From: Ignavibacteria bacterium
GTDB lineage: Bacteria; Bacteroidota; Ignavibacteria; Tepidaquicellales; OLB5
Assembly (NCBI GenBank): GCA_020852705.1
Contig: JADZAP010000041.1
Span: forward strand, 1-61,048
Direction: 5' to 3'
Length of the DNA stretch: 61,048 nt
Shown here: piece after piece, positions 1 to 61,048 of the stretch
Position numbering within the stretch: the stretch's first letter is position 1
How the letters are laid out: each line of letters starts with the position of its first letter
Notes under the pieces: generated by a model
What the model was told of the DNA's origin: nothing
The model's input: the letters and a program-made list of their open reading frames with translations, nothing else
Database searches by the model: none
Made by a program: the position numbers and the translations under genes

Positions 1-1
1 A

Positions 2-397
2 AAGACTCACAAGCCGGCTAATATACTTCAGCATGTTAAGATTGTTTCAGAGGATATCCGGAAGGTATTTGGTGAAGGAACATCAAACGCCAAAACAACG
101 CCTAATAATCTGCCAATGGTTTACAGGTTATCGCAGAATTATTCCAATCCGTTTAACCCAACCACAAAGATAAACTATGACCTGCCGAGGGATGCAAAAG
201 TTACGATAGTAATTTATGATATACTGGGTCAGGAAGTAAAACGACTCGTAAATAATGAGCTAAAGAAAGCAGGTACTTATATTGTAGATTTCAGCGCACA
301 GAACTATGCATCGGGTGTATATTTCTGCCGCATTGAAGCAGAAGAAACGAATGGTTTTAAGTTTACGGATAGCAAAAAGATGGTGCTGTTGAAGTAA
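2..397 (+). CDS. C-terminal end of a T9SS-sorted secreted protein (partial)
   Basis: The reading frame is open from base 2, so this is the 3' end of a gene that starts left of the window. The visible 131 residues hold a linker and then a complete type IX secretion C-terminal sorting domain: NPFNPTTKINYDLP, a 'VYDILGQEV'-type strand (here IYDILGQEV), 'SGVYFCRIEA' and a terminal KKMVLLK. In this family the domain directs export through the T9SS outer-membrane pore and is then removed or used for surface anchoring. What the passenger domain does cannot be told. A hairpin terminator follows at 432-456, so the gene is the last of its unit. Confidence 0.85.
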   Translation, partial: KTHKPANILQHVKIVSEDIRKVFGEGTSNAKTTPNNLPMVYRLSQNYSNPFNPTTKINYDLPRDAKVTIVIYDILGQEVKRLVNNELKKAGTYIVDFSAQNYASGVYFCRIEAEETNGFKFTDSKKMVLLK

Positions 398-431
398 TTA
401 TTATTCAAACAATTTCATCATTATATTTGAA

Positions 432-456
432 GGGAACGATAAACCGTTCCCTTTTA
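432..456 (+). terminator. Rho-independent terminator after the T9SS gene
   Basis: GGGAACG and CGTTCCC form a perfect 7-bp stem around ATAAAC, followed on the plus strand by CTTTTAATTTT. It lies between the end of the T9SS gene and the start of xseA and separates the two units. Confidence 0.75.
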
Positions 457-469
457 ATTTTATATTTTT

Positions 470-1717
470 ATGTCAGAAAATCTACCTGAAATATTAACAG
501 TTTCAGAGCTGAACGCTTCAATTAAAGAGTTAATTGAAGAGAATTTCAGATTTGTTCATCTTATGGGTGAAATTTCCAATTTCAAAATCCACACTCAAAG
601 CGGGCATTACTATTTCACTATTAAAGATGAACATTCACAAATTAGTGCTGTTATGTGGAAAACCAGAAATCAGCAATTGTTATTTACACCTGAAGATGGT
701 ATGCAGGTTGTTGTAAAAGGTCGTGTAACAGTTTATCCCGCACGCGGAAATTATCAGGTTGAAGTATGGGAAATAAAGCCGCAGGGTGCAGGCGAACTGC
801 AGTACAGATTTGAACAGTTAAAACAAAAATTATTTGAAGAAGGTCTCTTTGATGAATCACATAAAAAACCGCTTCCAAAATATCCTGAAAATGTTTTAAT
901 TATTACTTCACGTACGGGAGCTGTATTGCAGGATTTTATCAACGTAACCGGCAGACGTTACCCTCTGCTTAATGTTTATCTTTACCCTGTAAGCGTACAG
1001 GGTTCGGCAGCGGCATCATCTTTAACAGAAGCTGTGATAATGGTACAGAATTTGGTTAAGAAAAATATCCTGCCAAAAATTGATGTACTTATTCTTGCTC
1101 GGGGAGGCGGTTCAATTGAAGATTTATGGTCATTTAATGATGAAAAGCTTGCAAGGGTAATTTTTGAGTGTAAAATTCCGGTTGTAAGTGCAGTTGGACA
1201 TGAAGTTGACTATACTATTTGCGATTTTGTTGCAGATTTAAGGGCACCAACCCCATCTGCCGCTGCTGAGCTGATTACACCGGATATTAGCAAGTTAATT
1301 GAAAATCTTGACAAATTTTCGTATTTTAGCAGAAGTTTTGTCCAACAAAAGCTGGATAGTTATAAAAATTCGCTCCGTGAGATTGAAGGGAGTTACTATT
1401 TTAACCGTCCAAAGGATATTATTTATAATTTTTACCAAAAACTTGATGATTTTTCAAAGAGTATAAATCAAGTAACTTTAAGCAGGGTAAGTAATTTTAA
1501 AAATCTGGTAAAAAGTTATAAAAAAACTCTTCATCACGTTTCACCGCAAAATAACCTTAAAAAAGGTTATGCAATTGTGAAGAAAAAAGTTGAAATGGAT
1601 GAAATGCGTCTGCAGTTTGATTTCAATAAAATTGTAACACGAGCAGCTAAGCTTAAAAAAAATGAAGTAATTGAAATTGAATTTTTTGATAAATCAAAAA
1701 ATGCAAAAATCACATAA
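470..1717 (+). CDS. xseA: Exodeoxyribonuclease VII large subunit
   Basis: Catalytic large subunit of exonuclease VII, which degrades single-stranded DNA from both ends in repair. The 415-residue length is normal for the family. The N-terminal OB fold is seen at about residues 8-100 (SNFKIHTQSGHYYFTIKDE). The catalytic core carries LARGGGSIEDLWSFNDE and VVSAVGHEVDYTICDFVAD, then RAPTPSAAAE, followed by a lysine-rich helical C-terminal region that normally carries the small subunits. The ATG at 470 gives the expected N-terminus. xseB follows after 8 bases, so the two subunits are made together. Confidence 0.96.
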   Translation: MSENLPEILTVSELNASIKELIEENFRFVHLMGEISNFKIHTQSGHYYFTIKDEHSQISAVMWKTRNQQLLFTPEDGMQVVVKGRVTVYPARGNYQVEVWEIKPQGAGELQYRFEQLKQKLFEEGLFDESHKKPLPKYPENVLIITSRTGAVLQDFINVTGRRYPLLNVYLYPVSVQGSAAASSLTEAVIMVQNLVKKNILPKIDVLILARGGGSIEDLWSFNDEKLARVIFECKIPVVSAVGHEVDYTICDFVADLRAPTPSAAAELITPDISKLIENLDKFSYFSRSFVQQKLDSYKNSLREIEGSYYFNRPKDIIYNFYQKLDDFSKSINQVTLSRVSNFKNLVKSYKKTLHHVSPQNNLKKGYAIVKKKVEMDEMRLQFDFNKIVTRAAKLKKNEVIEIEFFDKSKNAKIT

Positions 1718-1725
1718 ATAAAAAT

Positions 1726-1968
1726 TTGACAGTAAAGAAAAATAAAGAAAAAGACCGCAGTTTTGAGGATTCATTCAGCAGATTAGAAAAGATTTTGGAG
1801 GAGCTTGAAAGTGAAGATTGCGCACTTGAAGATACCATTAAACTTTACGAAGAAGGATTAAATCTTACAAAAATTTGCTATGATAAACTTAACAATGCTG
1901 AATTACGTATAAAGGAAATAACCAAATCAGCAAAATCAGGTGCTGAAATTAAAGATTACACTCCGTAA
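1726..1968 (+). CDS. xseB: Exodeoxyribonuclease VII small subunit
   Basis: Eighty-residue helical protein with the family signature SFEDSFSRLEKILEELESE, then LEDTIKLYEEG and LTKICYDKLNNAELRI. The small subunits coat the helical arms of XseA and are needed for the active complex. The start is TTG at 1726; no ATG gives the conserved N-terminus. It lies 8 bases after xseA and 38 bases before dxs, an order common in bacteria. Confidence 0.93.
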   Translation: MTVKKNKEKDRSFEDSFSRLEKILEELESEDCALEDTIKLYEEGLNLTKICYDKLNNAELRIKEITKSAKSGAEIKDYTP

Positions 1969-2006
1969 CCGGAAAATTATATTTAATTAACTAACCACAA
2001 TTTAAT

Positions 2007-3914
2007 TTGGAAACAGAATATAAATATCTGAACAATATTAATACTCCGCAAGACTTAAAGAAGCTTAATTTAACTGAGCTTAAAGTTCTGGTTAAAGAAA
2101 TCAGAGAGTTTCTTGTTGATACAATTTCAAAAATCGGAGGTCATCTTGGTGCCTCGCTTGGCGTTACCGAGCTTACCGTTGCACTGCATTATGTTTTTAA
2201 TACCCCTGAAGATAAACTGATATGGGATGTTGGTCATCAGGGATATATACATAAAATACTTACCGGCAGAAAAGATCAGCTTAAAACAATACGGCAATAC
2301 GGAGGTATCAGCGGATTTCTAAAGCGTTCAGAAAGTGAATATGATGTTTTTGGAGCAGGGCATGCAAGCACATCATTAAGTGCTGCGCTTGGCGTTGCAG
2401 CAGCCAGGGATTTCCAGAAGAAAAAATTTAAAGTTGTTGGTATTATTGGCGATGGCAGTATGACAGGCGGCATGGCTTATGAAGCTATGAATAATATTGG
2501 TTTGCTTAAAAAAGATATTATTGTTGTATTGAATGATAATAAAATGTCAATTGCCCCAAATGTTTGGTCACTGCATAATTATTTTAATGAGTTTTTATCA
2601 AACCCTTCATACAATAAGTTCCGCAATTACGTTTGGGATGCAACCGGTAAACTTGATCCAAAAATTGGCGATAGACTCCGTAATTTTGCTGCAAAAATTG
2701 AAGGCGGCTTAAAAGGTGTTGTAACCCCCGGCATGCTTTTTGAAGCTTTAGGTTTCAGGTATTTTGGACCTATAAACGGTCACAACATTGTAAATATTGT
2801 TAAAATATTTGAGGAAACCAAAGATTTTAGCGGTCCTATACTTGTTCATGTTGTAACAGAAAAAGGACATGGTTATCAGCCGGCAAAAAATCATTACCAA
2901 AAATTCCATGCATCAACACCATGGGATAAGGATACAGGGCAGGCACTTAAAAAATCAGGCGGTAACCCTGCTTATACAAAAATTTTTGGCGAAGCAATGG
3001 TGGAAATCTGCAAGGAAAACGAAAAAGTTGTTGGCATTACAGCAGCTATGCCGGATGGAACAGGGCTTGATATTTTACAAAGGGAAATGCCCGAAAAATT
3101 TTTTGATGTAGGTATTGCCGAGCAGCACGCAGTAACTTTTGCTGCGGGAATGGCAACCGAGGGCTATACCCCTGTTTGTGCAATTTATTCAACTTTCATT
3201 CAGCGTGCATTTGATCAGGTTGTGCATGATTGTGCAATTCAAAAACTGCCTGTTATATTTGTTATGGATAGAGGCGGCATAGTGGGCGCTGATGGTCCTA
3301 CACATCACGGGGCACTTGATCTCAGCTTTTTCAGGTGCATTCAGGGGATGGTGCTTATGGCACCAAAGGATGAACAGGAATTACGTGATATGTTATATAC
3401 TGCAACGCTGTACAAAAAAGGTCCTATTGCAATGCGATATCCTCGAGGAAATGCACTTGGTGTTGAAATTAAACCTATGGCTCAAATACCGATAGGTAAA
3501 GGTGAAATAGTTGAAAAAGGGAATGATGCTGCTATAATAGCTATTGGTAATATGGTTGATATGGGATTAAAAGCCAGAAATATACTTGCAAAAGAAGGTA
3601 TTGATGCCGAAGTTGTTAATGCAAGATTTGTAAAACCGCTTGATTCGGAACTGCTGAAAGATGTATTCAGCAGGCATAAAAAAGTTATAACAATTGAAGA
3701 TAATGTAATTACAGGCGGTTTTGGCAGTGCCGTTTTAGAATTTATGAATCAGCAGAACATAAAAGATGCTGATGTTATTGTTCACGGCTTACCCGATAAG
3801 TTTGTTGGTCACGGCACCCCTGATGAATTATACAAAGACCTAAAACTTGATGCCGCAGGAATTGCTGAAATAATTAAAGATCATTTACTGAATAAAATAA
3901 AGGTAATAAACTAG
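2007..3914 (+). CDS. dxs: 1-deoxy-D-xylulose-5-phosphate synthase
   Basis: Thiamine-diphosphate enzyme that joins pyruvate and glyceraldehyde-3-phosphate in the first step of the MEP isoprenoid pathway. At 635 residues it is full length. The thiamine-diphosphate/Mg site reads GDGSMTGGMAYEAMNN; the substrate region has VGHQGY and GAGHAS; the pyrimidine-binding domain has DVGIAEQHAVTFAAG and GADGPTHHGALDLSF; a transketolase C-terminal domain closes the protein. The TTG start at 2007 is forced: the nearest in-frame upstream codon of note is a stop at 1992. It ends with TAG three bases before the next start. Confidence 0.96.
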   Translation: METEYKYLNNINTPQDLKKLNLTELKVLVKEIREFLVDTISKIGGHLGASLGVTELTVALHYVFNTPEDKLIWDVGHQGYIHKILTGRKDQLKTIRQYGGISGFLKRSESEYDVFGAGHASTSLSAALGVAAARDFQKKKFKVVGIIGDGSMTGGMAYEAMNNIGLLKKDIIVVLNDNKMSIAPNVWSLHNYFNEFLSNPSYNKFRNYVWDATGKLDPKIGDRLRNFAAKIEGGLKGVVTPGMLFEALGFRYFGPINGHNIVNIVKIFEETKDFSGPILVHVVTEKGHGYQPAKNHYQKFHASTPWDKDTGQALKKSGGNPAYTKIFGEAMVEICKENEKVVGITAAMPDGTGLDILQREMPEKFFDVGIAEQHAVTFAAGMATEGYTPVCAIYSTFIQRAFDQVVHDCAIQKLPVIFVMDRGGIVGADGPTHHGALDLSFFRCIQGMVLMAPKDEQELRDMLYTATLYKKGPIAMRYPRGNALGVEIKPMAQIPIGKGEIVEKGNDAAIIAIGNMVDMGLKARNILAKEGIDAEVVNARFVKPLDSELLKDVFSRHKKVITIEDNVITGGFGSAVLEFMNQQNIKDADVIVHGLPDKFVGHGTPDELYKDLKLDAAGIAEIIKDHLLNKIKVIN

Positions 3915-3917
3915 AAA

Positions 3918-4382
3918 TTGAAAAGTAGTTATTTATTACTTACTGCCATTTTTACAATTGTTTGTATTAGTTCGTGCGGTAATGAAAATGCAGTTGCTGT
4001 GCCTGATGAGGTTTTGATATATAATGAACCCGGTTTAGTTGATAGTGCTGCAATTACAAGCTGTTATGATTATACCAGATCACATTTTTTAAAAGATACG
4101 TTCAGTATTTGGGGGTATAACAAATTAAAGGTTGAGTTTGAATCATTCACAACAAGTGATAGAGCTATGATATCATTTGTTGAGTTCAGCAATTCTGTTA
4201 ACAACAGGATACTTTATGTAAAATCAAACAATGATATAAATTCAACCCACTCATTTGAAATTAATGTGCCTGCTGAACCAACTTGGTATGAATTGAGATT
4301 GTTTTTAAGTCCGCGCGTTTGCGGAGAAAATGAATTTAAATTTATCAGGGCAAGAGACCTGAAAATTTACGGAATTAAATAA
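3918..4382 (+). CDS. Putative lipoprotein of unknown function
   Basis: A 154-residue protein with an N-terminal hydrophobic segment and a lipobox ending ISSC at about residue 20, so it is probably acylated and exported. The rest looks like a beta-rich periplasmic domain, with no family recognised. The TTG start lies one codon (AAA) after the dxs stop and in the same frame as dxs. miaB starts 12 bases downstream, which suggests all are co-transcribed. Confidence 0.7.
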   Translation: MKSSYLLLTAIFTIVCISSCGNENAVAVPDEVLIYNEPGLVDSAAITSCYDYTRSHFLKDTFSIWGYNKLKVEFESFTTSDRAMISFVEFSNSVNNRILYVKSNNDINSTHSFEINVPAEPTWYELRLFLSPRVCGENEFKFIRARDLKIYGIK

Positions 4383-4394
4383 ATAAAACAAGAT

Positions 4395-5783
4395 TTGGAA
4401 CACAGAGATTTAGAAAAATATATTCCAATTGAAACATTTACAGGTGAAACAGAAATTGATGATATTACATCTGAAAAAAAACTGTATGTAGAAACTTACG
4501 GATGCCAGATGAATTTTGCTGATACCGAAATTGTAAACGGTATTATGAAAAAAAATGGATATGATATTACTGAAAATATAGATGACTCGGCAATTATACT
4601 TTTAAATACTTGCAGCGTTAGAGAAATGGCTGAAGCCAGAGTTTTACAGAGATTAACCGAGATTAAAAAATATAAGAAGAATAATCCTAATCTTGTAGTT
4701 GGTATAATTGGCTGCATGGCAGAAAGGATGAAACGGGATCTTATTACCAAAAAGGGAGTAGTTGATCTTGTTCTTGGACCGGATGAATACCGGAGGCTGC
4801 CATCACTTATTGATAATCTGATTGATACCGGAGAAAAAGGAATTGCTGTAAAACTTTCGCGGGTTGAAACTTATGATGATATTATGCCCGTTCGAAAAGA
4901 AGGTATAAGTGCTTGGCTTTCAGTAATGAGAGGGTGTGATAAGTTCTGCAGTTTTTGTGTTGTTCCATATACCAGGGGCAGGGAGCGAAGCCGCCCGCTT
5001 GATGGTGTTACAAGAGAAATTTCAGCCCTTGCCGAAGAAGGATTTAAGGATATTACATTATTGGGACAGAATGTTAATTCATACAAAAGCGGCGAAAATG
5101 ATTTCAGCGATTTGCTTGCTGCATGTGCAAAAGCTGTGCCTGAGGTAAGAATAAGATTTACAACCTCTCACCCGCAGGATCTTTCAATGAAACTGATTGA
5201 AACAATAGCTTTATATAATAATATTTGTAAATATATCCATCTTCCTGTACAGAGCGGAAGCAATAGAATACTTGAACTTATGAAAAGGAATTATACTGTT
5301 GAGCATTACATGAAAATAATGTATAATATTAAAAACATAATTCCCGATGTAACACTTTCTACAGATATTATTTCAGGGTTTTGCACAGAAAACGATGATG
5401 ACCACAAAATGACTCTTGATATTATGAGTGAAGTAAGGTATGACGGTGCATATATGTTTAAATATTCACCCAGAGAAAAAACCAAAGCATGGCAGTATGA
5501 TGATGATGTAGATGAAGAAATAAAAACTAAAAGACTTATGGAAATTGTTGAACTGCAAAGAAATATTTCTGAAGAAAAAAATAAATCTTTAGTTGGCAAA
5601 GAGTTTGAAATAATTGTAGAAGGTATCAGCAAAAAATCAGATAAAATGCTGTTTGGCAGAACTGACGGCAATAAAACTGTGATAATCCCTTTAAACGGTT
5701 CCGAGGCAGGTGATAAAGTTAAAGTAAAAGTAAATAAAGGAAATTCGGCTACACTGTTTGGTGAAGCTGTTTCATTGAATTAA
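4395..5783 (+). CDS. miaB: tRNA-2-methylthio-N6-isopentenyladenosine synthase MiaB
   Basis: Radical-SAM methylthiotransferase that converts i6A37 to ms2i6A37 in tRNAs reading UNN codons. The N-terminal MTTase domain has its three cluster cysteines in YGCQMNFAD (Cys37), NTCSVRE and IGCMAER. The radical-SAM motif is RGCDKFCSFCVVPYTRGRE, and a C-terminal TRAM domain is present (from about residue 395). The length of 462 residues is normal. TTG at 4395 is the start because an in-frame stop lies at 4380-4382 with no other usual start codon between. Confidence 0.95.
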   Translation: MEHRDLEKYIPIETFTGETEIDDITSEKKLYVETYGCQMNFADTEIVNGIMKKNGYDITENIDDSAIILLNTCSVREMAEARVLQRLTEIKKYKKNNPNLVVGIIGCMAERMKRDLITKKGVVDLVLGPDEYRRLPSLIDNLIDTGEKGIAVKLSRVETYDDIMPVRKEGISAWLSVMRGCDKFCSFCVVPYTRGRERSRPLDGVTREISALAEEGFKDITLLGQNVNSYKSGENDFSDLLAACAKAVPEVRIRFTTSHPQDLSMKLIETIALYNNICKYIHLPVQSGSNRILELMKRNYTVEHYMKIMYNIKNIIPDVTLSTDIISGFCTENDDDHKMTLDIMSEVRYDGAYMFKYSPREKTKAWQYDDDVDEEIKTKRLMEIVELQRNISEEKNKSLVGKEFEIIVEGISKKSDKMLFGRTDGNKTVIIPLNGSEAGDKVKVKVNKGNSATLFGEAVSLN

Positions 5784-5849
5784 TAGTACTGCAATCAGGT
5801 ATATTCAAGGGGAAAAGAGATCTTAAGCAATAAACATTTATATAGAAAA

Positions 5850-7001
5850 TTGAACGGAGAGACCGAAAAAAAACTGCTTGATCAAACCAGAGTATATCAA
5901 AGCTCTTTGCTTGGGAATTCTGTTCCTATTGTGGAGCTTAGGGGAATAATCAGGCAAGTTGCCCCTACTGATGTAACTGTATTAATAACCGGAGAAAGCG
6001 GCTCGGGTAAAGAGGTAGTTGCTAATGAGATTTATAAGCAAAGCAGCCGTCAAAATAAACCATTTATTATAGTTAATTGCGGAGCAATTCCCGAAGGGAT
6101 TATAGAAAGTGAACTTTTTGGGCATATAAAAGGTTCTTTTACAGGTGCTACTGAAAACCGTAAAGGTTACTTTGAAGCAGCTAATAACGGAACAATTTTG
6201 CTTGATGAAATTGGTGAGCTTCCTTTGCAAACTCAGGTGAAGTTTTTAAGAGTAATAGAAAACGGTGAATATATAAAAGTTGGCGGCACACGATCCGAAA
6301 AAGTAGATGTTAGAATAATTGCCGCAACCAATAAAAATCTTGAGCAGCTTATAGCTGCAAATTCTTTTCGTGAAGACCTTTATTACAGATTGAGATCAAT
6401 TAATATAGTTATTCCTCCGCTTCGTGAAAGGAAAGATGATATTAAGATATTATTTGATCACTTTGTAAAACAGTTTACTGAAAGAAACTCAGTTGAATTT
6501 ATGGGAGTTTCAGCCGAAGCAATGAATTATATTATTAATTATAACTGGCCCGGCAATGTTAGACAGTTAAAGAATTTTATTGAAAGTCTGCTAACATTAA
6601 ACAGAGATAAAATTATTGATGAAAAAGATGTATTGGCTCAGCTAAGCATACCAAAAGCAGAAATTATGCCGGCAGGTGTTAACGGTTTCAATAAACAGGA
6701 TGAACGGCAGCTTCTCTTTGGAGCACTTTTTGAACTTAAACGGGATATTATGGATATTAAGCATCAGCTCAATTCCTTTGATGATGCTAAACACAGGGCT
6801 GAACCTGAAGACGGATTTTTTATCAGCGATGATAAAATAGATTCTATTACTTATAATGAGTTTGAACAGGAATTATTAACTTATTACTTCAATAAATATA
6901 ACGGTAACATAAACAGAATTGCAGATAAGTTAAAAATTAGCAACAGAACACTTTACAGAAAGTTTAAACAGTACGGTTTAAAGAACGGAAAGTATAATTA
7001 A
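5850..7001 (+). CDS. Sigma-54-dependent transcriptional activator without sensor domain
   Basis: AAA+ bacterial enhancer-binding protein. Walker A is GESGSGKE (residues 48-55), the sigma-54 contact loop is GSFTGA (95-100, a common variant of GAFTGA), and Walker B is ILLDEIGEL. The sensor region includes RIIAATNKNLEQL and FREDLYYRL. A Fis-type helix-turn-helix ends the protein (NINRIADKLKISNRTLYRKF). The AAA+ domain begins at about residue 15, so there is no receiver, GAF or PAS input domain. The start is TTG. The stop overlaps the lptE start (TAATG), so the two are coupled. Confidence 0.9.
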   Translation: MNGETEKKLLDQTRVYQSSLLGNSVPIVELRGIIRQVAPTDVTVLITGESGSGKEVVANEIYKQSSRQNKPFIIVNCGAIPEGIIESELFGHIKGSFTGATENRKGYFEAANNGTILLDEIGELPLQTQVKFLRVIENGEYIKVGGTRSEKVDVRIIAATNKNLEQLIAANSFREDLYYRLRSINIVIPPLRERKDDIKILFDHFVKQFTERNSVEFMGVSAEAMNYIINYNWPGNVRQLKNFIESLLTLNRDKIIDEKDVLAQLSIPKAEIMPAGVNGFNKQDERQLLFGALFELKRDIMDIKHQLNSFDDAKHRAEPEDGFFISDDKIDSITYNEFEQELLTYYFNKYNGNINRIADKLKISNRTLYRKFKQYGLKNGKYN

Positions 7002-7516
7002 TGAATTACCTTTATAAAATATTTAAGTTTTTTATAATTATTTTTATATTTTTACCTGCTGTTTCTTGCAATTACAGTTTTAAAGGGGCATCTCCGCCGG
7101 ATGGAATAAAAACTATTTATATTCCAACAATCCGTGATGAAAGCGGGTTTGGCTTACCTTCTCTTGGCGAAGATTTAACAACTCTGCTTAAAAATAAATT
7201 CATTAATGATAATACTTTAGAATATGCCGAAAAAACACAGGCAGATGGTATGCTTAATGTTGTAATTAAATCGTTTACTGATGAGGCCTTGGTTGTTACA
7301 GGAAATGAAACTGTTTCCAGAAGAAAGGTAACAATTACAGTTTCAGCAGATTTTACCAATCTGCGTAAACAGAAAAATATCTGGAAAAGGGATTTTTCTA
7401 ACTGGGGAGAGTATGATAGCTCAACAGGCGGCTTTAGTAAACGTGATGAAGGGGTTAAATCAGCTGAGGATAAAATTACAGATGATATACTGCTTGAGGT
7501 AATTTCTAACTGGTAA
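7001..7516 (+). CDS. lptE: LptE-family LPS-assembly lipoprotein
   Basis: A 171-residue lipoprotein: signal peptide with lipobox AVSC (about residues 20-24), then NYSFKGASPPDGIKTIYIP, which is the usual start of LptE-like proteins in Bacteroidota/Chlorobiota. LptE plugs the LptD barrel that inserts lipopolysaccharide in the outer membrane. The central segment is beta-strand rich and the C-terminus helical (SAEDKITDDILLEVISNW), as in the family. Its start overlaps the end of the sigma-54 activator. Identity as LptE rests on fold pattern and context, since the sequence family is weak. Confidence 0.8.
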   Translation: MNYLYKIFKFFIIIFIFLPAVSCNYSFKGASPPDGIKTIYIPTIRDESGFGLPSLGEDLTTLLKNKFINDNTLEYAEKTQADGMLNVVIKSFTDEALVVTGNETVSRRKVTITVSADFTNLRKQKNIWKRDFSNWGEYDSSTGGFSKRDEGVKSAEDKITDDILLEVISNW

Positions 7517-7620
7517 GAAAATTATTACCTTTGCTGTTTCATAAAAATATATTTTATTGCAAATTTGTTTAATAATTTAGAAATAATAATACTGCATATA
7601 TTCAGGACTACTAAGATAAA

Positions 7621-9099
7621 TTGGAAAAAATAATACTGTTTACTTACATTGGGTCTCTTTTGATCCTTTTCACTTTTGGCTCTCATGGTTTTATTATGAT
7701 TTATTATTATCTTAAACACAGGTATAAAAGAGATAATTTTAACGGTGAACTTGAAAACTTTCCTGTAGTTACACTTCAACTTCCAATTTACAATGAAATG
7801 TATGTAATTGAGCGTCTTATCAAAACCGTTTGTGAAATGGACTATCCAATTGATAAGCTTGAAATACAGGTTCTTGATGACTCTACAGATGAAACAGTTG
7901 AAATTGTATCCAATATTGTAAAGGAATATAAATTACGCGGTTTTGATATACATCATATCCACCGTACTGATAGGACCGGTTATAAAGCAGGTGCTTTAAA
8001 AGAAGGTCTAAAAGTTGCAAAAGGTGAGTTTGTTGGAATATTTGATGCAGATTTTATTCCAAGGAAAAATTTCTTAAAAGTTGTTCTTCCTTTCTTTAAT
8101 GATCCCAAAATAGGTATGGTACAAACAAGATGGGAGCATTTAAACCGTTCATACTCTTTAGTAACACAAATACAGGCACTAGCACTTGACGGACATTTTG
8201 TTCTTGAGCAGCAGGTACGCAATAAAGCAGGTTACTTTATAAATTTTAACGGCACAAGCGGTGTTTGGCGTAAAGAATGTATTTTTGATGCAGGAAACTG
8301 GGAAGCAGATACATTAACAGAAGACCTTGATCTTTCTTATAGAGCGCAATTAAAAGGCTGGAAGTTTAAATATTTAACTGACTTCACAACTCCATCAGAG
8401 GTTCCATCTGAAATTAATTCGCTTAAATCACAGCAATTCCGCTGGACCAAAGGTGCAATTGAAACTGCACGTAAAATGTTATTCAGGGTTTGGGGTGCAA
8501 AGCTGCCGCTTAAAACAAAAATTATGTGTACCTTTCATTTGACAAATAATATTGTATTCCCTTTTATCTTAATTGCCTGCCTGCTGAATATGCCTATTGT
8601 ACTTATAAAAAACACCGGACATTATGATACGTATTTTATGTTTATGTCAGTTTTTGTTCTTGCTTTTATTGCTTCATTTTTATTTTATTTGTATTCACAA
8701 AAAGATGTTTATGAAGACTGGCGCTCAAGGATATTGCTTTTCCCTGTATTTATGGCCGGAAGCATGGGTTTTGCCATTAACAATACAAAAGCAGTTTTTG
8801 AAGCTTTGATAAATAAAAAAAGTGAATTTGTAAGGACACCAAAATACGGAATTGAAGGAGATAAAGATAAGTGGCAGGATAAGAAATATGTTCATAAAAA
8901 GTTTGTTAAATTTTCTGTAATTCTCGAGTTAATCATAGCCCTGTACAGCTTGGCTTGTGTGGTGGTTTCGGCAGTTACACTGCAAATTTCTGCAATTCCT
9001 TTTCAGCTGATGTACACATTTGGTTTTGGGCTTGTAGCTTACCTTTCAATTAAGCATGTTATAGATACAAACAAAAAAGCAGCAGGTCGCTCTGTTTAA
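7621..9099 (+). CDS. Family 2 glycosyltransferase, cellulose-synthase-like, membrane-bound
   Basis: A processive-type GT2 enzyme of 492 residues. One N-terminal transmembrane helix is followed by the cytosolic GT-A domain with LQLPIYNE, LDDSTDET, IFDADFIP, TEDLDLSYRA and the QQFRWTKG motif, then at least four C-terminal membrane helices. The combination resembles ceramide-glucosyltransferase/CslA-like enzymes that use nucleotide sugars at the inner membrane face. The acceptor cannot be read. TTG at 7621 is the start; an in-frame stop lies at 7612-7614. A TPR gene follows after 8 bases. Confidence 0.88.
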   Translation: MEKIILFTYIGSLLILFTFGSHGFIMIYYYLKHRYKRDNFNGELENFPVVTLQLPIYNEMYVIERLIKTVCEMDYPIDKLEIQVLDDSTDETVEIVSNIVKEYKLRGFDIHHIHRTDRTGYKAGALKEGLKVAKGEFVGIFDADFIPRKNFLKVVLPFFNDPKIGMVQTRWEHLNRSYSLVTQIQALALDGHFVLEQQVRNKAGYFINFNGTSGVWRKECIFDAGNWEADTLTEDLDLSYRAQLKGWKFKYLTDFTTPSEVPSEINSLKSQQFRWTKGAIETARKMLFRVWGAKLPLKTKIMCTFHLTNNIVFPFILIACLLNMPIVLIKNTGHYDTYFMFMSVFVLAFIASFLFYLYSQKDVYEDWRSRILLFPVFMAGSMGFAINNTKAVFEALINKKSEFVRTPKYGIEGDKDKWQDKKYVHKKFVKFSVILELIIALYSLACVVVSAVTLQISAIPFQLMYTFGFGLVAYLSIKHVIDTNKKAAGRSV

Positions 9100-9107
9100 A
9101 AAATAAA

Positions 9108-9863
9108 TTGATAGATACAGATATAATAAAATACCTGATCCAGAAACTGGAAGATAAATTAAGGGCAAATCCGTTAACACCGGAGTTTGTTAAACTTGCA
9201 AATTATTATCTTATAAATGGTAATATTAATGAAGCTATTGAGCTTTTAAAAGCCGGGTTGAAATTTTATCCAAATTATACAACTGCTTATTTATTGCTGG
9301 GGAAAGCATTTTTAAGCAACAGATATTTTATGGATGCTAAAAAGATTTTTGAAAACCTGCTTGCTGAAAACCCTGAAATGGAAATTGCCAAGAAATACCT
9401 TGATATTACTCTGGATCTAACCAAATCAGAAGTCTCAAGAAGACATGAAGATGATATCATCCCAAAGCTTGATTTTAAAGCTCCCGTATTCAACGATTAT
9501 GATTATAATTTCAATCTATTCCCCAGTTATGAAATAGAAGAGCTTTGCTCTGATAAACTGGATTTAGATTCTCTTGAAGACTCAAACGATTTTAGAGATT
9601 TCAAAAAAATATTTGAAACTCCGCACTTCTTTAAAAAAGAAAATACTAAACCTGTTTACGAGAAAAAAAGACTTAAAAATAAGTTTGAAGTTAAAATAAT
9701 TTCAGAAACTCTGGCTGATATTTTTGCCAAGCAGGGAAATTATTTTGATGCTATTGAAGCATATACTTATTTACTAAAGATAAAACCTGAAAGAAAAGAA
9801 GCCATAGAAAGTAAAATAAGCGAAGTAGAGGTTCAAATTAATAAGCTGATAAATGATTTTTAA
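9108..9863 (+). CDS. TPR-repeat protein
   Basis: A 251-residue soluble protein. Two or three tetratricopeptide helical pairs are seen at residues 10-100 (for example NGNINEAIELLKAGLKFYPN and AYLLLGKAFLSNRYFMDA), then an acidic, poorly structured linker, and one more TPR near the C-terminus (KQGNYFDAIEAYTYLLKIKP). TPRs bind partner proteins. Its position directly after the glycosyltransferase suggests a shared unit. The start is TTG. The stop TAA abuts the stop of the convergent NFACT-R gene with no gap. Confidence 0.82.
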   Translation: MIDTDIIKYLIQKLEDKLRANPLTPEFVKLANYYLINGNINEAIELLKAGLKFYPNYTTAYLLLGKAFLSNRYFMDAKKIFENLLAENPEMEIAKKYLDITLDLTKSEVSRRHEDDIIPKLDFKAPVFNDYDYNFNLFPSYEIEELCSDKLDLDSLEDSNDFRDFKKIFETPHFFKKENTKPVYEKKRLKNKFEVKIISETLADIFAKQGNYFDAIEAYTYLLKIKPERKEAIESKISEVEVQINKLINDF

Positions 9864-10271
9864 CTAAGGTAAATTGGTTTTTTCATAATCAGGAACCCCC
9901 GGTTTTACTTTTATTACCTTTTCACCTTTTATTACTACACTGCCGGATTTAGCCCCCTTAAACTTAGATACATTTTTTCCTTGGGTATATGCAACAGGAA
10001 TATTAGCGGCATTTTTTGCCTTACTATAAAATGCACATATTTCAGCTGCTTTTTTAATCATTTCTTTCGGAATTGAACCTTCAAATCCTTCCGGAAATTT
10101 TAAAACTGTGTGCGAACCGCTCGTGCCCCGAACGTGAAACCATAAATCATTTTGTTTAGTATATTTAAATGTAAGCAAATCATTTGCTTCTGAGTTCTTA
10201 CCAACCCAAACCTCAAAACCCTGATCCAGCGGATAAATACGAAAATATTTCAGATTTTTATCTTCTTCCAT
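9864..10271 (-). CDS. Stand-alone NFACT RNA-binding (NFACT-R/DUF814) domain protein
   Basis: A 135-residue protein consisting only of the NFACT-R domain: NDLWFHVRGTSGSHTVLK, then an alanine-rich helix (AAEICAFYSKAKNAANIPV), AYTQGKNVSKFKGAKSG and a final KPGVPDYEKTNLP. In RqcH/Tae2/NEMF this domain sits C-terminal of NFACT-N and coiled coils and takes part in ribosome-associated quality control. Here those parts are absent. It could work with a separate NFACT-N protein encoded elsewhere, which cannot be tested from this window. Confidence 0.88.
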   Translation of the reverse strand: MEEDKNLKYFRIYPLDQGFEVWVGKNSEANDLLTFKYTKQNDLWFHVRGTSGSHTVLKFPEGFEGSIPKEMIKKAAEICAFYSKAKNAANIPVAYTQGKNVSKFKGAKSGSVVIKGEKVIKVKPGVPDYEKTNLP

Positions 10272-10380
10272 TTACAAATATAATGGTTTAAAAATTTTTG
10301 TGCTTTAATCCTTATTCTTTCATTTGTTTACTGCTTATTGTGTAAACTTATTTTAGGTGCAGGCAAATACAAAAATAAAA

Positions 10381-10403
10381 AAGGCGTTCAATTTTGAACG
10401 CCT
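10381..10403 (-). terminator. Terminator of the ATP synthase operon
   Basis: AGGCGTTCA and TGAACGCCT form a 9-bp stem with loop ATTT. On the minus strand it is followed by a run of T (plus-strand AAAATAAAAA just left of it). It lies 23 bases beyond the atpG stop codon. Confidence 0.85.
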
Positions 10404-10425
10404 GTAATTGTATATGTTAAATATC

Positions 10426-11310
10426 TTATGCTTTATTAAGTGCTTCGGCACCGCCAACTATCTCAAGGATTTCAGTGGTAATTTTTGCCTGACGGGCACG
10501 GTTATATGTTAAGTTAAGTAATTGAAGCAGATCATTGGCATTAGTTGTTGCAGAGTCCATTGCTGTCATTCTTGCAGCCTGCTCTGATGCAAAAGATTCA
10601 AGTAGTATGCGCCATACCTGCGTGTTAAGATGTCTTGGCAAAAGATTATTTACTATTTCAATGCTTGATGGCTCAAATATATAATTTGAGATCTTAGTTT
10701 TTTCTCCTTCAGCAGCTTCAAAGGGGGGAATTGGAAGAAAAACCTCTTCAACAGTTTTTGACTGAACTACAGATTTGAATTCATTATATATTATTACAAC
10801 TTTATCAAATCTTTTTTCAATGTATCCGCGGATAATATCCTTCACTATATTCTGTGCATCGTCAAATGTTAATCTGTCAAACACATTAATAGCACGGGCA
10901 TACAGGTCATAATTCCGTTTGTTAAAGTAATCATAAGCTTTTTTACCTATGGGAAAAACTGTCAAGTCATGGTTTCTTAAATACTCACCATATTTCTCAT
11001 CTATTAACAAAGTTGCTGTTTTTAAAAGGTTTGTGTTAAAAGAACCGCATAAACCTCTATCGGCAGCAACTACTACCACGCACACTTTTTTGGTTTCCCT
11101 TTGTTTAAGAAGCTCATTATCAAAACTTTCAATTGTTGGGATAAGGTTTCGTAATATATCGCTTATCTTTCTTGCATAAGGCCTTGCAGCAACAACGTTT
11201 TGCTGTGCTTTTCGGAATTTTACAGAAGCTATCATCTTCATAGCTTTTGTAATTTTTTCAGTATTTTTAATACTGCCTATTCTGTCACGAATTTCTCTTA
11301 ATGTTGCCAT
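10426..11310 (-). CDS. atpG: F0F1 ATP synthase subunit gamma
   Basis: Central rotor shaft of F1, 294 residues. It has the N-terminal coiled-coil strand MATLREIRDRIGSIKNTEKITKAMKMIA and the C-terminal helix with MTAMDSATTNANDLL and NRARQAKITTEILEIVGGA, both typical. The central Rossmann-like part has VVVAADRGLCGSFN. It is the last gene of the operon, 27 bases after atpA, and a terminator follows. No atpD or atpC follows. Confidence 0.96.
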   Translation of the reverse strand: MATLREIRDRIGSIKNTEKITKAMKMIASVKFRKAQQNVVAARPYARKISDILRNLIPTIESFDNELLKQRETKKVCVVVVAADRGLCGSFNTNLLKTATLLIDEKYGEYLRNHDLTVFPIGKKAYDYFNKRNYDLYARAINVFDRLTFDDAQNIVKDIIRGYIEKRFDKVVIIYNEFKSVVQSKTVEEVFLPIPPFEAAEGEKTKISNYIFEPSSIEIVNNLLPRHLNTQVWRILLESFASEQAARMTAMDSATTNANDLLQLLNLTYNRARQAKITTEILEIVGGAEALNKA

Positions 11311-11337
11311 TTATAATTTACTTTTAAGCAGATTAAT

Positions 11338-12858
11338 TTATTTTACAGATACCTTAAAGCTATTTGTAAAATCGTTAAGTATATGTTTAAGCTGTGTTGT
11401 TAATTCATCGTTAAGATCACCTGTTGAAGAAATTGTATCCAGTATATTCTTGTGTTTAAGATCCATCAGTTCAAGAAATTCTTTCTCAAATCTTTTTACT
11501 TCTCTTACTGGTATTTCATCAAGAAAGCCGTTTGTTCCGGCAAATATTATTGCTACCTGTTTTTCAACAGGGTAAGGTGTATATTGCCCTTGTTTTAAAA
11601 TCTCAACAAGTCTGGAGCCGCGTGTAAGCTGCTGCAATGTAGCTTTATCAAGATCTGAACCGAATTTTGTAAATGCTTCCAGTGCCCTGAACTGAGCTAA
11701 ATCAAGTCTTAATGAACCTGCTACTTTTTTCATTGCTTTAATCTGTGCAGAGCTTCCAACACGTGATACTGATATACCTACGTTAATAGCCGGTCTAACA
11801 CCTGAATTGAACAGGTTTGGCTCAAGATATATCTGCCCATCTGTTATTGAAATAACATTTGTAGGAATGTATGCAGATACATCACCTGCCTGTGTTTCTA
11901 TAATAGGTAATGCTGTTAAACTTCCGCCTCCAAGATCATCTGAAAGTTTTGAAGCTCTTTCTAAAAGTCTTGAGTGCAGATAAAATACATCACCTGGATA
12001 AGCTTCCCTGCCAGGAGGTCTTCTTAGTAATAAAGATACTTCACGGTAAGCTGCTGCCTGTTTGGATAAATCATCATATATACATAATGCATGGCGGCTT
12101 GAATCTCTAAAGAACTCGCCAAGTGTTGCACCTGAATACGGTGCTAAAAACTGCATTGGTGCGGGGTCTGATGCAGCAGCAGTTATAACAGTTGTAAATT
12201 CCATTGCACCGGCTTCTTCAAATTTAGCAACTACCTGTGCTACGGTAGATTGTTTTTGTCCAATAGCAACATATATACAGTAAACTCCTTTGCCTTTCTG
12301 GTTAATAATTGTATCAACTGCAACGGCAGTTTTTCCTGTTTGCCTGTCTCCAATAATAAGTTCTCTTTGTCCTCTTCCAATAGGTATCATAGAGTCAATA
12401 GCTTTAATACCTGTTTGCAGAGGTTCTTTAACAGGCTGTCGAGCAATTACGCCAAGTGCTTTTCTTTCAATAGGTAAAAATTTACTAGTTGTAATAGGAC
12501 CTTTGCCGTCAACAGGCTGACCAAGGGGATTAATAACCCTGCCAACCATTTCTTCACCCACCGGCATTGAAGCAACTCTGCCTGTGCGTCTTGCTTCATC
12601 GCCTTCTTTTACAAGTGTGTAGTCACCAAAAAGAATGCATCCTACATTATCTTCTTCAAGATTTAATGCCATTCCAAACACTCCATGCGGAAACTCTATA
12701 AGCTCACTTGCCATACATTTTGTTAATCCATACACACGTGCAACACCATCACCTATTTGAACAACGGTGCCTACCTCATACACATCAATTTCTTTTTCAA
12801 ATCCTGATAATTGTTTTCGAAGTATCGCAGATACTTCATCGGGTTTTACTTCAGCCAT
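11338..12858 (-). CDS. atpA: F0F1 ATP synthase subunit alpha
   Basis: Non-catalytic nucleotide-binding subunit of F1, 506 residues, full length. P-loop [13 protein letters not shown] is present, as are [16 protein letters not shown], the family signature [17 protein letters not shown] and the arginine-finger region of that segment. It lies in the usual order between atpH and atpG. Confidence 0.97.
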
Positions 12859-12911
12859 TTTATTTAATTATATTATATTATTTTAGTTTTTATTTTTTAA
12901 CTTTAATAAGT

Positions 12912-13463
12912 TTAATTATTAAAGTTTCCTCCTGCAAGTTTTTCTTTTAACAGCTCAAGCTGTCTAATTATACTTGCATCAATAATTCTGTCATCAATAT
13001 TAGCAATAAATCCGCCTTTTATTGAGGGGTCAACTGTAAATGCTGCATTAATTTCTTTGCCGGTATATTGTTTAAGTTTTTTAGAAAGGTTTTTCTTTTC
13101 AGTATCATTTATTTCTACTGCAGTTTTTATTTTTGCGCTAACAATACCATGCTTTTCATTAACAAAGTCTGCAAAATCATCAGCAATTTCTGCTAGGATT
13201 TGAATTCTGTTTTTTTCACACAAAAATTCCAGAAATTTTAAAGTTAAATTATCAACTTTTCCTTTAAATAATGCATTAATAACAGAAGATTTCTTTTCAG
13301 ATGATATAACAGGCGTTAACAGAAAGTTTGCAAGCTCTCTGGAAGCTGTAATAGATCTTTTTATATCCCAAAGATCATTTTTTATCTTATCTGTAACTTT
13401 TAAATCTTCTGCAGTTAGATAAAGTGCGGTATTATATTTTCTTGCTACCTTTTTATTGGTCAT
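12912..13463 (-). CDS. atpH: F0F1 ATP synthase subunit delta
   Basis: Peripheral-stalk subunit that links F1 alpha to subunit b, 183 residues. It begins MTNKKVARKYNTALYLTA, matching the family start (ARxYAxALFxxA), is helical in its N-terminal two-thirds, and has the C-terminal region typical of delta (KQYTGKEINAAFTVDPSIKGGFIANIDDRIIDASI). It is 23 bases downstream of atpF. Confidence 0.93.
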   Translation of the reverse strand: MTNKKVARKYNTALYLTAEDLKVTDKIKNDLWDIKRSITASRELANFLLTPVISSEKKSSVINALFKGKVDNLTLKFLEFLCEKNRIQILAEIADDFADFVNEKHGIVSAKIKTAVEINDTEKKNLSKKLKQYTGKEINAAFTVDPSIKGGFIANIDDRIIDASIIRQLELLKEKLAGGNFNN

Positions 13464-13486
13464 ATTAAATATTTTATCTGCTTAAA

Positions 13487-14053
13487 TTAATTCTGCGGAA
13501 TTTTTCCAATGAAGTTATCAATTATCTTTTTTTGCTTTGCAGTATCAAGATTTTCATCAATAATTTTTCCTGCAGCCTGAACAGCAAGATTTGCAATTTC
13601 ATCTTTAAGCGTATTTAAAGCAGCTATCTTTTCGCGTTCAATTTCGCTCTTTGCTTGACTTAATAAGCGTGCCGTATCTTCATTTGTTTTATTCATCAGG
13701 TCATTTCGCATCTTCTCGGCAAGCTCCTTGCCTTCTGCTATTATTTTTCTGGCATCTTCATCTGCTTTTGCAAGCAATATTTTGTTCTTCTCTAAAATCT
13801 TTTCAGCTTCCTGCTTTAAATACTCAGCTTTTTCAACTGAATCTTTTATGCCCTGTTCTCTATCATTAAGCGATTTTAACAGCGGACCCCATGCATACTT
13901 TTTTAATATCAAAAGCAGTAATATAAAAATAATAATTGTCCAGATAAGCAGACCGGGCTCAACAGAAAGAAGCGGATCTCCTTTTTCGTGAGTATCTGCC
14001 TGAATTAATAACAGTATGCTGTGAAACTTTAAAAATATATAAGCTAAAGACAT
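13487..14053 (-). CDS. atpF: F0F1 ATP synthase subunit b
   Basis: Peripheral-stalk subunit, 188 residues. A single N-terminal membrane helix (LLIWTIIIFILLLLILKKY, about residues 31-49) is followed by a long charged helix with family pattern LNDREQGIKDSVEKAE. The N-terminal extension before the membrane helix (about 30 residues) is typical of this phylum. A ribosome-binding site AAAGGAT lies just before the ATG. Confidence 0.94.
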   Translation of the reverse strand: MSLAYIFLKFHSILLLIQADTHEKGDPLLSVEPGLLIWTIIIFILLLLILKKYAWGPLLKSLNDREQGIKDSVEKAEYLKQEAEKILEKNKILLAKADEDARKIIAEGKELAEKMRNDLMNKTNEDTARLLSQAKSEIEREKIAALNTLKDEIANLAVQAAGKIIDENLDTAKQKKIIDNFIGKIPQN

Positions 14054-14159
14054 ATTTATCCTTTAATAAAAATGAATTTTTAATGATATATAAACCGGAA
14101 TAATATCCAGTGTTAACTGCATTCTTTTTATGTGAATGCAGTTAACTGAAATTATCCAA

Positions 14160-14378
14160 TTATTTACCTGCTAAAATAAAGCAGATAACAAGCGCAAAAA
14201 GTGTTACACCTTCTACCAGAGCTGCTGCGATAATCATTGTTGTTCTAACATCGCCTGTTGCTTCCGGCTGTCTGCCAATAGCTTCCATTGCTGATGCTGC
14301 AAGTCTTCCAATTCCAAGACCGGCACCAATAACCGCAAGTCCTGCGCCTATTCCAGCTGCTAATGCTGCTAAACTCAT
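14160..14378 (-). CDS. atpE: F0F1 ATP synthase subunit c
   Basis: Rotor ring subunit, 72 residues, two transmembrane hairpins. The polar loop is GRQPEATGD and the ion-binding glutamate is in AAALVEGVTLFALV. Helix 1 has isoleucine where sodium-type rings have the ligand glutamine, and helix 2 lacks the serine/threonine after the glutamate, so the ring should be proton-coupled. A Shine-Dalgarno AGAAAGGA precedes the ATG, in keeping with the high copy number needed. Confidence 0.95.
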   Translation of the reverse strand: MSLAALAAGIGAGLAVIGAGLGIGRLAASAMEAIGRQPEATGDVRTTMIIAAALVEGVTLFALVICFILAGK

Positions 14379-14449
14379 TTGATTTGTATCCTTTCTTAAA
14401 AGATTATGTGATTTGTATTATTAATTATAGTTGTTTATTTGCAAAAATT

Positions 14450-15274
14450 TTAATGATCCTGATGTATTGCCATTCCAATAAACAATGCCGAGAGCATTGT
14501 GAAAATATATGTCTGTAAAACACCAACAAGTATTTCTAATAAATATATAAAAAGTGCAAAACCTATAGAAACAGGAATTACCGCATATCCTAATAAAAAT
14601 ATCAATCCAATTAACGTATAAATGACTATATGACCGGCTGTCATATTAGCAAACAAACGGACTGCTAATGCAAAAGGTTTTGTTAATAGTGCAATGAATT
14701 CAATTATTATCATAATTGGAAGTACAAACACAGGCACACCAGGAGGAATTAACCCTTTAAAGTATCCAAAAAACCCGTTATTTTTTATTCCGTGAATCTG
14801 TGTCATAATAAATGTAATTATTGCCAGCCCTGCTGTTACACTAATACTGCTTGTACCTGTTGACATTCCGGGAATAAGACTTAGAAGGTTAACAAAGAGT
14901 ATAAAAAAGAATAAAGTAAAGAAAAACGGCAGGAATTTTTCGTAGCCATGCCCCATTGATGGTTTAACTATATCATCCCTTACAAATACCATTAACATTT
15001 CAAGAAAATTGCCAAGACCCGTTGGATGTTTTCTTTTTTTATTTGATGCTGCTGCGTAAGTGAAAAGGATTAACATCAGGACTGCTGCTATTATAAGCAT
15101 AAGGATTTTCATTGAGATTGACAGATTAAGATCAAATCCTCCTAAATTTACAGGCGGAATTGAAATAACATGTTTATCCAGAATGTGATGCATGATCCAG
15201 TTATCTTCTTCACGCATTTTAGAAAGGGTATCTAATTTATTGTGTTCCTGTAAAAATACTGTGAGTAATTGCAT
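14450..15274 (-). CDS. atpB: F0F1 ATP synthase subunit a
   Basis: Proton-channel stator subunit, 274 residues, with about six membrane helices. The essential arginine is in FALAVRLFANMTAGHIV, and the last helix pair has LEILVGVLQTYIFTMLSALFIG. The N-terminal 45 residues before the first helix are periplasmic and polar, as is usual in this group. Confidence 0.95.
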   Translation of the reverse strand: MQLLTVFLQEHNKLDTLSKMREEDNWIMHHILDKHVISIPPVNLGGFDLNLSISMKILMLIIAAVLMLILFTYAAASNKKRKHPTGLGNFLEMLMVFVRDDIVKPSMGHGYEKFLPFFFTLFFFILFVNLLSLIPGMSTGTSSISVTAGLAIITFIMTQIHGIKNNGFFGYFKGLIPPGVPVFVLPIMIIIEFIALLTKPFALAVRLFANMTAGHIVIYTLIGLIFLLGYAVIPVSIGFALFIYLLEILVGVLQTYIFTMLSALFIGMAIHQDH

Positions 15275-15301
15275 TATAATCTTTTGGTAATAATCTTGTA
15301 T

Positions 15302-15727
15302 TTAATTTTCTGCTGCTGCAGATTCAATTTTTTGATTGGTATTCTGCATCTGTTTTTTATGCAGAAAATATATTTCAATTGTAATAAATAAAGTATAAAA
15401 GAAAAATACTGAACCTGTAAGACTTAATGAATCTAAATTTGTTAGGTAAATAAGTATTACAAGTAACAGCATTACTATTAAAAGTCTGATACCCATACCT
15501 CCAAAAACCAGTACCATAAAACTTTTTGTAGAACGGCTTAAGGCTATTGTATTTAGCTTAAAGCCGATAAAAGCGTTAAGCAAACTTATAAAATAACCGC
15601 AGATAATAGAATTGATCTGAACAGTATTAAAATATTTGTAAACGGGATAAGAAGCTAAAACTATTACAAGAAGACTTGTATATGCAACGAATTTATAAAA
15701 ACCGCTGTTTTTTAAATTGTTATTCAT
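15302..15727 (-). CDS. ATP synthase I-like membrane protein
   Basis: A 141-residue protein with four hydrophobic segments, located between atpZ and atpB; its start overlaps the end of atpZ by 8 bases. The pair of helices around FGGMGIRLLIVMLLLVILIYL, with an arginine inside the membrane span, resembles the AtpI/ATP-synthase-I family, which helps assemble the c-ring. The assignment rests on position and this motif; it could be an unrelated operon-specific membrane protein. Confidence 0.65.
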   Translation of the reverse strand: MNNNLKNSGFYKFVAYTSLLVIVLASYPVYKYFNTVQINSIICGYFISLLNAFIGFKLNTIALSRSTKSFMVLVFGGMGIRLLIVMLLLVILIYLTNLDSLSLTGSVFFFYTLFITIEIYFLHKKQMQNTNQKIESAAAEN

Positions 15728-16028
15728 TACTTCTGCCTGTATCTGTTTTTTCTTTCTGTTTAATAACGGGTTTATAATTAACTGCCCTAAGCAGATTTAC
15801 AAATCCCGCAACAGAACCTATAAGTACCCCAACAATCAGTAATAAATTGCCCGTATTAAGCCATTTATCCAGCCAATAGCCGGCTAAAGAACAAAGAACA
15901 ATTGAAACACCGTATTGAAATGCATATTCTGCGTATTGCCACCCAGAACGGTATGAATTGGCAACTTTTTGCAATTCTGAAGGATTTTCAGCATCTTTTT
16001 TGTTGAAAATGCTGTTATTTTCCGCCAT
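15720..16028 (-). CDS. atpZ: AtpZ/AtpI family protein
   Basis: A 102-residue protein with two membrane helices and the pattern YAFQYGVSIVLCSLAGYWLD, KWLNTGNLLLIVGVLIGSVAGFVNLLR, which is that of the small 'ATPase gene 1' family encoded first in many atp operons and implicated in c-ring assembly or Mg/Ca transport. It is the first gene of the operon; the promoter must lie in 16029-16267. Confidence 0.85.
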   Translation of the reverse strand: MAENNSIFNKKDAENPSELQKVANSYRSGWQYAEYAFQYGVSIVLCSLAGYWLDKWLNTGNLLLIVGVLIGSVAGFVNLLRAVNYKPVIKQKEKTDTGRSNE

Positions 16029-16267
16029 CTTTTGCTTAATTTTTCAATGAATTTACAAAAATAACAAGAAATTAATCTAAAATCAATTTCGGAATTGAGT
16101 TGTGAATATAGTGTTTATCTTAATCCTGATATTGTATAAACTGTATAGAAAATATAGTTTTATAAGGGTAAATTTAAAATATTTTCTAAATGCCGGGGAA
16201 TTATTTTACTTATTTCAATTAAATATTTTTAAATTAAAAAATATTTAATTAAGGGACTTTAATATAT
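16029..16267. other. Intergenic region with long AT inverted repeat
   Basis: This 239-base stretch separates the end of the envelope operon from the start of the atp operon. It holds an inverted repeat made only of A and T, 16217-16230 against 16237-16250 (14 bp, 6-base spacer). There is no run of T after it on the minus strand, so it is not a standard terminator. The atp promoter must be here but I could not place it. Confidence 0.5.
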
Positions 16268-17443
16268 TTATTTAAACCTAAGCCATTCATTTGGGTTTAA
16301 AGATATTGCACCCTGCCAAAGTTCAAAATGCATTGATTGTCCGTCAAGGGTTACTCCAGTTTTACCAATTACCTGATTTACTTTTATTATATCACCTGTG
16401 TTAACATTTATATCACTTAATGAACCATAAACAGACCTGAATCCGTTTTCATGTTTTATAATTATCACTTTGCCGTAGAACGGCGTCTCACCCGTTAATG
16501 AAACTATACCTCCTGCAACTGCGTAAACTTTTGAACCGTAAGCAATGGATAAATCAATTCCATTATTAATTGAAAGTGCAAGAGTTTTATTATCTGAAAT
16601 ATTTCCCCAGTCAGTTGAAATTAACGCTATATCAACAGGCAGGTTCAGGTTTCCTTTCAGTTGATTAAGATCAGTCATTGTATAGTTAATTCTGTTATAC
16701 TTACTGCCATTAAAATTTTCTTTATAATCCTGAAAGTTATTTATAAAGTTATTTACATTATTTTGCTGCATTTCGTATCTTGTTATCATTGAAGCCATTT
16801 GACTAGATTCACTTTCTGCATCACTCTTAAGCTTTTTAAGTTCAATAAGTCTGCTATCCAAATTTCTTTTTTCATTTCGTTTTGACTCAACGTAAAACCG
16901 CTGTGATGAAGTTGAAAGAGTCAGCATTTTTTTCTTTTCTTCTAGTATAAATTTTTTTGCCTTTAACTCCCTTAGTTCTATCTTTCTGTTCTGTGAAAAT
17001 TTCTGCAGGTATTGGTTGCGTCGTAAATATTCGTTGGGTGTTTTAGAGCTTAAAAGCAGTTCCAGTTCATAATTTTTTCCGTGTTTATACAGATTTATTA
17101 CTTTCTTTTTAAAACTTTCCTGAATCCTTTCAACTTCTTCAGTTAAATATATTATCATATTTGTTTCAATTGCAATCTGCTCAGGAGTCATATAAGATTC
17201 ATTTTCGTAATTCTTAAGGAAGCTGTTTAATGCACTTATTGCAGTTTCAACACTATCTATCTGCTGATTTATTAATGCTGTTCTTGAGCTGATTTTTATA
17301 ATGCTGCCCCTGCTGTTCTGTATTACTTTATCAATATATTCTAATTGCTGCTGTTTATCATGCAGTATTTCTTCATAAGCAGCACCCGATATAACAAAAA
17401 CTGCAATAAACAATAAAATTATTTTATGTGTAGATTTCACCAT
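16268..17443 (-). CDS. EnvC-like protein: coiled coil plus degenerate LytM (M23) domain
   Basis: 391 residues: signal segment (about 1-21), a long coiled coil (about 25-245) and a C-terminal LytM/M23-like domain (about 275-391). Active M23 enzymes bind zinc through HxxxD and HxH. Here the first motif reads NNGIDLS (Asn for His), the 'YAHL' position reads YGSL, and the last motif reads GQSMHFE (first His lost). The domain is therefore probably not catalytic and may act like EnvC, which activates amidases during cell separation. Its start overlaps the DUF4292 gene by 7 bases. Confidence 0.85.
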   Translation of the reverse strand: MVKSTHKIILLFIAVFVISGAAYEEILHDKQQQLEYIDKVIQNSRGSIIKISSRTALINQQIDSVETAISALNSFLKNYENESYMTPEQIAIETNMIIYLTEEVERIQESFKKKVINLYKHGKNYELELLLSSKTPNEYLRRNQYLQKFSQNRKIELRELKAKKFILEEKKKMLTLSTSSQRFYVESKRNEKRNLDSRLIELKKLKSDAESESSQMASMITRYEMQQNNVNNFINNFQDYKENFNGSKYNRINYTMTDLNQLKGNLNLPVDIALISTDWGNISDNKTLALSINNGIDLSIAYGSKVYAVAGGIVSLTGETPFYGKVIIIKHENGFRSVYGSLSDINVNTGDIIKVNQVIGKTGVTLDGQSMHFELWQGAISLNPNEWLRFK

Positions 17444-18282
17444 TTTACAATTTTAGCCGATTTCGGTATCTTTATGCTGAACTTTAGATCAGGTACATTA
17501 AAAGATTTATTTTGATAGTCAACCCAAACAGATTGATTTTTGCTGGGATTTAATATTTTAATGTTTGATGGAAAATAAAATCTCTTTCCGGATGTTTCCT
17601 CTTCAAAGTAGTTTGTGTAATTAACTTCAACTATTGATTTATTTTCTTTATCAAGCTTGTTGTATTTATTTACCGTATATAATGAAGGGTTAATATAATA
17701 CTTCATTGAACCATATTTATCCCGTTGTGTTAATGTGTAAAATCCATTTTCTTCTTCAGCATAGTTTGAATCATTTGAATTGCTCTCAAGTAAAAATCCA
17801 CCGCTGAATCCATTAATCAACTCATCAAAACTTACTTTAATCCTGAGAATTGCCCCAATATTTATATCATTTGTGGGTCCCATAATAGCTTTATTTTCCT
17901 GTACGTTATAATAAGTAAAATTACTTCTTGTTATAAGTGCCTGTGCAATTGAAATCCCGAACGGACCTTCAATTTTTACATAAACTGTATCGGGCTTTTT
18001 AATACGAACTTCAATCCATCCCTGCCCTGATTGCTCTGGTGAATCAAATGCAAGATTGCCTGAAGCTTCCATAGTTTCAATAACGCTTGAATTATTGTTT
18101 ACCCTTTCTTTTATTTCCTTAACAGGTTTTTTTTCAATATCATTTCCTGCAGAGCCGGAACAAGCAGAAAAAATTACAGCAGTTAAAAAAAATATTATGA
18201 TATTTTTTGAAGGTTTAATCTTTGTTTGTTTCCTCTCTAAATCTGTTAATAATATTTTTGCTGAACACACTTGTTTTATCAT
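17437..18282 (-). CDS. DUF4292 lipoprotein (possible LolB-like)
   Basis: Secreted lipoprotein with hydrophobic stretch NIIIFFLTAVIFSAC, whose cysteine is the lipidation site, and the DUF4292 pattern (NLAFDSPEQSGQGWIEVRIKKPDTVYVKIEGPFGI, written here in parts: NLAFDSP, GWIEVRIKKPDTVYVKIEGP, GISIAQALI). That family is thought to share the LolA/LolB fold, so a role in lipoprotein transport is possible but inferred. The ATG at 18282 lies inside the upstream gene and places the signal helix at about residue 27. A better-placed start would be ATT at 18219, overlapping the upstream stop (ATTAA) and preceded by GAGAGGAAAC. Confidence 0.8.
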   Translation of the reverse strand: MIKQVCSAKILLTDLERKQTKIKPSKNIIIFFLTAVIFSACSGSAGNDIEKKPVKEIKERVNNNSSVIETMEASGNLAFDSPEQSGQGWIEVRIKKPDTVYVKIEGPFGISIAQALITRSNFTYYNVQENKAIMGPTNDINIGAILRIKVSFDELINGFSGGFLLESNSNDSNYAEEENGFYTLTQRDKYGSMKYYINPSLYTVNKYNKLDKENKSIVEVNYTNYFEEETSGKRFYFPSNIKILNPSKNQSVWVDYQNKSFNVPDLKFSIKIPKSAKIVKW

Positions 18283-18910
18283 TCATTCTTTCAGGATGCC
18301 ATTGCACTGCAAGCAAAAATGGTTTGCCGTTTTTTTCTTCCCATTCAATTCCTTCAATTATCCCGTCACTTGATTTTGCCGAAACCATTAAACCTTCACC
18401 AACTCTATCAATTGCCTGATGATGTGAACTGTTTATTATACCTTTATCAACACCTAAAATTTCATACAATAATGTATCATTTTTAATTGAAACATCATGC
18501 ATGCGGTCTTCAGTATCAGATATCTTCCTGTGATTTGTCTTTCGGATAGTTTGAATATCATTTATCAGACTTCCGTTCAATTTACAGTTAATAAGCTGTA
18601 ACCCCCGGCATATTCCAAGAATTGGGTAATTATTGGTAAGAGCATAATCAAAGAGCTTAAACTCAAATCCATCGCGTTCAGGGATATAATCTTCCCGGTT
18701 TTTGCCGTCTTCCCAATCATTATAAAACTCAGGAAAAATATCAGCACCTCCAGTTAAAATTAATGACGAACATTTTTTTATATCATCAAAATTATTTTTA
18801 TTCCAGTCAAGTATTATATATGGTAAATTGTTTTCATCTAACCAGTTACTGTATTTAACCGGACTGCTGTTGCTGAGTGATAAGCCGATAATTTTTTTAT
18901 CTGATGACAT
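18215..18910 (-). CDS. Class-I glutamine-amidotransferase-like peptidase (C26, PuuD type)
   Basis: 231 residues. The nucleophile elbow is LGICRGLQLIN with the catalytic cysteine; SSHHQAIDRVGEGL and AVQWHPER supply the histidine and glutamate. These are the marks of gamma-glutamyl-gamma-aminobutyrate hydrolase-like C26 peptidases, which cleave gamma-glutamyl amides. The natural substrate is unknown. It sits in an envelope operon 3 bases after lpxK, so a role in cell-wall or gamma-glutamyl turnover is possible. Confidence 0.87.
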   Translation of the reverse strand: MSSDKKIIGLSLSNSSPVKYSNWLDENNLPYIILDWNKNNFDDIKKCSSLILTGGADIFPEFYNDWEDGKNREDYIPERDGFEFKLFDYALTNNYPILGICRGLQLINCKLNGSLINDIQTIRKTNHRKISDTEDRMHDVSIKNDTLLYEILGVDKGIINSSHHQAIDRVGEGLMVSAKSSDGIIEGIEWEEKNGKPFLLAVQWHPERMNDKTSVFSKNIINRFREETNKD

Positions 18911-18913
18911 ATT

Positions 18914-19975
18914 TTAAGCCGATTTTAATAAATTATCAATTTTATTGAACAAATACTCATCATTATTGTTAATTTGCATTTTTATTTTAGCAAAATAAAG
19001 TGGAAAGTTCAATAACAGATTTTTATACGTATTTTCACTCTTTGCTTTTTGAACTAATTCAGAGTTTATTATCCTCACGTAATCCTTTTGAGTTGTTAAT
19101 ATATGAGATGAACCTCTGCTTTTAAATAAATTTATTATTTCGGTAAGCTCTTTTCCTGTAAAAAAATGATGATCGCTAAATATTGTAAATGAATCAATTT
19201 TTATACCAATATTGTTTAACAGTACCCTAAAGGATTCCGGTTCAGCTATTCCGCAGAATACTGCAGCACTTTTAATTTCATCATAAGGCAATGTAACACC
19301 TTTATTACCCCTGAATCCTTCAAATTGATAACTGCAAATCACCTGTGGGAAGTTCTCCCTGTTTTCATTTACAGAATGTTTATTAAACTTATTGTTAATT
19401 ACCAAAAGATTACTTCTTTTGTAGTTCTTTAGCGGTTCTCTTAAATTTCCGGCTGGAATCAAATGTTTATCACTTTCGGGATTTAAAAGGACAATATCAA
19501 GATCTCTGAATAATTTTCTGTGCTGAAAGCCGTCATCAATTATAATTACATCCGGCTTAAATTTTGCTGCAGCAAATTTTGCTGCCTTGGTTTTATCATC
19601 TCCAACAACAATTAATCCGCCTTTATATCCTTTTGACGAAAGGTTTTCAAGGAGCATAAGTCCTTCATCACCAAGGTTTTCTGTTGTCAGGTCATGTTTT
19701 ATATTGGAATAACCTGATTCAACAACTTTAATATCGTCATACTCACGTTTATAACCTTTGCATACAATAACAGGTAATTTATTTTTTTTGATTATATATT
19801 CAAATATAAGCTCAACAAACGGAGTTTTACCTGTTCCGCCTGCAGAAATATTGCCGACTGAAATTATTTTCGGCAAAAGAACTTTTGCCTTAAAAATCCC
19901 GGTATTATATAAAAAGTTTCTAATTGCTGTAATTATTCTAAAAACCCAGCTTAACGGAATTAATACTAGTTTCAT
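18914..19975 (-). CDS. lpxK: Tetraacyldisaccharide 4'-kinase
   Basis: Inner-membrane kinase that adds the 4'-phosphate of lipid A. It begins with a short membrane-associated helix and the P-loop SVGNISAGGTGKTPFV, followed by DDGFQHRKLFRDLDIVLL and the late motif IFSDHHFFTGKEL with LTTQKDYVRI. An upstream ATG at 20044 is in frame, but the start at 19975 (MKLVLIPLSW) gives the usual N-terminus and a 4-base ATGA overlap with lpxB, so it was preferred. The length is then 353 residues. Confidence 0.94.
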   Translation of the reverse strand: MKLVLIPLSWVFRIITAIRNFLYNTGIFKAKVLLPKIISVGNISAGGTGKTPFVELIFEYIIKKNKLPVIVCKGYKREYDDIKVVESGYSNIKHDLTTENLGDEGLMLLENLSSKGYKGGLIVVGDDKTKAAKFAAAKFKPDVIIIDDGFQHRKLFRDLDIVLLNPESDKHLIPAGNLREPLKNYKRSNLLVINNKFNKHSVNENRENFPQVICSYQFEGFRGNKGVTLPYDEIKSAAVFCGIAEPESFRVLLNNIGIKIDSFTIFSDHHFFTGKELTEIINLFKSRGSSHILTTQKDYVRIINSELVQKAKSENTYKNLLLNFPLYFAKIKMQINNNDEYLFNKIDNLLKSA

Positions 19976-21120
19976 ATTCCGGATGTCTCCTTTATAAGAG
20001 CTGCTGCATTTTTTGATGCATCTTTGCTGCCAAGAATATTCCAAACCTCTTTTAGATTAGCAATAATCTGATTTCTGTAATCAGTGTTTTCAAGGATTTT
20101 TAATGTTTCATCAGCCAGATTTTGAGCTGTAAAATCCTTTTGAATAAATTCTTTTACAGCATCTTTTTTAAGAAGCAAATTTGCAATTCCAAGCTTGTTT
20201 ACTTTTACTAATGGTTTCAGCAGGTAATAATTAAGAGGAAAAGTTTTGTAAAATATCAGATAAGGTGTTCCGAGCAGGGTACACTCCATTGTGGCAGTCC
20301 CTGCTTTAACTAAAACTGCATCACTGCTTAAAATTAAATTGTAGAGATTTTCATTACTGATATTATATTCTTTTAGTTCAGCAGAAAATTTTTCAAAATA
20401 TGTTTGCATACCCCCTGCTGAGCTGATATAAATTTCTGCATTAATCCGGCTCTTTATCAATTTTAATGCCTTAATTAATACAGGAAGATGTTTTTTAACT
20501 TCATCTTTTCTGCTGCCGGGAAGCACAGTGATAATCTTTTTATCTGTGTGATTGTTAGATTTTGGATTTTTCTGAATAAATTCATTTACTCTGCCAACAA
20601 GCGGATGACCTGTAAATTCAGCTTTCACACCATGTTTGTTATAAAATTCAACCTCAAAAGGAAAAACAACCATCATAAGATCAATATTTTTTTTAACATT
20701 TTTAACCCGGCTTTCGTGCCATGCCCATAATTGAGGAGATATATAGTATATTATTTTCTTTGAATAAAATGGTCTAATTGCCTCTGCAAGTCTTAAATTA
20801 AATCCGGGATAATCAACCAATATAACCGCATCAGGATTGTTTTTTATAATATATTCTGCTGAACGCTTTAGTGCTTTTTTAAAGAAAAAATATTTTTTCC
20901 CTACATCAGCAAATCCAACTGTTGCAAGATCTTTAACATGGTAGAGTGCATTTAAACCCTCCGAGATCATTTTTGCTCCGCCAAGACCTGTGAATATAAA
21001 TTGTTTATCGGGTGATTGGATTTTTATTTCCTTCATTAATGATGATGCGTGCATATCACCGCTTAACTCTCCTGCGGAAATAAAAACAGACCTCGATATT
21101 TGAGAACTGCCTTGCCCCAT
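19972..21120 (-). CDS. lpxB: Lipid-A-disaccharide synthase
   Basis: GT19 glycosyltransferase joining UDP-2,3-diacylglucosamine and lipid X to the lipid A disaccharide. The 382-residue protein has ISAGELSGDMHASSLM at the N-terminus, VDYPGFNLRLA, YYISPQLWAWHESRV, and in the donor-binding half VLPGSRKDEVKKHLPV and VKAGTATMECTLLGTP. All are typical. It overlaps lpxK by 4 bases and follows the methyltransferase gene after 10 bases. Confidence 0.95.
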   Translation of the reverse strand: MGQGSSQISRSVFISAGELSGDMHASSLMKEIKIQSPDKQFIFTGLGGAKMISEGLNALYHVKDLATVGFADVGKKYFFFKKALKRSAEYIIKNNPDAVILVDYPGFNLRLAEAIRPFYSKKIIYYISPQLWAWHESRVKNVKKNIDLMMVVFPFEVEFYNKHGVKAEFTGHPLVGRVNEFIQKNPKSNNHTDKKIITVLPGSRKDEVKKHLPVLIKALKLIKSRINAEIYISSAGGMQTYFEKFSAELKEYNISNENLYNLILSSDAVLVKAGTATMECTLLGTPYLIFYKTFPLNYYLLKPLVKVNKLGIANLLLKKDAVKEFIQKDFTAQNLADETLKILENTDYRNQIIANLKEVWNILGSKDASKNAAALIKETSGI

Positions 21121-21130
21121 AACGAAGGAA

Positions 21131-21715
21131 CTATTGATTGATGAGAAAATAAATAAGGACTATCATAATAATACTGATGAAAATTGACTGGAAGGTCCTT
21201 TTTTCTGAGATATATGCGGCTTTAAGGTCTTTATTTTTATTAGATTGTTTTTCAGGGATATAAGGCGAAAACTTAGGCAGGAATCTGTTTACATTTTCAA
21301 AGTAATGTTTATATTTTTCACCGAATATAATTTTTAATTCTGCTTCTTCTTCAAGAATGATAAAATAATACTGGAACACAAAATATAGAATACTTACTAT
21401 CTGTAAATATGGCACCAGCGAGTTTGACATTATGCTTACCCCAAAATACAAAAAAATATTTCCTATGTATAACGGATTTCTGACAAATGCAAATGGACCC
21501 TGTGTAATCAGATTTGATGCTCCGGGTTTGCCGGTAGTTCTGGTTTCGCTGCCTGCATAAGATACACCCCAAAATCTGATAATTTCGCCAATTAATATAA
21601 AAACCAATCCAATAGCAATAGTTGTAATAGTTGGACGGGCATAAAGAAGCAATGGTATTAAAAACGGGAGGGGAGTGTAAGACCTGTATTTAAAAAAAAA
21701 TTTACCTAATGTCAT
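21131..21715 (-). CDS. Isoprenylcysteine carboxyl methyltransferase-like membrane methyltransferase
   Basis: 194 residues with four or five membrane helices. The conserved C-terminal SAM-binding block is GPFAFVRNPLYIGNIFLYFG, with a following EEEAELKIIFGEKYKHYFENVNRFLP, as in the ICMT/PEMT-like phospholipid methyltransferase superfamily. Members methylate isoprenylcysteine, phospholipids or other hydrophobic substrates; which applies here is unknown. It is 10 bases upstream of lpxB. Confidence 0.85.
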   Translation of the reverse strand: MTLGKFFFKYRSYTPLPFLIPLLLYARPTITTIAIGLVFILIGEIIRFWGVSYAGSETRTTGKPGASNLITQGPFAFVRNPLYIGNIFLYFGVSIMSNSLVPYLQIVSILYFVFQYYFIILEEEAELKIIFGEKYKHYFENVNRFLPKFSPYIPEKQSNKNKDLKAAYISEKRTFQSIFISIIMIVLIYFLINQ

Positions 21716-21752
21716 TAAAATTTATTTTATTGTATAAAACTAAATTGATATT

Positions 21753-22478
21753 TTAACCCCTTAAAAAAACTTCACGGCGATTATTTTTTGCTGAATCTCG
21801 CTGCTTAATTTTTTTTAAGCTTAAAATTTTATCCAGCTTTTTTTTTACATCTCCAAATGTCTGGAATTCATAATATGTAATATTATTTTTCCAGCAATAT
21901 GATGCAAGTGATTTTTTTGCAAAAACTATATCGGCATAATTAACAACACAAGCATCAGAAAATCCATCACCTATATATACAGAAATCTCATTATCAGCTG
22001 TATTATTCATTAAAATATTTCTTTTGCTTGTTCCGCATTTTGTGCAGTCTGAGTCTGAATAGGGGAAAAGCAAACCAATTTTATTATTTTCAGCTGAAAA
22101 TGTCATTTTATTTGCATAAAATGGAATGTTTAATCCGTAATTTTTTAATATTCTGGCAATATAATAATCCATTCCTTCACTTAAGATAACAAGCGGAATA
22201 CCCTTTTGCACGCAAAACTCATAAAAATTTATAAATTGCGGGTCTAATTTCTGAGAATCAATAATCTTATTAAATGCATTCAATTCAAAATTTCTTATCA
22301 GTTCAACCTCACCAAGAAAACACTCTCTGGCACCTATTTTCTGTTCTTCATATTTTTTAATAATATTATGCCAGGCATCTTTATCGTTAATAAAGTGTTC
22401 ACCCATTTCTATCCACGTATCATACAGGGTTATGGTGCCGTCAAAATCACTGTAAACTTTTATATTGGGTGCTTCCAT
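21753..22478 (-). CDS. MtnX-like HAD-IB family phosphatase
   Basis: 241 residues. HAD motif I is YSDFDGTITLYDTW, motif II serine is in VILSEGMDYYIARIL, the conserved lysine follows CTKCGTSKR, and motif III is YIGDGFSDACVVNYADIVFAK followed in sequence by SLASYCW. This resembles MtnX (2-hydroxy-3-keto-5-methylthiopentenyl-1-phosphate phosphatase), but no other methionine-salvage gene is nearby, so the substrate is open. It is the first gene of the lipid A operon, 37 bases before the methyltransferase. Confidence 0.82.
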   Translation of the reverse strand: MEAPNIKVYSDFDGTITLYDTWIEMGEHFINDKDAWHNIIKKYEEQKIGARECFLGEVELIRNFELNAFNKIIDSQKLDPQFINFYEFCVQKGIPLVILSEGMDYYIARILKNYGLNIPFYANKMTFSAENNKIGLLFPYSDSDCTKCGTSKRNILMNNTADNEISVYIGDGFSDACVVNYADIVFAKKSLASYCWKNNITYYEFQTFGDVKKKLDKILSLKKIKQRDSAKNNRREVFLRG

Positions 22479-22607
22479 CAGAATTTAAAAGTAAAATAAT
22501 TTTATTTGATTGCTTATTCAAGGTAACAAAAAATATTAAATTATTATAAAAATCTTTAACTCCCGGGGTATTAATATATAAATAAAATTTTATTTTGAAA
22601 TTTTCAG

Positions 22608-22638
22608 AAAAAAAAATGGGAATAAGTTACTTATTCCC
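22608..22638 (-). terminator. Strong terminator of the small-ORF unit
   Basis: GGGAATAAG and CTTATTCCC form a perfect 9-bp stem with loop TTA; on the minus strand a run of nine T follows (plus-strand A run 22608-22616). On the plus strand no T run follows, so it acts for minus-strand transcripts coming from the 35-codon ORF. Confidence 0.85.
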
Positions 22639-22644
22639 TTATTA

Positions 22645-22670
22645 AGTTAAGCGGAGGTAATCACTTAACT
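22645..22670 (-). promoter_or_regulatory. Stem-loop with anti-Shine-Dalgarno-like loop
   Basis: AGTTAAG (22645-22651) pairs with CTTAACT (22664-22670). In the minus-strand RNA the 12-base loop reads UGAUUACCUCCG, close to the 3' end of 16S rRNA (GGAUCACCUCC). It lies between the stop of the 35-codon ORF and the terminator. A loop showing ACCUCC could pair with GGAGG sites of mRNAs; this is inference. Confidence 0.45.
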
Positions 22671-22719
22671 GCTGTAAATGAGGTATTATTTACATTATTT
22701 AAAAAATTTTAAATTATTA

Positions 22720-22827
22720 TCATATATTAAGATAATAATTATAGCTTAATACAGCTAAAACGGCAATATTTAAAAGTACTAATACTGCTGTAATTTTTTC
22801 TATTGTTTTTAATTGAATATATAACAT
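22720..22827 (-). CDS. Possible 35-residue single-helix membrane peptide
   Basis: Reading frame ATG-TGA on the minus strand with Shine-Dalgarno AGAAAGGA eight or nine bases upstream. The peptide starts MLYIQLKTIEKITAVLVLL, continues with a hydrophobic stretch (NIAVLAVLSY) and ends NYYLNI, so it would be one transmembrane helix with a short basic N-terminal part. Its own terminator follows 82 bases later. Size and shape resemble small regulatory membrane proteins or type I toxin peptides, but no family is recognised. Confidence 0.5.
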   Translation of the reverse strand: MLYIQLKTIEKITAVLVLLNIAVLAVLSYNYYLNI

Positions 22828-22979
22828 TTTTAATCCTTTCTGTAATATTATGACCCCTAAATTGCATTAAAGGTTGCATTTTTTCTTTTGGTAATTTTAG
22901 AAATGTGAAAATAGAAGTATTAAGCAGTTATTTATTAAATTAAGGAAAGTTTCACAGAATTTTGGTAAATATTAAAGTA

Positions 22980-23002
22980 TACGGCAGTAATAAACTGCCG
23001 TA
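22980..23002 (-). terminator. Probable terminator after the FKBP gene
   Basis: TACGGCAG and CTGCCGTA form a perfect 8-bp stem with a 7-base loop, 13 bases past the FKBP stop. The following minus-strand sequence (TACTTTAATATTT) is T-rich but has no long T run, so termination may be partial. Confidence 0.6.
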
Positions 23003-23014
23003 CGAATAATTAAA

Positions 23015-23365
23015 TTATCTCACATCTAATAGCTCAACATCAAAAATTAAAGTTGCATTTGGAGGTATAACTCCGCCCGCACCGCGTCTTCCGTATCCAA
23101 GTTCTGCAGGAATTACAAGTGTTCTTTTTCCGCCAACCTTCATTGAGGCAACTCCCTCATCCCACCCCTGAATAACCTGTCCAACACCTATTGTAAATGT
23201 AAACGGCTGATCTCTATCTTTAGAACTATCAAATTTTTTTCCGTTTTCCAGTGTTCCTGTGTAATGTACAGTTACTTTCTGCCCGGTTTTTGGAGAAATC
23301 CCATCGCCAACAATTTCATCTGTATATTTTAACCCTGATTCAGTTGTTATTTCGTTTTCGCTCAT
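23015..23365 (-). CDS. FKBP-type peptidyl-prolyl cis-trans isomerase
   Basis: A 116-residue single FKBP domain without a signal peptide, so cytoplasmic. It contains VTVHYTGTLENGKKFDSS, FTFTIGVGQVIQGWDEGV and PAELGYGRRGAGGVIPPNA with FDVELLDV at the end, including the tyrosine, phenylalanine, tryptophan and aspartate of the FK506/proline pocket. It assists protein folding. A ribosome-binding site AAGGAAGGAT precedes the ATG. The M42 peptidase gene lies 33 bases upstream, so both may be co-transcribed. Confidence 0.94.
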   Translation of the reverse strand: MSENEITTESGLKYTDEIVGDGISPKTGQKVTVHYTGTLENGKKFDSSKDRDQPFTFTIGVGQVIQGWDEGVASMKVGGKRTLVIPAELGYGRRGAGGVIPPNATLIFDVELLDVR

Positions 23366-23398
23366 CTTTTAATATTATCCTTCCTTAATTTGTTTGTT

Positions 23399-24448
23399 TT
23401 AATATTCCAACTTTGTTTTAATAATAAATTCTGCGAGCAGTTCAATAGTCATATCTATATCCTTTAAGTTAAGTGTTTCAACTGATGAATGCAGATACCT
23501 TGTAGCTACCGAAACAACACCAATAGCTATTCCGCCCCGTGATTGTGAAATAGGGTCTGCATCAGTCCATGTATGCCCATAGTCAACATCTATTTGATGT
23601 TTCATTTTCTTTTTCTTTGCTGTTGAAATTATCTCACCGGTAAGCTTGTTGTTTGTTCTAACGCCTTTTGTAATAACAGGTCCTGCACCAAGCTTTGTAA
23701 TACCAAATCTTTCTTTTGGTATTTCGGGCTGGTCTGAGCATGGCATCACATCAATTGCAATAGCTGCATTTGGTCTAAAATAATAAGCGGGACCTCCTGC
23801 GCCCCATACGCCTGTTTCTTCCTGAACAGAAGATACTCCGTAAACTGTATGTTTTAAGTTTTTTACTTTTGCAAGTTTCCTTAATGTTTCTGCTACAATA
23901 TAAACTCCAATTCTGTTATCCCAGCATCTTGAAGTTGCAGTTGAGTTTGCCATTTCTTCAAAATCGCCTCCAAAAATAACGGGATCTCCAATTGAAACAT
24001 ATTTTTCGGCATCCTTCCTGTTTTTTGCGCCAATATCAAGCCAAACGTCATTCAATTCAGGTTTCTTATCACGCTGAGAATTAGTAAGCAAATGAAGTGA
24101 TGTTCTGCCAATTACAGCAGGCACAATTCCTTTTGAAGTAAGTATCCGTGCTTTGTGTGAAGCAAGAATTGTCGGGTCCACACCGCCTATAGGGCGGACA
24201 TAAATAAAACCTTCATTATTTATGTAATTTATTATCAAGCCAATTTCATCGGAATGTCCAACTATCATTATTGATCTTTCTTTGCCCGGATTTAATACAG
24301 CCGTAAGATTTCCGTGCACATCTTTTTTAATATCAGTACAGAATTTCCCTACATCTTCTTTCCATAGTTTTTGTACCGGTTCTTCAAACCCCGATGGTGC
24401 CGGGGTGTTTACAAGATTAACAAGAAACTGTTTTTGTTCGTTTGTCAT
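23399..24448 (-). CDS. M42 family metallopeptidase (glutamyl/leucyl aminopeptidase type)
   Basis: 349-residue cytosolic dinuclear-metal aminopeptidase of the tetrahedral (TET) type. Metal ligands and catalytic residues are visible: VGHSDEIGLII (His, then Glu/Asp), the bridging Asp in SRCWDNRIG, the Glu pair in SSVQEETGVWGA, Asp in AIDVMPC and the late His in RYLHSSVET. These enzymes trim peptides released by proteases. Confidence 0.92.
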   Translation of the reverse strand: MTNEQKQFLVNLVNTPAPSGFEEPVQKLWKEDVGKFCTDIKKDVHGNLTAVLNPGKERSIMIVGHSDEIGLIINYINNEGFIYVRPIGGVDPTILASHKARILTSKGIVPAVIGRTSLHLLTNSQRDKKPELNDVWLDIGAKNRKDAEKYVSIGDPVIFGGDFEEMANSTATSRCWDNRIGVYIVAETLRKLAKVKNLKHTVYGVSSVQEETGVWGAGGPAYYFRPNAAIAIDVMPCSDQPEIPKERFGITKLGAGPVITKGVRTNNKLTGEIISTAKKKKMKHQIDVDYGHTWTDADPISQSRGGIAIGVVSVATRYLHSSVETLNLKDIDMTIELLAEFIIKTKLEY

Positions 24449-24538
24449 GAAAGTAATAATTAAACTGTTTTAAAATGATTTTTAATAACGAGGGTTGTAC
24501 AGAGTTAATATATGAAATGTAAAAAGATAATCTATTTT

Positions 24539-27500
24539 TTAAGATGCTATTTTCTGATCGTTAAATTTTACATTAACAATAGTAGAAATTCCCTGTTCTG
24601 CCATAGTTATACCGTACATTGAATCAGCAGATTCCATTGTTCGTTTGTTATGTGTAACAATAATAAATTGAGTATGTTCTGCAAATTTGTGAATTATTTT
24701 AATAAAGCGGTCTATATTTGCATCATCAAGCGGTGCATCTACTTCATCAAGTATGCAGAACGGAGAGGGTTTTTCCTGATATATAGCAAATAACAGGGCA
24801 ATAGCTGTCAATGTTTTTTCACCTCCTGAAAGCAGGTCAATTAACTGAGGGCGTTTGCCTCTTGGTTTTGCTATAATATCAATCTTTGCATCTAACGGGT
24901 CAGGATTATCAGGATCAATTACAAGTTTTAAGTCAGATTCATCTCCTTCAAGAAATAATTCCCTGAAAATTGCCATAAAATTCTGCCTTATTTTCTCAAA
25001 TGTTTCTGTAAACTTATTCTGTGCTGTTTTATTTATTTCATCTATCAGGTTAATCAGGTCTTGTTCAGCTTTTACAAGATCGTTTCTTTGCTCAGTTAAT
25101 TTTTCAAGTTCAAGTTTTTCTTCTTCATATAAGTTAAGCTCTAATTGCCCCGAGCCGCCAAGGGTTCTAAGCTTATTGCGAAGCCGGTCAACTTCTGCTT
25201 TTGCTCTGATAAGATCAAAAATTTCAGAATCTTCATACTTAGTATATTCTATTTCAATTTCATATTCATCTTTAATTTTATCTTTATGCTCCTTTATTTC
25301 TAATCTATCCTTAGTTAGTTTCATTTCATTTTTATGAATGAAATCAATTATTATATCCCTGGAATTATAAATATCTTTTTGTTCTGTATCAATTTTATCT
25401 GCAATTGAGCGTTTTACTTCGTACTCTTTCCTTACAAGAGTGTAATCTGATTCAATGCCTGCTTTTTCAATTTCAAGAAGCTTTAGTTTTGGTCTAAATC
25501 CGTTTATAGTGTTATCCTGATTGTATGTTTCAAGTTCCGCAGTTAGTTTTTTTATCTCGGTTTCATATTCATTGCATTCCAATGCTCTTGCTTCAATATT
25601 GTTTTTATATGATTTTATATTTTCATCTGTTCTTGTATGCTCATTATCAAGATTAGAAAGTTCTGCTTTTTGTTTAGTTATTTCAATATTAAAGCTGTTA
25701 AATTCTTCACGCTTAAATGTCATTTCATCAGCCAGATTTTCCAGTTCTGTTGTAAAATGCTCAAGCTCTTTTTCACGCTGATATTTTACGTTTTCGGCTG
25801 ATTCAATAAGTTTAATCAGCTCATCCATGCTATCTGAAAGCTTTTTATTTGATGAATTTAGCTCATCGTTTTCTTCTTTATATTGGGTTATTAGTTTATT
25901 TGTTTCTGATTTTTTATATTTTAACTGATTCAGATTAGTTTCTTCATTTAAAACCAATGCACGTTTATCCTGTATTTTCTGTTGTCTTATGTCAACATCA
26001 ATTGCAGCAAAGCTGCTTTTAAGCTCTTTTAGTTTTGTATTATCACTTTCAATTGCGGGCTCAATTGCATTAATTTGTTTTTCAAGTTCTCCAATCAGTT
26101 TTTCTCTGCCTATTTTAAGTGATTCTATATTTGTTTTGCTTCCTGCCCGTATAAAGCTGTTTGTAACAATATCACCATCAAGAGTTATAAACTTAATGAA
26201 ATTATCTTTTGAAAGTTTGCGGGCAATATCAATATTTTCTACAATAATAAATTCATCAAGAAGGTATTTATACAGCATTAAATATTCATCTGAACATTTA
26301 ATAAACCTATCTGCCCAGCCGTAAACGCCTTCATGACTTAATATTTCAGGAAATTCTTCCTGAAATATATTAAGGGTTGTATTATAAAGCTGATCTTTAA
26401 TTATAAATGTTACTTTGCCTTTTTGATCTTTAGTAAGTATCTTTATATAATTTTCGGCAGAATCAATATCATTTACAATAAGATAATTTGCAATTTCTCC
26501 TAATGCAGTTTCAACTGCAATTTTAAATTTATCTTCAACTTCAAGTTTATCAATTACAACAAAAGCTGATTTTTCACTTTTTTCTTTAACAAGATATTTT
26601 ATACCCTCTGAATAATCATCAAAGTTTTCAAGAAGGTTCTTTTGGAATTCAATTTTATTTTTCAGCTTATCAGCTTCATGCTGTTTATATATTATTTCTT
26701 TTTCTTTGTTCTGAATTTCTTCTCTCAAGGTATCCTTTGCTTTTTTCTGCTCATTAAATTCATTTATCATTGCAGAAAGTTCATCCTTATGCAAATTAAG
26801 AGATTTTTCTGCATCTCTTATAGATATATCAAACTCGGTAACTTTGTTTATATTTACTATATTTTCATCTGCAAGTCTGCTGCAGCGTGCTATTTGATCT
26901 TCAAGTTTGTTTTTAATTATCTTGTATTCACTTCGTTTTTCCTGCAAAGCTTTAAGAGATGCAGCATGTTTTTCAGTCAGATCTTTTAATTCTTCTTTGC
27001 TTGATTTTACTTTAAGCTCAGTTTCATCCAAACTATCCTTTTTGGTGCTCCCTGAGCCTTCCATAAGCTCAATGGTATTTTTTAATACAACTATATTATC
27101 TTCTATTTCTGTTTTACGGGTTAAAAGAGTGCTGATCTTTGTTTCAATTTCAATTTTTTCTCGTTTATAACGGCTGATGTTTTCTTCAAGGTATTTTATC
27201 CGCTGCTCGGAAATTGAAATTGAAGTATTAACTTCATTTATATTAAGGTTTACAGTATTAAGCTTATCTCTTGACTCGTTTAGCTTTAATTCTGTTTCAG
27301 AAAGCTCTGATTTATACTTGTTGATTGTAACTTCGTTTTCATTCAGGTTTTTCTGCAGATTTTCCCGCTCGGTTTCCTTTATCTTCAGTTCTTCTTCTGT
27401 ACTTATGGTATCATCCATTAATTTTGAAAGGGCACGGGTGTGATATTCAATTTCTAAATCCTTAAGTTTTAAGCTAACTTCCTTTGCTTCCTGCTGCCGC

Positions 27501-28129
27501 TGTGCAATACGTTCATAAGCATTTACAGTCCGCTGACGGTTACGAATTTCAATATTAGCATCGTTAATGTTTTCACGAGCTTCTTCCAGTTTATTTAAAG
27601 CTTCCCGGCGGCGTTCCTTGTATTTTGTAATTCCTGCAGCTTCTTCAAACAGCTTGCGTCTATCCTGAGTGCGGTGTGAAAGTATTTCATTCACCATTTT
27701 AAGCTCAATTACGCTATACGCATCGCTTCCCATACCAGTATCCATAAACAGGGCAGTAATATCCTTAAGGCGGCAATTAACACCGTTGAGCATATAGTTG
27801 CTTGTTCCGTCACGGAAACAACGGCGTGTTATCTTGATTTCTGTATATTCACTCGGAAGGATTCCCTTTGTGTTTTGAACTGTAAGAGATACTTCTGCAT
27901 ACCCTAATGGTTTGCGGTTTTTTGTACCGTTAAAGATAACATTTTCCATTGTTGAGCTTCTTAAAACACTTGCTTTTTGCTCACCAATAGCCCAGCGTAC
28001 AGCATCTACAATATTAGTTTTTCCGCAGCCGTTTGGACCAACAATTGCGGTCATTCCCGAATCAAAATCTACCGATATTCTATCGGCAAACGATTTGAAT
28101 CCAAAAATTTCGAGTTTACTTAGATACAA
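24539..28129 (-). CDS. smc: Chromosome segregation protein SMC
   Basis: 1196-residue SMC ATPase that loads onto and organises the chromosome with ScpAB. Walker A is GPNGCGKTNIVDAVRWAIGE in the N-terminal head; two long coiled coils surround a hinge at about residues 515-640 (TALGEIANYLIVNDIDSAENYI); the C-terminal head has LLSGGEKTLTAIALLFAI (ABC signature) and FCILDEVDAPLDDANIDRF (Walker B and D-loop). The length and layout are normal. No scpA or scpB is in the window. Confidence 0.97.
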   Translation of the reverse strand: MYLSKLEIFGFKSFADRISVDFDSGMTAIVGPNGCGKTNIVDAVRWAIGEQKASVLRSSTMENVIFNGTKNRKPLGYAEVSLTVQNTKGILPSEYTEIKITRRCFRDGTSNYMLNGVNCRLKDITALFMDTGMGSDAYSVIELKMVNEILSHRTQDRRKLFEEAAGITKYKERRREALNKLEEARENINDANIEIRNRQRTVNAYERIAQRQQEAKEVSLKLKDLEIEYHTRALSKLMDDTISTEEELKIKETERENLQKNLNENEVTINKYKSELSETELKLNESRDKLNTVNLNINEVNTSISISEQRIKYLEENISRYKREKIEIETKISTLLTRKTEIEDNIVVLKNTIELMEGSGSTKKDSLDETELKVKSSKEELKDLTEKHAASLKALQEKRSEYKIIKNKLEDQIARCSRLADENIVNINKVTEFDISIRDAEKSLNLHKDELSAMINEFNEQKKAKDTLREEIQNKEKEIIYKQHEADKLKNKIEFQKNLLENFDDYSEGIKYLVKEKSEKSAFVVIDKLEVEDKFKIAVETALGEIANYLIVNDIDSAENYIKILTKDQKGKVTFIIKDQLYNTTLNIFQEEFPEILSHEGVYGWADRFIKCSDEYLMLYKYLLDEFIIVENIDIARKLSKDNFIKFITLDGDIVTNSFIRAGSKTNIESLKIGREKLIGELEKQINAIEPAIESDNTKLKELKSSFAAIDVDIRQQKIQDKRALVLNEETNLNQLKYKKSETNKLITQYKEENDELNSSNKKLSDSMDELIKLIESAENVKYQREKELEHFTTELENLADEMTFKREEFNSFNIEITKQKAELSNLDNEHTRTDENIKSYKNNIEARALECNEYETEIKKLTAELETYNQDNTINGFRPKLKLLEIEKAGIESDYTLVRKEYEVKRSIADKIDTEQKDIYNSRDIIIDFIHKNEMKLTKDRLEIKEHKDKIKDEYEIEIEYTKYEDSEIFDLIRAKAEVDRLRNKLRTLGGSGQLELNLYEEEKLELEKLTEQRNDLVKAEQDLINLIDEINKTAQNKFTETFEKIRQNFMAIFRELFLEGDESDLKLVIDPDNPDPLDAKIDIIAKPRGKRPQLIDLLSGGEKTLTAIALLFAIYQEKPSPFCILDEVDAPLDDANIDRFIKIIHKFAEHTQFIIVTHNKRTMESADSMYGITMAEQGISTIVNVKFNDQKIAS

Positions 28130-28234
28130 CTATTTGTTTTAAATTAACTTAAAATCTAATAAATTATTTGCTCAAGCTAATTAACTGTTAACTACAAATA
28201 TAACTAAAAATTGTATTTATTTGTTAAGTTTTTA

Positions 28235-30802
28235 CTACAGTTTTAAAAAAGTTAAAACCAAATAATAATAGTCAATTACAAATCTTGTAGTATTGAGATA
28301 GAATAATGTTCCTCCGCACAATACAATGATAGATAATATACCGTATGCATAAACTTTAATAAAAAATGTATCAAACAAAATGTAAGTACCTTTAAGGATG
28401 CGGTAAATAGAAAGGAGATACAAAAATCCTGCAGTAATTAATCCAATAATTACAAAATCTGTGTTTGATTGCAGTATTCTAATATAAAATGTACCCAAAG
28501 CAAGCAGCACAATAGTTGGAAGCAAACCCCAGACAGTAACTGTATAAATGTTATTTAACCTTACTCTGTACTTTAGCGTTAAAGAAAACAGCCAAATAAG
28601 CAATGTGATCAATAAGATCAAAATAAACACTGCAGCAGAAAGAAAACCGGCAAGCTTTATCGGATTGGCAAATATATCATCAGCATAAATTTTTACTGAA
28701 CCGCCTGTAATAATTACTGAAAGCATAATATCTGTAAGCTGAGAATCTTTCCAGAAATATAGCAGGTTTGCAAAAAATAAACCGTTTCCAACAGAAAGTA
28801 TTAAAGCAAGCAGTAAATTATGAAATGTTGGTATTAAGTTTTGCTCTCTTATATCTGTGTAAAAAATAAACGGTCTGAATAATGCTCTCCAAACATTTTC
28901 TCTGAACCTTCGGACACTGTTTGCAAGATAAATAAACAGTATGAAAGTAATTAATCCCGTGAATACAAAAATTATTGGGGCTTCTTTTGAATAGGTGCCA
29001 ATATTTAGGTTAGGAATATCTTCTTCCAGAAATACTTTCCTCAAAATTATTGCCGGAGATCTTTGTTCACGGAACAATGTATATAGCCCGCTTGTACGCA
29101 TGTATTGATTAGATTTATCAGGATGCTTTAAATTCGGGATATCTGAATTCCAGTCAGTAAATGACTGAAAGAATCCGCCAAGCAGTGCTGTGGATTTGGA
29201 TACTTTAGAAAAATCTACAATATATTTTGACTGTGATTCAATTGAATTAGGGTCGCTGTAACCGGAAGTATTTGAGGGATTAATTATTTTACCGTAATTA
29301 GAAATAAAAAGTTTTTCTTTTTTAATCTTCATATCTTCAGCAGCACTTTTAAGTTCAGCAAGGTCATTATCATAAAAATTTAAGCCAACTAAATCAATCA
29401 GCTCACGGCATTTATCCTGATAATAATTTCGGGTTGAGTAATATATAAATCTGTTATCTAATTCTCTGGCAGCCGTTACCATACGCTTTACATAATTTTG
29501 CCCTTCCTCGCCTGTTACATCAAAATCATTGCCTATTCCAAAAGCAAATATGCAGGGATTATTTTTATGTGCTGATACCATTTCGGTCATTTGATTTTCT
29601 GCAAGCTGCAGAAAATTTTCAGTTTCAAGTATTCCTGCTGGCACTGTGTAAACCGGCAATTCTTCCATTATCAATAGACCGTACTTGTTGCATACATCAA
29701 TTAAATAACGGCTGGCTGGTCTGCCGTAAACTTTTAATATGTTGCATCCAAGAGATTTTATTAACTTTACATCTCTTACAATATCATCATAGTTTGAACA
29801 TATTCCCGTGTTCCCAAACTCTTCTACATAGTTTATTCCCTTAAATCTGAATTCATTGTTATTCATCATTAAGATACCCTGCTTGCGGGTAAGCTCGTAA
29901 ATACCGTAATCTGTAATATATGAATCAATTACAGTATCACCCTGAGTTATTGTAACTTTTAATTTATACAGGTAGGGATATTCAGGTGACCAGTAAACTG
30001 GGGAATTTACGGTAAATTTATTTACTGCCTGAGATGTAGAGTTGGATGAAATAGTGAATTGAACATTATCGCTTGATGCTTTAACTGTGCCTGAGCTGTC
30101 AATTAGCTCGGTTTTAACACTGAATTTCTTATCTAAAAATGTACGGTCTATATCTGTTGCACTTATTGTTACCGTATTTTTAATATCTGCGTTAAAGTTT
30201 ATATCTATTTCAGAAAGTATATTGGATGTTTTGATATAAACTTTTGGAACAGCTACAATATATATATCACGGTAAATACCGCCGTAATTTTTTGGAAAAT
30301 TTGATGTGTTTTTTAACGGAATTGTTTTTGAAGGATCAAGCGTATTATCTATAGTAATTTCAATTTTATTTCCTGATTCCTTAACAATGCCTTCTGGTAA
30401 AGAAGTGTAAAACGGAGTAAACCCTCCTTCATGTTTAACTATAAAACTGCCGTTTATTTTAATTTCACATTGATAATTTATTCCATCACAAAAAATTATA
30501 TAATTATAATTATCGGGTGTTTCAATTTCTGTATTAAATATGCGGCTTACTGTAATCTTACCTTTAAAATCATAACAAAACGGTACCTGAATCTGCTGAG
30601 ATGACGTAAATTCTGAATGAATATCCCAAAATCCATTCAGGTTAATTAGCTTTCTGTGTTCGTTTTGAAAATTGTTAATAAATGTTTCCGGAATTTCAGG
30701 GGAGTTTCTAGTAAACAGGCGTTGTTGAGAAAACAAAACAGTACTTATACCTGTAAGAAGATATAACAGAACCGCAATATAACGTAAAGCTGCTTTATAC
30801 AA
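28235..30802 (-). CDS. GH2-like (beta-galactosidase/glucuronidase fold) membrane protein with altered active site
   Basis: 855 residues. A signal peptide is followed by a sugar-binding jelly roll (about 50-190), an immunoglobulin-like domain (about 200-300), a GH2 TIM barrel (about 305-595) and five to seven C-terminal membrane helices. In GH2 enzymes the acid/base is the Glu of an Asn-Glu pair; here the site reads FGIGNDFD, giving Asp (about residue 426). The nucleophile Glu position reads LFISNYGK, giving Asn (about 502). DW in FQSFTDWNSD is kept. Hydrolysis by the usual mechanism is unlikely. It may bind glycans or do something else at the inner membrane. Confidence 0.8.
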   Translation of the reverse strand: MYKAALRYIAVLLYLLTGISTVLFSQQRLFTRNSPEIPETFINNFQNEHRKLINLNGFWDIHSEFTSSQQIQVPFCYDFKGKITVSRIFNTEIETPDNYNYIIFCDGINYQCEIKINGSFIVKHEGGFTPFYTSLPEGIVKESGNKIEITIDNTLDPSKTIPLKNTSNFPKNYGGIYRDIYIVAVPKVYIKTSNILSEIDINFNADIKNTVTISATDIDRTFLDKKFSVKTELIDSSGTVKASSDNVQFTISSNSTSQAVNKFTVNSPVYWSPEYPYLYKLKVTITQGDTVIDSYITDYGIYELTRKQGILMMNNNEFRFKGINYVEEFGNTGICSNYDDIVRDVKLIKSLGCNILKVYGRPASRYLIDVCNKYGLLIMEELPVYTVPAGILETENFLQLAENQMTEMVSAHKNNPCIFAFGIGNDFDVTGEEGQNYVKRMVTAARELDNRFIYYSTRNYYQDKCRELIDLVGLNFYDNDLAELKSAAEDMKIKKEKLFISNYGKIINPSNTSGYSDPNSIESQSKYIVDFSKVSKSTALLGGFFQSFTDWNSDIPNLKHPDKSNQYMRTSGLYTLFREQRSPAIILRKVFLEEDIPNLNIGTYSKEAPIIFVFTGLITFILFIYLANSVRRFRENVWRALFRPFIFYTDIREQNLIPTFHNLLLALILSVGNGLFFANLLYFWKDSQLTDIMLSVIITGGSVKIYADDIFANPIKLAGFLSAAVFILILLITLLIWLFSLTLKYRVRLNNIYTVTVWGLLPTIVLLALGTFYIRILQSNTDFVIIGLITAGFLYLLSIYRILKGTYILFDTFFIKVYAYGILSIIVLCGGTLFYLNTTRFVIDYYYLVLTFLKL

Positions 30803-30897
30803 TTGGAACTTAAAGATTTTGGGGATTTATAAAAAAATTTAACAAATATATTAATAATAGAACCTAAAATAAAGGAACATTACTAAAAACAGATAAG

Positions 30898-31302
30898 TTA
30901 TAAAAATTTTGCTATTTCTTCAGGGGTCGGAATGCGGCAGGTTGATTTTTTTCCGAACCATTTATAGCGGTATTTAGAAATAATATCATACACATAATTT
31001 CTGATAAACGGCGGTACTATGATAAACGGATACAACAGATTCCACGGAAAACCTAAATATGGCGCAAGTTTCAGTGCAGCAGTTGATTTTTTGAAATATT
31101 TTTCCCCATCAACCAGAATAAATGATTCCAAATTAGTATAATCTATGCCAAATTTCTTCTGCAATTCAATACCTGTTTCAGATTGAAGTGCTGCAAAGCG
31201 GAATTTATCTTTTTTATCATGCCTGATAAAAAAATCTACTGCACCATTGCATAAATTACATATACCATCAAATAAAATTATTTTATAGTTACTCTTTAAC
31301 AT
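30898..31302 (-). CDS. DUF393 (DCC-family thiol-disulfide oxidoreductase-like) protein
   Basis: 134 residues with the start motif ILFDGICNLCNGAVDFFIR (DGxCxxC) and RFAALQSETG, then a hydrophobic segment around PYLGFPWNLLYPFIIVPPFIRNYVYD and a final CRIPTP. The family has a thioredoxin-like pattern; its substrates are not established. It is monocistronic and divergent from the BNR-repeat gene. Confidence 0.88.
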   Translation of the reverse strand: MLKSNYKIILFDGICNLCNGAVDFFIRHDKKDKFRFAALQSETGIELQKKFGIDYTNLESFILVDGEKYFKKSTAALKLAPYLGFPWNLLYPFIIVPPFIRNYVYDIISKYRYKWFGKKSTCRIPTPEEIAKFL

Positions 31303-31445
31303 AAATAGGGATTAATGTTGTTATTTAAAATGTTCACTTTTGGAATAAATATTTTACAAAATTATTTACTTATTATTTAATTTGATATTCAATTATATTG
31401 TATTGAAACTGATAATTATATATAAATTATTATTATTATTGAATT

Positions 31446-33074
31446 ATGAAAATCTTTTTATTTACTTTTGCAATTTTTGGATTAGTATCTGATTTAATTT
31501 CACAGCAGGATGAATATGAAGCTAAGGCTCACATACCCTCAGTTTTTTTATCTAAAAGCAATAATACAAGCCAATATTTTAATGTTTTATTTCCAAATAA
31601 AAATATTTCCCAAAATACCGGTCCGCAAAATGAGCCATCTGTTAGAATCAGCAGAGTTAACCCAAATATAGTTGTTGCTGCATGGCGTGATTTCCGGCTT
31701 GGCTTTCAGTCTGAAATTGTAAGAAGAATTGGTTATTCTTATTCTACTGATGGCGGTTTAACATGGGCGGTTTCACAGTTAATACCTGACCCAAACCCCG
31801 ATCACACTTCCCAAAGCGATCCCGTATTAACTAATGATGCACAGGGTTATTTTTATCTTTCCAGTACTTCACGTAAACCTGTGGCGGGATATAACAGAGA
31901 TATGTTAATTTACCGCTCAACTAACAACGGACAAAGTTTTCATTTTTACTCAATTGCAGTTCCGGGCAGCGGCGGTGCCGGAGAGGATAAGGAATGGATT
32001 TTCTGCGACCCTGTGCAGACAAATTCAACTTACAATAATATTTTTATCTCATGGACAAGTTTTGGACCTCAGCCCGGTATAAAATTCCGTAAATCTATAA
32101 ACAGCGGATTAAACTGGTCTTCAACTGTTAATGTAAGTGATAATTCATCAGGGCAGGGTTCTAATATTTGCTCCGGCACTAACGGTGCTATTTATATGGT
32201 TTGGGATGCAGGCGGGATAAAATTTGATAAATCAACTAACGGCGGAGCAAACTTTGGAACTGATTATCAGCTTTCTAATGTATCTTCTACAAAAGGTTTT
32301 CCGTTTATTTGCTGTGATTACTCAAATAATTCTACCCGTGGCAACGTTTATATTGTTTGGGATGATATGCGTAACGGAAGCTCTGATGTGTGGTTTCAGC
32401 GCTCAACTAACGGCGGTACTAACTGGTTAGCTGCACCGGTAAGAGTAAATGATGTAACAACAAATCATCAGTATTGGCCTGTTATTCAGTGTGATATTAA
32501 CGGTATTCTATATGTAATTTATTATGATAACAGACTTGGAACAGGGCAGGTAAATTCATATTTAGCATATTCAATTGATGCCGGTAATACATGGATAAAT
32601 CAGCAATTAAGTGATTCAACATTTTCTGCCGTTCCTGTTGGCGGTTCAGGCGGTGATGTTAGGTATGGAGACTATATTGGGGTTGATGCGTTTAACGGCA
32701 AAGTAATTACTGTTTGGACAGATGACCGGAAAGGTACACCCGATCAGGAAATTTATACAGCAAATTTAAGCGGGTTAATTTCTGTTACACCCGTTGGCAA
32801 TGAAATACCTGTTAACTTTAAATTATATCAAAATTATCCTAATCCGTTTAATCCTGAAACTAAAATTAATTTTGATCTTCCTGTATCTTCATTTGTAAAA
32901 ATAAGTATCTTTGATATTCTGGGAAGGCAGGTAAAAATTCTTGTTGCACATAATTTACAGCCGGGCAAATATTCTGCAAATTTTAATGCAGTAAATCTTT
33001 CCGCCGGAGTTTATTTCTATAAAATTGAAGCTGGTAATTTTATAGATTCAAAAAAATTAATCCTTATAAAATAA
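31446..33074 (+). CDS. Secreted BNR/Asp-box repeat protein with T9SS sorting domain
   Basis: 542 residues: signal peptide (1-20), a six-bladed beta-propeller-like region with Asp-box motifs (YSTDGGLTWA, RSTNNGQSFHF, KSINSGLNWSS, KSTNGGANFG, RSTNGGTNWLA, YSIDAGNTWIN) and a type IX C-terminal sorting domain (NYPNPFNPETKINFDLP ... AGVYFYKIEAG ... KKLILIK). Such propellers occur in sialidases, but the active-site arginine triad cannot be confirmed by eye, so enzyme function is not claimed. It is probably surface-displayed or released. Confidence 0.87.
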   Translation: MKIFLFTFAIFGLVSDLISQQDEYEAKAHIPSVFLSKSNNTSQYFNVLFPNKNISQNTGPQNEPSVRISRVNPNIVVAAWRDFRLGFQSEIVRRIGYSYSTDGGLTWAVSQLIPDPNPDHTSQSDPVLTNDAQGYFYLSSTSRKPVAGYNRDMLIYRSTNNGQSFHFYSIAVPGSGGAGEDKEWIFCDPVQTNSTYNNIFISWTSFGPQPGIKFRKSINSGLNWSSTVNVSDNSSGQGSNICSGTNGAIYMVWDAGGIKFDKSTNGGANFGTDYQLSNVSSTKGFPFICCDYSNNSTRGNVYIVWDDMRNGSSDVWFQRSTNGGTNWLAAPVRVNDVTTNHQYWPVIQCDINGILYVIYYDNRLGTGQVNSYLAYSIDAGNTWINQQLSDSTFSAVPVGGSGGDVRYGDYIGVDAFNGKVITVWTDDRKGTPDQEIYTANLSGLISVTPVGNEIPVNFKLYQNYPNPFNPETKINFDLPVSSFVKISIFDILGRQVKILVAHNLQPGKYSANFNAVNLSAGVYFYKIEAGNFIDSKKLILIK

Positions 33075-33115
33075 TTTATATAAAGATTAGTTAATTTATT
33101 CTGATTTATTTTTTT

Positions 33116-33154
33116 AATGATTCCCAAACATCTATTCGGGAATCATTTTTTTTC
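33116..33154. terminator. Bidirectional terminator between convergent genes
   Basis: AATGATTCCC and GGGAATCATT form a perfect 10-bp stem with a 12-base loop; TTTTTTT follows on the plus strand and a T-rich stretch on the minus strand. It serves both the BNR-repeat gene and the convergent lipoprotein gene. Confidence 0.85.
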
Positions 33155-33161
33155 AAAAAAA

Positions 33162-34010
33162 TTAATATTTTGAAAGATTTATCACCGGGCTTTGCAGGCT
33201 TAAATTTGGAATTCCCATCATCTGCCCGCTTTGTACTACCGTTCCAAGTATCAGACTTTCACTTTGGTTTGATGAATTTGTTTTATTATACTGTACAATC
33301 CACAAGTCAGCAGGAAAACCTGTGAGGCTTGTAATATATGCCGGCAGATTAAGCGTACCTGCTGCCGGAATTAATATCATATTTCTTGATTGGTTTGTGC
33401 CTGATGAAAAGAAAGATGCACCGTTTAACGAACTTGATGATGGTAAAAAACCTGAGTCAAATTTTATAACAGGATTGGTATTGTTTGCCAGATTTAATGA
33501 GGCATCACTGTTCAATAATGCCGAAGGTGAAGTTGTTACACCAATATCAGTTGTTAAAATAATATTCAAAGCACCAGAAACTATATTTCTGGCTGATGTA
33601 TCCTGTATTAAATTAACTAACTGTGTTGGTGAGAAAAACGCAGTAAGCTCTATGCAATCACTTGTTGTTGGAAGTGGATTAGGTGTGTAAATCCTGAGTG
33701 ATGTATCACTTGGAACTCTGAAAACATAAAGCCATGCACCAACTGAATCCGGATTTGTTGCAAGCGAAATTGCAGAAAGCTCAGTTTTGCCGTTTGCTTT
33801 TACGTTTTTTCCCATTATAAGCGCAAGTTTTGTTCCTGCACCGTATTTTCTGATTGCCTGTGCATTTGCCGAGTCAAGTCTGTCTTTTGCTGTTACTTCA
33901 ACAGTTGTTACTGTTTTTATAATTTCTTCGGGGCTGCATGATTGAAACTGAAAAATTAAAACAGTAATTGCGGAAACTATGAAAAGCTGTAAAATATAAC
34001 GTTTTAACAT
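33162..34010 (-). CDS. Putative lipoprotein of unknown function
   Basis: 282 residues with signal peptide and lipobox ending FQSC (about residue 25), then a polar Ser/Asn/Thr-rich, beta-rich region without recognised motif (for example GAGTKLALIMGKNVKANGK and WLYVFRVPSDTSLRIYTP). It is probably anchored in the outer membrane facing the periplasm or surface. It is monocistronic, convergent with the BNR-repeat gene and divergent from gltX. Not assigned to a family. Confidence 0.7.
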   Translation of the reverse strand: MLKRYILQLFIVSAITVLIFQFQSCSPEEIIKTVTTVEVTAKDRLDSANAQAIRKYGAGTKLALIMGKNVKANGKTELSAISLATNPDSVGAWLYVFRVPSDTSLRIYTPNPLPTTSDCIELTAFFSPTQLVNLIQDTSARNIVSGALNIILTTDIGVTTSPSALLNSDASLNLANNTNPVIKFDSGFLPSSSSLNGASFFSSGTNQSRNMILIPAAGTLNLPAYITSLTGFPADLWIVQYNKTNSSNQSESLILGTVVQSGQMMGIPNLSLQSPVINLSKY

Positions 34011-34246
34011 AAAAATTAATTAGTTTAACATATCAATTATAACAAAGATAACACGTTTATAATTATAAAATCTATGAAATTTATAAGAATTTATGTAAAT
34101 GTTTGTATCTTATAATATTTTAATTAAATTTTAATTTTAAACTTTATAATTTTCCAATTCCCTTTTTCCTGTTATTTTTTAATTAATAGAATGATATTTG
34201 TAAAGTTTGTAATATACAGTAAATTTTAAAAAGGATTTAAATATTA

Positions 34247-35683
34247 ATGACAAACGATATTCGCGTACGGTTTGCACCATCTCCAACAGGTTACCTGCAC
34301 CTGGGTAGTCTTAGAACTGCTTTATTTAACTACCTTTTTGCCAAACATAACAACGGAAAGTTTATTTTACGGATTGAAGATACTGACCAATCAAGAAAAG
34401 TAGAAGGAGCTGTTGAAAACCTGATTAATATTTTAAACGATATGGGCTTAAAATACGATGAAGGTCCCATTGCCGGAGGCGAGTACGGTCCTTATTTTCA
34501 GTCAGAGCGGTTAGATATATACAAAAAATACTGCGATGAACTTTTGGCTAATGGGTATGCATATTATGCATTTGAAACTGCCCAAGAACTAGATGAAATG
34601 CGTAAAATTCAGCAAATGCAGGGCAAACAAACAATGTATAACAGAAGAGCAAGAAATTTGACTGAAAATGAAATTAATGAAAAAATTGCTTCAGGAGTGC
34701 CGTATGTAATCAGACTTAAAGTTCCTCTTAATGAAGAAATAAAATTTAATGATCTTATACGGGGAAATGTTAAGATTGAAACCAATATGATTGATGATCA
34801 GGTTCTTCTAAAAAGTGACGGATTCCCTACCTACCATCTTGCAAATGTTATAGATGATCACTTAATGAAAATTACTCATATCATCCGCGGGGAGGAGTGG
34901 CTTACATCTGTACCAAAACATATTATATTATATAATGCATTCGGCTGGCAGGTGCCTGATATGGCACATGTACCCTTGATACTTAATCCTGATAAATCCA
35001 AGCTCAGCAAAAGACAGGGTGATGTTGCTACTGAAGATTACCTTAAAAAAGGTTACCTAAAGGAAGCATTAGTTAATTTTATGGCGCTTTTGGGGTGGAA
35101 CCCGGGTGAGGGTGAAAAACGTGAGATATTTTCTTTGAAGGAGCTTGTAAACTTATTTACCATTGAAAAAGTTAATTCTGCAGGTGCTGTATTTAATACT
35201 GAAAAACTTAACTGGATGAATGCAGAATATATTAAACAAATGGATACAGCAAAACTTGCTGAGATTGTTATTCCGTATATGAATACTGCTGGAATTGATA
35301 CTTCGGATAAAGATAAATATAACAGAGTAATTTTTGCAATTAAAAATTATATTAATACACTTCAGGAAGCTCCGGAACACTCAGAAATATATTATAGTAA
35401 TGTTAATTTATCTGAGGAACAAAAAGATATTCTTAAAAGTGAAACTTCTAAACAGGTTTTAAATTTATTAAATATTAAAACGGCAGCACTTTTTGAAATT
35501 ACTGCAGATAACTTTAAACCTGTTTTAAATGAAATACAAAAAGAAACCGGAATTAAAGGTAAAAACCTGTTTATGCCAATTAGATTAGCATTGACCAGCA
35601 AAGAGCACGGTCCCGAGCTTGGCACAATTGCCTATGTATTGGGAAAAGAAGAGGTATTGAACAGATTAAATATATTAAACTGA
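34247..35683 (+). CDS. gltX: Glutamate--tRNA ligase
   Basis: Class-I aminoacyl-tRNA synthetase, 478 residues. HIGH motif is PTGYLHLGSLRTALFNYLFA, followed by FILRIEDTDQSR; the KMSKS-type loop is KLSKRQGDVATEDY; and the C-terminal anticodon-binding half ends LGTIAYVLGKEEVLNRL. It charges tRNA-Glu; whether it also charges tRNA-Gln cannot be read here. A ribosome-binding site AAAGGAT lies about 13 bases before the ATG. A tRNA-Glu gene is also in this window, at 38993-39066. Confidence 0.96.
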   Translation: MTNDIRVRFAPSPTGYLHLGSLRTALFNYLFAKHNNGKFILRIEDTDQSRKVEGAVENLINILNDMGLKYDEGPIAGGEYGPYFQSERLDIYKKYCDELLANGYAYYAFETAQELDEMRKIQQMQGKQTMYNRRARNLTENEINEKIASGVPYVIRLKVPLNEEIKFNDLIRGNVKIETNMIDDQVLLKSDGFPTYHLANVIDDHLMKITHIIRGEEWLTSVPKHIILYNAFGWQVPDMAHVPLILNPDKSKLSKRQGDVATEDYLKKGYLKEALVNFMALLGWNPGEGEKREIFSLKELVNLFTIEKVNSAGAVFNTEKLNWMNAEYIKQMDTAKLAEIVIPYMNTAGIDTSDKDKYNRVIFAIKNYINTLQEAPEHSEIYYSNVNLSEEQKDILKSETSKQVLNLLNIKTAALFEITADNFKPVLNEIQKETGIKGKNLFMPIRLALTSKEHGPELGTIAYVLGKEEVLNRLNILN

Positions 35684-35775
35684 TTACAGGTATTTATCTG
35701 ATTTGGAAAGTTTTAACAAATTAGCAAATTAAAAAACGAATAATAAATAAAATTTATAAACTAATATTTTTAAAA

Positions 35776-36309
35776 ATGAAACAAATAATATTTTTCTTAT
35801 TTTCTGCTGTTGTAATTTTTTCATCATGCGGTAAAAAAGATGAAGCCCCAAACTACAACAATCAAAGCTCAACTCAAAACGTGCCGCAGAATCCGGGCAC
35901 TAATCCGCCGCAAAACAATTCTAACATTCCCGGAAGGTGGTGGATTGGACAATATACTTTTAGCGAATCTGCAAAAAATGTAACAGGCAGTGGTTCGCAA
36001 TCTTGGACATACATTGTTGATGTTAAAGAGCAGCAAGGTGCAGGACTTGTTGCAACTATTCAAATTGACGGATTCCAAACAATGCAGCGTCTTGAAGCTA
36101 AAGTTAATGCTACTGCTTATGATATTGAATTTATTTTTGATAAATACGGAAAGGATAATATGTTTGAGCCGTATAAAAAAGGGGATAGACTCTTTGCTAT
36201 GATGCGGACTTCTGACGATAAAATTAAAACCGTTTGGGATAAATTGAAACCAAATGTAAAAGATAACCAGGAAAACGGAAAAGAGATGATCAGAAAGTCA
36301 GCTTCGTAA
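35776..36309 (+). CDS. Putative lipoprotein of unknown function
   Basis: 177 residues. A signal peptide with lipobox FSSC (about residue 18) is followed by a low-complexity Asn/Pro/Gln linker (about 25-50) and a compact domain beginning IPGRWWIGQYTFSE, with strands up to about residue 160. No family recognised. It is 92 bases after gltX, with a terminator after it at 36365-36402. Confidence 0.72.
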   Translation: MKQIIFFLFSAVVIFSSCGKKDEAPNYNNQSSTQNVPQNPGTNPPQNNSNIPGRWWIGQYTFSESAKNVTGSGSQSWTYIVDVKEQQGAGLVATIQIDGFQTMQRLEAKVNATAYDIEFIFDKYGKDNMFEPYKKGDRLFAMMRTSDDKIKTVWDKLKPNVKDNQENGKEMIRKSAS

Positions 36310-36364
36310 TTAAGTTATTATTAAAAAAATACAGGTGTTAGTTTCTTTTCAGAATGGAAAATTT

Positions 36365-36402
36365 AAAGAGGCATTCAAAAATCATTGGAAAGCCTCTTTT
36401 TG
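36365..36402 (+). terminator. Terminator after the 35776-36309 lipoprotein gene
   Basis: AAAGAGGC (36365-36372) and GCCTCTTT (36392-36399) form an 8-bp stem with a run of T following on the plus strand. Confidence 0.8.
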
Positions 36403-36442
36403 CTTTTAAAACTTGAATAACTTCTTATTAAATAAAAATAAA

Positions 36443-36470
36443 AAAAGAAGATAGTAAGTTATCTTCTTTT
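36443..36470 (-). terminator. Terminator for the convergent 36551-36910 gene
   Basis: AAGAAGATA (36445-36453) pairs with TATCTTCTT (36460-36468); on the minus strand a run of T follows (plus-strand AAAAAA just left). It lies about 80 bases after the stop of the minus-strand lipoprotein gene. Confidence 0.7.
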
Positions 36471-36550
36471 GTTAATTAATGTTTTATTATTTGAAGCGTT
36501 TAAAAATAAACCAAGCCAAATAATTAAACTAAACTGTATATTAAATTTAT

Positions 36551-36910
36551 TTAATTACCTGTCCTGAAATGAAAACTATATTGCGACCAATACATTCTAC
36601 CTCCTACATTTCTTCCTGCTTGCCAGTAATAATATGTATTTGGATTTAATGGAGCAGGAACTGTAAATGATGTTCCGCTGACTGAGTATTCAGTATGGTT
36701 ATTAAATGAAGAATTTACGTCTAACCATAAAACATCTGCTGTACCAGACCAGGTAAATGTTGTTGAACGCGAAACATTTGTATCACCATCAGCAGGGGTT
36801 AATAGTGTTGGTGGTGTTGGGTCAGTTGCTTTGCTATCTGTAGCTGAATCACAGCCTGATAATATAATAAATGAACACAACAATAAAACGGCTGCAGTAA
36901 TTTTTAACAT
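36551..36910 (-). CDS. Small lipoprotein with Ig/fibronectin-like domain
   Basis: 119 residues. Signal peptide with lipobox LSGC (about residue 19), then a single beta-sandwich-like domain with PTLLTPADGDTNVSRSTTFTW, a tryptophan core, NPNTYYYWQAGRNVGG and the end WSQYSFHFRTG. The 'P-ADG-t-v-F-W' pattern is common in repeated fibronectin-type-III-like domains of surface proteins. Function unknown. Confidence 0.75.
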   Translation of the reverse strand: MLKITAAVLLLCSFIILSGCDSATDSKATDPTPPTLLTPADGDTNVSRSTTFTWSGTADVLWLDVNSSFNNHTEYSVSGTSFTVPAPLNPNTYYYWQAGRNVGGRMYWSQYSFHFRTGN

Positions 36911-37292
36911 ATTTAATTTATTTTTTATGAAATTCAGTACTAATATAATGCTGTAAAATTATAAATCAAGTTATATAATTTAAAACTTAATTAGTTGAAA
37001 GTGTTACCTTAAATAGTAATTTAAGTTAACTGAAATCTTATTTACTTAATAATATTGTGTTTCTAATATGTTTATTGTTAATAAATATTTGTTAATCTTT
37101 GTATTGTATTAATATATTTAGAATTTTTAATACCATCTCTTACTGTATATTTTACAAATTTAAATATTTAATAAATTTCTGAAATTTACAAAAAATACAA
37201 TATAACCTGTTTATTTTAGAATGAATTCATTATTTTTAATTATACAACCTTAAAGCTGAATAATTATTTTTTAAATTTTATATGAAAGAGAA
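36911..37292. other. AT-rich intergenic region, divergent promoters
   Basis: 382 bases between two divergent genes. The sequence is extremely AT-rich, with no ORF of note, no stem-loop with GC pairs and no repeat that I could see. It must carry the promoters of both neighbours, but no promoter could be placed with confidence. GAAAGAGAA directly before the ATG at 37293 is a possible ribosome-binding site. Confidence 0.5.
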
Positions 37293-38084
37293 ATGCATTT
37301 AATTCCTGCAAAATGCCCCGATTGCGGGGCTGATATTAAAATACCTGATGGCAGCACACAGGTTAAATGTGAATATTGCGGAGGTACTATTTTAATCACC
37401 GATTTGCTTGGTTCAACATCCCTTATGCAGAACTGCATGACACTTGCTTATACAGCAATAAATGAGGGTAACTATAAAGATGCATATCAGCACTTTAACC
37501 GTGCAATTGAAATTGATATGAAAAATCCCTATGCAATTGCCGGGCTTGCGGTATGCACCGGAATGGTTAACAAGATCAATGATAAACCATTTAACAGGAT
37601 GATTGAGCTGTTTGAGAGAGCATTCAGTTATGCTGATGGTGTAAAACAACAAAATCTTAAAAAAAATGCTTCATCTGAAATTGTTAAGGTTATAAAAAAA
37701 AATAAATCTAGGATAAGTCTTGATATTGAATTATTAAACTTATCCAAGTTAAATAATTTTTTACCTCAAACGGATGATAAAATTACAAAGTTAAAAACAG
37801 CAATTCAAGAAACTGTTCAAAAAGCATGTGAATACGATCCTGAAAATAAAGAAGCATCATCATTACTTCAGGAAATTTCCAGCGGAAGTTACTTTAAATC
37901 CGGAAATGAAAATATGGAAATACCGGGGAAAACTCTTTCTGAATCACAAGTAAAAATACAATCTGAACATACAATTGATGCAAATAAACCCACAGTTAAA
38001 CGGCAGGCTGCACAAAAAAGCGGCTGCTCATTAATGATACTCATTTTTATCCTCGCAATTTCAGCCGGAGAACTTTTTTTGTAG
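37293..38084 (+). CDS. Zinc-ribbon plus TPR membrane-anchored protein
   Basis: 263 residues. N-terminal zinc ribbon CPDCGADIKIPDGSTQVKC followed by EYCGG (two CxxC pairs, residues 9-35); a helical region with one clear TPR (EGNYKDAYQHFNRAIEIDMKNPYAI, in parts NYKDAYQHFNRAIEIDMKN); a polar linker; and a C-terminal hydrophobic tail (SLMILIFILAISAGELFL) that could anchor it in the inner membrane with the rest in the cytoplasm. This domain mix is seen in uncharacterised proteins; partner and role are unknown. Confidence 0.78.
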   Translation: MHLIPAKCPDCGADIKIPDGSTQVKCEYCGGTILITDLLGSTSLMQNCMTLAYTAINEGNYKDAYQHFNRAIEIDMKNPYAIAGLAVCTGMVNKINDKPFNRMIELFERAFSYADGVKQQNLKKNASSEIVKVIKKNKSRISLDIELLNLSKLNNFLPQTDDKITKLKTAIQETVQKACEYDPENKEASSLLQEISSGSYFKSGNENMEIPGKTLSESQVKIQSEHTIDANKPTVKRQAAQKSGCSLMILIFILAISAGELFL

Positions 38085-38234
38085 GGTATTTCATACTTTA
38101 TTGCTTGATGCCGCGAATCGGCAAAACAACTTCAGTAGGAAGATTTGTTACAAGCAAGATTTAAATAAAATAAAATACTAAACTGCTGTTTTAAACTCAA
38201 AATTAAAAGTTCTTACAATGTGCTAATACCATGT

Positions 38235-38777
38235 TTATAAATCCCTTTCGAACACTTTCCCATCAGATACAGTTAAGACTTTTTCTGTCTTTATAGATGG
38301 GCAACAGCGTGGATCATCTGGTGCATAATCATTTCGAGTAATGTAAATTTTACCTTCACTTATTCTGTTAAAACTAAAACTATATGATGGCTCAAAACCT
38401 GCAATAACTTTTGCACTACTTCCAGTGTTTTTATATAATGCAATTGAGTTTAATTTATCTGCATTCCCACCAATAAAAGAAAGAGTGAAGTAAATTGCTA
38501 CGTCTTCTAAACCGTCTCCTGTAAAATCACCTGTGTATGTTTGCATGACATTTAATTTACCTTCATTAGTTTTTTCTATTTTTGGCAGGTAAGCATAGAA
38601 TTTGTTTTTTGCATCATTAACAATTCCATGAATATTTTTATTTTGTTTATCGTTATCTTGATAATTACGTTCTTCTTTTTTATTTTCTGTTTCATTTTGT
38701 GGTTTACTAGAAAAATCACAAATGAATGAAAAACTAACTAAAATTAAAAATGATAAAATAAATTTTAAATTATACAT
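38235..38777 (-). CDS. Putative exported protein of unknown function
   Basis: 180 residues from ATG at 38777 (an in-frame ATG at 38852 would add 25 residues before the signal segment and was not preferred). Signal segment KFILSFLILVSFSFIC may be a lipobox. A charged linker is followed by QTYTGDFTGDGLEDVAIYF, which resembles a single VCBS/FG-GAP-type calcium loop, and a CCPS near the end. No family recognised. Confidence 0.65.
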   Translation of the reverse strand: MYNLKFILSFLILVSFSFICDFSSKPQNETENKKEERNYQDNDKQNKNIHGIVNDAKNKFYAYLPKIEKTNEGKLNVMQTYTGDFTGDGLEDVAIYFTLSFIGGNADKLNSIALYKNTGSSAKVIAGFEPSYSFSFNRISEGKIYITRNDYAPDDPRCCPSIKTEKVLTVSDGKVFERDL

Positions 38778-38992
38778 TTTTATACCAATTAATATAAAAA
38801 TTTTGTAAAACCTTTTATCAAATTTACAAAATAAATAATGGAAATAAAACACACTAATAATTCATTACGATCTTCAATTTTAAATTCTTTCATACAATAA
38901 ATGATTACGAAAAAACAAATAAGTTGAATTATTGTCTGGTCATATAACCTCAATCGCAAGGTAGTTTGGTTTAGAGGGGATTTGATTTTTTG

Positions 38993-39066
38993 TAGCGCAT
39001 ACGGGGATCGAACCCGTACTTTCCGCCTTGAGAGGGCGGCGTGTTAACCAATTACACCAATGCGCC
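38993..39066 (-). tRNA. tRNA-Glu (anticodon CTC)
   Basis: Full cloverleaf on the minus strand: acceptor GGCGCAT/ATGCGCT (6 Watson-Crick pairs plus terminal G-U), D-stem GTGT/ACAC, anticodon stem CCGCC/GGCGG with loop CTCTCAA, T-stem ACGGG/CCCGT with loop TTCGATC. The anticodon CTC reads GAG. The discriminator is A and CCA is not encoded. A partial copy of its 5' part with flanking DNA lies at 39207-39250. Confidence 0.93.
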
Positions 39067-39271
39067 ATAACAATTAACAAATAGCAAAGAACAATTAACA
39101 ATTAAAAAAACCAGTGCCGCCAGTAGGGCGGGTGCTGACCCCGATTTATCGGGGGAAGTCCTGCTTTAGCAGGATTAACCAATGGAATTTATCCCGATTT
39201 ATCGGGACCAATGCGCCATAACAATTAACAAATAGCAAAGAACAATTAACAAATAGCAAAGAACAATTAAC
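39056..39271. repeat. Direct repeat including the 5' end of tRNA-Glu, with hairpin units
   Basis: Bases 39056-39099 (last 11 bases belong to the tRNA gene at its left end) recur exactly at 39207-39250, 44 bp, 151 bases apart. The second copy has the 21-bp unit starting AAATAGCAAAG repeated once more (39230-39250, 39251-39271). Between the copies are three small perfect hairpins: CCCCGAT/ATCGGGG (39139-39154), TCCTGC/GCAGGA (39159-39174) and TCCCGAT/ATCGGGA (39192-39207). No gene is present in 38853-39355 besides the tRNA. Confidence 0.8.
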
Positions 39272-39355
39272 AATTAAAAGAACTAAAGCCGCCTGTAGGC
39301 GAGCATGCTGAAGTACTTTAATGCTGAACTCCGGCATAGCCGTTACCAATGCAGT

Positions 39356-39607
39356 TTAAATTGAAGTTTTCAGCTTCTGAACAATTATGTTTGCTTCTGC
39401 AAGACCGCAGTTTAGGGTATTGCGAACCAGTTTTACTGCATCTGTTTCTTTATTCTGCCCCAACAGAGCTTTAACTTCTATTATATACGGCTCAAGTTCT
39501 TCTTCGTATTCTAATTTTAAATGCCTGAATAAAAAATCAATTTTCTTTTCAAGTGCTGAAATCCTGTGTGAAATCTCACCTATAACAGTTGCTGACTCTG
39601 GATCCAT
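39356..39607 (-). CDS. Small protein with bL12 C-terminal-like motif
   Basis: 83 residues. The first half is an acidic/basic amphipathic coiled coil (GEISHRISALEKKIDFLFRHLKL). The second half, TDAVKLVRNTLNCGLAEANIIVQKL, matches the helix-turn-helix of the ribosomal protein bL12 C-terminal domain (K-x-x-R-x-x-T-x-x-G-L-x-E-A-x-x-x-V), the part that binds translation factors. It lacks the bL12 N-terminal dimer domain. Small proteins of this kind are known but not characterised. The ATG at 39607 is the only start that keeps the coiled coil. Confidence 0.7.
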   Translation of the reverse strand: MDPESATVIGEISHRISALEKKIDFLFRHLKLEYEEELEPYIIEVKALLGQNKETDAVKLVRNTLNCGLAEANIIVQKLKTSI

Positions 39608-39675
39608 AATTATTAATTTGATTTAAAAATTCATTTTACAATGATACTATAATTAATAATTTAAGAAAATGATAT

Positions 39676-39712
39676 AATAAAAAAACCCGAAAATAATATA
39701 TTTTCGGGTTTA
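39676..39712 (-). terminator. Terminator after the 39734-40339 gene
   Basis: AAACCCGAAAAT (39683-39694) and ATTTTCGGGTTT (39700-39711) form a perfect 12-bp stem with a 5-base loop; the minus strand continues with a T run. It lies 22 bases past the stop of the lipoprotein gene. Confidence 0.88.
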
Positions 39713-39733
39713 AAAAAGATACTAAAAAATATA

Positions 39734-40339
39734 TTATTTAGCTGTTTTTGAAATTTCCATTAGTTCTTTTGCCTCAGCAGGTAGCTTGGCTTCATAAACT
39801 TTTTTATCTTCATTAACGTTATCTTTTTCACCGGAAAGATCCTCGTAACTTATTATTTTATCATCACTAAAATACATATTTTTTCCTCTTGTGTTCTTAT
39901 CTTCTGGTTCTTTCTTTAATCCCTGGTCTTTTATAAATACAAATACCAGTTTCCCGTCCATTAAATAGAACTCTTCTGTACGTTCACTTATACCGGTATG
40001 CGGATAAACTTTAATTCTGACAAGTTTATCTCCGTCATAATAAGCATCCATTTTTGCCCATTTCTGTTTCAGGTTTTCACGAAAGCTATCGCCTTTAAAT
40101 TCAACAACCTTTTGAGTGAGCTTATTTTCGTTGCGCTTTGTTTCAACATCTTCGCGGAATTTTTTCAGTTTTGCCAGTAATTCAGTATTATCAGCAGGAG
40201 GTGTGGTTTTTTTGGTTGTATCAGTAACAGTTTGCTTATCGGTTTTTTCATCTTTTTTTGTTGTATCCTTGCCGCATGAGCCAAGTATAAATGAAAATAC
40301 AACAGTAAAAATAATAACAATGATAGATTTATTTTTCAT
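39734..40339 (-). CDS. Putative lipoprotein of unknown function
   Basis: 201 residues with lipobox ILGSC (about residue 22), a Lys/Thr/Asp-rich linker and a soluble domain with charged beta strands (YYDGDKLVRIKVYPHTGISE, EEFYLMDGKLVFVFI). No family recognised. It is a single gene with its own terminator and a 126-base upstream gap. Confidence 0.7.
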   Translation of the reverse strand: MKNKSIIVIIFTVVFSFILGSCGKDTTKKDEKTDKQTVTDTTKKTTPPADNTELLAKLKKFREDVETKRNENKLTQKVVEFKGDSFRENLKQKWAKMDAYYDGDKLVRIKVYPHTGISERTEEFYLMDGKLVFVFIKDQGLKKEPEDKNTRGKNMYFSDDKIISYEDLSGEKDNVNEDKKVYEAKLPAEAKELMEISKTAK

Positions 40340-40465
40340 AATATATAGTTTAAGTTATTAGTGGAATTGTTAAAGATAATGATTTATTAATATATATTTT
40401 AAGGCAATAAATATACTGAATTTACTAACGATTTAATTTACACAATTTCTATTACTTATTTAAAA

Positions 40466-42568
40466 TTATATTCTAATTCTTGCATCAAGTATTCTGCATT
40501 TTTCTTTCTTATTAAAAAATACAAAAGGATTGAGATCAATTTCCTTAAATTCCGGAAAATCGTTGCTCAATTGAGAAAGTCTTAACAATGATTCGATAAT
40601 GTACTCCATATCAACAGGTTTTTTTCCTCTTGCGCCTCTTAGCAACTGAATACTTTTTATAGAGCATACCATTTCCCGTGCTTCTGTACTGCTTATGGGT
40701 GTAAGTTTAAAATTTACATCATTAAATATCTCAACAAATATTCCGCCTAGCCCAAACATTATCATACTTCCGGCTTTTGAATCATTTGTAATGCCAAGTA
40801 TAGTTTCAACACCGCCTTTTATATATGGCTGAATCATAAAACTTTCCAATAAGTGCTCTGCTTGTTGTGCTTTCAGCTTACCGGTTATTCTATCAGCAGC
40901 TTTTATAAGCTCATCAGAATTATGTATATCAACCTCTACGCCGCCAAAATCAGATTTATGTATCAGTTTATTGCCCACTGCTTTTAATACAACAGGATAT
41001 TTTATTTTATCTGAAATCTGGATCAGGTCAAAAGTATCTTTGGCATAAACTGAATTTATTATAGGAAGTCCGTAAGCATTAAGAACACCTGATACATCAT
41101 CTGAATTCATATAAATTCCGGTTTTCTTCTTATATTTTTTAAGAATGTATTTTACTTTGTTTTGATCTGTATTAAAATGTATATATTTGCCTGTTGGTTT
41201 TTCCTTCCATTTTTTATACATTACCATCTTGCTTATTGCGCGTGCCGCATTTTCAGGAAAGCGGTATAACGGAGGATGATTAGGGGATACTATCTTTAGT
41301 TTGGGTATTATATCATCCTGAGACATTAAAACAAGCATTACAGTTTTTGATGAATCCTTAACAGCCCTGCAAATTGAATTTGCAATTTCAAGTGTATCAA
41401 ACATAAGGGGTGGACCCACAACAACTATCAGAGAATCTATATTTTCATCTTCAATAATTATTTTTGCTGATTTTGCATACACATCTGCATTTGCCGAAGG
41501 AAGTATATCAACCGGATTACGCAATGCACCATCAGGTGCCACTATTTTTTTTAATTTTAATCTTGTTTTGCTGCTTAGCTCAGGTACTGTTAAACCCTGA
41601 TTTTCACATTCATCAACAGCAAGAATTGCAGGACCGCCTGCATTTGTTAATATTGCAACCCTGTTGTCTTTTGGCAGATTTGCCTTATCAAATGCTCTTG
41701 CAATATCAAACATTTCTTCTGTTGTATTAACCCTTATTACTCCGCCCTGCTCTAAAAAAGCATCTACAACTACATCACTTGAAGCAAGTGCCCCGGTATG
41801 AGATGAAGCTGCTTTAATTCCCGCAGAAGTTCTGGCAGATTTAATTGCAATAATGGGTTTGGTTTTTGTTATTTCCCGTGTAAGAGCCATAAATTGCCTG
41901 GGGCTGCCAAATGACTCAAGATATAATGTAATTACTTTTATATCATTGTTATGCCACCAATATTCAAGTATTGTGTTGCTGGAAATATCTGCTATATTGC
42001 CTACACTTACAAATTGTGAAAGCCCAATATCATTCTGCTGAACAGTCCGCAAAACTGCGGCACCTAGTGCTCCGCTTTGTGAAATAAAACCTATTCCGCC
42101 CGGTATTGGAGTGCCCTGCACAAATGTACAGTTCATTTTTATTTCAGGGTGTGTATTTATTAACCCCATGCAGTTAGGACCTACTAGTCTGATATTATGT
42201 TTTCTAATCCTTTTTACCAGTTCTATTTCGCGCTGGGCACCTTCTTTTCCGGTTTCTTTAAAACCGGCTGTTATAACCATAACAGCAGAAATTTTCTTAC
42301 TGCCGCACTCATCAATTGCATTAAATACTAAATCTTTTGGCAGCATTATTACTGCCAAATCAATTTTTTCTTTGATATTAATTACTGATTTGTAAGCGGG
42401 CATAGAGTGCACTGCAGATGCGTTTGGATTTACAGGATAAATACTTCCTGTATATCCAAAACTTATAAGGTTGCTTATTAGCTGATAACTAAGACTTGTT
42501 TTTTTTACTGATGCTCCAATAACTGCAATAGATGCAGGGTAAAAAGCTTTATCCAGCACAGAAGTCAT
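40466..42568 (-). CDS. ADP-forming acyl-CoA/acetyl-CoA synthetase (fused alpha-beta)
   Basis: 700 residues. CoA-binding domain (SIAVIGASVKKTSLSYQLI, SIYPVNPNASAVHSMPAY), succinyl-CoA-ligase-like flavodoxin domains with the phospho-histidine loop in AASSHTGALASSDVV, and a C-terminal ATP-grasp domain (VLKAVGNKLIHKSDFGGVEV, FMIQPYIKGGVETILG, MFGLGGIFVEIF). It interconverts an acyl-CoA, ADP and phosphate with the acid, CoA and ATP. No GNAT domain is attached, so it is not a Pat-type acetyltransferase. It is the last gene of a four-gene cassette, 15 bases after the HMA gene. Confidence 0.92.
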   Translation of the reverse strand: MTSVLDKAFYPASIAVIGASVKKTSLSYQLISNLISFGYTGSIYPVNPNASAVHSMPAYKSVINIKEKIDLAVIMLPKDLVFNAIDECGSKKISAVMVITAGFKETGKEGAQREIELVKRIRKHNIRLVGPNCMGLINTHPEIKMNCTFVQGTPIPGGIGFISQSGALGAAVLRTVQQNDIGLSQFVSVGNIADISSNTILEYWWHNNDIKVITLYLESFGSPRQFMALTREITKTKPIIAIKSARTSAGIKAASSHTGALASSDVVVDAFLEQGGVIRVNTTEEMFDIARAFDKANLPKDNRVAILTNAGGPAILAVDECENQGLTVPELSSKTRLKLKKIVAPDGALRNPVDILPSANADVYAKSAKIIIEDENIDSLIVVVGPPLMFDTLEIANSICRAVKDSSKTVMLVLMSQDDIIPKLKIVSPNHPPLYRFPENAARAISKMVMYKKWKEKPTGKYIHFNTDQNKVKYILKKYKKKTGIYMNSDDVSGVLNAYGLPIINSVYAKDTFDLIQISDKIKYPVVLKAVGNKLIHKSDFGGVEVDIHNSDELIKAADRITGKLKAQQAEHLLESFMIQPYIKGGVETILGITNDSKAGSMIMFGLGGIFVEIFNDVNFKLTPISSTEAREMVCSIKSIQLLRGARGKKPVDMEYIIESLLRLSQLSNDFPEFKEIDLNPFVFFNKKEKCRILDARIRI

Positions 42569-42583
42569 ATTTAAAATTCTATT

Positions 42584-42943
42584 TTAACCTATCAGCTCAG
42601 CTTCGTAGCCAGCTTCAATAACAGCATTCAGCACATCCTGATCAGTTGTATTGGGGTTGTTAACAGTTACTGTTATAATTTTTGTTTCCAGATTTACATC
42701 TACTTTTTCAATGCCTTTAAGCTTGCTAATTGAGTTTGTAATATGCTTTTTACATGAGCTGCAGCTCATTTCAGTACATTTTATCTTCACAATTTTCTGT
42801 GAAAGTTCTGTTTGGGTTAATGTCATTTGTTTATAATTGTAAATAGATGTTGAATAAATAAAATTAAAACTAGAAAAAAATAACAGGATAATAATCGCTT
42901 TTAGAATTATCCCTTTTTTGATTTGTGTTTTTGTTTTTTCCAT
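42584..42943 (-). CDS. Membrane-anchored heavy-metal-associated (HMA) domain protein
   Basis: 119 residues. A signal anchor (about residues 13-31) is followed by a single HMA domain with the metal site in CTEMSCSSCKKHI (family GMTCxxC), SKLKGIEKVDVNLETKIITV and the end VLNAVIEAGYEAELI. Such domains bind copper or other soft metals and pass them on. Here it would face the periplasm. It is 2 bases after the outer-membrane protein gene. Confidence 0.88.
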   Translation of the reverse strand: MEKTKTQIKKGIILKAIIILLFFSSFNFIYSTSIYNYKQMTLTQTELSQKIVKIKCTEMSCSSCKKHITNSISKLKGIEKVDVNLETKIITVTVNNPNTTDQDVLNAVIEAGYEAELIG

Positions 42944-42945
42944 TA

Positions 42946-43899
42946 TTATTGCGGTATATAATATGTAAAATTAATGTTAAATGATGTTGAACCCTGTGCA
43001 TTTACTCCAAAATTATCCTGAGGCATACCTAACTTTAACGATGAAGTAATTCTAAATGGTATAGATGGATAAAAAGTATATGCAAGAATAAAATTTGTAT
43101 TTCTCTCAGCAGTGTTATTTATTGTTGAGCCGTTAAGTGTGTACTTCCCTTGAAAAAATCCAGCCGCTGAAAGTGAAACAGCATGCCTGCTGTTTATTAT
43201 ATAATTTGCTGTTAAAGCGTAATTAAATTTTTCTCCCGGCTGCTTTCTGTATTCGTATGTTATAGGTTTGCCAAAGTATGATGAATACTTCTTTTCAAAA
43301 CTATGCTGCCAGCTAAACTCACCAACAACCTGAAATTTTGACTTTACTATACTTTTGGTTACAGAAACTCCAAGTGTGGTTGAGTAAAACCCTTTACCGG
43401 TAATATCAACATCATTTTCAGCTGTTTCATCAGATTTTCCTGTAGGTAAATTTAAACCAAAAGTTAAAGCAAGATAGGGAAGTGTGTTATCTAGTAGAAG
43501 TTTTTTACCCTTTTTCTTTGGCTGGAATTCATGAAATATCTCAAATCTTCCGCCTACTGTAATATCACCCAGCCCTGAACCATTTTGCTTTAGACCCGGA
43601 ATATTGCTATTGTTGAACTGAAACGGCAATGATACTGCAAACTGTATATGGCGGTTTAGTCTATAAGCAGTATTAAATGAAATTTTATACTGACTTTGCG
43701 AAAATTTGGTTTTTATCCAGCTGCCGTTTTTATCCCACACACCCGTAATTTCATCACGGTTTACACCAATATTAAAAAGTGCTAATCCGTCTAAAGAAAG
43801 TACGGCAAGGTCACTTGTTCCCCCTCCGCAGCTGTTACAGCTTCTGGTATCACTGCAAATAATAATAATTAAAATTAATACTGCTGAGAGATATTTCAT
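42946..43899 (-). CDS. Putative outer-membrane beta-barrel protein
   Basis: 317 residues with a signal peptide (about 1-20) and a Cys-rich start after cleavage (RSCNSCGGGTSDL). The rest alternates hydrophobic and polar residues in strands (QYKISFNTAYRLNRHIQFAV, LTFGLNLPTGKSDE, FNINFTYYIPQ) and ends in an aromatic-rich strand, as in transporter-like barrels. The mature N-terminal CxxC may bind metal. Its start overlaps the upstream stop (TGATG). Confidence 0.75.
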   Translation of the reverse strand: MKYLSAVLILIIIICSDTRSCNSCGGGTSDLAVLSLDGLALFNIGVNRDEITGVWDKNGSWIKTKFSQSQYKISFNTAYRLNRHIQFAVSLPFQFNNSNIPGLKQNGSGLGDITVGGRFEIFHEFQPKKKGKKLLLDNTLPYLALTFGLNLPTGKSDETAENDVDITGKGFYSTTLGVSVTKSIVKSKFQVVGEFSWQHSFEKKYSSYFGKPITYEYRKQPGEKFNYALTANYIINSRHAVSLSAAGFFQGKYTLNGSTINNTAERNTNFILAYTFYPSIPFRITSSLKLGMPQDNFGVNAQGSTSFNINFTYYIPQ

Positions 43900-44702
43900 C
43901 AGTTTACCTCCAATGTGAATTTTGGCGTTGGGGTACGCGTTATAAAATTTCCGTTTACTTTAATTGAATCATAGAGAAACCATTCACCTGCCATATTAAA
44001 ATTAGCTGTTCCTTTGTACCTGCCGGGTGAAACATTTACCGGATCAACATTATTGCTTGAACCATGCCCCATTGATTCCATCCAAGGTCTGATAAACATT
44101 TCTGCGTTACTTATTTCTGAAAATGTCTGCAGGTTTTGAGTTTCATGCAGCATCATTTCAACATCATTTAAACCAACTACCGGTGCATGCGGCTCAATTA
44201 AAGTTAAAAAATATGTTCTTTCTGTCTGGCTGTTATCCCATGCTGCAATTTTTGTACGCGTTGAATAATTTAATGTAAAAGCACTGGAATCTATTGTAAA
44301 CTGTTCGTTATAGTTAAAGTTGGCTATCCAAAATGCTGCTGTATCATACATTATGAAATTTACATAGCCTGTAAATAAATTTTCATCTGAGTTAAAATTA
44401 AACTGAGGAGAAACAGGCACTGAGTGGTTTGGACCTCCCAAACCGTGATACATTGTTGCTTTAAACTTTACATAACCTGAATTCTGTTCTGCATTATTTA
44501 TAAAAACTTTAAAAGCTATATCATTATATCCATAAATAAAACCGGTTGAAGTTTTACTGTAAACATCAATTTTATTGGAACCTGTTTCAGCTGTATAAAT
44601 TTTTGTGTAATCAGCTGGATCATTGGGTGTATTAACAGTATTATCATTACCGCAGTGGTAAAACATTACTGCCGTAATGAGCAAAATGAATAATCTTTTC
44701 AT
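43899..44702 (-). CDS. YtkA/FixH-like lipoprotein
   Basis: 267 residues from ATG at 44702 (MKRLFILLITAVMFYHC, lipobox at residue 17). An in-frame ATG at 44753 would add 17 residues before the signal peptide and was rejected. The C-terminal part reads VVGLNDVEMMLHETQNLQTF, FIRPWMESMGHGSS, YKGTANFNMAGEWFLYDSI, a pattern like YtkA/FixH domains, often found with copper or cytochrome-oxidase genes. The MGH and methionines could bind copper. First gene of the cassette. Confidence 0.7.
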   Translation of the reverse strand: MKRLFILLITAVMFYHCGNDNTVNTPNDPADYTKIYTAETGSNKIDVYSKTSTGFIYGYNDIAFKVFINNAEQNSGYVKFKATMYHGLGGPNHSVPVSPQFNFNSDENLFTGYVNFIMYDTAAFWIANFNYNEQFTIDSSAFTLNYSTRTKIAAWDNSQTERTYFLTLIEPHAPVVGLNDVEMMLHETQNLQTFSEISNAEMFIRPWMESMGHGSSNNVDPVNVSPGRYKGTANFNMAGEWFLYDSIKVNGNFITRTPTPKFTLEVN

Positions 44703-44917
44703 GTTTATATCTGTATTTTCATACAATAATACAGATTTTTTAAGTCCTATCAAATGATTTAAGTCAATTAATTCAAATTATTTTATGACATTTAAGCATG
44801 CTAATATCAGTCATTTAGAGTATAATCAAGTAATTTCTCTGTTTTATTAGAATAAAATAGTATAGTAATATATTAAACTGATTTTTATGATTTCCACAGT
44901 TAAATATACTAACCCTT

Positions 44918-45340
44918 TTAATGCCAAAGTGCTAATACACCTCCCATAAGTGTGATTGAAATAAGCTGATATATTATGAAAAGAAAATATAGCATTTTCG
45001 GGCGGCTTTCATATAGATAGCCGGGTATTACTGTTGTAACAACAAATCCAAGCCATACCCAGAATCCAATCATTACACCCTGCGAAAAAGTTGTAACCAT
45101 ACTGAATTTTATCAAATGTGCCAAAACATAAGCAAATACTAATGAAGCAATAGTGTTTACAGCATAAGTTATACCCATTGCTGCTGATGAAAATCCTGCT
45201 TTTATTTCTTCTTCGGTTTTTCCCATTGAGCGCATCCATAATTTACCAATAACAAAGGGTGAATACCAAAGTGCTCCAAGAACTATGTTAATTATTCCGG
45301 CAGCTATTACGGGTACCAGATTTAATGACGGATCAGGCAT
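44918..45340 (-). CDS. DUF1761 family membrane protein
   Basis: 140 residues with four membrane helices and the family pattern AAGIINIVLGALWYSPFVIG, LWMRSMGKTEEEI, GFWVWLGFVVTTVIPGYLYE. Function unknown. It is monocistronic; tRNA-Gln lies 82 bases upstream of its start. Confidence 0.88.
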   Translation of the reverse strand: MPDPSLNLVPVIAAGIINIVLGALWYSPFVIGKLWMRSMGKTEEEIKAGFSSAAMGITYAVNTIASLVFAYVLAHLIKFSMVTTFSQGVMIGFWVWLGFVVTTVIPGYLYESRPKMLYFLFIIYQLISITLMGGVLALWH

Positions 45341-45421
45341 AAGCTTAATATTTAGTTAATTAATAAACAAAAATAAGGATTTTAAAGGAAAAAAAAACAG
45401 CTATATCATACATCAGTTTTG

Positions 45422-45494
45422 CTGCCCGACTAGGGGTCGAACCTAGACTTTCCTGATCCAGAGTCAGGCGTGTTGCCAATTACACCATCGGGCA
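45422..45494 (-). tRNA. tRNA-Gln (anticodon CTG)
   Basis: Cloverleaf on the minus strand: acceptor TGCCCGA/TCGGGCA (perfect 7 bp, U1-A72 as usual for tRNA-Gln), D-stem GTGT/ACAC, anticodon stem CCTGA/TCAGG with loop CTCTGGA, T-stem CTAGG/CCTAG with loop TTCGACC, discriminator G. The anticodon CTG reads CAG. CCA is not encoded. A tRNA-Gln(TTG) must exist elsewhere. Confidence 0.95.
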
Positions 45495-45620
45495 GTAAGT
45501 TTTATGAACTGCAAAGTTACAAAATTTCAATAAAACAATAAAGTTTAAATTTTTTCTCCAAATTTTTAAATATTGCAAAACTCAAAATTTGCAAAATTAA
45601 TTATTCTAAATTCCGGCAAT

Positions 45621-45654
45621 AAAAAAACCCCCATGTTTAACACAAGGGGGTTTT
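45621..45654 (-). terminator. Terminator after the T9SS protein gene
   Basis: AAAACCCCC (45624-45632) and GGGGGTTTT (45646-45654) form a 9-bp stem; inside, TGT and ACA may pair too. On the minus strand a run of T follows. It is 17 bases past the stop of the gene at 45672-46730. Confidence 0.85.
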
Positions 45655-45671
45655 AGCTCAGTAATCTGCTT

Positions 45672-46730
45672 TTATTTAACTAATAATAATTTTTTAGTTT
45701 CAATAAACCTGCCTGAATTGAGTGTGTAAAAATATACACCGCTGGAAAATTTTAATGCATCCCATTTGACAATATATGTGCCTGCAGAATAATCACCGTT
45801 TACCAGCTCGGCAACCTGTTGACCGCTTGAATTAAATATCTTTAATGTTACAAAGTTTCTCTCAGGTAATTCAAACTTAATATTTGTTACCGGATTAAAC
45901 GGGTTTGGATAATTTTGTGAAAGTTCATAACCTTCAGGAATTCCTGTATTCAAATTTGTAATTCCCGTTACGCCGCTTACTACATAACGAATATCACCGG
46001 TCAATGCACGGGATGAGAAAAAGGAACCGGTTGGCGTAAACGGAACAGAACGACCATCGCCTGTAACAAGATGTATATTTGTATCCAGATAATTTTCAAG
46101 CGGTGGGGAACCTGTTCCAAAGTATCTTGGACCTGATACAGTGAATTTTAAAGCTACCCCTACTGTATCACCGGCACCAACAAATATAGGTCCAAGCGAA
46201 ATTGGTTCTGAAATACCGCTTGATGTAGGTCCCTGAAAACCAGAAGCTGTATCAATTAATGTCCACCCTGCCATTGAACTGCCCGGACCAGAACTTACAG
46301 GTCCGCCAAGTGCATTACCATTTCGTGTATATACCTCAAACGTGATAGGTGAGTTAGCTGTTGCTGTGCTTCCTGTTCTGATTTTTGTTACATAAACATC
46401 TCTTGTGTTGCCTATTAGGTTCATGAATATTGCCCAGTTAACTGAACCGCCATTATTTGCAGGACCCGGATTAGCCGCTAAAATTAATGTATCAACCGAA
46501 CTGAAGTTTGGTGTTATATTTACCAATCTGTTTAACTGAACAGAAACATTCTGGTTTTGCAGGGGGTTATCAGTTACAATATTTATGTTTGCGCCTAATT
46601 GATTTTCAGCTTCTAAAACATCGCTATCTTTTAATCCAGTTAACACAAAAAATCCGTAAAAAGAAAAAATTGCAGTAAGAAAGAAAAGAACAATCCGTGT
46701 AGAATTATTAAATCCTGTAACTTTTTTCAT
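45672..46730 (-). CDS. Secreted protein with T9SS sorting domain
   Basis: 352 residues. Signal peptide (about 1-28), an unknown beta-rich passenger domain (about 35-260, rich in Gly/Ser/Thr/Pro, with TLILAANPGPANNGGSVNW and GAGDTVGVALKFTVSGPRYF) and a complete C-terminal sorting domain: LSQNYPNPFNPVTNIKFELP, KIFNSSGQQVAELV, SSGVYFYTLNSG, KKLLLVK. It is monocistronic, with its own terminator. Function unknown. Confidence 0.84.
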   Translation of the reverse strand: MKKVTGFNNSTRIVLFFLTAIFSFYGFFVLTGLKDSDVLEAENQLGANINIVTDNPLQNQNVSVQLNRLVNITPNFSSVDTLILAANPGPANNGGSVNWAIFMNLIGNTRDVYVTKIRTGSTATANSPITFEVYTRNGNALGGPVSSGPGSSMAGWTLIDTASGFQGPTSSGISEPISLGPIFVGAGDTVGVALKFTVSGPRYFGTGSPPLENYLDTNIHLVTGDGRSVPFTPTGSFFSSRALTGDIRYVVSGVTGITNLNTGIPEGYELSQNYPNPFNPVTNIKFELPERNFVTLKIFNSSGQQVAELVNGDYSAGTYIVKWDALKFSSGVYFYTLNSGRFIETKKLLLVK

Positions 46731-46865
46731 TTTAACCCCCTTTTTATTTGATTTAAGTAAAACATAATCATTTATTCAAAACAATTCAATATAAATATAA
46801 AATGCTATATTTTAAAAATACATAATTTTAACTGTTTTAAAGTAATATGTTTTAGTAAATTTGCA

Positions 46866-46882
46866 GAACAATCAAATTGTTC
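46866..46882. promoter_or_regulatory. Inverted repeat just upstream of a start codon
   Basis: GAACAAT-CAA-ATTGTTC, a 7-bp perfect palindrome with a 3-base spacer, ends 11 bases before the ATG at 46894. It could be an operator or a 5' UTR hairpin; no regulator is known. Confidence 0.3.
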
Positions 46883-46893
46883 AGCAAATTAAT

Positions 46894-47784
46894 ATGAAAT
46901 TCAATTTAATTATTTTAATACTGCTGCTGAATTTATATGTATATTCACAGCAATCTGCTTTATTCAGTACACCGCCGGGTAATATTACACTGCCTTCAAT
47001 AATTACTGATAACAACAGTGCGCCTAAATCAACCGGAATTGTGGCAGTTGACTCTAAATGGATTGCTTCTTCACAGCCGGCAGCTATATCTTTGCTTGAA
47101 GAATATTCAAACTCACCGGATAAAGGGATAAGAAAAATTATTAATGATATACTTTTAAAAGCAAATGTTTCTGAAGAACTTAAAAATAAACTTACTATAA
47201 AATTTAAAAGCTCGGGAATTGAGGAGAGGGGAATTGATATTAATAATGTTTCCTTAAAAGATGATTTTGCAGAAAAATATTCAGGTGATAATCTTTTAAT
47301 GATAACAAAATTATTCAGTACCAATAACGCTGTAATTGAAATAACCGAAAGCGGTGCACAGCAATTTAATACTGAATTAAAAAATGCTTTATCTGACGGG
47401 CTGAGATTTGGAAATAAAACCGAAACAGCTGTTGAAAATAAAATGATAGTAGAAATTCAAAACTTAGTATTTGCTTACGAATACCATAATATTAATATTG
47501 AACGATTAACGGATAAAGAATTAATTGTACCTTTATACTACAATGTTGAAATTGGAATAAATTCAATTTCAACTATGACAGTTACAGAAGGTCTTGATAA
47601 TGACCTGTATGTTAATGTAGGTTCTTCTATATTACCAAAACCGGTTGAGTTCAGAATTTCACCTGTAAATCCTGCTGTAAAATTCAGAGTTGGCGGCAAA
47701 GAGGGATATACAATAAAATATATTAATGTAAGCGGAAACAAGGCTACATTTTCACTTTCCGGATTTAATGTAAAGTTCCAATAA
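46894..47784 (+). CDS. Putative secreted protein of unknown function
   Basis: 296 residues. The start is ATG at 46894 (MKFNLIILILLLNLYVYSQQ, a clean signal peptide with cleavage near residue 18); an upstream TTG at 46861 in frame would run through the inverted repeat and was rejected. The mature part has a helical segment (ISLLEEYSNSPDKGIRKIIND) and then beta strands. No family recognised. The gene stands alone and converges on the small RNA unit at 47834-47968. Confidence 0.7.
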   Translation: MKFNLIILILLLNLYVYSQQSALFSTPPGNITLPSIITDNNSAPKSTGIVAVDSKWIASSQPAAISLLEEYSNSPDKGIRKIINDILLKANVSEELKNKLTIKFKSSGIEERGIDINNVSLKDDFAEKYSGDNLLMITKLFSTNNAVIEITESGAQQFNTELKNALSDGLRFGNKTETAVENKMIVEIQNLVFAYEYHNINIERLTDKELIVPLYYNVEIGINSISTMTVTEGLDNDLYVNVGSSILPKPVEFRISPVNPAVKFRVGGKEGYTIKYINVSGNKATFSLSGFNVKFQ

Positions 47785-47833
47785 TTATTTTTATTTAAAG
47801 TATTGGAAGTATTTTTACAGCAAAAGTATTTTA

Positions 47834-47864
47834 AATAAAAAAGCCCCTAATTAAAAAATTAGGG
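47834..47864 (-). terminator. Terminator of the minus-strand small-ORF unit
   Basis: CCCTAATT (47845-47852) and AATTAGGG (47857-47864) form an 8-bp stem with loop AAAA. The T run (TTTTTTATTT) is on the minus-strand side only; on the plus strand no T run follows. So this terminates a minus-strand transcript, not the plus-strand gene that ends at 47784. Confidence 0.8.
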
Positions 47865-47887
47865 ACTTCAAACAGGTTTGGGCAGGT

Positions 47888-47923
47888 TTACGCCCGTGCC
47901 CTCCTGAAACTTATAATTAACAT
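47888..47923 (-). CDS. Possible 11-residue leader-like peptide
   Basis: ATG-TAA frame coding MLIISFRRARA, with a Shine-Dalgarno AAAGGAGAG five bases before the ATG, stronger than at most genes in this window. The peptide is short, hydrophobic then arginine-rich. The downstream stem overlaps its last codons and stop, as in attenuator leaders, but no gene follows on this strand before the terminator. Confidence 0.35.
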   Translation of the reverse strand: MLIISFRRARA

Positions 47924-48098
47924 ACACTCTCCTTTCTTAAGCGGGTCTGCTTTTATTCCCCGCAATCTAAATATACCTGAATTTTTATAAAATTAAACTC
48001 TAATTTTTAAATTTCTTTAATTTAGTTAAACTGATTATTCAGTTTTTTTTATATATTACCTTAAATCTCTTTATATTTTATTTTATTTTTGTTACTCA

Positions 48099-49088
48099 AT
48101 GAAGACCACAATTACAAATGACCCCAAAGTTGCCGCTGAGTTTATTAAAGCAGGTGAAATTGCCGCATTTCCAACGGAAACCGTTTACGGACTTGGTGCC
48201 GATGCTTTCAATGAAAAAGCTGTAAAAAAAATTTTTACAGCTAAGGGCAGACCCGCTGATAATCCATTAATAGTACACATAGCAAATAAAAAAGATATTT
48301 TGCTGCTTGCCCGGGAGATCACTCCTTCTGCAAAAAAGATAATCAGCAAGTTCTTTCCGGGTCCTGTAACTGTTATTTTAAAAAAAAATGAAATTATACC
48401 AAATGCAGTAACGGGGGGACTTGATACAATAGCTATCCGTATGCCTTCGGGCAGACTTGCAAAACAGCTTATCAAATCAGCTGGAGTTCCAATAGCTGCA
48501 CCAAGTGCAAATTTATCAGGGTCACCTTCACCAACAAATTTTATGCATGTTTTGCGTGATTTCAATAATAAAATTCCATGCCTTTTAATTGGTCCTTCTG
48601 CTAAATACGGACTTGAGTCAACTGTAATTGATTGCACAGGCAAACATCCTGTAATTCTCCGCCCGGGCAGCATCACCTTAGAACAGATTAAAAAATTAGA
48701 TAAACATGCAGTATTATTAAAAAAATTTACCAAGCTAAAAAGCCCGGGACAGAAGTATAAACATTACAGCCCGAAAGCAAATGTAAAACTGATAACTGTT
48801 CATAATTCAAAAGGCAAAAGTGAAAAGATTAAAATAAAACTGAATGAACCATCAGAAAGACAAAAAGAGATAAAACAAAAATGTGCATTTATTGGATTGG
48901 ATAAAAATTTTGGCAGGAGATTTGAAAAAGTTTTGATTTGCAGTTCACTCAGCATTTACGCTAAAAAACTGTTCTGGTTTTTCAGGCAGTGCGATGAAGA
49001 TAATATTAAAATAATTTATTGCCAAAAAGTTGATGAAAAAGGAATTGGTACTGCAATTATGAACAGACTGCAGAAAGCTGCTAATTGA
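48099..49088 (+). CDS. Threonylcarbamoyl-AMP synthase (Sua5/YrdC/TsaC type)
   Basis: 329 residues. It makes threonylcarbamoyl-AMP for the t6A37 modification of ANN-decoding tRNAs. The YrdC domain (1-205) has FPTETVYGLGADAFNE, AKGRPADNPLIVHI, FPGPVTVILKK, IRMPSGRLAKQLI and APSANLSGSPSPTNF, then STVIDC and VILRPGSIT. A C-terminal Sua5 domain follows (about 225-329, GQKYKHYSPKANVKLI at its linker), making it the long Sua5 form. A 1.2-kb repeat island follows. Confidence 0.94.
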   Translation: MKTTITNDPKVAAEFIKAGEIAAFPTETVYGLGADAFNEKAVKKIFTAKGRPADNPLIVHIANKKDILLLAREITPSAKKIISKFFPGPVTVILKKNEIIPNAVTGGLDTIAIRMPSGRLAKQLIKSAGVPIAAPSANLSGSPSPTNFMHVLRDFNNKIPCLLIGPSAKYGLESTVIDCTGKHPVILRPGSITLEQIKKLDKHAVLLKKFTKLKSPGQKYKHYSPKANVKLITVHNSKGKSEKIKIKLNEPSERQKEIKQKCAFIGLDKNFGRRFEKVLICSSLSIYAKKLFWFFRQCDEDNIKIIYCQKVDEKGIGTAIMNRLQKAAN

Positions 49089-49583
49089 TTGTTTTCCCCT
49101 TTCAATTGTCTGCCTTGTAAAGTTGAGGAGATCACCCTTCTCCTTTTAGGAGAAGGGCTGGGGAGAGGTTTTAAATCATCTGCTTTGCGTCTTTTAGTGT
49201 TAAATGCTTTTTGATTTATAATATCAATTTTATGTAATTCGTGAAAATTAGTGTAATTCGTGGTTAATCGCATTTATTTTATAATGTCATCGCTTCTTGG
49301 TTATTTTTTCTGGATTTTCATCCCCTCTTTACCCTGCTTACCTTGTAAAGGATTGCCTATGCAGTTTTTAGGAGAGGGCAGCGGAATAGGTTGTAAATCA
49401 TCTCCTTTGCTTCTTTTAGTGTTAAATGCTTTTTGATTTATAATATCAATTTTATGTAATTCGTGAAAATTAGTGAAATTCGTGGTTAATCGCATTTATT
49501 TTATAATGCCATCGCTTCTTGGTTCTGTTTATATGGTAATGCAAAAGCTAAAAAATTTCACCAATTCGTGGTTATTTATTCTA

Positions 49584-49878
49584 GATTTTCATCCCCTCTT
49601 TACCCTGCTTACCTTGTAAAGGGTTGCCTATGCAGTTTTTAGGAGACGTGCGGGTCTGAAGGATTCCTTGGAAGAAGCTTGACCTGTAAAGTTGAGGTTA
49701 TAACCAAAAATTGAATGTTCCCCTCTCCTTTTAGGAGAGGGGTTTGGAGGTGAGGTTATACCCTAAGTACTTTTATTAACTTACTGTTCAAATCCGAATT
49801 ACTCCTTAAGGGAGACTTTCCTTTCAAAGGTGAGGTTATAACCAACTGCCAAACATCAGACATTTTAATATCAATTTT
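49584..49878. repeat. Repeat Y, copy 1
   Basis: 295 bp, nearly identical to 49960-50254. It begins GATTTTCATCCCCTC, contains one hairpin CCCCTCTCCT/AGGAGAGGGG and three AGGTTATA motifs, and ends TAATATCAATTTT. Confidence 0.9.
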
Positions 49879-49959
49879 ATGTAATTCGTGAAAATTAGTG
49901 AAATTCGTGGTTGATCGCATTTATTTTATAATGTCATCGCTTCTTGGTTATTTTTTCTG

Positions 49960-50254
49960 GATTTTCATCCCCTCTTTACCCTGCTTACCTTGTAAAGGGT
50001 TGCCTATGCAGTTTTTAGGAGATCTGCGGGTCTGAAGGATTCCTTGGAAGAAGCTTGACCTGTAAAGTTGAGGTTATAACCAAAAATTGAATGTTCCCCT
50101 CTCCTTTTAGGAGAGGGGTTTGGGGGTGAGGTTATACCCTAAGTACTTTTATTGACTTACTGTTCAAATCCGAATTACTCCTTAAGGGAGACTTTCCTTT
50201 CAAAGGTGAGGTTATAACCAACTGCCAAACATCAGACATTTTAATATCAATTTT
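49960..50254. repeat. Repeat Y, copy 2
   Basis: 295 bp, differing from copy 1 at about four bases by my reading (CG to TC after GGAGA, A to G in the GGAGGTGAG segment, and A to G in ATTAACTTAC). The small number of changes points to a recent duplication. Confidence 0.9.
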
Positions 50255-50274
50255 CATTTACAATTAGTAATTAC

Positions 50275-51135
50275 TCATTGCTCAGGAAACCACCTTCTCA
50301 CTACAAATCTTTCTCCTTCGGAGGTGCTGTAATCGTTCACCGGAGTTTTTGAACTCATCACATCACGAATAGTTTCTGTCAAATCAAGCTTTACTACACC
50401 GCCTTTTGAAAGACTGCTTTGAATTGAAGTGTTTTTATCATAAACATAAATCACATGTCCGTTCCATACTATCATATCAAGCGGTTTGCACTTTGCTGCA
50501 ATTTCTTCTGCGGATAAGCCCTCAATTTCAACAGGTGAACCGTAGTTAACAAGTTTGCTTGTATTTCGTGGAGTGTATCCGTTTGTCGCTTCATACATAA
50601 GACCGCTGCAATCGCAGCCCGAAAGTATCCATTCATTCATTAAAGAACCGCTTATATTTCCTTTTGGTTTATATAGCTCAGCTAATTTTTTGATTCCCGC
50701 ATTATAATTACCGCCCCAGCAGTAACGGCTGCCAACAACCTTATCAAGAAATTTATAAATATCTTCCTTCTTCGGCATTTCTATAAAACGTTCGCCGGGC
50801 TTAGTTTTTTTAAGTTCAACAAAACGGCTGTCCACAAATAATTCACTGCCATACTCATATTCTTTTGTTTCCACTTTAAAAATTTTATGATCGCCATAAT
50901 CAAATTCACCCAGCAGGTCAAACACAGTGCCCGGCAGGGCTATAAATTCCATTTCGCGTATTAACCCTGAGTTATCAGTTTTAACTGTCATGCTGTCCGC
51001 TCCGCCAAATACTGATTGAAAATCAGGTGTGTTAAGTACCGGAGTTGGTTCTTTTGCTACTGCGTATAAAAAATCCTGTGATAATAACTGCATAGCTGTC
51101 ATTAATAAAAGTGTAATTATTATTAAAATTTTCAT
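50275..51135 (-). CDS. NlpC/P60 family cell-wall peptidase-like protein
   Basis: 286 residues, secreted (signal peptide to about residue 19, LLSQ). An N-terminal SH3-like part (about 30-105) precedes the NlpC/P60 domain. The catalytic cysteine lies in ILSGCDCSGLMYEA, preceded by RYCWGGNY, and the histidine in VWNGHVIYVYD. Family members cut peptidoglycan stem peptides. The region between (GIKKLAELYKPKGNISGSL) is an insertion. It is monocistronic. Confidence 0.85.
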   Translation of the reverse strand: MKILIIITLLLMTAMQLLSQDFLYAVAKEPTPVLNTPDFQSVFGGADSMTVKTDNSGLIREMEFIALPGTVFDLLGEFDYGDHKIFKVETKEYEYGSELFVDSRFVELKKTKPGERFIEMPKKEDIYKFLDKVVGSRYCWGGNYNAGIKKLAELYKPKGNISGSLMNEWILSGCDCSGLMYEATNGYTPRNTSKLVNYGSPVEIEGLSAEEIAAKCKPLDMIVWNGHVIYVYDKNTSIQSSLSKGGVVKLDLTETIRDVMSSKTPVNDYSTSEGERFVVRRWFPEQ

Positions 51136-51557
51136 TTACTAAAATATTTAAAAATTATGTGACTTTATACATATATCTGCTGATAAAAATCATTTATACA
51201 AAATAATAATTCCATTTTTCTCAATATTAAAATAGAGGATTAATAATTTTCAATCAGATAGAATTACTTATCAATGATTTATTATTGTAGAATTTTTTTT
51301 ATTTTAATTCACATTTATCTTTCAATATAATTTAGTGTTAATCTTAATTTTAGTACATTTTGTTTAATTCGGTAAAATTAATAAAAGTACCTTCATTATA
51401 AAGAGCGAATTTAACAGATATCTATATGTTTTAAGGTAAAAGTAAAATTAAAGTTTCTATAGATATGTTACTAAAATAAGCCACTTTAAAATTGATATTT
51501 TTATTAGTATTTTTGTGATTATTTTACAAAAATCAATATTAAACAGGAGGAATCTAA
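51136..51557. other. Intergenic region with promoter of acpP
   Basis: 422 bases between divergent genes, very AT-rich and with no ORF of note. TATTTTTG at 51508-51515 fits the Bacteroidota -7 pattern TAnnTTTG and would give a leader of about 35 bases, but the -33 element is not clear. AGGAGG at 51545-51550 is the strongest Shine-Dalgarno sequence in the window and belongs to acpP. Nothing else was seen. Confidence 0.45.
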
Positions 51558-51797
51558 ATGTCAGTTGACGTAGAAGCTCAGATAAAAGAGGCTATTGTAG
51601 AAAAATTAGGAGTTGAAGAGTCTAAAGTTACCCCAGGCGCATCATTTATTAATGATCTTGGGGCTGACTCTCTTGATACGGTTGAGCTTATTATGGAGCT
51701 TGAAAACCGTTTTAAAATTACGATACCCGATGAAGATCAGGAGAAAATACAGACTGTTGGCGATGCTATTAATTATGTGAAATCAAAAGTAGCTTAA
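51558..51797 (+). CDS. acpP: Acyl carrier protein
   Basis: 79 acidic residues. The phosphopantetheine attachment serine is in [17 protein letters not shown], the family signature. It carries growing fatty acids, including precursors for lipid A. A strong AGGAGG site ends 7 bases before the ATG, fitting high expression. fabF follows after 24 bases. Confidence 0.97.
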
Positions 51798-51821
51798 TTA
51801 ATTTAAGCTCTTATATACTAA

Positions 51822-53072
51822 ATGCAAAAAAAGCGTGTTGTTGTTACCGGAATTGGTGTTGTTTCACCAATTGGGAATACTGTAGATGAGTTTTGGGATA
51901 ATCTTGTTGCCGGAAAAAGCGGTGCAGGTCCTATAACTTATTTTGATACAGAATTCTTTGATACTAAATTTGCCTGTCAGGTAAAAAACTTTGATCCGCT
52001 GAACTATATGGATAGAAAGCTTGCTCAGCGGGTTGACCCGTTTACTCAGTTTGCACTTGCTTCATCTGAAATGGCTTTCAAAGATTCCGGCATTGATATG
52101 ACCAAAACCGATCCCTACAGGGTTGGTGTTGTATTCGGTTCAGGTATTGGCGGTATGTGGACCTATGATAGAGAGCAAAGAAAGCTTTATGATAAACAGG
52201 GCAATCCGGATAGAATAAGTCCTTTCTTTATTCCAATGCTTATTGCAGATATTGCAGCAGGAAGGATTTCTATGAGGTTTGGATTAAAAGGTCCAAACTA
52301 TGCAACTATTTCTGCCTGCACAACCTCAGCACACTCAATTGCTGACTCGGTTATGCTTATACAGCGGGGCAATGCTGATGTTATGGTAACAGGCGGATCT
52401 GAAGCTGTTATATGTCCAATGGGTGTTGGCGGATTTAATGCAATGAAGGCACTTTCTACCCGAAATGATGCCCCCGAAAAAGCTTCAAGACCGTTTGAAA
52501 AAAACAGAGATGGCTTTGTTATGGGCGAGGGCGGTGCAACTTTGGTTTTGGAAGAGCTTGAATATGCTAAAAAACGCGGTGCTAAAATTTATGCTGAAGT
52601 TGCAGGAATAGGTTTAACTGCAGATGCTCACCACATTACCGAACCTGCTCCCGAAGGCGAAGGCGTTCGCGAGGCAATGAGAATTGCTATTGAAGATGCA
52701 GGGATGAAACCCGAAGATATTGATTGCGTTAACGCACACGGTACTTCAACATACTATAATGATAAAAATGAAACTGCTGCTTTAAAATCAGTTCTTGGCA
52801 AACACGCATATGAAATTCCGGTTCATTCAATTAAAAGTATGATTGGTCATTTGCTTGGTGCTGCCGGTGCTGTGGAATCAATTGCCTCAGTGTTAACTAT
52901 TATCAACGGAATTGTTCCGCCTACTATTAACTATGAAACACCCGATGAAGGTTTAGACCTGAACTATGTTCCCAATACCGCTGTAAAAAAAGAAATCAAT
53001 ACTGTACTTTGTGATAATTCAGGATTTGGCGGTCATAACACTGCATTGGTGTTTAAAAGGTACTCCAATTAA
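51822..53072 (+). CDS. fabF: 3-oxoacyl-[acyl-carrier-protein] synthase II
   Basis: 416-residue condensing enzyme that extends acyl-ACP with malonyl-ACP. The catalytic cysteine is in ATISACTTSAHSIADS, and the two histidines are in VNAHGTSTYYNDKNE and KSMIGHLLGAAGAVE. It begins KKRVVVTGIGVVSPIGN, typical of KAS II. It lies in the conserved acpP-fabF-rnc order. Confidence 0.97.
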   Translation: MQKKRVVVTGIGVVSPIGNTVDEFWDNLVAGKSGAGPITYFDTEFFDTKFACQVKNFDPLNYMDRKLAQRVDPFTQFALASSEMAFKDSGIDMTKTDPYRVGVVFGSGIGGMWTYDREQRKLYDKQGNPDRISPFFIPMLIADIAAGRISMRFGLKGPNYATISACTTSAHSIADSVMLIQRGNADVMVTGGSEAVICPMGVGGFNAMKALSTRNDAPEKASRPFEKNRDGFVMGEGGATLVLEELEYAKKRGAKIYAEVAGIGLTADAHHITEPAPEGEGVREAMRIAIEDAGMKPEDIDCVNAHGTSTYYNDKNETAALKSVLGKHAYEIPVHSIKSMIGHLLGAAGAVESIASVLTIINGIVPPTINYETPDEGLDLNYVPNTAVKKEINTVLCDNSGFGGHNTALVFKRYSN

Positions 53073-53133
53073 ATTGTTTTAAATTGTGTACCGTTATGAA
53101 AATTGAATTTTTACTCAAAAGGTATTAGCGAAT

Positions 53134-53958
53134 ATGTTTGGCATTATAAAAACCCTCAGAAAATTTGTTCCTGTTTTAAAAAGGCGTAAAGAAGAAGATG
53201 ATATCTACTCAGCTATTGCTTCGTTTGATTTTAAAGCTTTTCAGGCAAGCATTGATTACCAGATAATACATAAAAATTTTTTTATTAATGCTTTAACTCA
53301 CAGGTCATTTCTTAAATCAAAAGTTTCTGCTGTTGTTAAGTTAAGCAGCAATGAAAGACTTGAATATTTAGGAGATGCAGTGCTTGACTCTGTAGTTGCT
53401 GAATACCTTTATAAAAATTTTCCTGAATCAGAAGAAGGTGATTTAACTAAATACCGCTCAGTGCTGGTTAATCAACGTTTTTTAGCTGAGCGTGCCAAGG
53501 TTATTGACCTTCAAAGGTATTTGCTTGCTGCGCCAACAGCATTAAAAAGCATTGAAGATGGTTATGATACAATCCTAAGTGATGCTTATGAAGCATTGGT
53601 AGGTGCTATTTTTCTGGATAGAGGTTACGATGCTGCTAAAGAATTTTTAAATAACCAGATTTTCAAAAAGCTTGATGTTAAGTGGCTTAATCAGTTTGAT
53701 GAAAACTACAAGAGCAAACTGCTTGAATATACTCAGGCAAATACTGACTATATTCCCGAATACAAAGTCATTAATCAGGAAGGTCCTGAGCATAACAAAC
53801 TATTTACAGTTGAAGTTCAGGTAAATCAAAGGGCATTGGGTATTGGTAAGGGCAGAACTAAAAAAACCGCTGAGCAGGAAGCAGCCAGCAATGCTTTAAA
53901 GAACCTTGATGTGATAGAAAAAATGGGTCTAAAGAAAAAGAAAAAGAGTGCAGTATAA
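53134..53958 (+). CDS. rnc: Ribonuclease III
   Basis: 274 residues. Double-strand-specific RNase that processes rRNA and some mRNAs. RNase III signature is NERLEYLGDAVLDSVV with the metal-binding acidic residues, and the second acidic site is DAYEALVGAIFLDRGYD. A double-stranded-RNA-binding domain follows at about 195-265 (TQANTDYIPEYKVI, GRTKKTAEQEAASNALKNL). An N-terminal extension of about 35 residues and a lysine-rich tail are present. Confidence 0.96.
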   Translation: MFGIIKTLRKFVPVLKRRKEEDDIYSAIASFDFKAFQASIDYQIIHKNFFINALTHRSFLKSKVSAVVKLSSNERLEYLGDAVLDSVVAEYLYKNFPESEEGDLTKYRSVLVNQRFLAERAKVIDLQRYLLAAPTALKSIEDGYDTILSDAYEALVGAIFLDRGYDAAKEFLNNQIFKKLDVKWLNQFDENYKSKLLEYTQANTDYIPEYKVINQEGPEHNKLFTVEVQVNQRALGIGKGRTKKTAEQEAASNALKNLDVIEKMGLKKKKKSAV

Positions 53959-54055
53959 AAAACTTTCCGTTAAAATCTTCTGATAAAAGCTTTTATTTAA
54001 ACTACAAATTATTAAACTACAAATAATTTAACTCTCCAATAGAATAATATAAAAA

Positions 54056-56899
54056 ATGTATTCATTTGTTAACAGACATATAGGTCCTGATGAACAGGAA
54101 ATTAGTGAAATGCTGAAGGTAATTGGCAATGATTCACTTGATGGATTAATTGACGAAATTATACCTCCTTCTATTCGTTTAAAAAATGAGCTTGCATTGG
54201 GCGATGCATTAAGTGAGCAGGAACTGCTTAGGCACCTTAGAGAATTAGCTTCAATGAATAAAATGAACAGGTCATACATAGGCTATGGGTATTACGGAAC
54301 ATATACACCGGCTGTGATATTAAGAAATATCATGGAAAATCCCGGGTGGTACACACAATATACACCGTATCAGGCAGAAATAGCTCAAGGCAGACTTGAA
54401 GCTCTGTTAAATTTTCAAACAATAGTTGTTGACCTCACAGGCCTGCCTGTTGCAAATGCTTCTTTGCTTGATGAAGGAACTGCCGCTGCCGAGGCAATGC
54501 ATGTTCTTTTTGCTGCCCGCAAACCGGAAAAAAAGAATGCAAATAAATTTGTGGTCTCTGATAAATGTTTTGCTCAAACAATTGATATTTTAAAAACCAG
54601 AACTGAACCAATTGGAGTTGAACTTGTTGTTGCCGATATAAATAATTACGAGCTTGCAGATGATGTTTTCGGACTGCTTGTTCAATATCCGGATTCAGAT
54701 GGGGAAATACACAATTATAAAGAATTATTCAGCAAAGCACACTCAAAAGGAATTTACTGCGTTGCAGCAGCAGATATTTTAAGTCTGTGTGTGTTAACAC
54801 CACCGGGAGAGTTTGGTGCTGATATTGCTGTTGGCTCAACTCAGCGTTTTGGAGTGCCAAAAGGATACGGCGGACCGCATGCCGCATACTTTGCATGCAA
54901 AGATGAATTCCGCCGACTTATGCCCGGCAGAGTTATAGGGGTTTCTGTTGATAGACTTGGTAACCGCGCTTACCGTATGGCTTTGCAAACACGCGAACAG
55001 CACATTAGACGCGAAAAAGCTACAAGTAATATCTGCACTGCACAGGTTCTGCTGGCTATTATGGCTGCTATGTATGGTGTTTACCATGGCTCAAACGGTG
55101 TTAAAGCTATTGCACAAAAAGTTAATTCACTTACGGAATTGCTTAACAACAGCTTAAAACTTGGAGATATAAAACAGGTTAATAATTACTTCTTTGATAC
55201 ATTAAAAATAAATTTCCCGGGTAAAGCTAAAGAAGTTTATTTAAGATTTCAAAGCTCAGGTATTAATGTAAGGGCAATTGATGATGATCATATTGGTATC
55301 TCTTTAGATGAAACTGTATCAGAAAAAGATGTTTATGATATTCTTAAAGTTATTGGAGTAAAACCTGCTTCATCAGATTCTGTGAACGGGTCCTCACTGC
55401 CAAATGAATTAAAACGGACAACTGAATATATGCAGCATCCGGTTTTTAAAAGCTATCACAGCGAAACTGAAATGCTCCGCTATATGAAAATGCTGGAAAA
55501 TAAAGACCTTTCTCTAAATATGTCAATGATACCCCTTGGCTCATGCACTATGAAACTTAATGCAACCTCTGAAATGATTCCTGTTACATGGGCAGAGTTT
55601 AGTACTCTGCATCCGTTTATTCCCGTTGAACAGGCAGCGGGTTACACTGAGCTTTTTAAGGGACTTGAAGACTCACTATCCAAAATTACCGGTCTGCCTG
55701 CAGTTTCTCTTCAGCCAAATTCAGGTGCTCAGGGTGAATACAGCGGACTAATGGTAATTCGCGAGTATCACAAATCTAAAAATGAAGCTCACCGCAATAT
55801 TGTTTTAATACCTGCATCTGCTCACGGAACAAATCCCGCAAGTGCTGTTATGGCTGGAATGAAAGTTGTTGTAGTTAAAACTATGGAGCAGGGTGATATT
55901 GATGTTGATGACCTTCGCCAAAAAGCTGAACAATATAAAAACAATCTTGCGGCACTTATGGTAACATATCCTTCAACTCACGGTGTGTTTGAAGAAAGAA
56001 TAATTGAAATTTGTGAAATTATCCACCAAAACGGGGGAGAGGTTTATATGGATGGTGCAAACCTGAACGCTCAGGTTGGCTTAACTAATCCCGGATTAAT
56101 TGGTGCTGATGTTTGCCATATAAACCTGCATAAAACTTTCTGCATTCCGCATGGCGGCGGCGGACCTGGAATGGGTCCCATTGCTGTTGCTCAGCATCTT
56201 GCACCATTTTTACCGGGACATGCTTTAATTAAAACAGGCGGCTCTAAAGCAATTCATGCAGTTTCAGCCGCTCCATGGGGCAGCTCAAACATTCTGCTTA
56301 TAAGCTACGCTTATATTAAAATGATGGGTGGTAACGGATTAACACTTGCTACTAAAATTGCAATTCTTAATGCAAACTATATTGCATCTAAACTTAGCAG
56401 TTATTATAAAGTTCTTTATACCGGCAAAAACAAGCGTGTTGCCCATGAAATGATTTTTGATATGAGAGAATTTAAAAAATGCGGTATTGAAGTGGGTGAT
56501 ATTGCCAAACGGTTAATGGATTACGGATTCCATGCCCCCACAGTTTCTTTCCCCGTGCCGGGCACATTGATGGTTGAGCCAACTGAATCAGAATCAAAAT
56601 ATGAGCTTGACCGCTTCTGTGATGCTATGATTGCAATAAGAAATGAAATTAAAGATATTGAAGAAGGCAGGGCAGATAAAGAAGATAATATGCTAAAAAA
56701 TGCACCGCATACCGCACATGAAATTGCTTCTGATAACTGGAACCATAAATATCAGCGGCTTGCCGCTGCTTACCCTGTAAGCAGTTTGCTTAAAAATAAG
56801 TTTTGGCCCTCTGTTGCCAGAGTTGATGATGCTTACGGAGATAGAAATTTCGTATGCTCATGTGAGCCAATTGAAAGTTATATGGAAGAAAATGTGTAG
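54056..56899 (+). CDS. gcvP: Glycine dehydrogenase (decarboxylating), P protein
   Basis: 947-residue single-chain PLP enzyme of the glycine cleavage system. The N-terminal half has [15 protein letters not shown] and [20 protein letters not shown]; the C-terminal half has the PLP site in [19 protein letters not shown], preceded by [13 protein letters not shown] and [17 protein letters not shown]. It decarboxylates glycine and passes the aminomethyl group to the H protein. gcvT and gcvH are not in the window. Confidence 0.97.
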
Positions 56900-56960
56900 T
56901 GTAACTTCCGGTATATACATGATGCTTTTTTAAATTACTGTAATCCCTTATTTTTGAATA

Positions 56961-58172
56961 ATGAATTCTGCTATTAATAAAACCAAAGAATTCCTTGGCT
57001 TAAGGCGTAATATTGTTTTAATGCTTGGGCTCACTGTTTTAATGTACACAGGTGAAAAGTTGTGGGAGCGTTTCATTCCCAAATACCTTGATGGACTTGG
57101 TGCATCTGTGCTCATTATCGGAGCATTTGGTTTCCTTCAGAATTTCCTTGGGGCAATTTGGGCGTTGCCCGGCGGTTATATTTCTGATCACCTTGGCAGC
57201 CGAAAAGCATTTCGTGTCTTCAGCATTTTAGCAATTTTTGGTAATACTGTTGCAATAGTTTTTAACAGCTGGGCGGCTGTGTTTGTTGGGATGTTATTTT
57301 TCTTTGGATGGAGCAATGTTGCTCTGCCGGGCTCAATGAGTCTGATAACAAAAACACTTGGCAAAAGTAAGACTGTAATGGGTATTTCCATGCACTCACT
57401 TTTTCGCCGCCTTCCAATGGCGGCTGGTCCGGTTATAGGGGGAGTTCTGATTGGCACTTACGGTTTACTTAACGGAATTAAAATAGCTTTCGGTATATCA
57501 ATTATACTCTCGCTTGCCGGATTAATATTTATTAACAAACTTACTTCTGAAGATGAAAAAGAAAAAACGGAAAAACTTCATCCTGTTATGTTATGGAAAA
57601 CATTTAACAGCAACTTGAAAAATCTGCTGGTATCTGATATACTTGTCAGGTTCTGTGAACAGATTCCCTATGTTTTTGTTGTAATATGGTGCCTTAATTT
57701 TATTAAGGTTTCACCAGAACAGTTTGGTGTTTTAACTGCTATTGAAATGGCAACATCTGCATTAATTTTTATTCCCGTTGCAGGTTATTCCGAAAAGCTT
57801 GAAAAAAAACCTTTTGTTGTGATAACTTTTATTTTTTTCACTATATTTCCGTTCATACTTTATTTCAGCACAACTTTCTGGCTGCTTACGGCTGCATTTA
57901 TTATTCGGGGGCTTAAAGAGTTTGGCGAGCCAACCCGCAAAGCATTGATACTTGAACTATCGCAAAAAGGTATTGAAGCCCGCTCGTTTGGTATGTATTA
58001 CTTTATTCGTGATGGCATTGTTGCATTTGCGGGTTTACTTGGCGGAGTGCTGTGGCAGATTTCACCCGAGGCAAACTTGTTTGCTGCCGCAGGGTTTGGG
58101 GTACTTGGGACACTTTATTTTGCTGTTTTTGGCAAAGGAACTGACACAAAAAGTGATGTGTTGAGCAATTAA
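56961..58172 (+). CDS. Major facilitator superfamily transporter
   Basis: 403 residues with about 11-12 membrane helices. MFS features: GGYISDHLGSRKAFRVFS in the loop after helix 2, a repeated pattern in the second half (AGYSEKLEKKPFVVITFI), and GLKEFGEPTRKALILEL. The substrate cannot be told. It is 61 bases after gcvP and may be co-transcribed. Confidence 0.88.
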   Translation: MNSAINKTKEFLGLRRNIVLMLGLTVLMYTGEKLWERFIPKYLDGLGASVLIIGAFGFLQNFLGAIWALPGGYISDHLGSRKAFRVFSILAIFGNTVAIVFNSWAAVFVGMLFFFGWSNVALPGSMSLITKTLGKSKTVMGISMHSLFRRLPMAAGPVIGGVLIGTYGLLNGIKIAFGISIILSLAGLIFINKLTSEDEKEKTEKLHPVMLWKTFNSNLKNLLVSDILVRFCEQIPYVFVVIWCLNFIKVSPEQFGVLTAIEMATSALIFIPVAGYSEKLEKKPFVVITFIFFTIFPFILYFSTTFWLLTAAFIIRGLKEFGEPTRKALILELSQKGIEARSFGMYYFIRDGIVAFAGLLGGVLWQISPEANLFAAAGFGVLGTLYFAVFGKGTDTKSDVLSN

Positions 58173-58304
58173 AATTTTCAATTTTACCTTTATTTTACAT
58201 TATTCTCATATAAAGTCTGCAACCTTAACCCCCGCCTTCAAGTCATAATAAACAGATATAAAACAATTGAAAAACGTAAAAAATAACATAAAATCGCCAT
58301 ATAT

Positions 58305-58321
58305 TGCCAATAGAATTGGCA
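58305..58321. promoter_or_regulatory. Palindromic operator-like site before the stress-type operon
   Basis: TGCCAAT-AGA-ATTGGCA, a perfect 7-bp inverted repeat with a 3-base spacer, in the 177-base leader region of the operon starting at 58350 and 28 bases before its ATG. A strong ribosome-binding site AAGGAG follows. It could be an operator or a leader hairpin. Confidence 0.35.
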
Positions 58322-58349
58322 CTGGCAGCATAAAAAGGAGAATTATAAA

Positions 58350-58778
58350 ATGAGAGACTTTGCTGAAGCTTTTGTACCCGCAATAGCCATAATCTTCACA
58401 TTCGGAATCCCCGGTTTGCTCATATTCTACAACATTTATATAAAGCATAAGGAAAGAACCAAGCTTATGGATATGGGACTTTCACCGCAGGAAGCCAGAG
58501 ATTATTTCCGTGATATGGAAAAGAAAACCAAAAATCCGCTTGGTACTCTAAAATGGGGAATACTTTTCACAATGATAGGTATCGGTTTATTCTTCGGGAT
58601 ATTGCTTGATGAAGCAGGTTTTAAAGATGAACTTACCGGTGTTATGGTTCTTGTTTTCGGCGGACTTGGTTTCATAATCTATTATTTTATTGCTGTTAAC
58701 AAAATGAAAAAAGAACAGCAGGAACAGCTTTCTCAAAATCAGCAGTCACCACAAACACAAAATGCACCTCAAAATTAA
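58350..58778 (+). CDS. Small membrane protein, DUF6249-like
   Basis: 142 residues with three membrane helices (about 8-28, 70-88, 95-115), a basic cytoplasmic loop with RTKLMDMGLSPQEARDYFRD, and a Gln/Asn-rich tail. It resembles the DUF6249 group often encoded with ECF sigma factors and DUF4097 proteins in Bacteroidota. Ribosome-binding site AAGGAGAATT is clear. The DUF4097-like gene starts 49 bases after its end. Confidence 0.72.
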   Translation: MRDFAEAFVPAIAIIFTFGIPGLLIFYNIYIKHKERTKLMDMGLSPQEARDYFRDMEKKTKNPLGTLKWGILFTMIGIGLFFGILLDEAGFKDELTGVMVLVFGGLGFIIYYFIAVNKMKKEQQEQLSQNQQSPQTQNAPQN

Positions 58779-58827
58779 AAAAAGGTTATTGCTCTTGATA
58801 AAAATACCAATTAAAAGAAAAACGAAT

Positions 58828-59850
58828 ATGAAAACCATACATATAATTTTAGCAGCAGCCATGATATTTTTACTGGCTGCTGCACCCGGGTGCAGCCTGC
58901 TTAAAAAAAGAGTAGAAAAAACCGAAAATGTAAAATATGAATTTACATCAACAGGCAAAACAACCTTTAAAATTGATAACTCAAACGGCAATATAAATAT
59001 TTCTAACAGCAGCGATTCATCTGGAAATATAAAAATAGATGCAGAAATTACTGCAAAAGTTAAAGCCGATGAAATGGATAAGCCAATTGATAATGTTAAA
59101 ATAAATATTGATTCATCAGGCAGTGAAGTAAAAGTTGAAACTGAGATAATTAAATCTAACAGCGGATTTTTCAGAAGACATAGTTCACCTGAGGTAAATT
59201 ACAATATCAAACTCCCTGCTAATATGAAGGTTATTTCAGAAAGTGTTAACGGAACTATTACAATTTCAAGGATTAACGGAGATATTAATGCTGAAAATGT
59301 TAACGGAAGGATTAATGTTTTAAACTGCCGCGGCAAGCTTGATCTGGAAAGCGTTAACGGCACAATAATATGCAATGTTGATTCCGTTACTTCAGGAATT
59401 AATATCAGTCTGACAAACGGAGATGTAAAGTTAGGCGGCTTAAAAAATGTAAATGCTGAAATAAACTCACAAACTACTAACGGTAAAGTAACATATAAAA
59501 ATTTAACTTTCACAAATGCCAGCAATGAGCGTACATCATTATCCGGTATTCTTGGCAATGGCGGAGCACAGATAAAGATTGAAACTATTAACGGCAGGAT
59601 AATTTTGGATGGCTCTAAAGTTATACCTAAGAAAGATAATTCATTAGAATTTAAAATTGATTTTGATGATGAAGATGAGCCTATACAGATTAATGACCCG
59701 GATGAGGACTTTGATAAAAATGATGATAACAGCAAAGTGCCCGATGCAAAAACATTTGAGCCAAACAAAGATTCTATGAAATCTGTTGTACCAAAAACAA
59801 CCGAACCAAAAACAACCGAACCAAAAAACGCAGATTCAACTAAAAAATAA
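58828..59850 (+). CDS. DUF4097-like beta-repeat lipoprotein
   Basis: 340 residues from ATG at 58828; an upstream in-frame ATG at 58762 lies inside the previous gene and would precede the signal peptide. Signal MKTIHIILAAAMIFLLAAAP is followed by lipobox cysteine (GCS). The body is a repeated beta solenoid with runs of SVNGTITISRINGDINAENV and NGRINVLNCRGKLDLESVNG typical of DUF4097 putative adhesins. A charged acidic/Pro/Thr tail (KTTEPKTTEPKN) ends it. Possibly a stress sensor or surface protein; not established. Confidence 0.78.
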   Translation: MKTIHIILAAAMIFLLAAAPGCSLLKKRVEKTENVKYEFTSTGKTTFKIDNSNGNINISNSSDSSGNIKIDAEITAKVKADEMDKPIDNVKINIDSSGSEVKVETEIIKSNSGFFRRHSSPEVNYNIKLPANMKVISESVNGTITISRINGDINAENVNGRINVLNCRGKLDLESVNGTIICNVDSVTSGINISLTNGDVKLGGLKNVNAEINSQTTNGKVTYKNLTFTNASNERTSLSGILGNGGAQIKIETINGRIILDGSKVIPKKDNSLEFKIDFDDEDEPIQINDPDEDFDKNDDNSKVPDAKTFEPNKDSMKSVVPKTTEPKTTEPKNADSTKK

Positions 59851-59967
59851 GCTATAATTTCAGAATAAAAACTGCTGTTAATTGCAATTAAATAATAACT
59901 TAAAACATTTTTGTTTATATTTAGTGAAAATAGAAAACCGGTGTCTAAACAGCAGGTAGAATCGTGC

Positions 59968-60612
59968 ATGAATGATCTGGAACTGAATATAATAAAAAAA
60001 ATTCAGGCGGGTAAAATTGATGATTTTGAGGAAATTGTTAACCGCTATAAAGATAAAGCAATGACACTTGCGATGAGAATACTTAAAAGTACTGAAGATG
60101 CCGAAGATGCCCTGCAGGAAGCTTTTATTAAAACATTCAGGGCTATTGCAGATAAAAAATTTGAAGAGCGCTCTAAATTTTCAACTTATTTTTACAGAAT
60201 TGTTTACAATACATCAATTGATTTCTACAAAAAGCATAAGGCAAAAACATACAACATAGTTAATATTGATGAAAACAAAAAAAATGATGAAGGTGAGCTG
60301 ACAGATATAAACAGCTTTGAAATGGAAATAGATAAACAAAATTACCATATTAGCAGTTCTTATGATGCTGAGCGTAGGGCACTTGATTCAAATATTCAGG
60401 ATATTATTAATTGTTACCTTGAAGAAATTCCTGAAAAGTATTCAGCTATATTAACGCTTTTCTATATTAATGATCTTTCACACGAAGAAATTGCTGAAAC
60501 ATTAAGACTGCCGCTTGGGACTGTTAAAAACAGAATATTCAGAGCAAAAGATAAGCTGAAAGAAATATTATTGAAAAATTATTCAGAAACAGAAATTCTT
60601 GAACTTATTTAG
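59968..60612 (+). CDS. ECF-type RNA polymerase sigma factor
   Basis: 214 residues from ATG at 59968 (MNDLELNIIKKIQAG). In-frame TTG at 59911 and GTG at 59941 are alternative starts and would add residues before the conserved region. Sigma region 2 is DDFEEIVNRYKDKAMTLAM and DAEDALQEAFIKTFRAI, with FSTYFYRIVYNTSIDFYKKH; region 4 is IPEKYSAILTLFYINDLSHE and EIAETLRLPLGTVKNRIFRA. Region 3 is absent, as in group 4 sigma factors. Confidence 0.93.
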   Translation: MNDLELNIIKKIQAGKIDDFEEIVNRYKDKAMTLAMRILKSTEDAEDALQEAFIKTFRAIADKKFEERSKFSTYFYRIVYNTSIDFYKKHKAKTYNIVNIDENKKNDEGELTDINSFEMEIDKQNYHISSSYDAERRALDSNIQDIINCYLEEIPEKYSAILTLFYINDLSHEEIAETLRLPLGTVKNRIFRAKDKLKEILLKNYSETEILELI

Positions 60613-60646
60613 TTATTTAAAAGTTTAGTATTATACCGAAATTAAA

Positions 60647-61048
60647 ATGAGAGATAAAAACAAATTTATAGATGAAATAATTGATGCGAAGCTGAAAAAA
60701 AGCTCTCTTAAGAACACAACCGGTGATTTTGCACAGCACCTTATGAAACGCATTACAGCTGAAAACAAGGCACTTGCTGAAGAAAGAAAAAGCGACCGTA
60801 TTGTTAAATATGTTATCGGTTCTTTCAGCTTTTTTATGATTGCATTTACTTTTGCCTTAGGATTTCTATCACGCAAATCCACTTCAGGCAGTAATGAATC
60901 AACAGGTATTGCCTTTGATACCATGCAGAGATCTACTTCATTTTTTGAAAACATGGTTTTTTATATACAGGATTTCTTTACAAAGGCACTTTCATTTTTC
61001 GGACTCTCATTAAGCTCCGGCTCTGTTAATATTATTTTAGTTGTGGTA
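60647..61048 (+). CDS. Putative anti-sigma factor or sigma-linked membrane protein (partial)
   Basis: The gene starts at ATG 60647 and runs off the right edge after 134 codons. It reads MRDKNKFIDEIIDAKLKKSS, a helical cytoplasmic part (TTGDFAQHLMKRITAENK), one membrane helix (YVIGSFSFFMIAFTFALGFL), a short loop and a second hydrophobic segment at the edge. It follows the ECF sigma gene by 34 bases, the usual place of an anti-sigma factor. The zinc-binding HxxxCxxC motif is not seen in the visible part. Confidence 0.6.
   Translation, partial: MRDKNKFIDEIIDAKLKKSSLKNTTGDFAQHLMKRITAENKALAEERKSDRIVKYVIGSFSFFMIAFTFALGFLSRKSTSGSNESTGIAFDTMQRSTSFFENMVFYIQDFFTKALSFFGLSLSSGSVNIILVVV

Follow-up and report, generated by a model that had tools for sequence, protein, structure and literature searches.

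An apparently free-standing small RNA gene with an 11-codon open reading frame: a candidate undescribed RNA family in Ignavibacteria

Three kinds of described system resemble the locus reported here. Dual-function small RNAs, such as SgrS/SgrT, VcdRP (PMC8672173), and SR1/SR1P of B. subtilis, are short stand-alone transcripts that carry an open reading frame (ORF) behind a Shine–Dalgarno sequence (SD) and an intrinsic terminator. Leader-peptide attenuators present an SD, a short ORF, a hairpin, and a terminator, in this order, upstream of the gene that they regulate. In Flavobacterium, the ribosomal protein bS21 hides the anti-SD of the ribosome, and messages with a very strong SD, chiefly that of rpsU, are read by ribosomes lacking bS21 (PMC9976891). 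A search of the literature for an RNA of the present kind in Ignavibacteria found nothing relevant.

The stretch of DNA analysed (61,048 nucleotides, hereafter called the “window”) is contig 54 of the 2.9-Mb draft genome of an Ignavibacteria bacterium. It carries what appears to be a free-standing small RNA gene with three hairpins, a candidate undescribed RNA family. All of its parts are located on the minus strand at 47836-47968, with a -10-like box just 5′ of them, as follows.

47969-47975, minus strand: -10-like box TATATTT, of the Bacteroidota type TAnnTTT; each of the 13 copies has either TATATT or TATAAT here
47836-47968, minus strand: predicted transcript of about 130 nt, its ends placed by the -10 box and the terminator; matched by the covariance model
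47941-47963, minus strand: hairpin 1, with a covarying stem (GCGGG/CCCGC), at the 5′ end of the predicted transcript
47929-47937, minus strand: SD AGAAAGGAG, which is GGAAAGGAG in two relatives; the ATG always follows after 5 nt
47888-47923, minus strand: ORF MLIISFRRARA, running from ATG to TAA, with a length of 11 codons in each of the 13 copies
47899-47905, minus strand: internal SD-like AGGAGGG, corresponding to codons 7-8 (AGG AGG); it does not vary among the 13 copies and is paired in hairpin 2
47873-47906, minus strand: hairpin 2, spanning codons 6-11 and the stop codon; covarying
47837-47869, minus strand: intrinsic terminator with a 13-bp stem and a T run, the latter on the minus strand only

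The stop codon lies in the apical loop of hairpin 2, an arrangement that is less clear in the copies of genomes G009 and G012. The original prediction had placed the TATATTT box, hairpin 1, a strong SD, the 11-codon ORF, and a terminator with a T run exclusive to the minus strand here, and all of them are located accordingly. Its alternative GGGC/GCCC pairings over the end of the ORF are not conserved; a single GGGC is retained, for which there is one pairing only. The fold is stronger than those of dinucleotide shuffles, with z-scores of -2.8 to -5.7 overall (about -2.9 for the window copy and -3.3 to -5.7 for five relatives).

A BLAST search of 15 genomes of the family matched six congeners at 78-83% identity. 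The covariance model built from these six sequences and the window copy detects the RNA in 13 of the 15 genomes, representing two of the three genera, with E-values of 8e-10 or better, while the next matches follow at about 3e-3. One of the copies, that of G001, belongs to a different genus from the window genome. The RNA is absent from G003 and G002, which also lack the neighbouring 307-aa gene, and thus the whole block has been lost or is unassembled in these two genomes. The original prediction had staked itself on the conservation of the stems and the ORF in related genomes; this comparison was run, and both are conserved.

Outside the family, a class-wide search with the model (a 391-genome sample, strict filters) returned only weak terminator-like matches and no copy. 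A second model was run over the order, and the weak matches inspected were terminators, one of them preceded by a tRNA, without the SD-ORF layout. A pattern search in the order yielded, besides the RNA, matches that appear to be coding sequence. In a DNA-pattern scan of genome contigs, the true matches were all Ignavibacteria or Chlorobiota MAGs (one titled Chlorobiota bacterium), and the remaining matches, on reading, lacked the RNA and added no further true copy. A look-alike peptide in Verrucomicrobiales, MFLQIMRRVFY, was rejected, as reading the match revealed no RNA there. Phage sequences and viral contigs contained no copy. In Rfam 15, at both gathering and permissive thresholds, nothing came near a cut-off: GibS (16.2 bits against a gathering score of 115), DUF3800-I (22 against 44.2), and Yfr10 (26.6 against 43) gave weak alignments, mostly to the terminator. 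By these searches, the RNA has so far been seen in one family of Ignavibacteria.

The alignment of the 13 copies, fitted to the structure of the model itself, has a covariation score of 0.272, as compared to 0.130 ± 0.014 for shuffled alignments; none of 500 shuffles reaches the observed value, and slid controls score only 0.05-0.10. In this alignment, 95.7% of the cells pair, and two-sided changes occur in 14 pairs. All three hairpins covary. The arms of hairpin 2 vary in concert, as in GCAAG/CUUGC, GCACGG/CCUGC, GGGCG/CGCCC, and GGGUGU/ACACCC. A UUUGA linker is kept in 12 of the 13 copies, and the predicted transcripts range from 120 to 138 nt. A start-codon hairpin proposed by RNAalifold (alignment columns 53-77) was dropped, because the G001 copy breaks it.

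The SD, the 5-nt spacer, the ATG, the 11 codons, and the TAA are present in every one of the 13 copies with zero indels from the SD to the stop codon, unlike the rest of the RNA, which varies in length. We take this fixed layout as a strong sign of translation, and the locus very probably holds a genuine RNA gene that is conserved and whose ORF is translated. The evidence that the peptide sequence as such matters is weaker. The predicted peptides conform to M(I/L/Q/S)(S/I/L/N)ISFRRA(R/W)(A/V/L) in 12 copies, all of which keep ISFRRA, and the divergent G009 copy encodes MTKAILRRVFS, which shares just M1, R7, and R8 in register. Non-synonymous changes occur at codons 2 (I/L/Q/S/T), 3 (S/I/L/N/K), 10 (R/W/F), and 11 (A/V/L/S), and the peptide as such may therefore be unimportant. 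In 12 of the 13 copies, codons 4-5 and 7-8 do not change even in their nucleotides, with codons 7-8 being AGG AGG in all 13, and this fits a constraint on the RNA as well.

These observations bear on the possibility that the transcript is a micro-mRNA, which would serve to make the basic 11-residue peptide MxxISFRRARx and whose hairpins would do no more than stabilise the message. The invariant ORF layout and the retention of ISFRRA would agree with such a message, whereas the four freely changing codons, the nucleotide-level freezing of the others, and the G009 peptide speak against it, and we consider it unlikely. A conventional trans-acting small RNA, in which the ORF is unimportant and mRNAs are paired through single-stranded parts such as CCUAUUUGAA, has a comparably low probability in our judgement. 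The covarying scaffold, the terminator, the UUUGA linker, and the stand-alone character of the unit would all suit such an RNA, but it would leave the indel-free SD-to-stop layout unexplained, and Hfq is missing from the family. Both Hfq and CsrA were found in 0 of the 15 genomes with positive controls, and an Hfq-dependent small RNA and a CsrA sponge RNA were therefore rejected. The best explanation, which we hold with about even confidence, is an ORF-bearing small regulatory RNA, either dual-function or ribosome-coupled.

Does the RNA belong to a neighbouring gene? On its 5′ side, the window has a divergent Sua5-type gene, while the relatives have a peroxiredoxin, a dihydroorotate dehydrogenase-like protein, a divergent ORF of ~670-700 codons, or what we take to be an SRPBCC-like protein. 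On its 3′ side, wherever this side is readable, the neighbour is convergent and its identity varies (a SET-domain protein, an MFKKT-type gene, or a 296-307-aa gene); it usually lies 0-120 nt past the end of the RNA. The surroundings in G010 and G013 were read in 3-kb loci. In the window, the gap after the terminator is about 50 nt, and the closest ORF to follow on the minus strand begins at 46730, on the far side of the convergent plus-strand gene, which agrees with the earlier statement that no gene on this strand follows within reach. Two copies have a same-strand ORF downstream. In G008, an apparent insertion sequence interrupts the terminator, and a transposase-like ORF (MSHQLKTDYSQIFLLPPSIEDWVEKDH...) lies 39 nt on; judged from the contig context, this looks like a later disruption. 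In G011, a 216-codon ORF is listed 209 nt downstream, and was taken as spurious because the relatives have the convergent MFKKT-type gene there.

The product of the convergent gene of the window (46861-47784, plus strand), 307 aa long, looks secreted and matches nothing in Pfam; across the family, this gene is in synteny with the RNA. Elsewhere in the window, two near-identical short ORFs (MRLTTN(Y/F)TNFHELHKIDIINQKAFNTKR...) at 49016-49273 and 49301-49495 on the minus strand mark a duplicated intergenic repeat.

The combination of a varied 5′ gene and a convergent 3′ gene argues for a stand-alone transcript, neither a leader nor a remnant of one, and the RNA most likely forms a unit by itself rather than serving as an attenuator or as the dedicated antisense of a single gene. 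Among the roles offered by the original prediction, the stand-alone small RNA or dual-function RNA is borne out by the conservation, the synteny, the promoter-like box, and the terminator, while the remnant leader falls away, as no copy with a readable 3′ side heads a gene. A peptide-sensing transcription attenuator, or what is left of one, is thus very improbable. The leader-like order of the SD, the short ORF, the hairpin, and the terminator, together with the tandem Arg codons, might recall one, but the next gene is convergent across diverging species, and hairpin 2 and the terminator coexist rather than exclude each other. Moreover, AGG accounts for 17% of the Arg codons and is not rare, by which stalling at tandem rare codons was rejected, and the RAR (+X+) motif of a macrolide-type arrest leader is lost in G012 (RRAWV) and G009 (RRVFS). 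Least probable of all is a cis-antisense regulator acting through the overlap of 3′ ends, as had been proposed for the neighbouring plus-strand gene: the convergent gene is usually close by, but it differs among species, and in the window the terminator stops about 50 nt short of it.

How might an ORF-bearing regulatory RNA work? First, a ribosome would load on the strong SD, read the 11 codons, and melt hairpin 2. Second, the melted hairpin would free its C-rich 3′ arm, CCUGCCCAA(U/C)CCUAUUUGAA, including CCCAA, for pairing in trans. Once the stop codon is reached, the internal AGGAGGG would be at the distance typical of an SD and could keep the terminating ribosome in place. Finally, ribosomes with a free anti-SD may be what the RNA responds to, as with rpsU in Flavobacterium, a possibility that we raise because most genes of the lineage lack an SD. 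We infer each of these steps, as well as transcription itself, and the full mechanism, from ribosome loading and the opening of hairpin 2 to trans pairing and the link to the state of the ribosome, is tentatively proposed. By folding, the SD is predicted to be only partly open (unpaired probability 0.30-0.73), and the internal AGGAGGG to be hidden in hairpin 2 (0.02-0.20). No conserved competing structure inside the RNA is released by opening hairpin 2.

The RNA has a strong SD in genomes where few genes use one. An SD is present in 5 of the 46 genes of the window, and at a threshold of -8 kcal/mol with the long tail, in 9-12% of the sampled genes of three relatives, as compared to 1-3% at mock positions. 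A published table gives 32% SD use for Ignavibacteria, with the anti-SD CCUCCUUU, and 13% for Chlorobia (PMC10783764); the low use thus belongs to the genomes sampled rather than to the class as a whole. The 16S 3′ tail of the family was not found by a pattern search or in sampled stretches, and the anti-SD link therefore rests on an assumed tail. A tail ending in UUUCU (...CUCCUUUCU) would allow 9-bp pairing with AGAAAGGAG, and with the assumed tail AUCACCUCCUUUCU, the SD of the RNA would pair at -16.1 to -17.4 kcal/mol, stronger than in all 763 sampled genes. With shorter tails, it would pair at -12.0 or -9.4 kcal/mol, and with the shorter tail ACCUCCUUU, 28 of the 763 genes are as strong or stronger. 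For an rpsU-like message, the SD was expected to pair with at least -13 kcal/mol in a genome poor in SDs, and the value for this RNA depends on the tail assumed. The internal AGGAGGG is predicted to pair with the anti-SD at -10.7 to -12 kcal/mol. As read from the sequence, the internal AGGAGG of most copies ends 6 nt before codon 11, a spacing that would suit SD pairing by a ribosome positioned on the stop codon.

In addition, rpsU in 14 genomes of the family has a conserved SD-like element of the AAGGGGT(G/T)A type upstream of a probable TTG start. This element is in line with the Flavobacterium work (PMC9976891), and suggests that the bS21 autoregulation of Bacteroidia and Chlorobia may extend to Ignavibacteria. 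A more specific version of the ribosome-coupled reading, to which we assign a low probability, is that the RNA detects or traps ribosomes whose anti-SD is exposed. Recruited by the extended SD, they would be held 11 codons later, at the stop codon, by renewed pairing of the anti-SD with the internal AGGAGGG, and through the opening of hairpin 2 their occupancy would become a trans-acting signal or a ribosome sink. The RNA would then be a sensor of ribosome composition built from a minimal ORF.

The locus provides a candidate undescribed RNA family in uncultured bacteria without Hfq or CsrA, where RNA regulation is little known. Its 11-codon ORF is very short among the ORFs with comparative support, and annotation pipelines normally miss such ORFs. 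If the reading of the SD is right, then ribosomes with a free anti-SD would, in the Bacteroidota-Chlorobiota-Ignavibacteriota group, have a second kind of message besides rpsU.

Compared with the known systems, the RNA shares with the dual-function small RNAs its predicted short stand-alone form, the ORF behind an SD, and the intrinsic terminator. It differs from them in that its ORF has only 11 codons, the end of which is built into a covarying hairpin, in that its family lacks Hfq, and in that its pairing target is putative. With the leader-peptide attenuators, it shares the order of the elements, but it has no regulated gene downstream, and its hairpins are not mutually exclusive. Like the rpsU mRNA with its extended SD (PMC9976891), it would, with the assumed 16S tail, have an exceptionally strong SD in a lineage where few genes use one; unlike that mRNA, it encodes an 11-residue peptide instead of bS21 and has a second SD-like site inside its ORF, and the occlusion of the anti-SD in Ignavibacteria is proposed by analogy.
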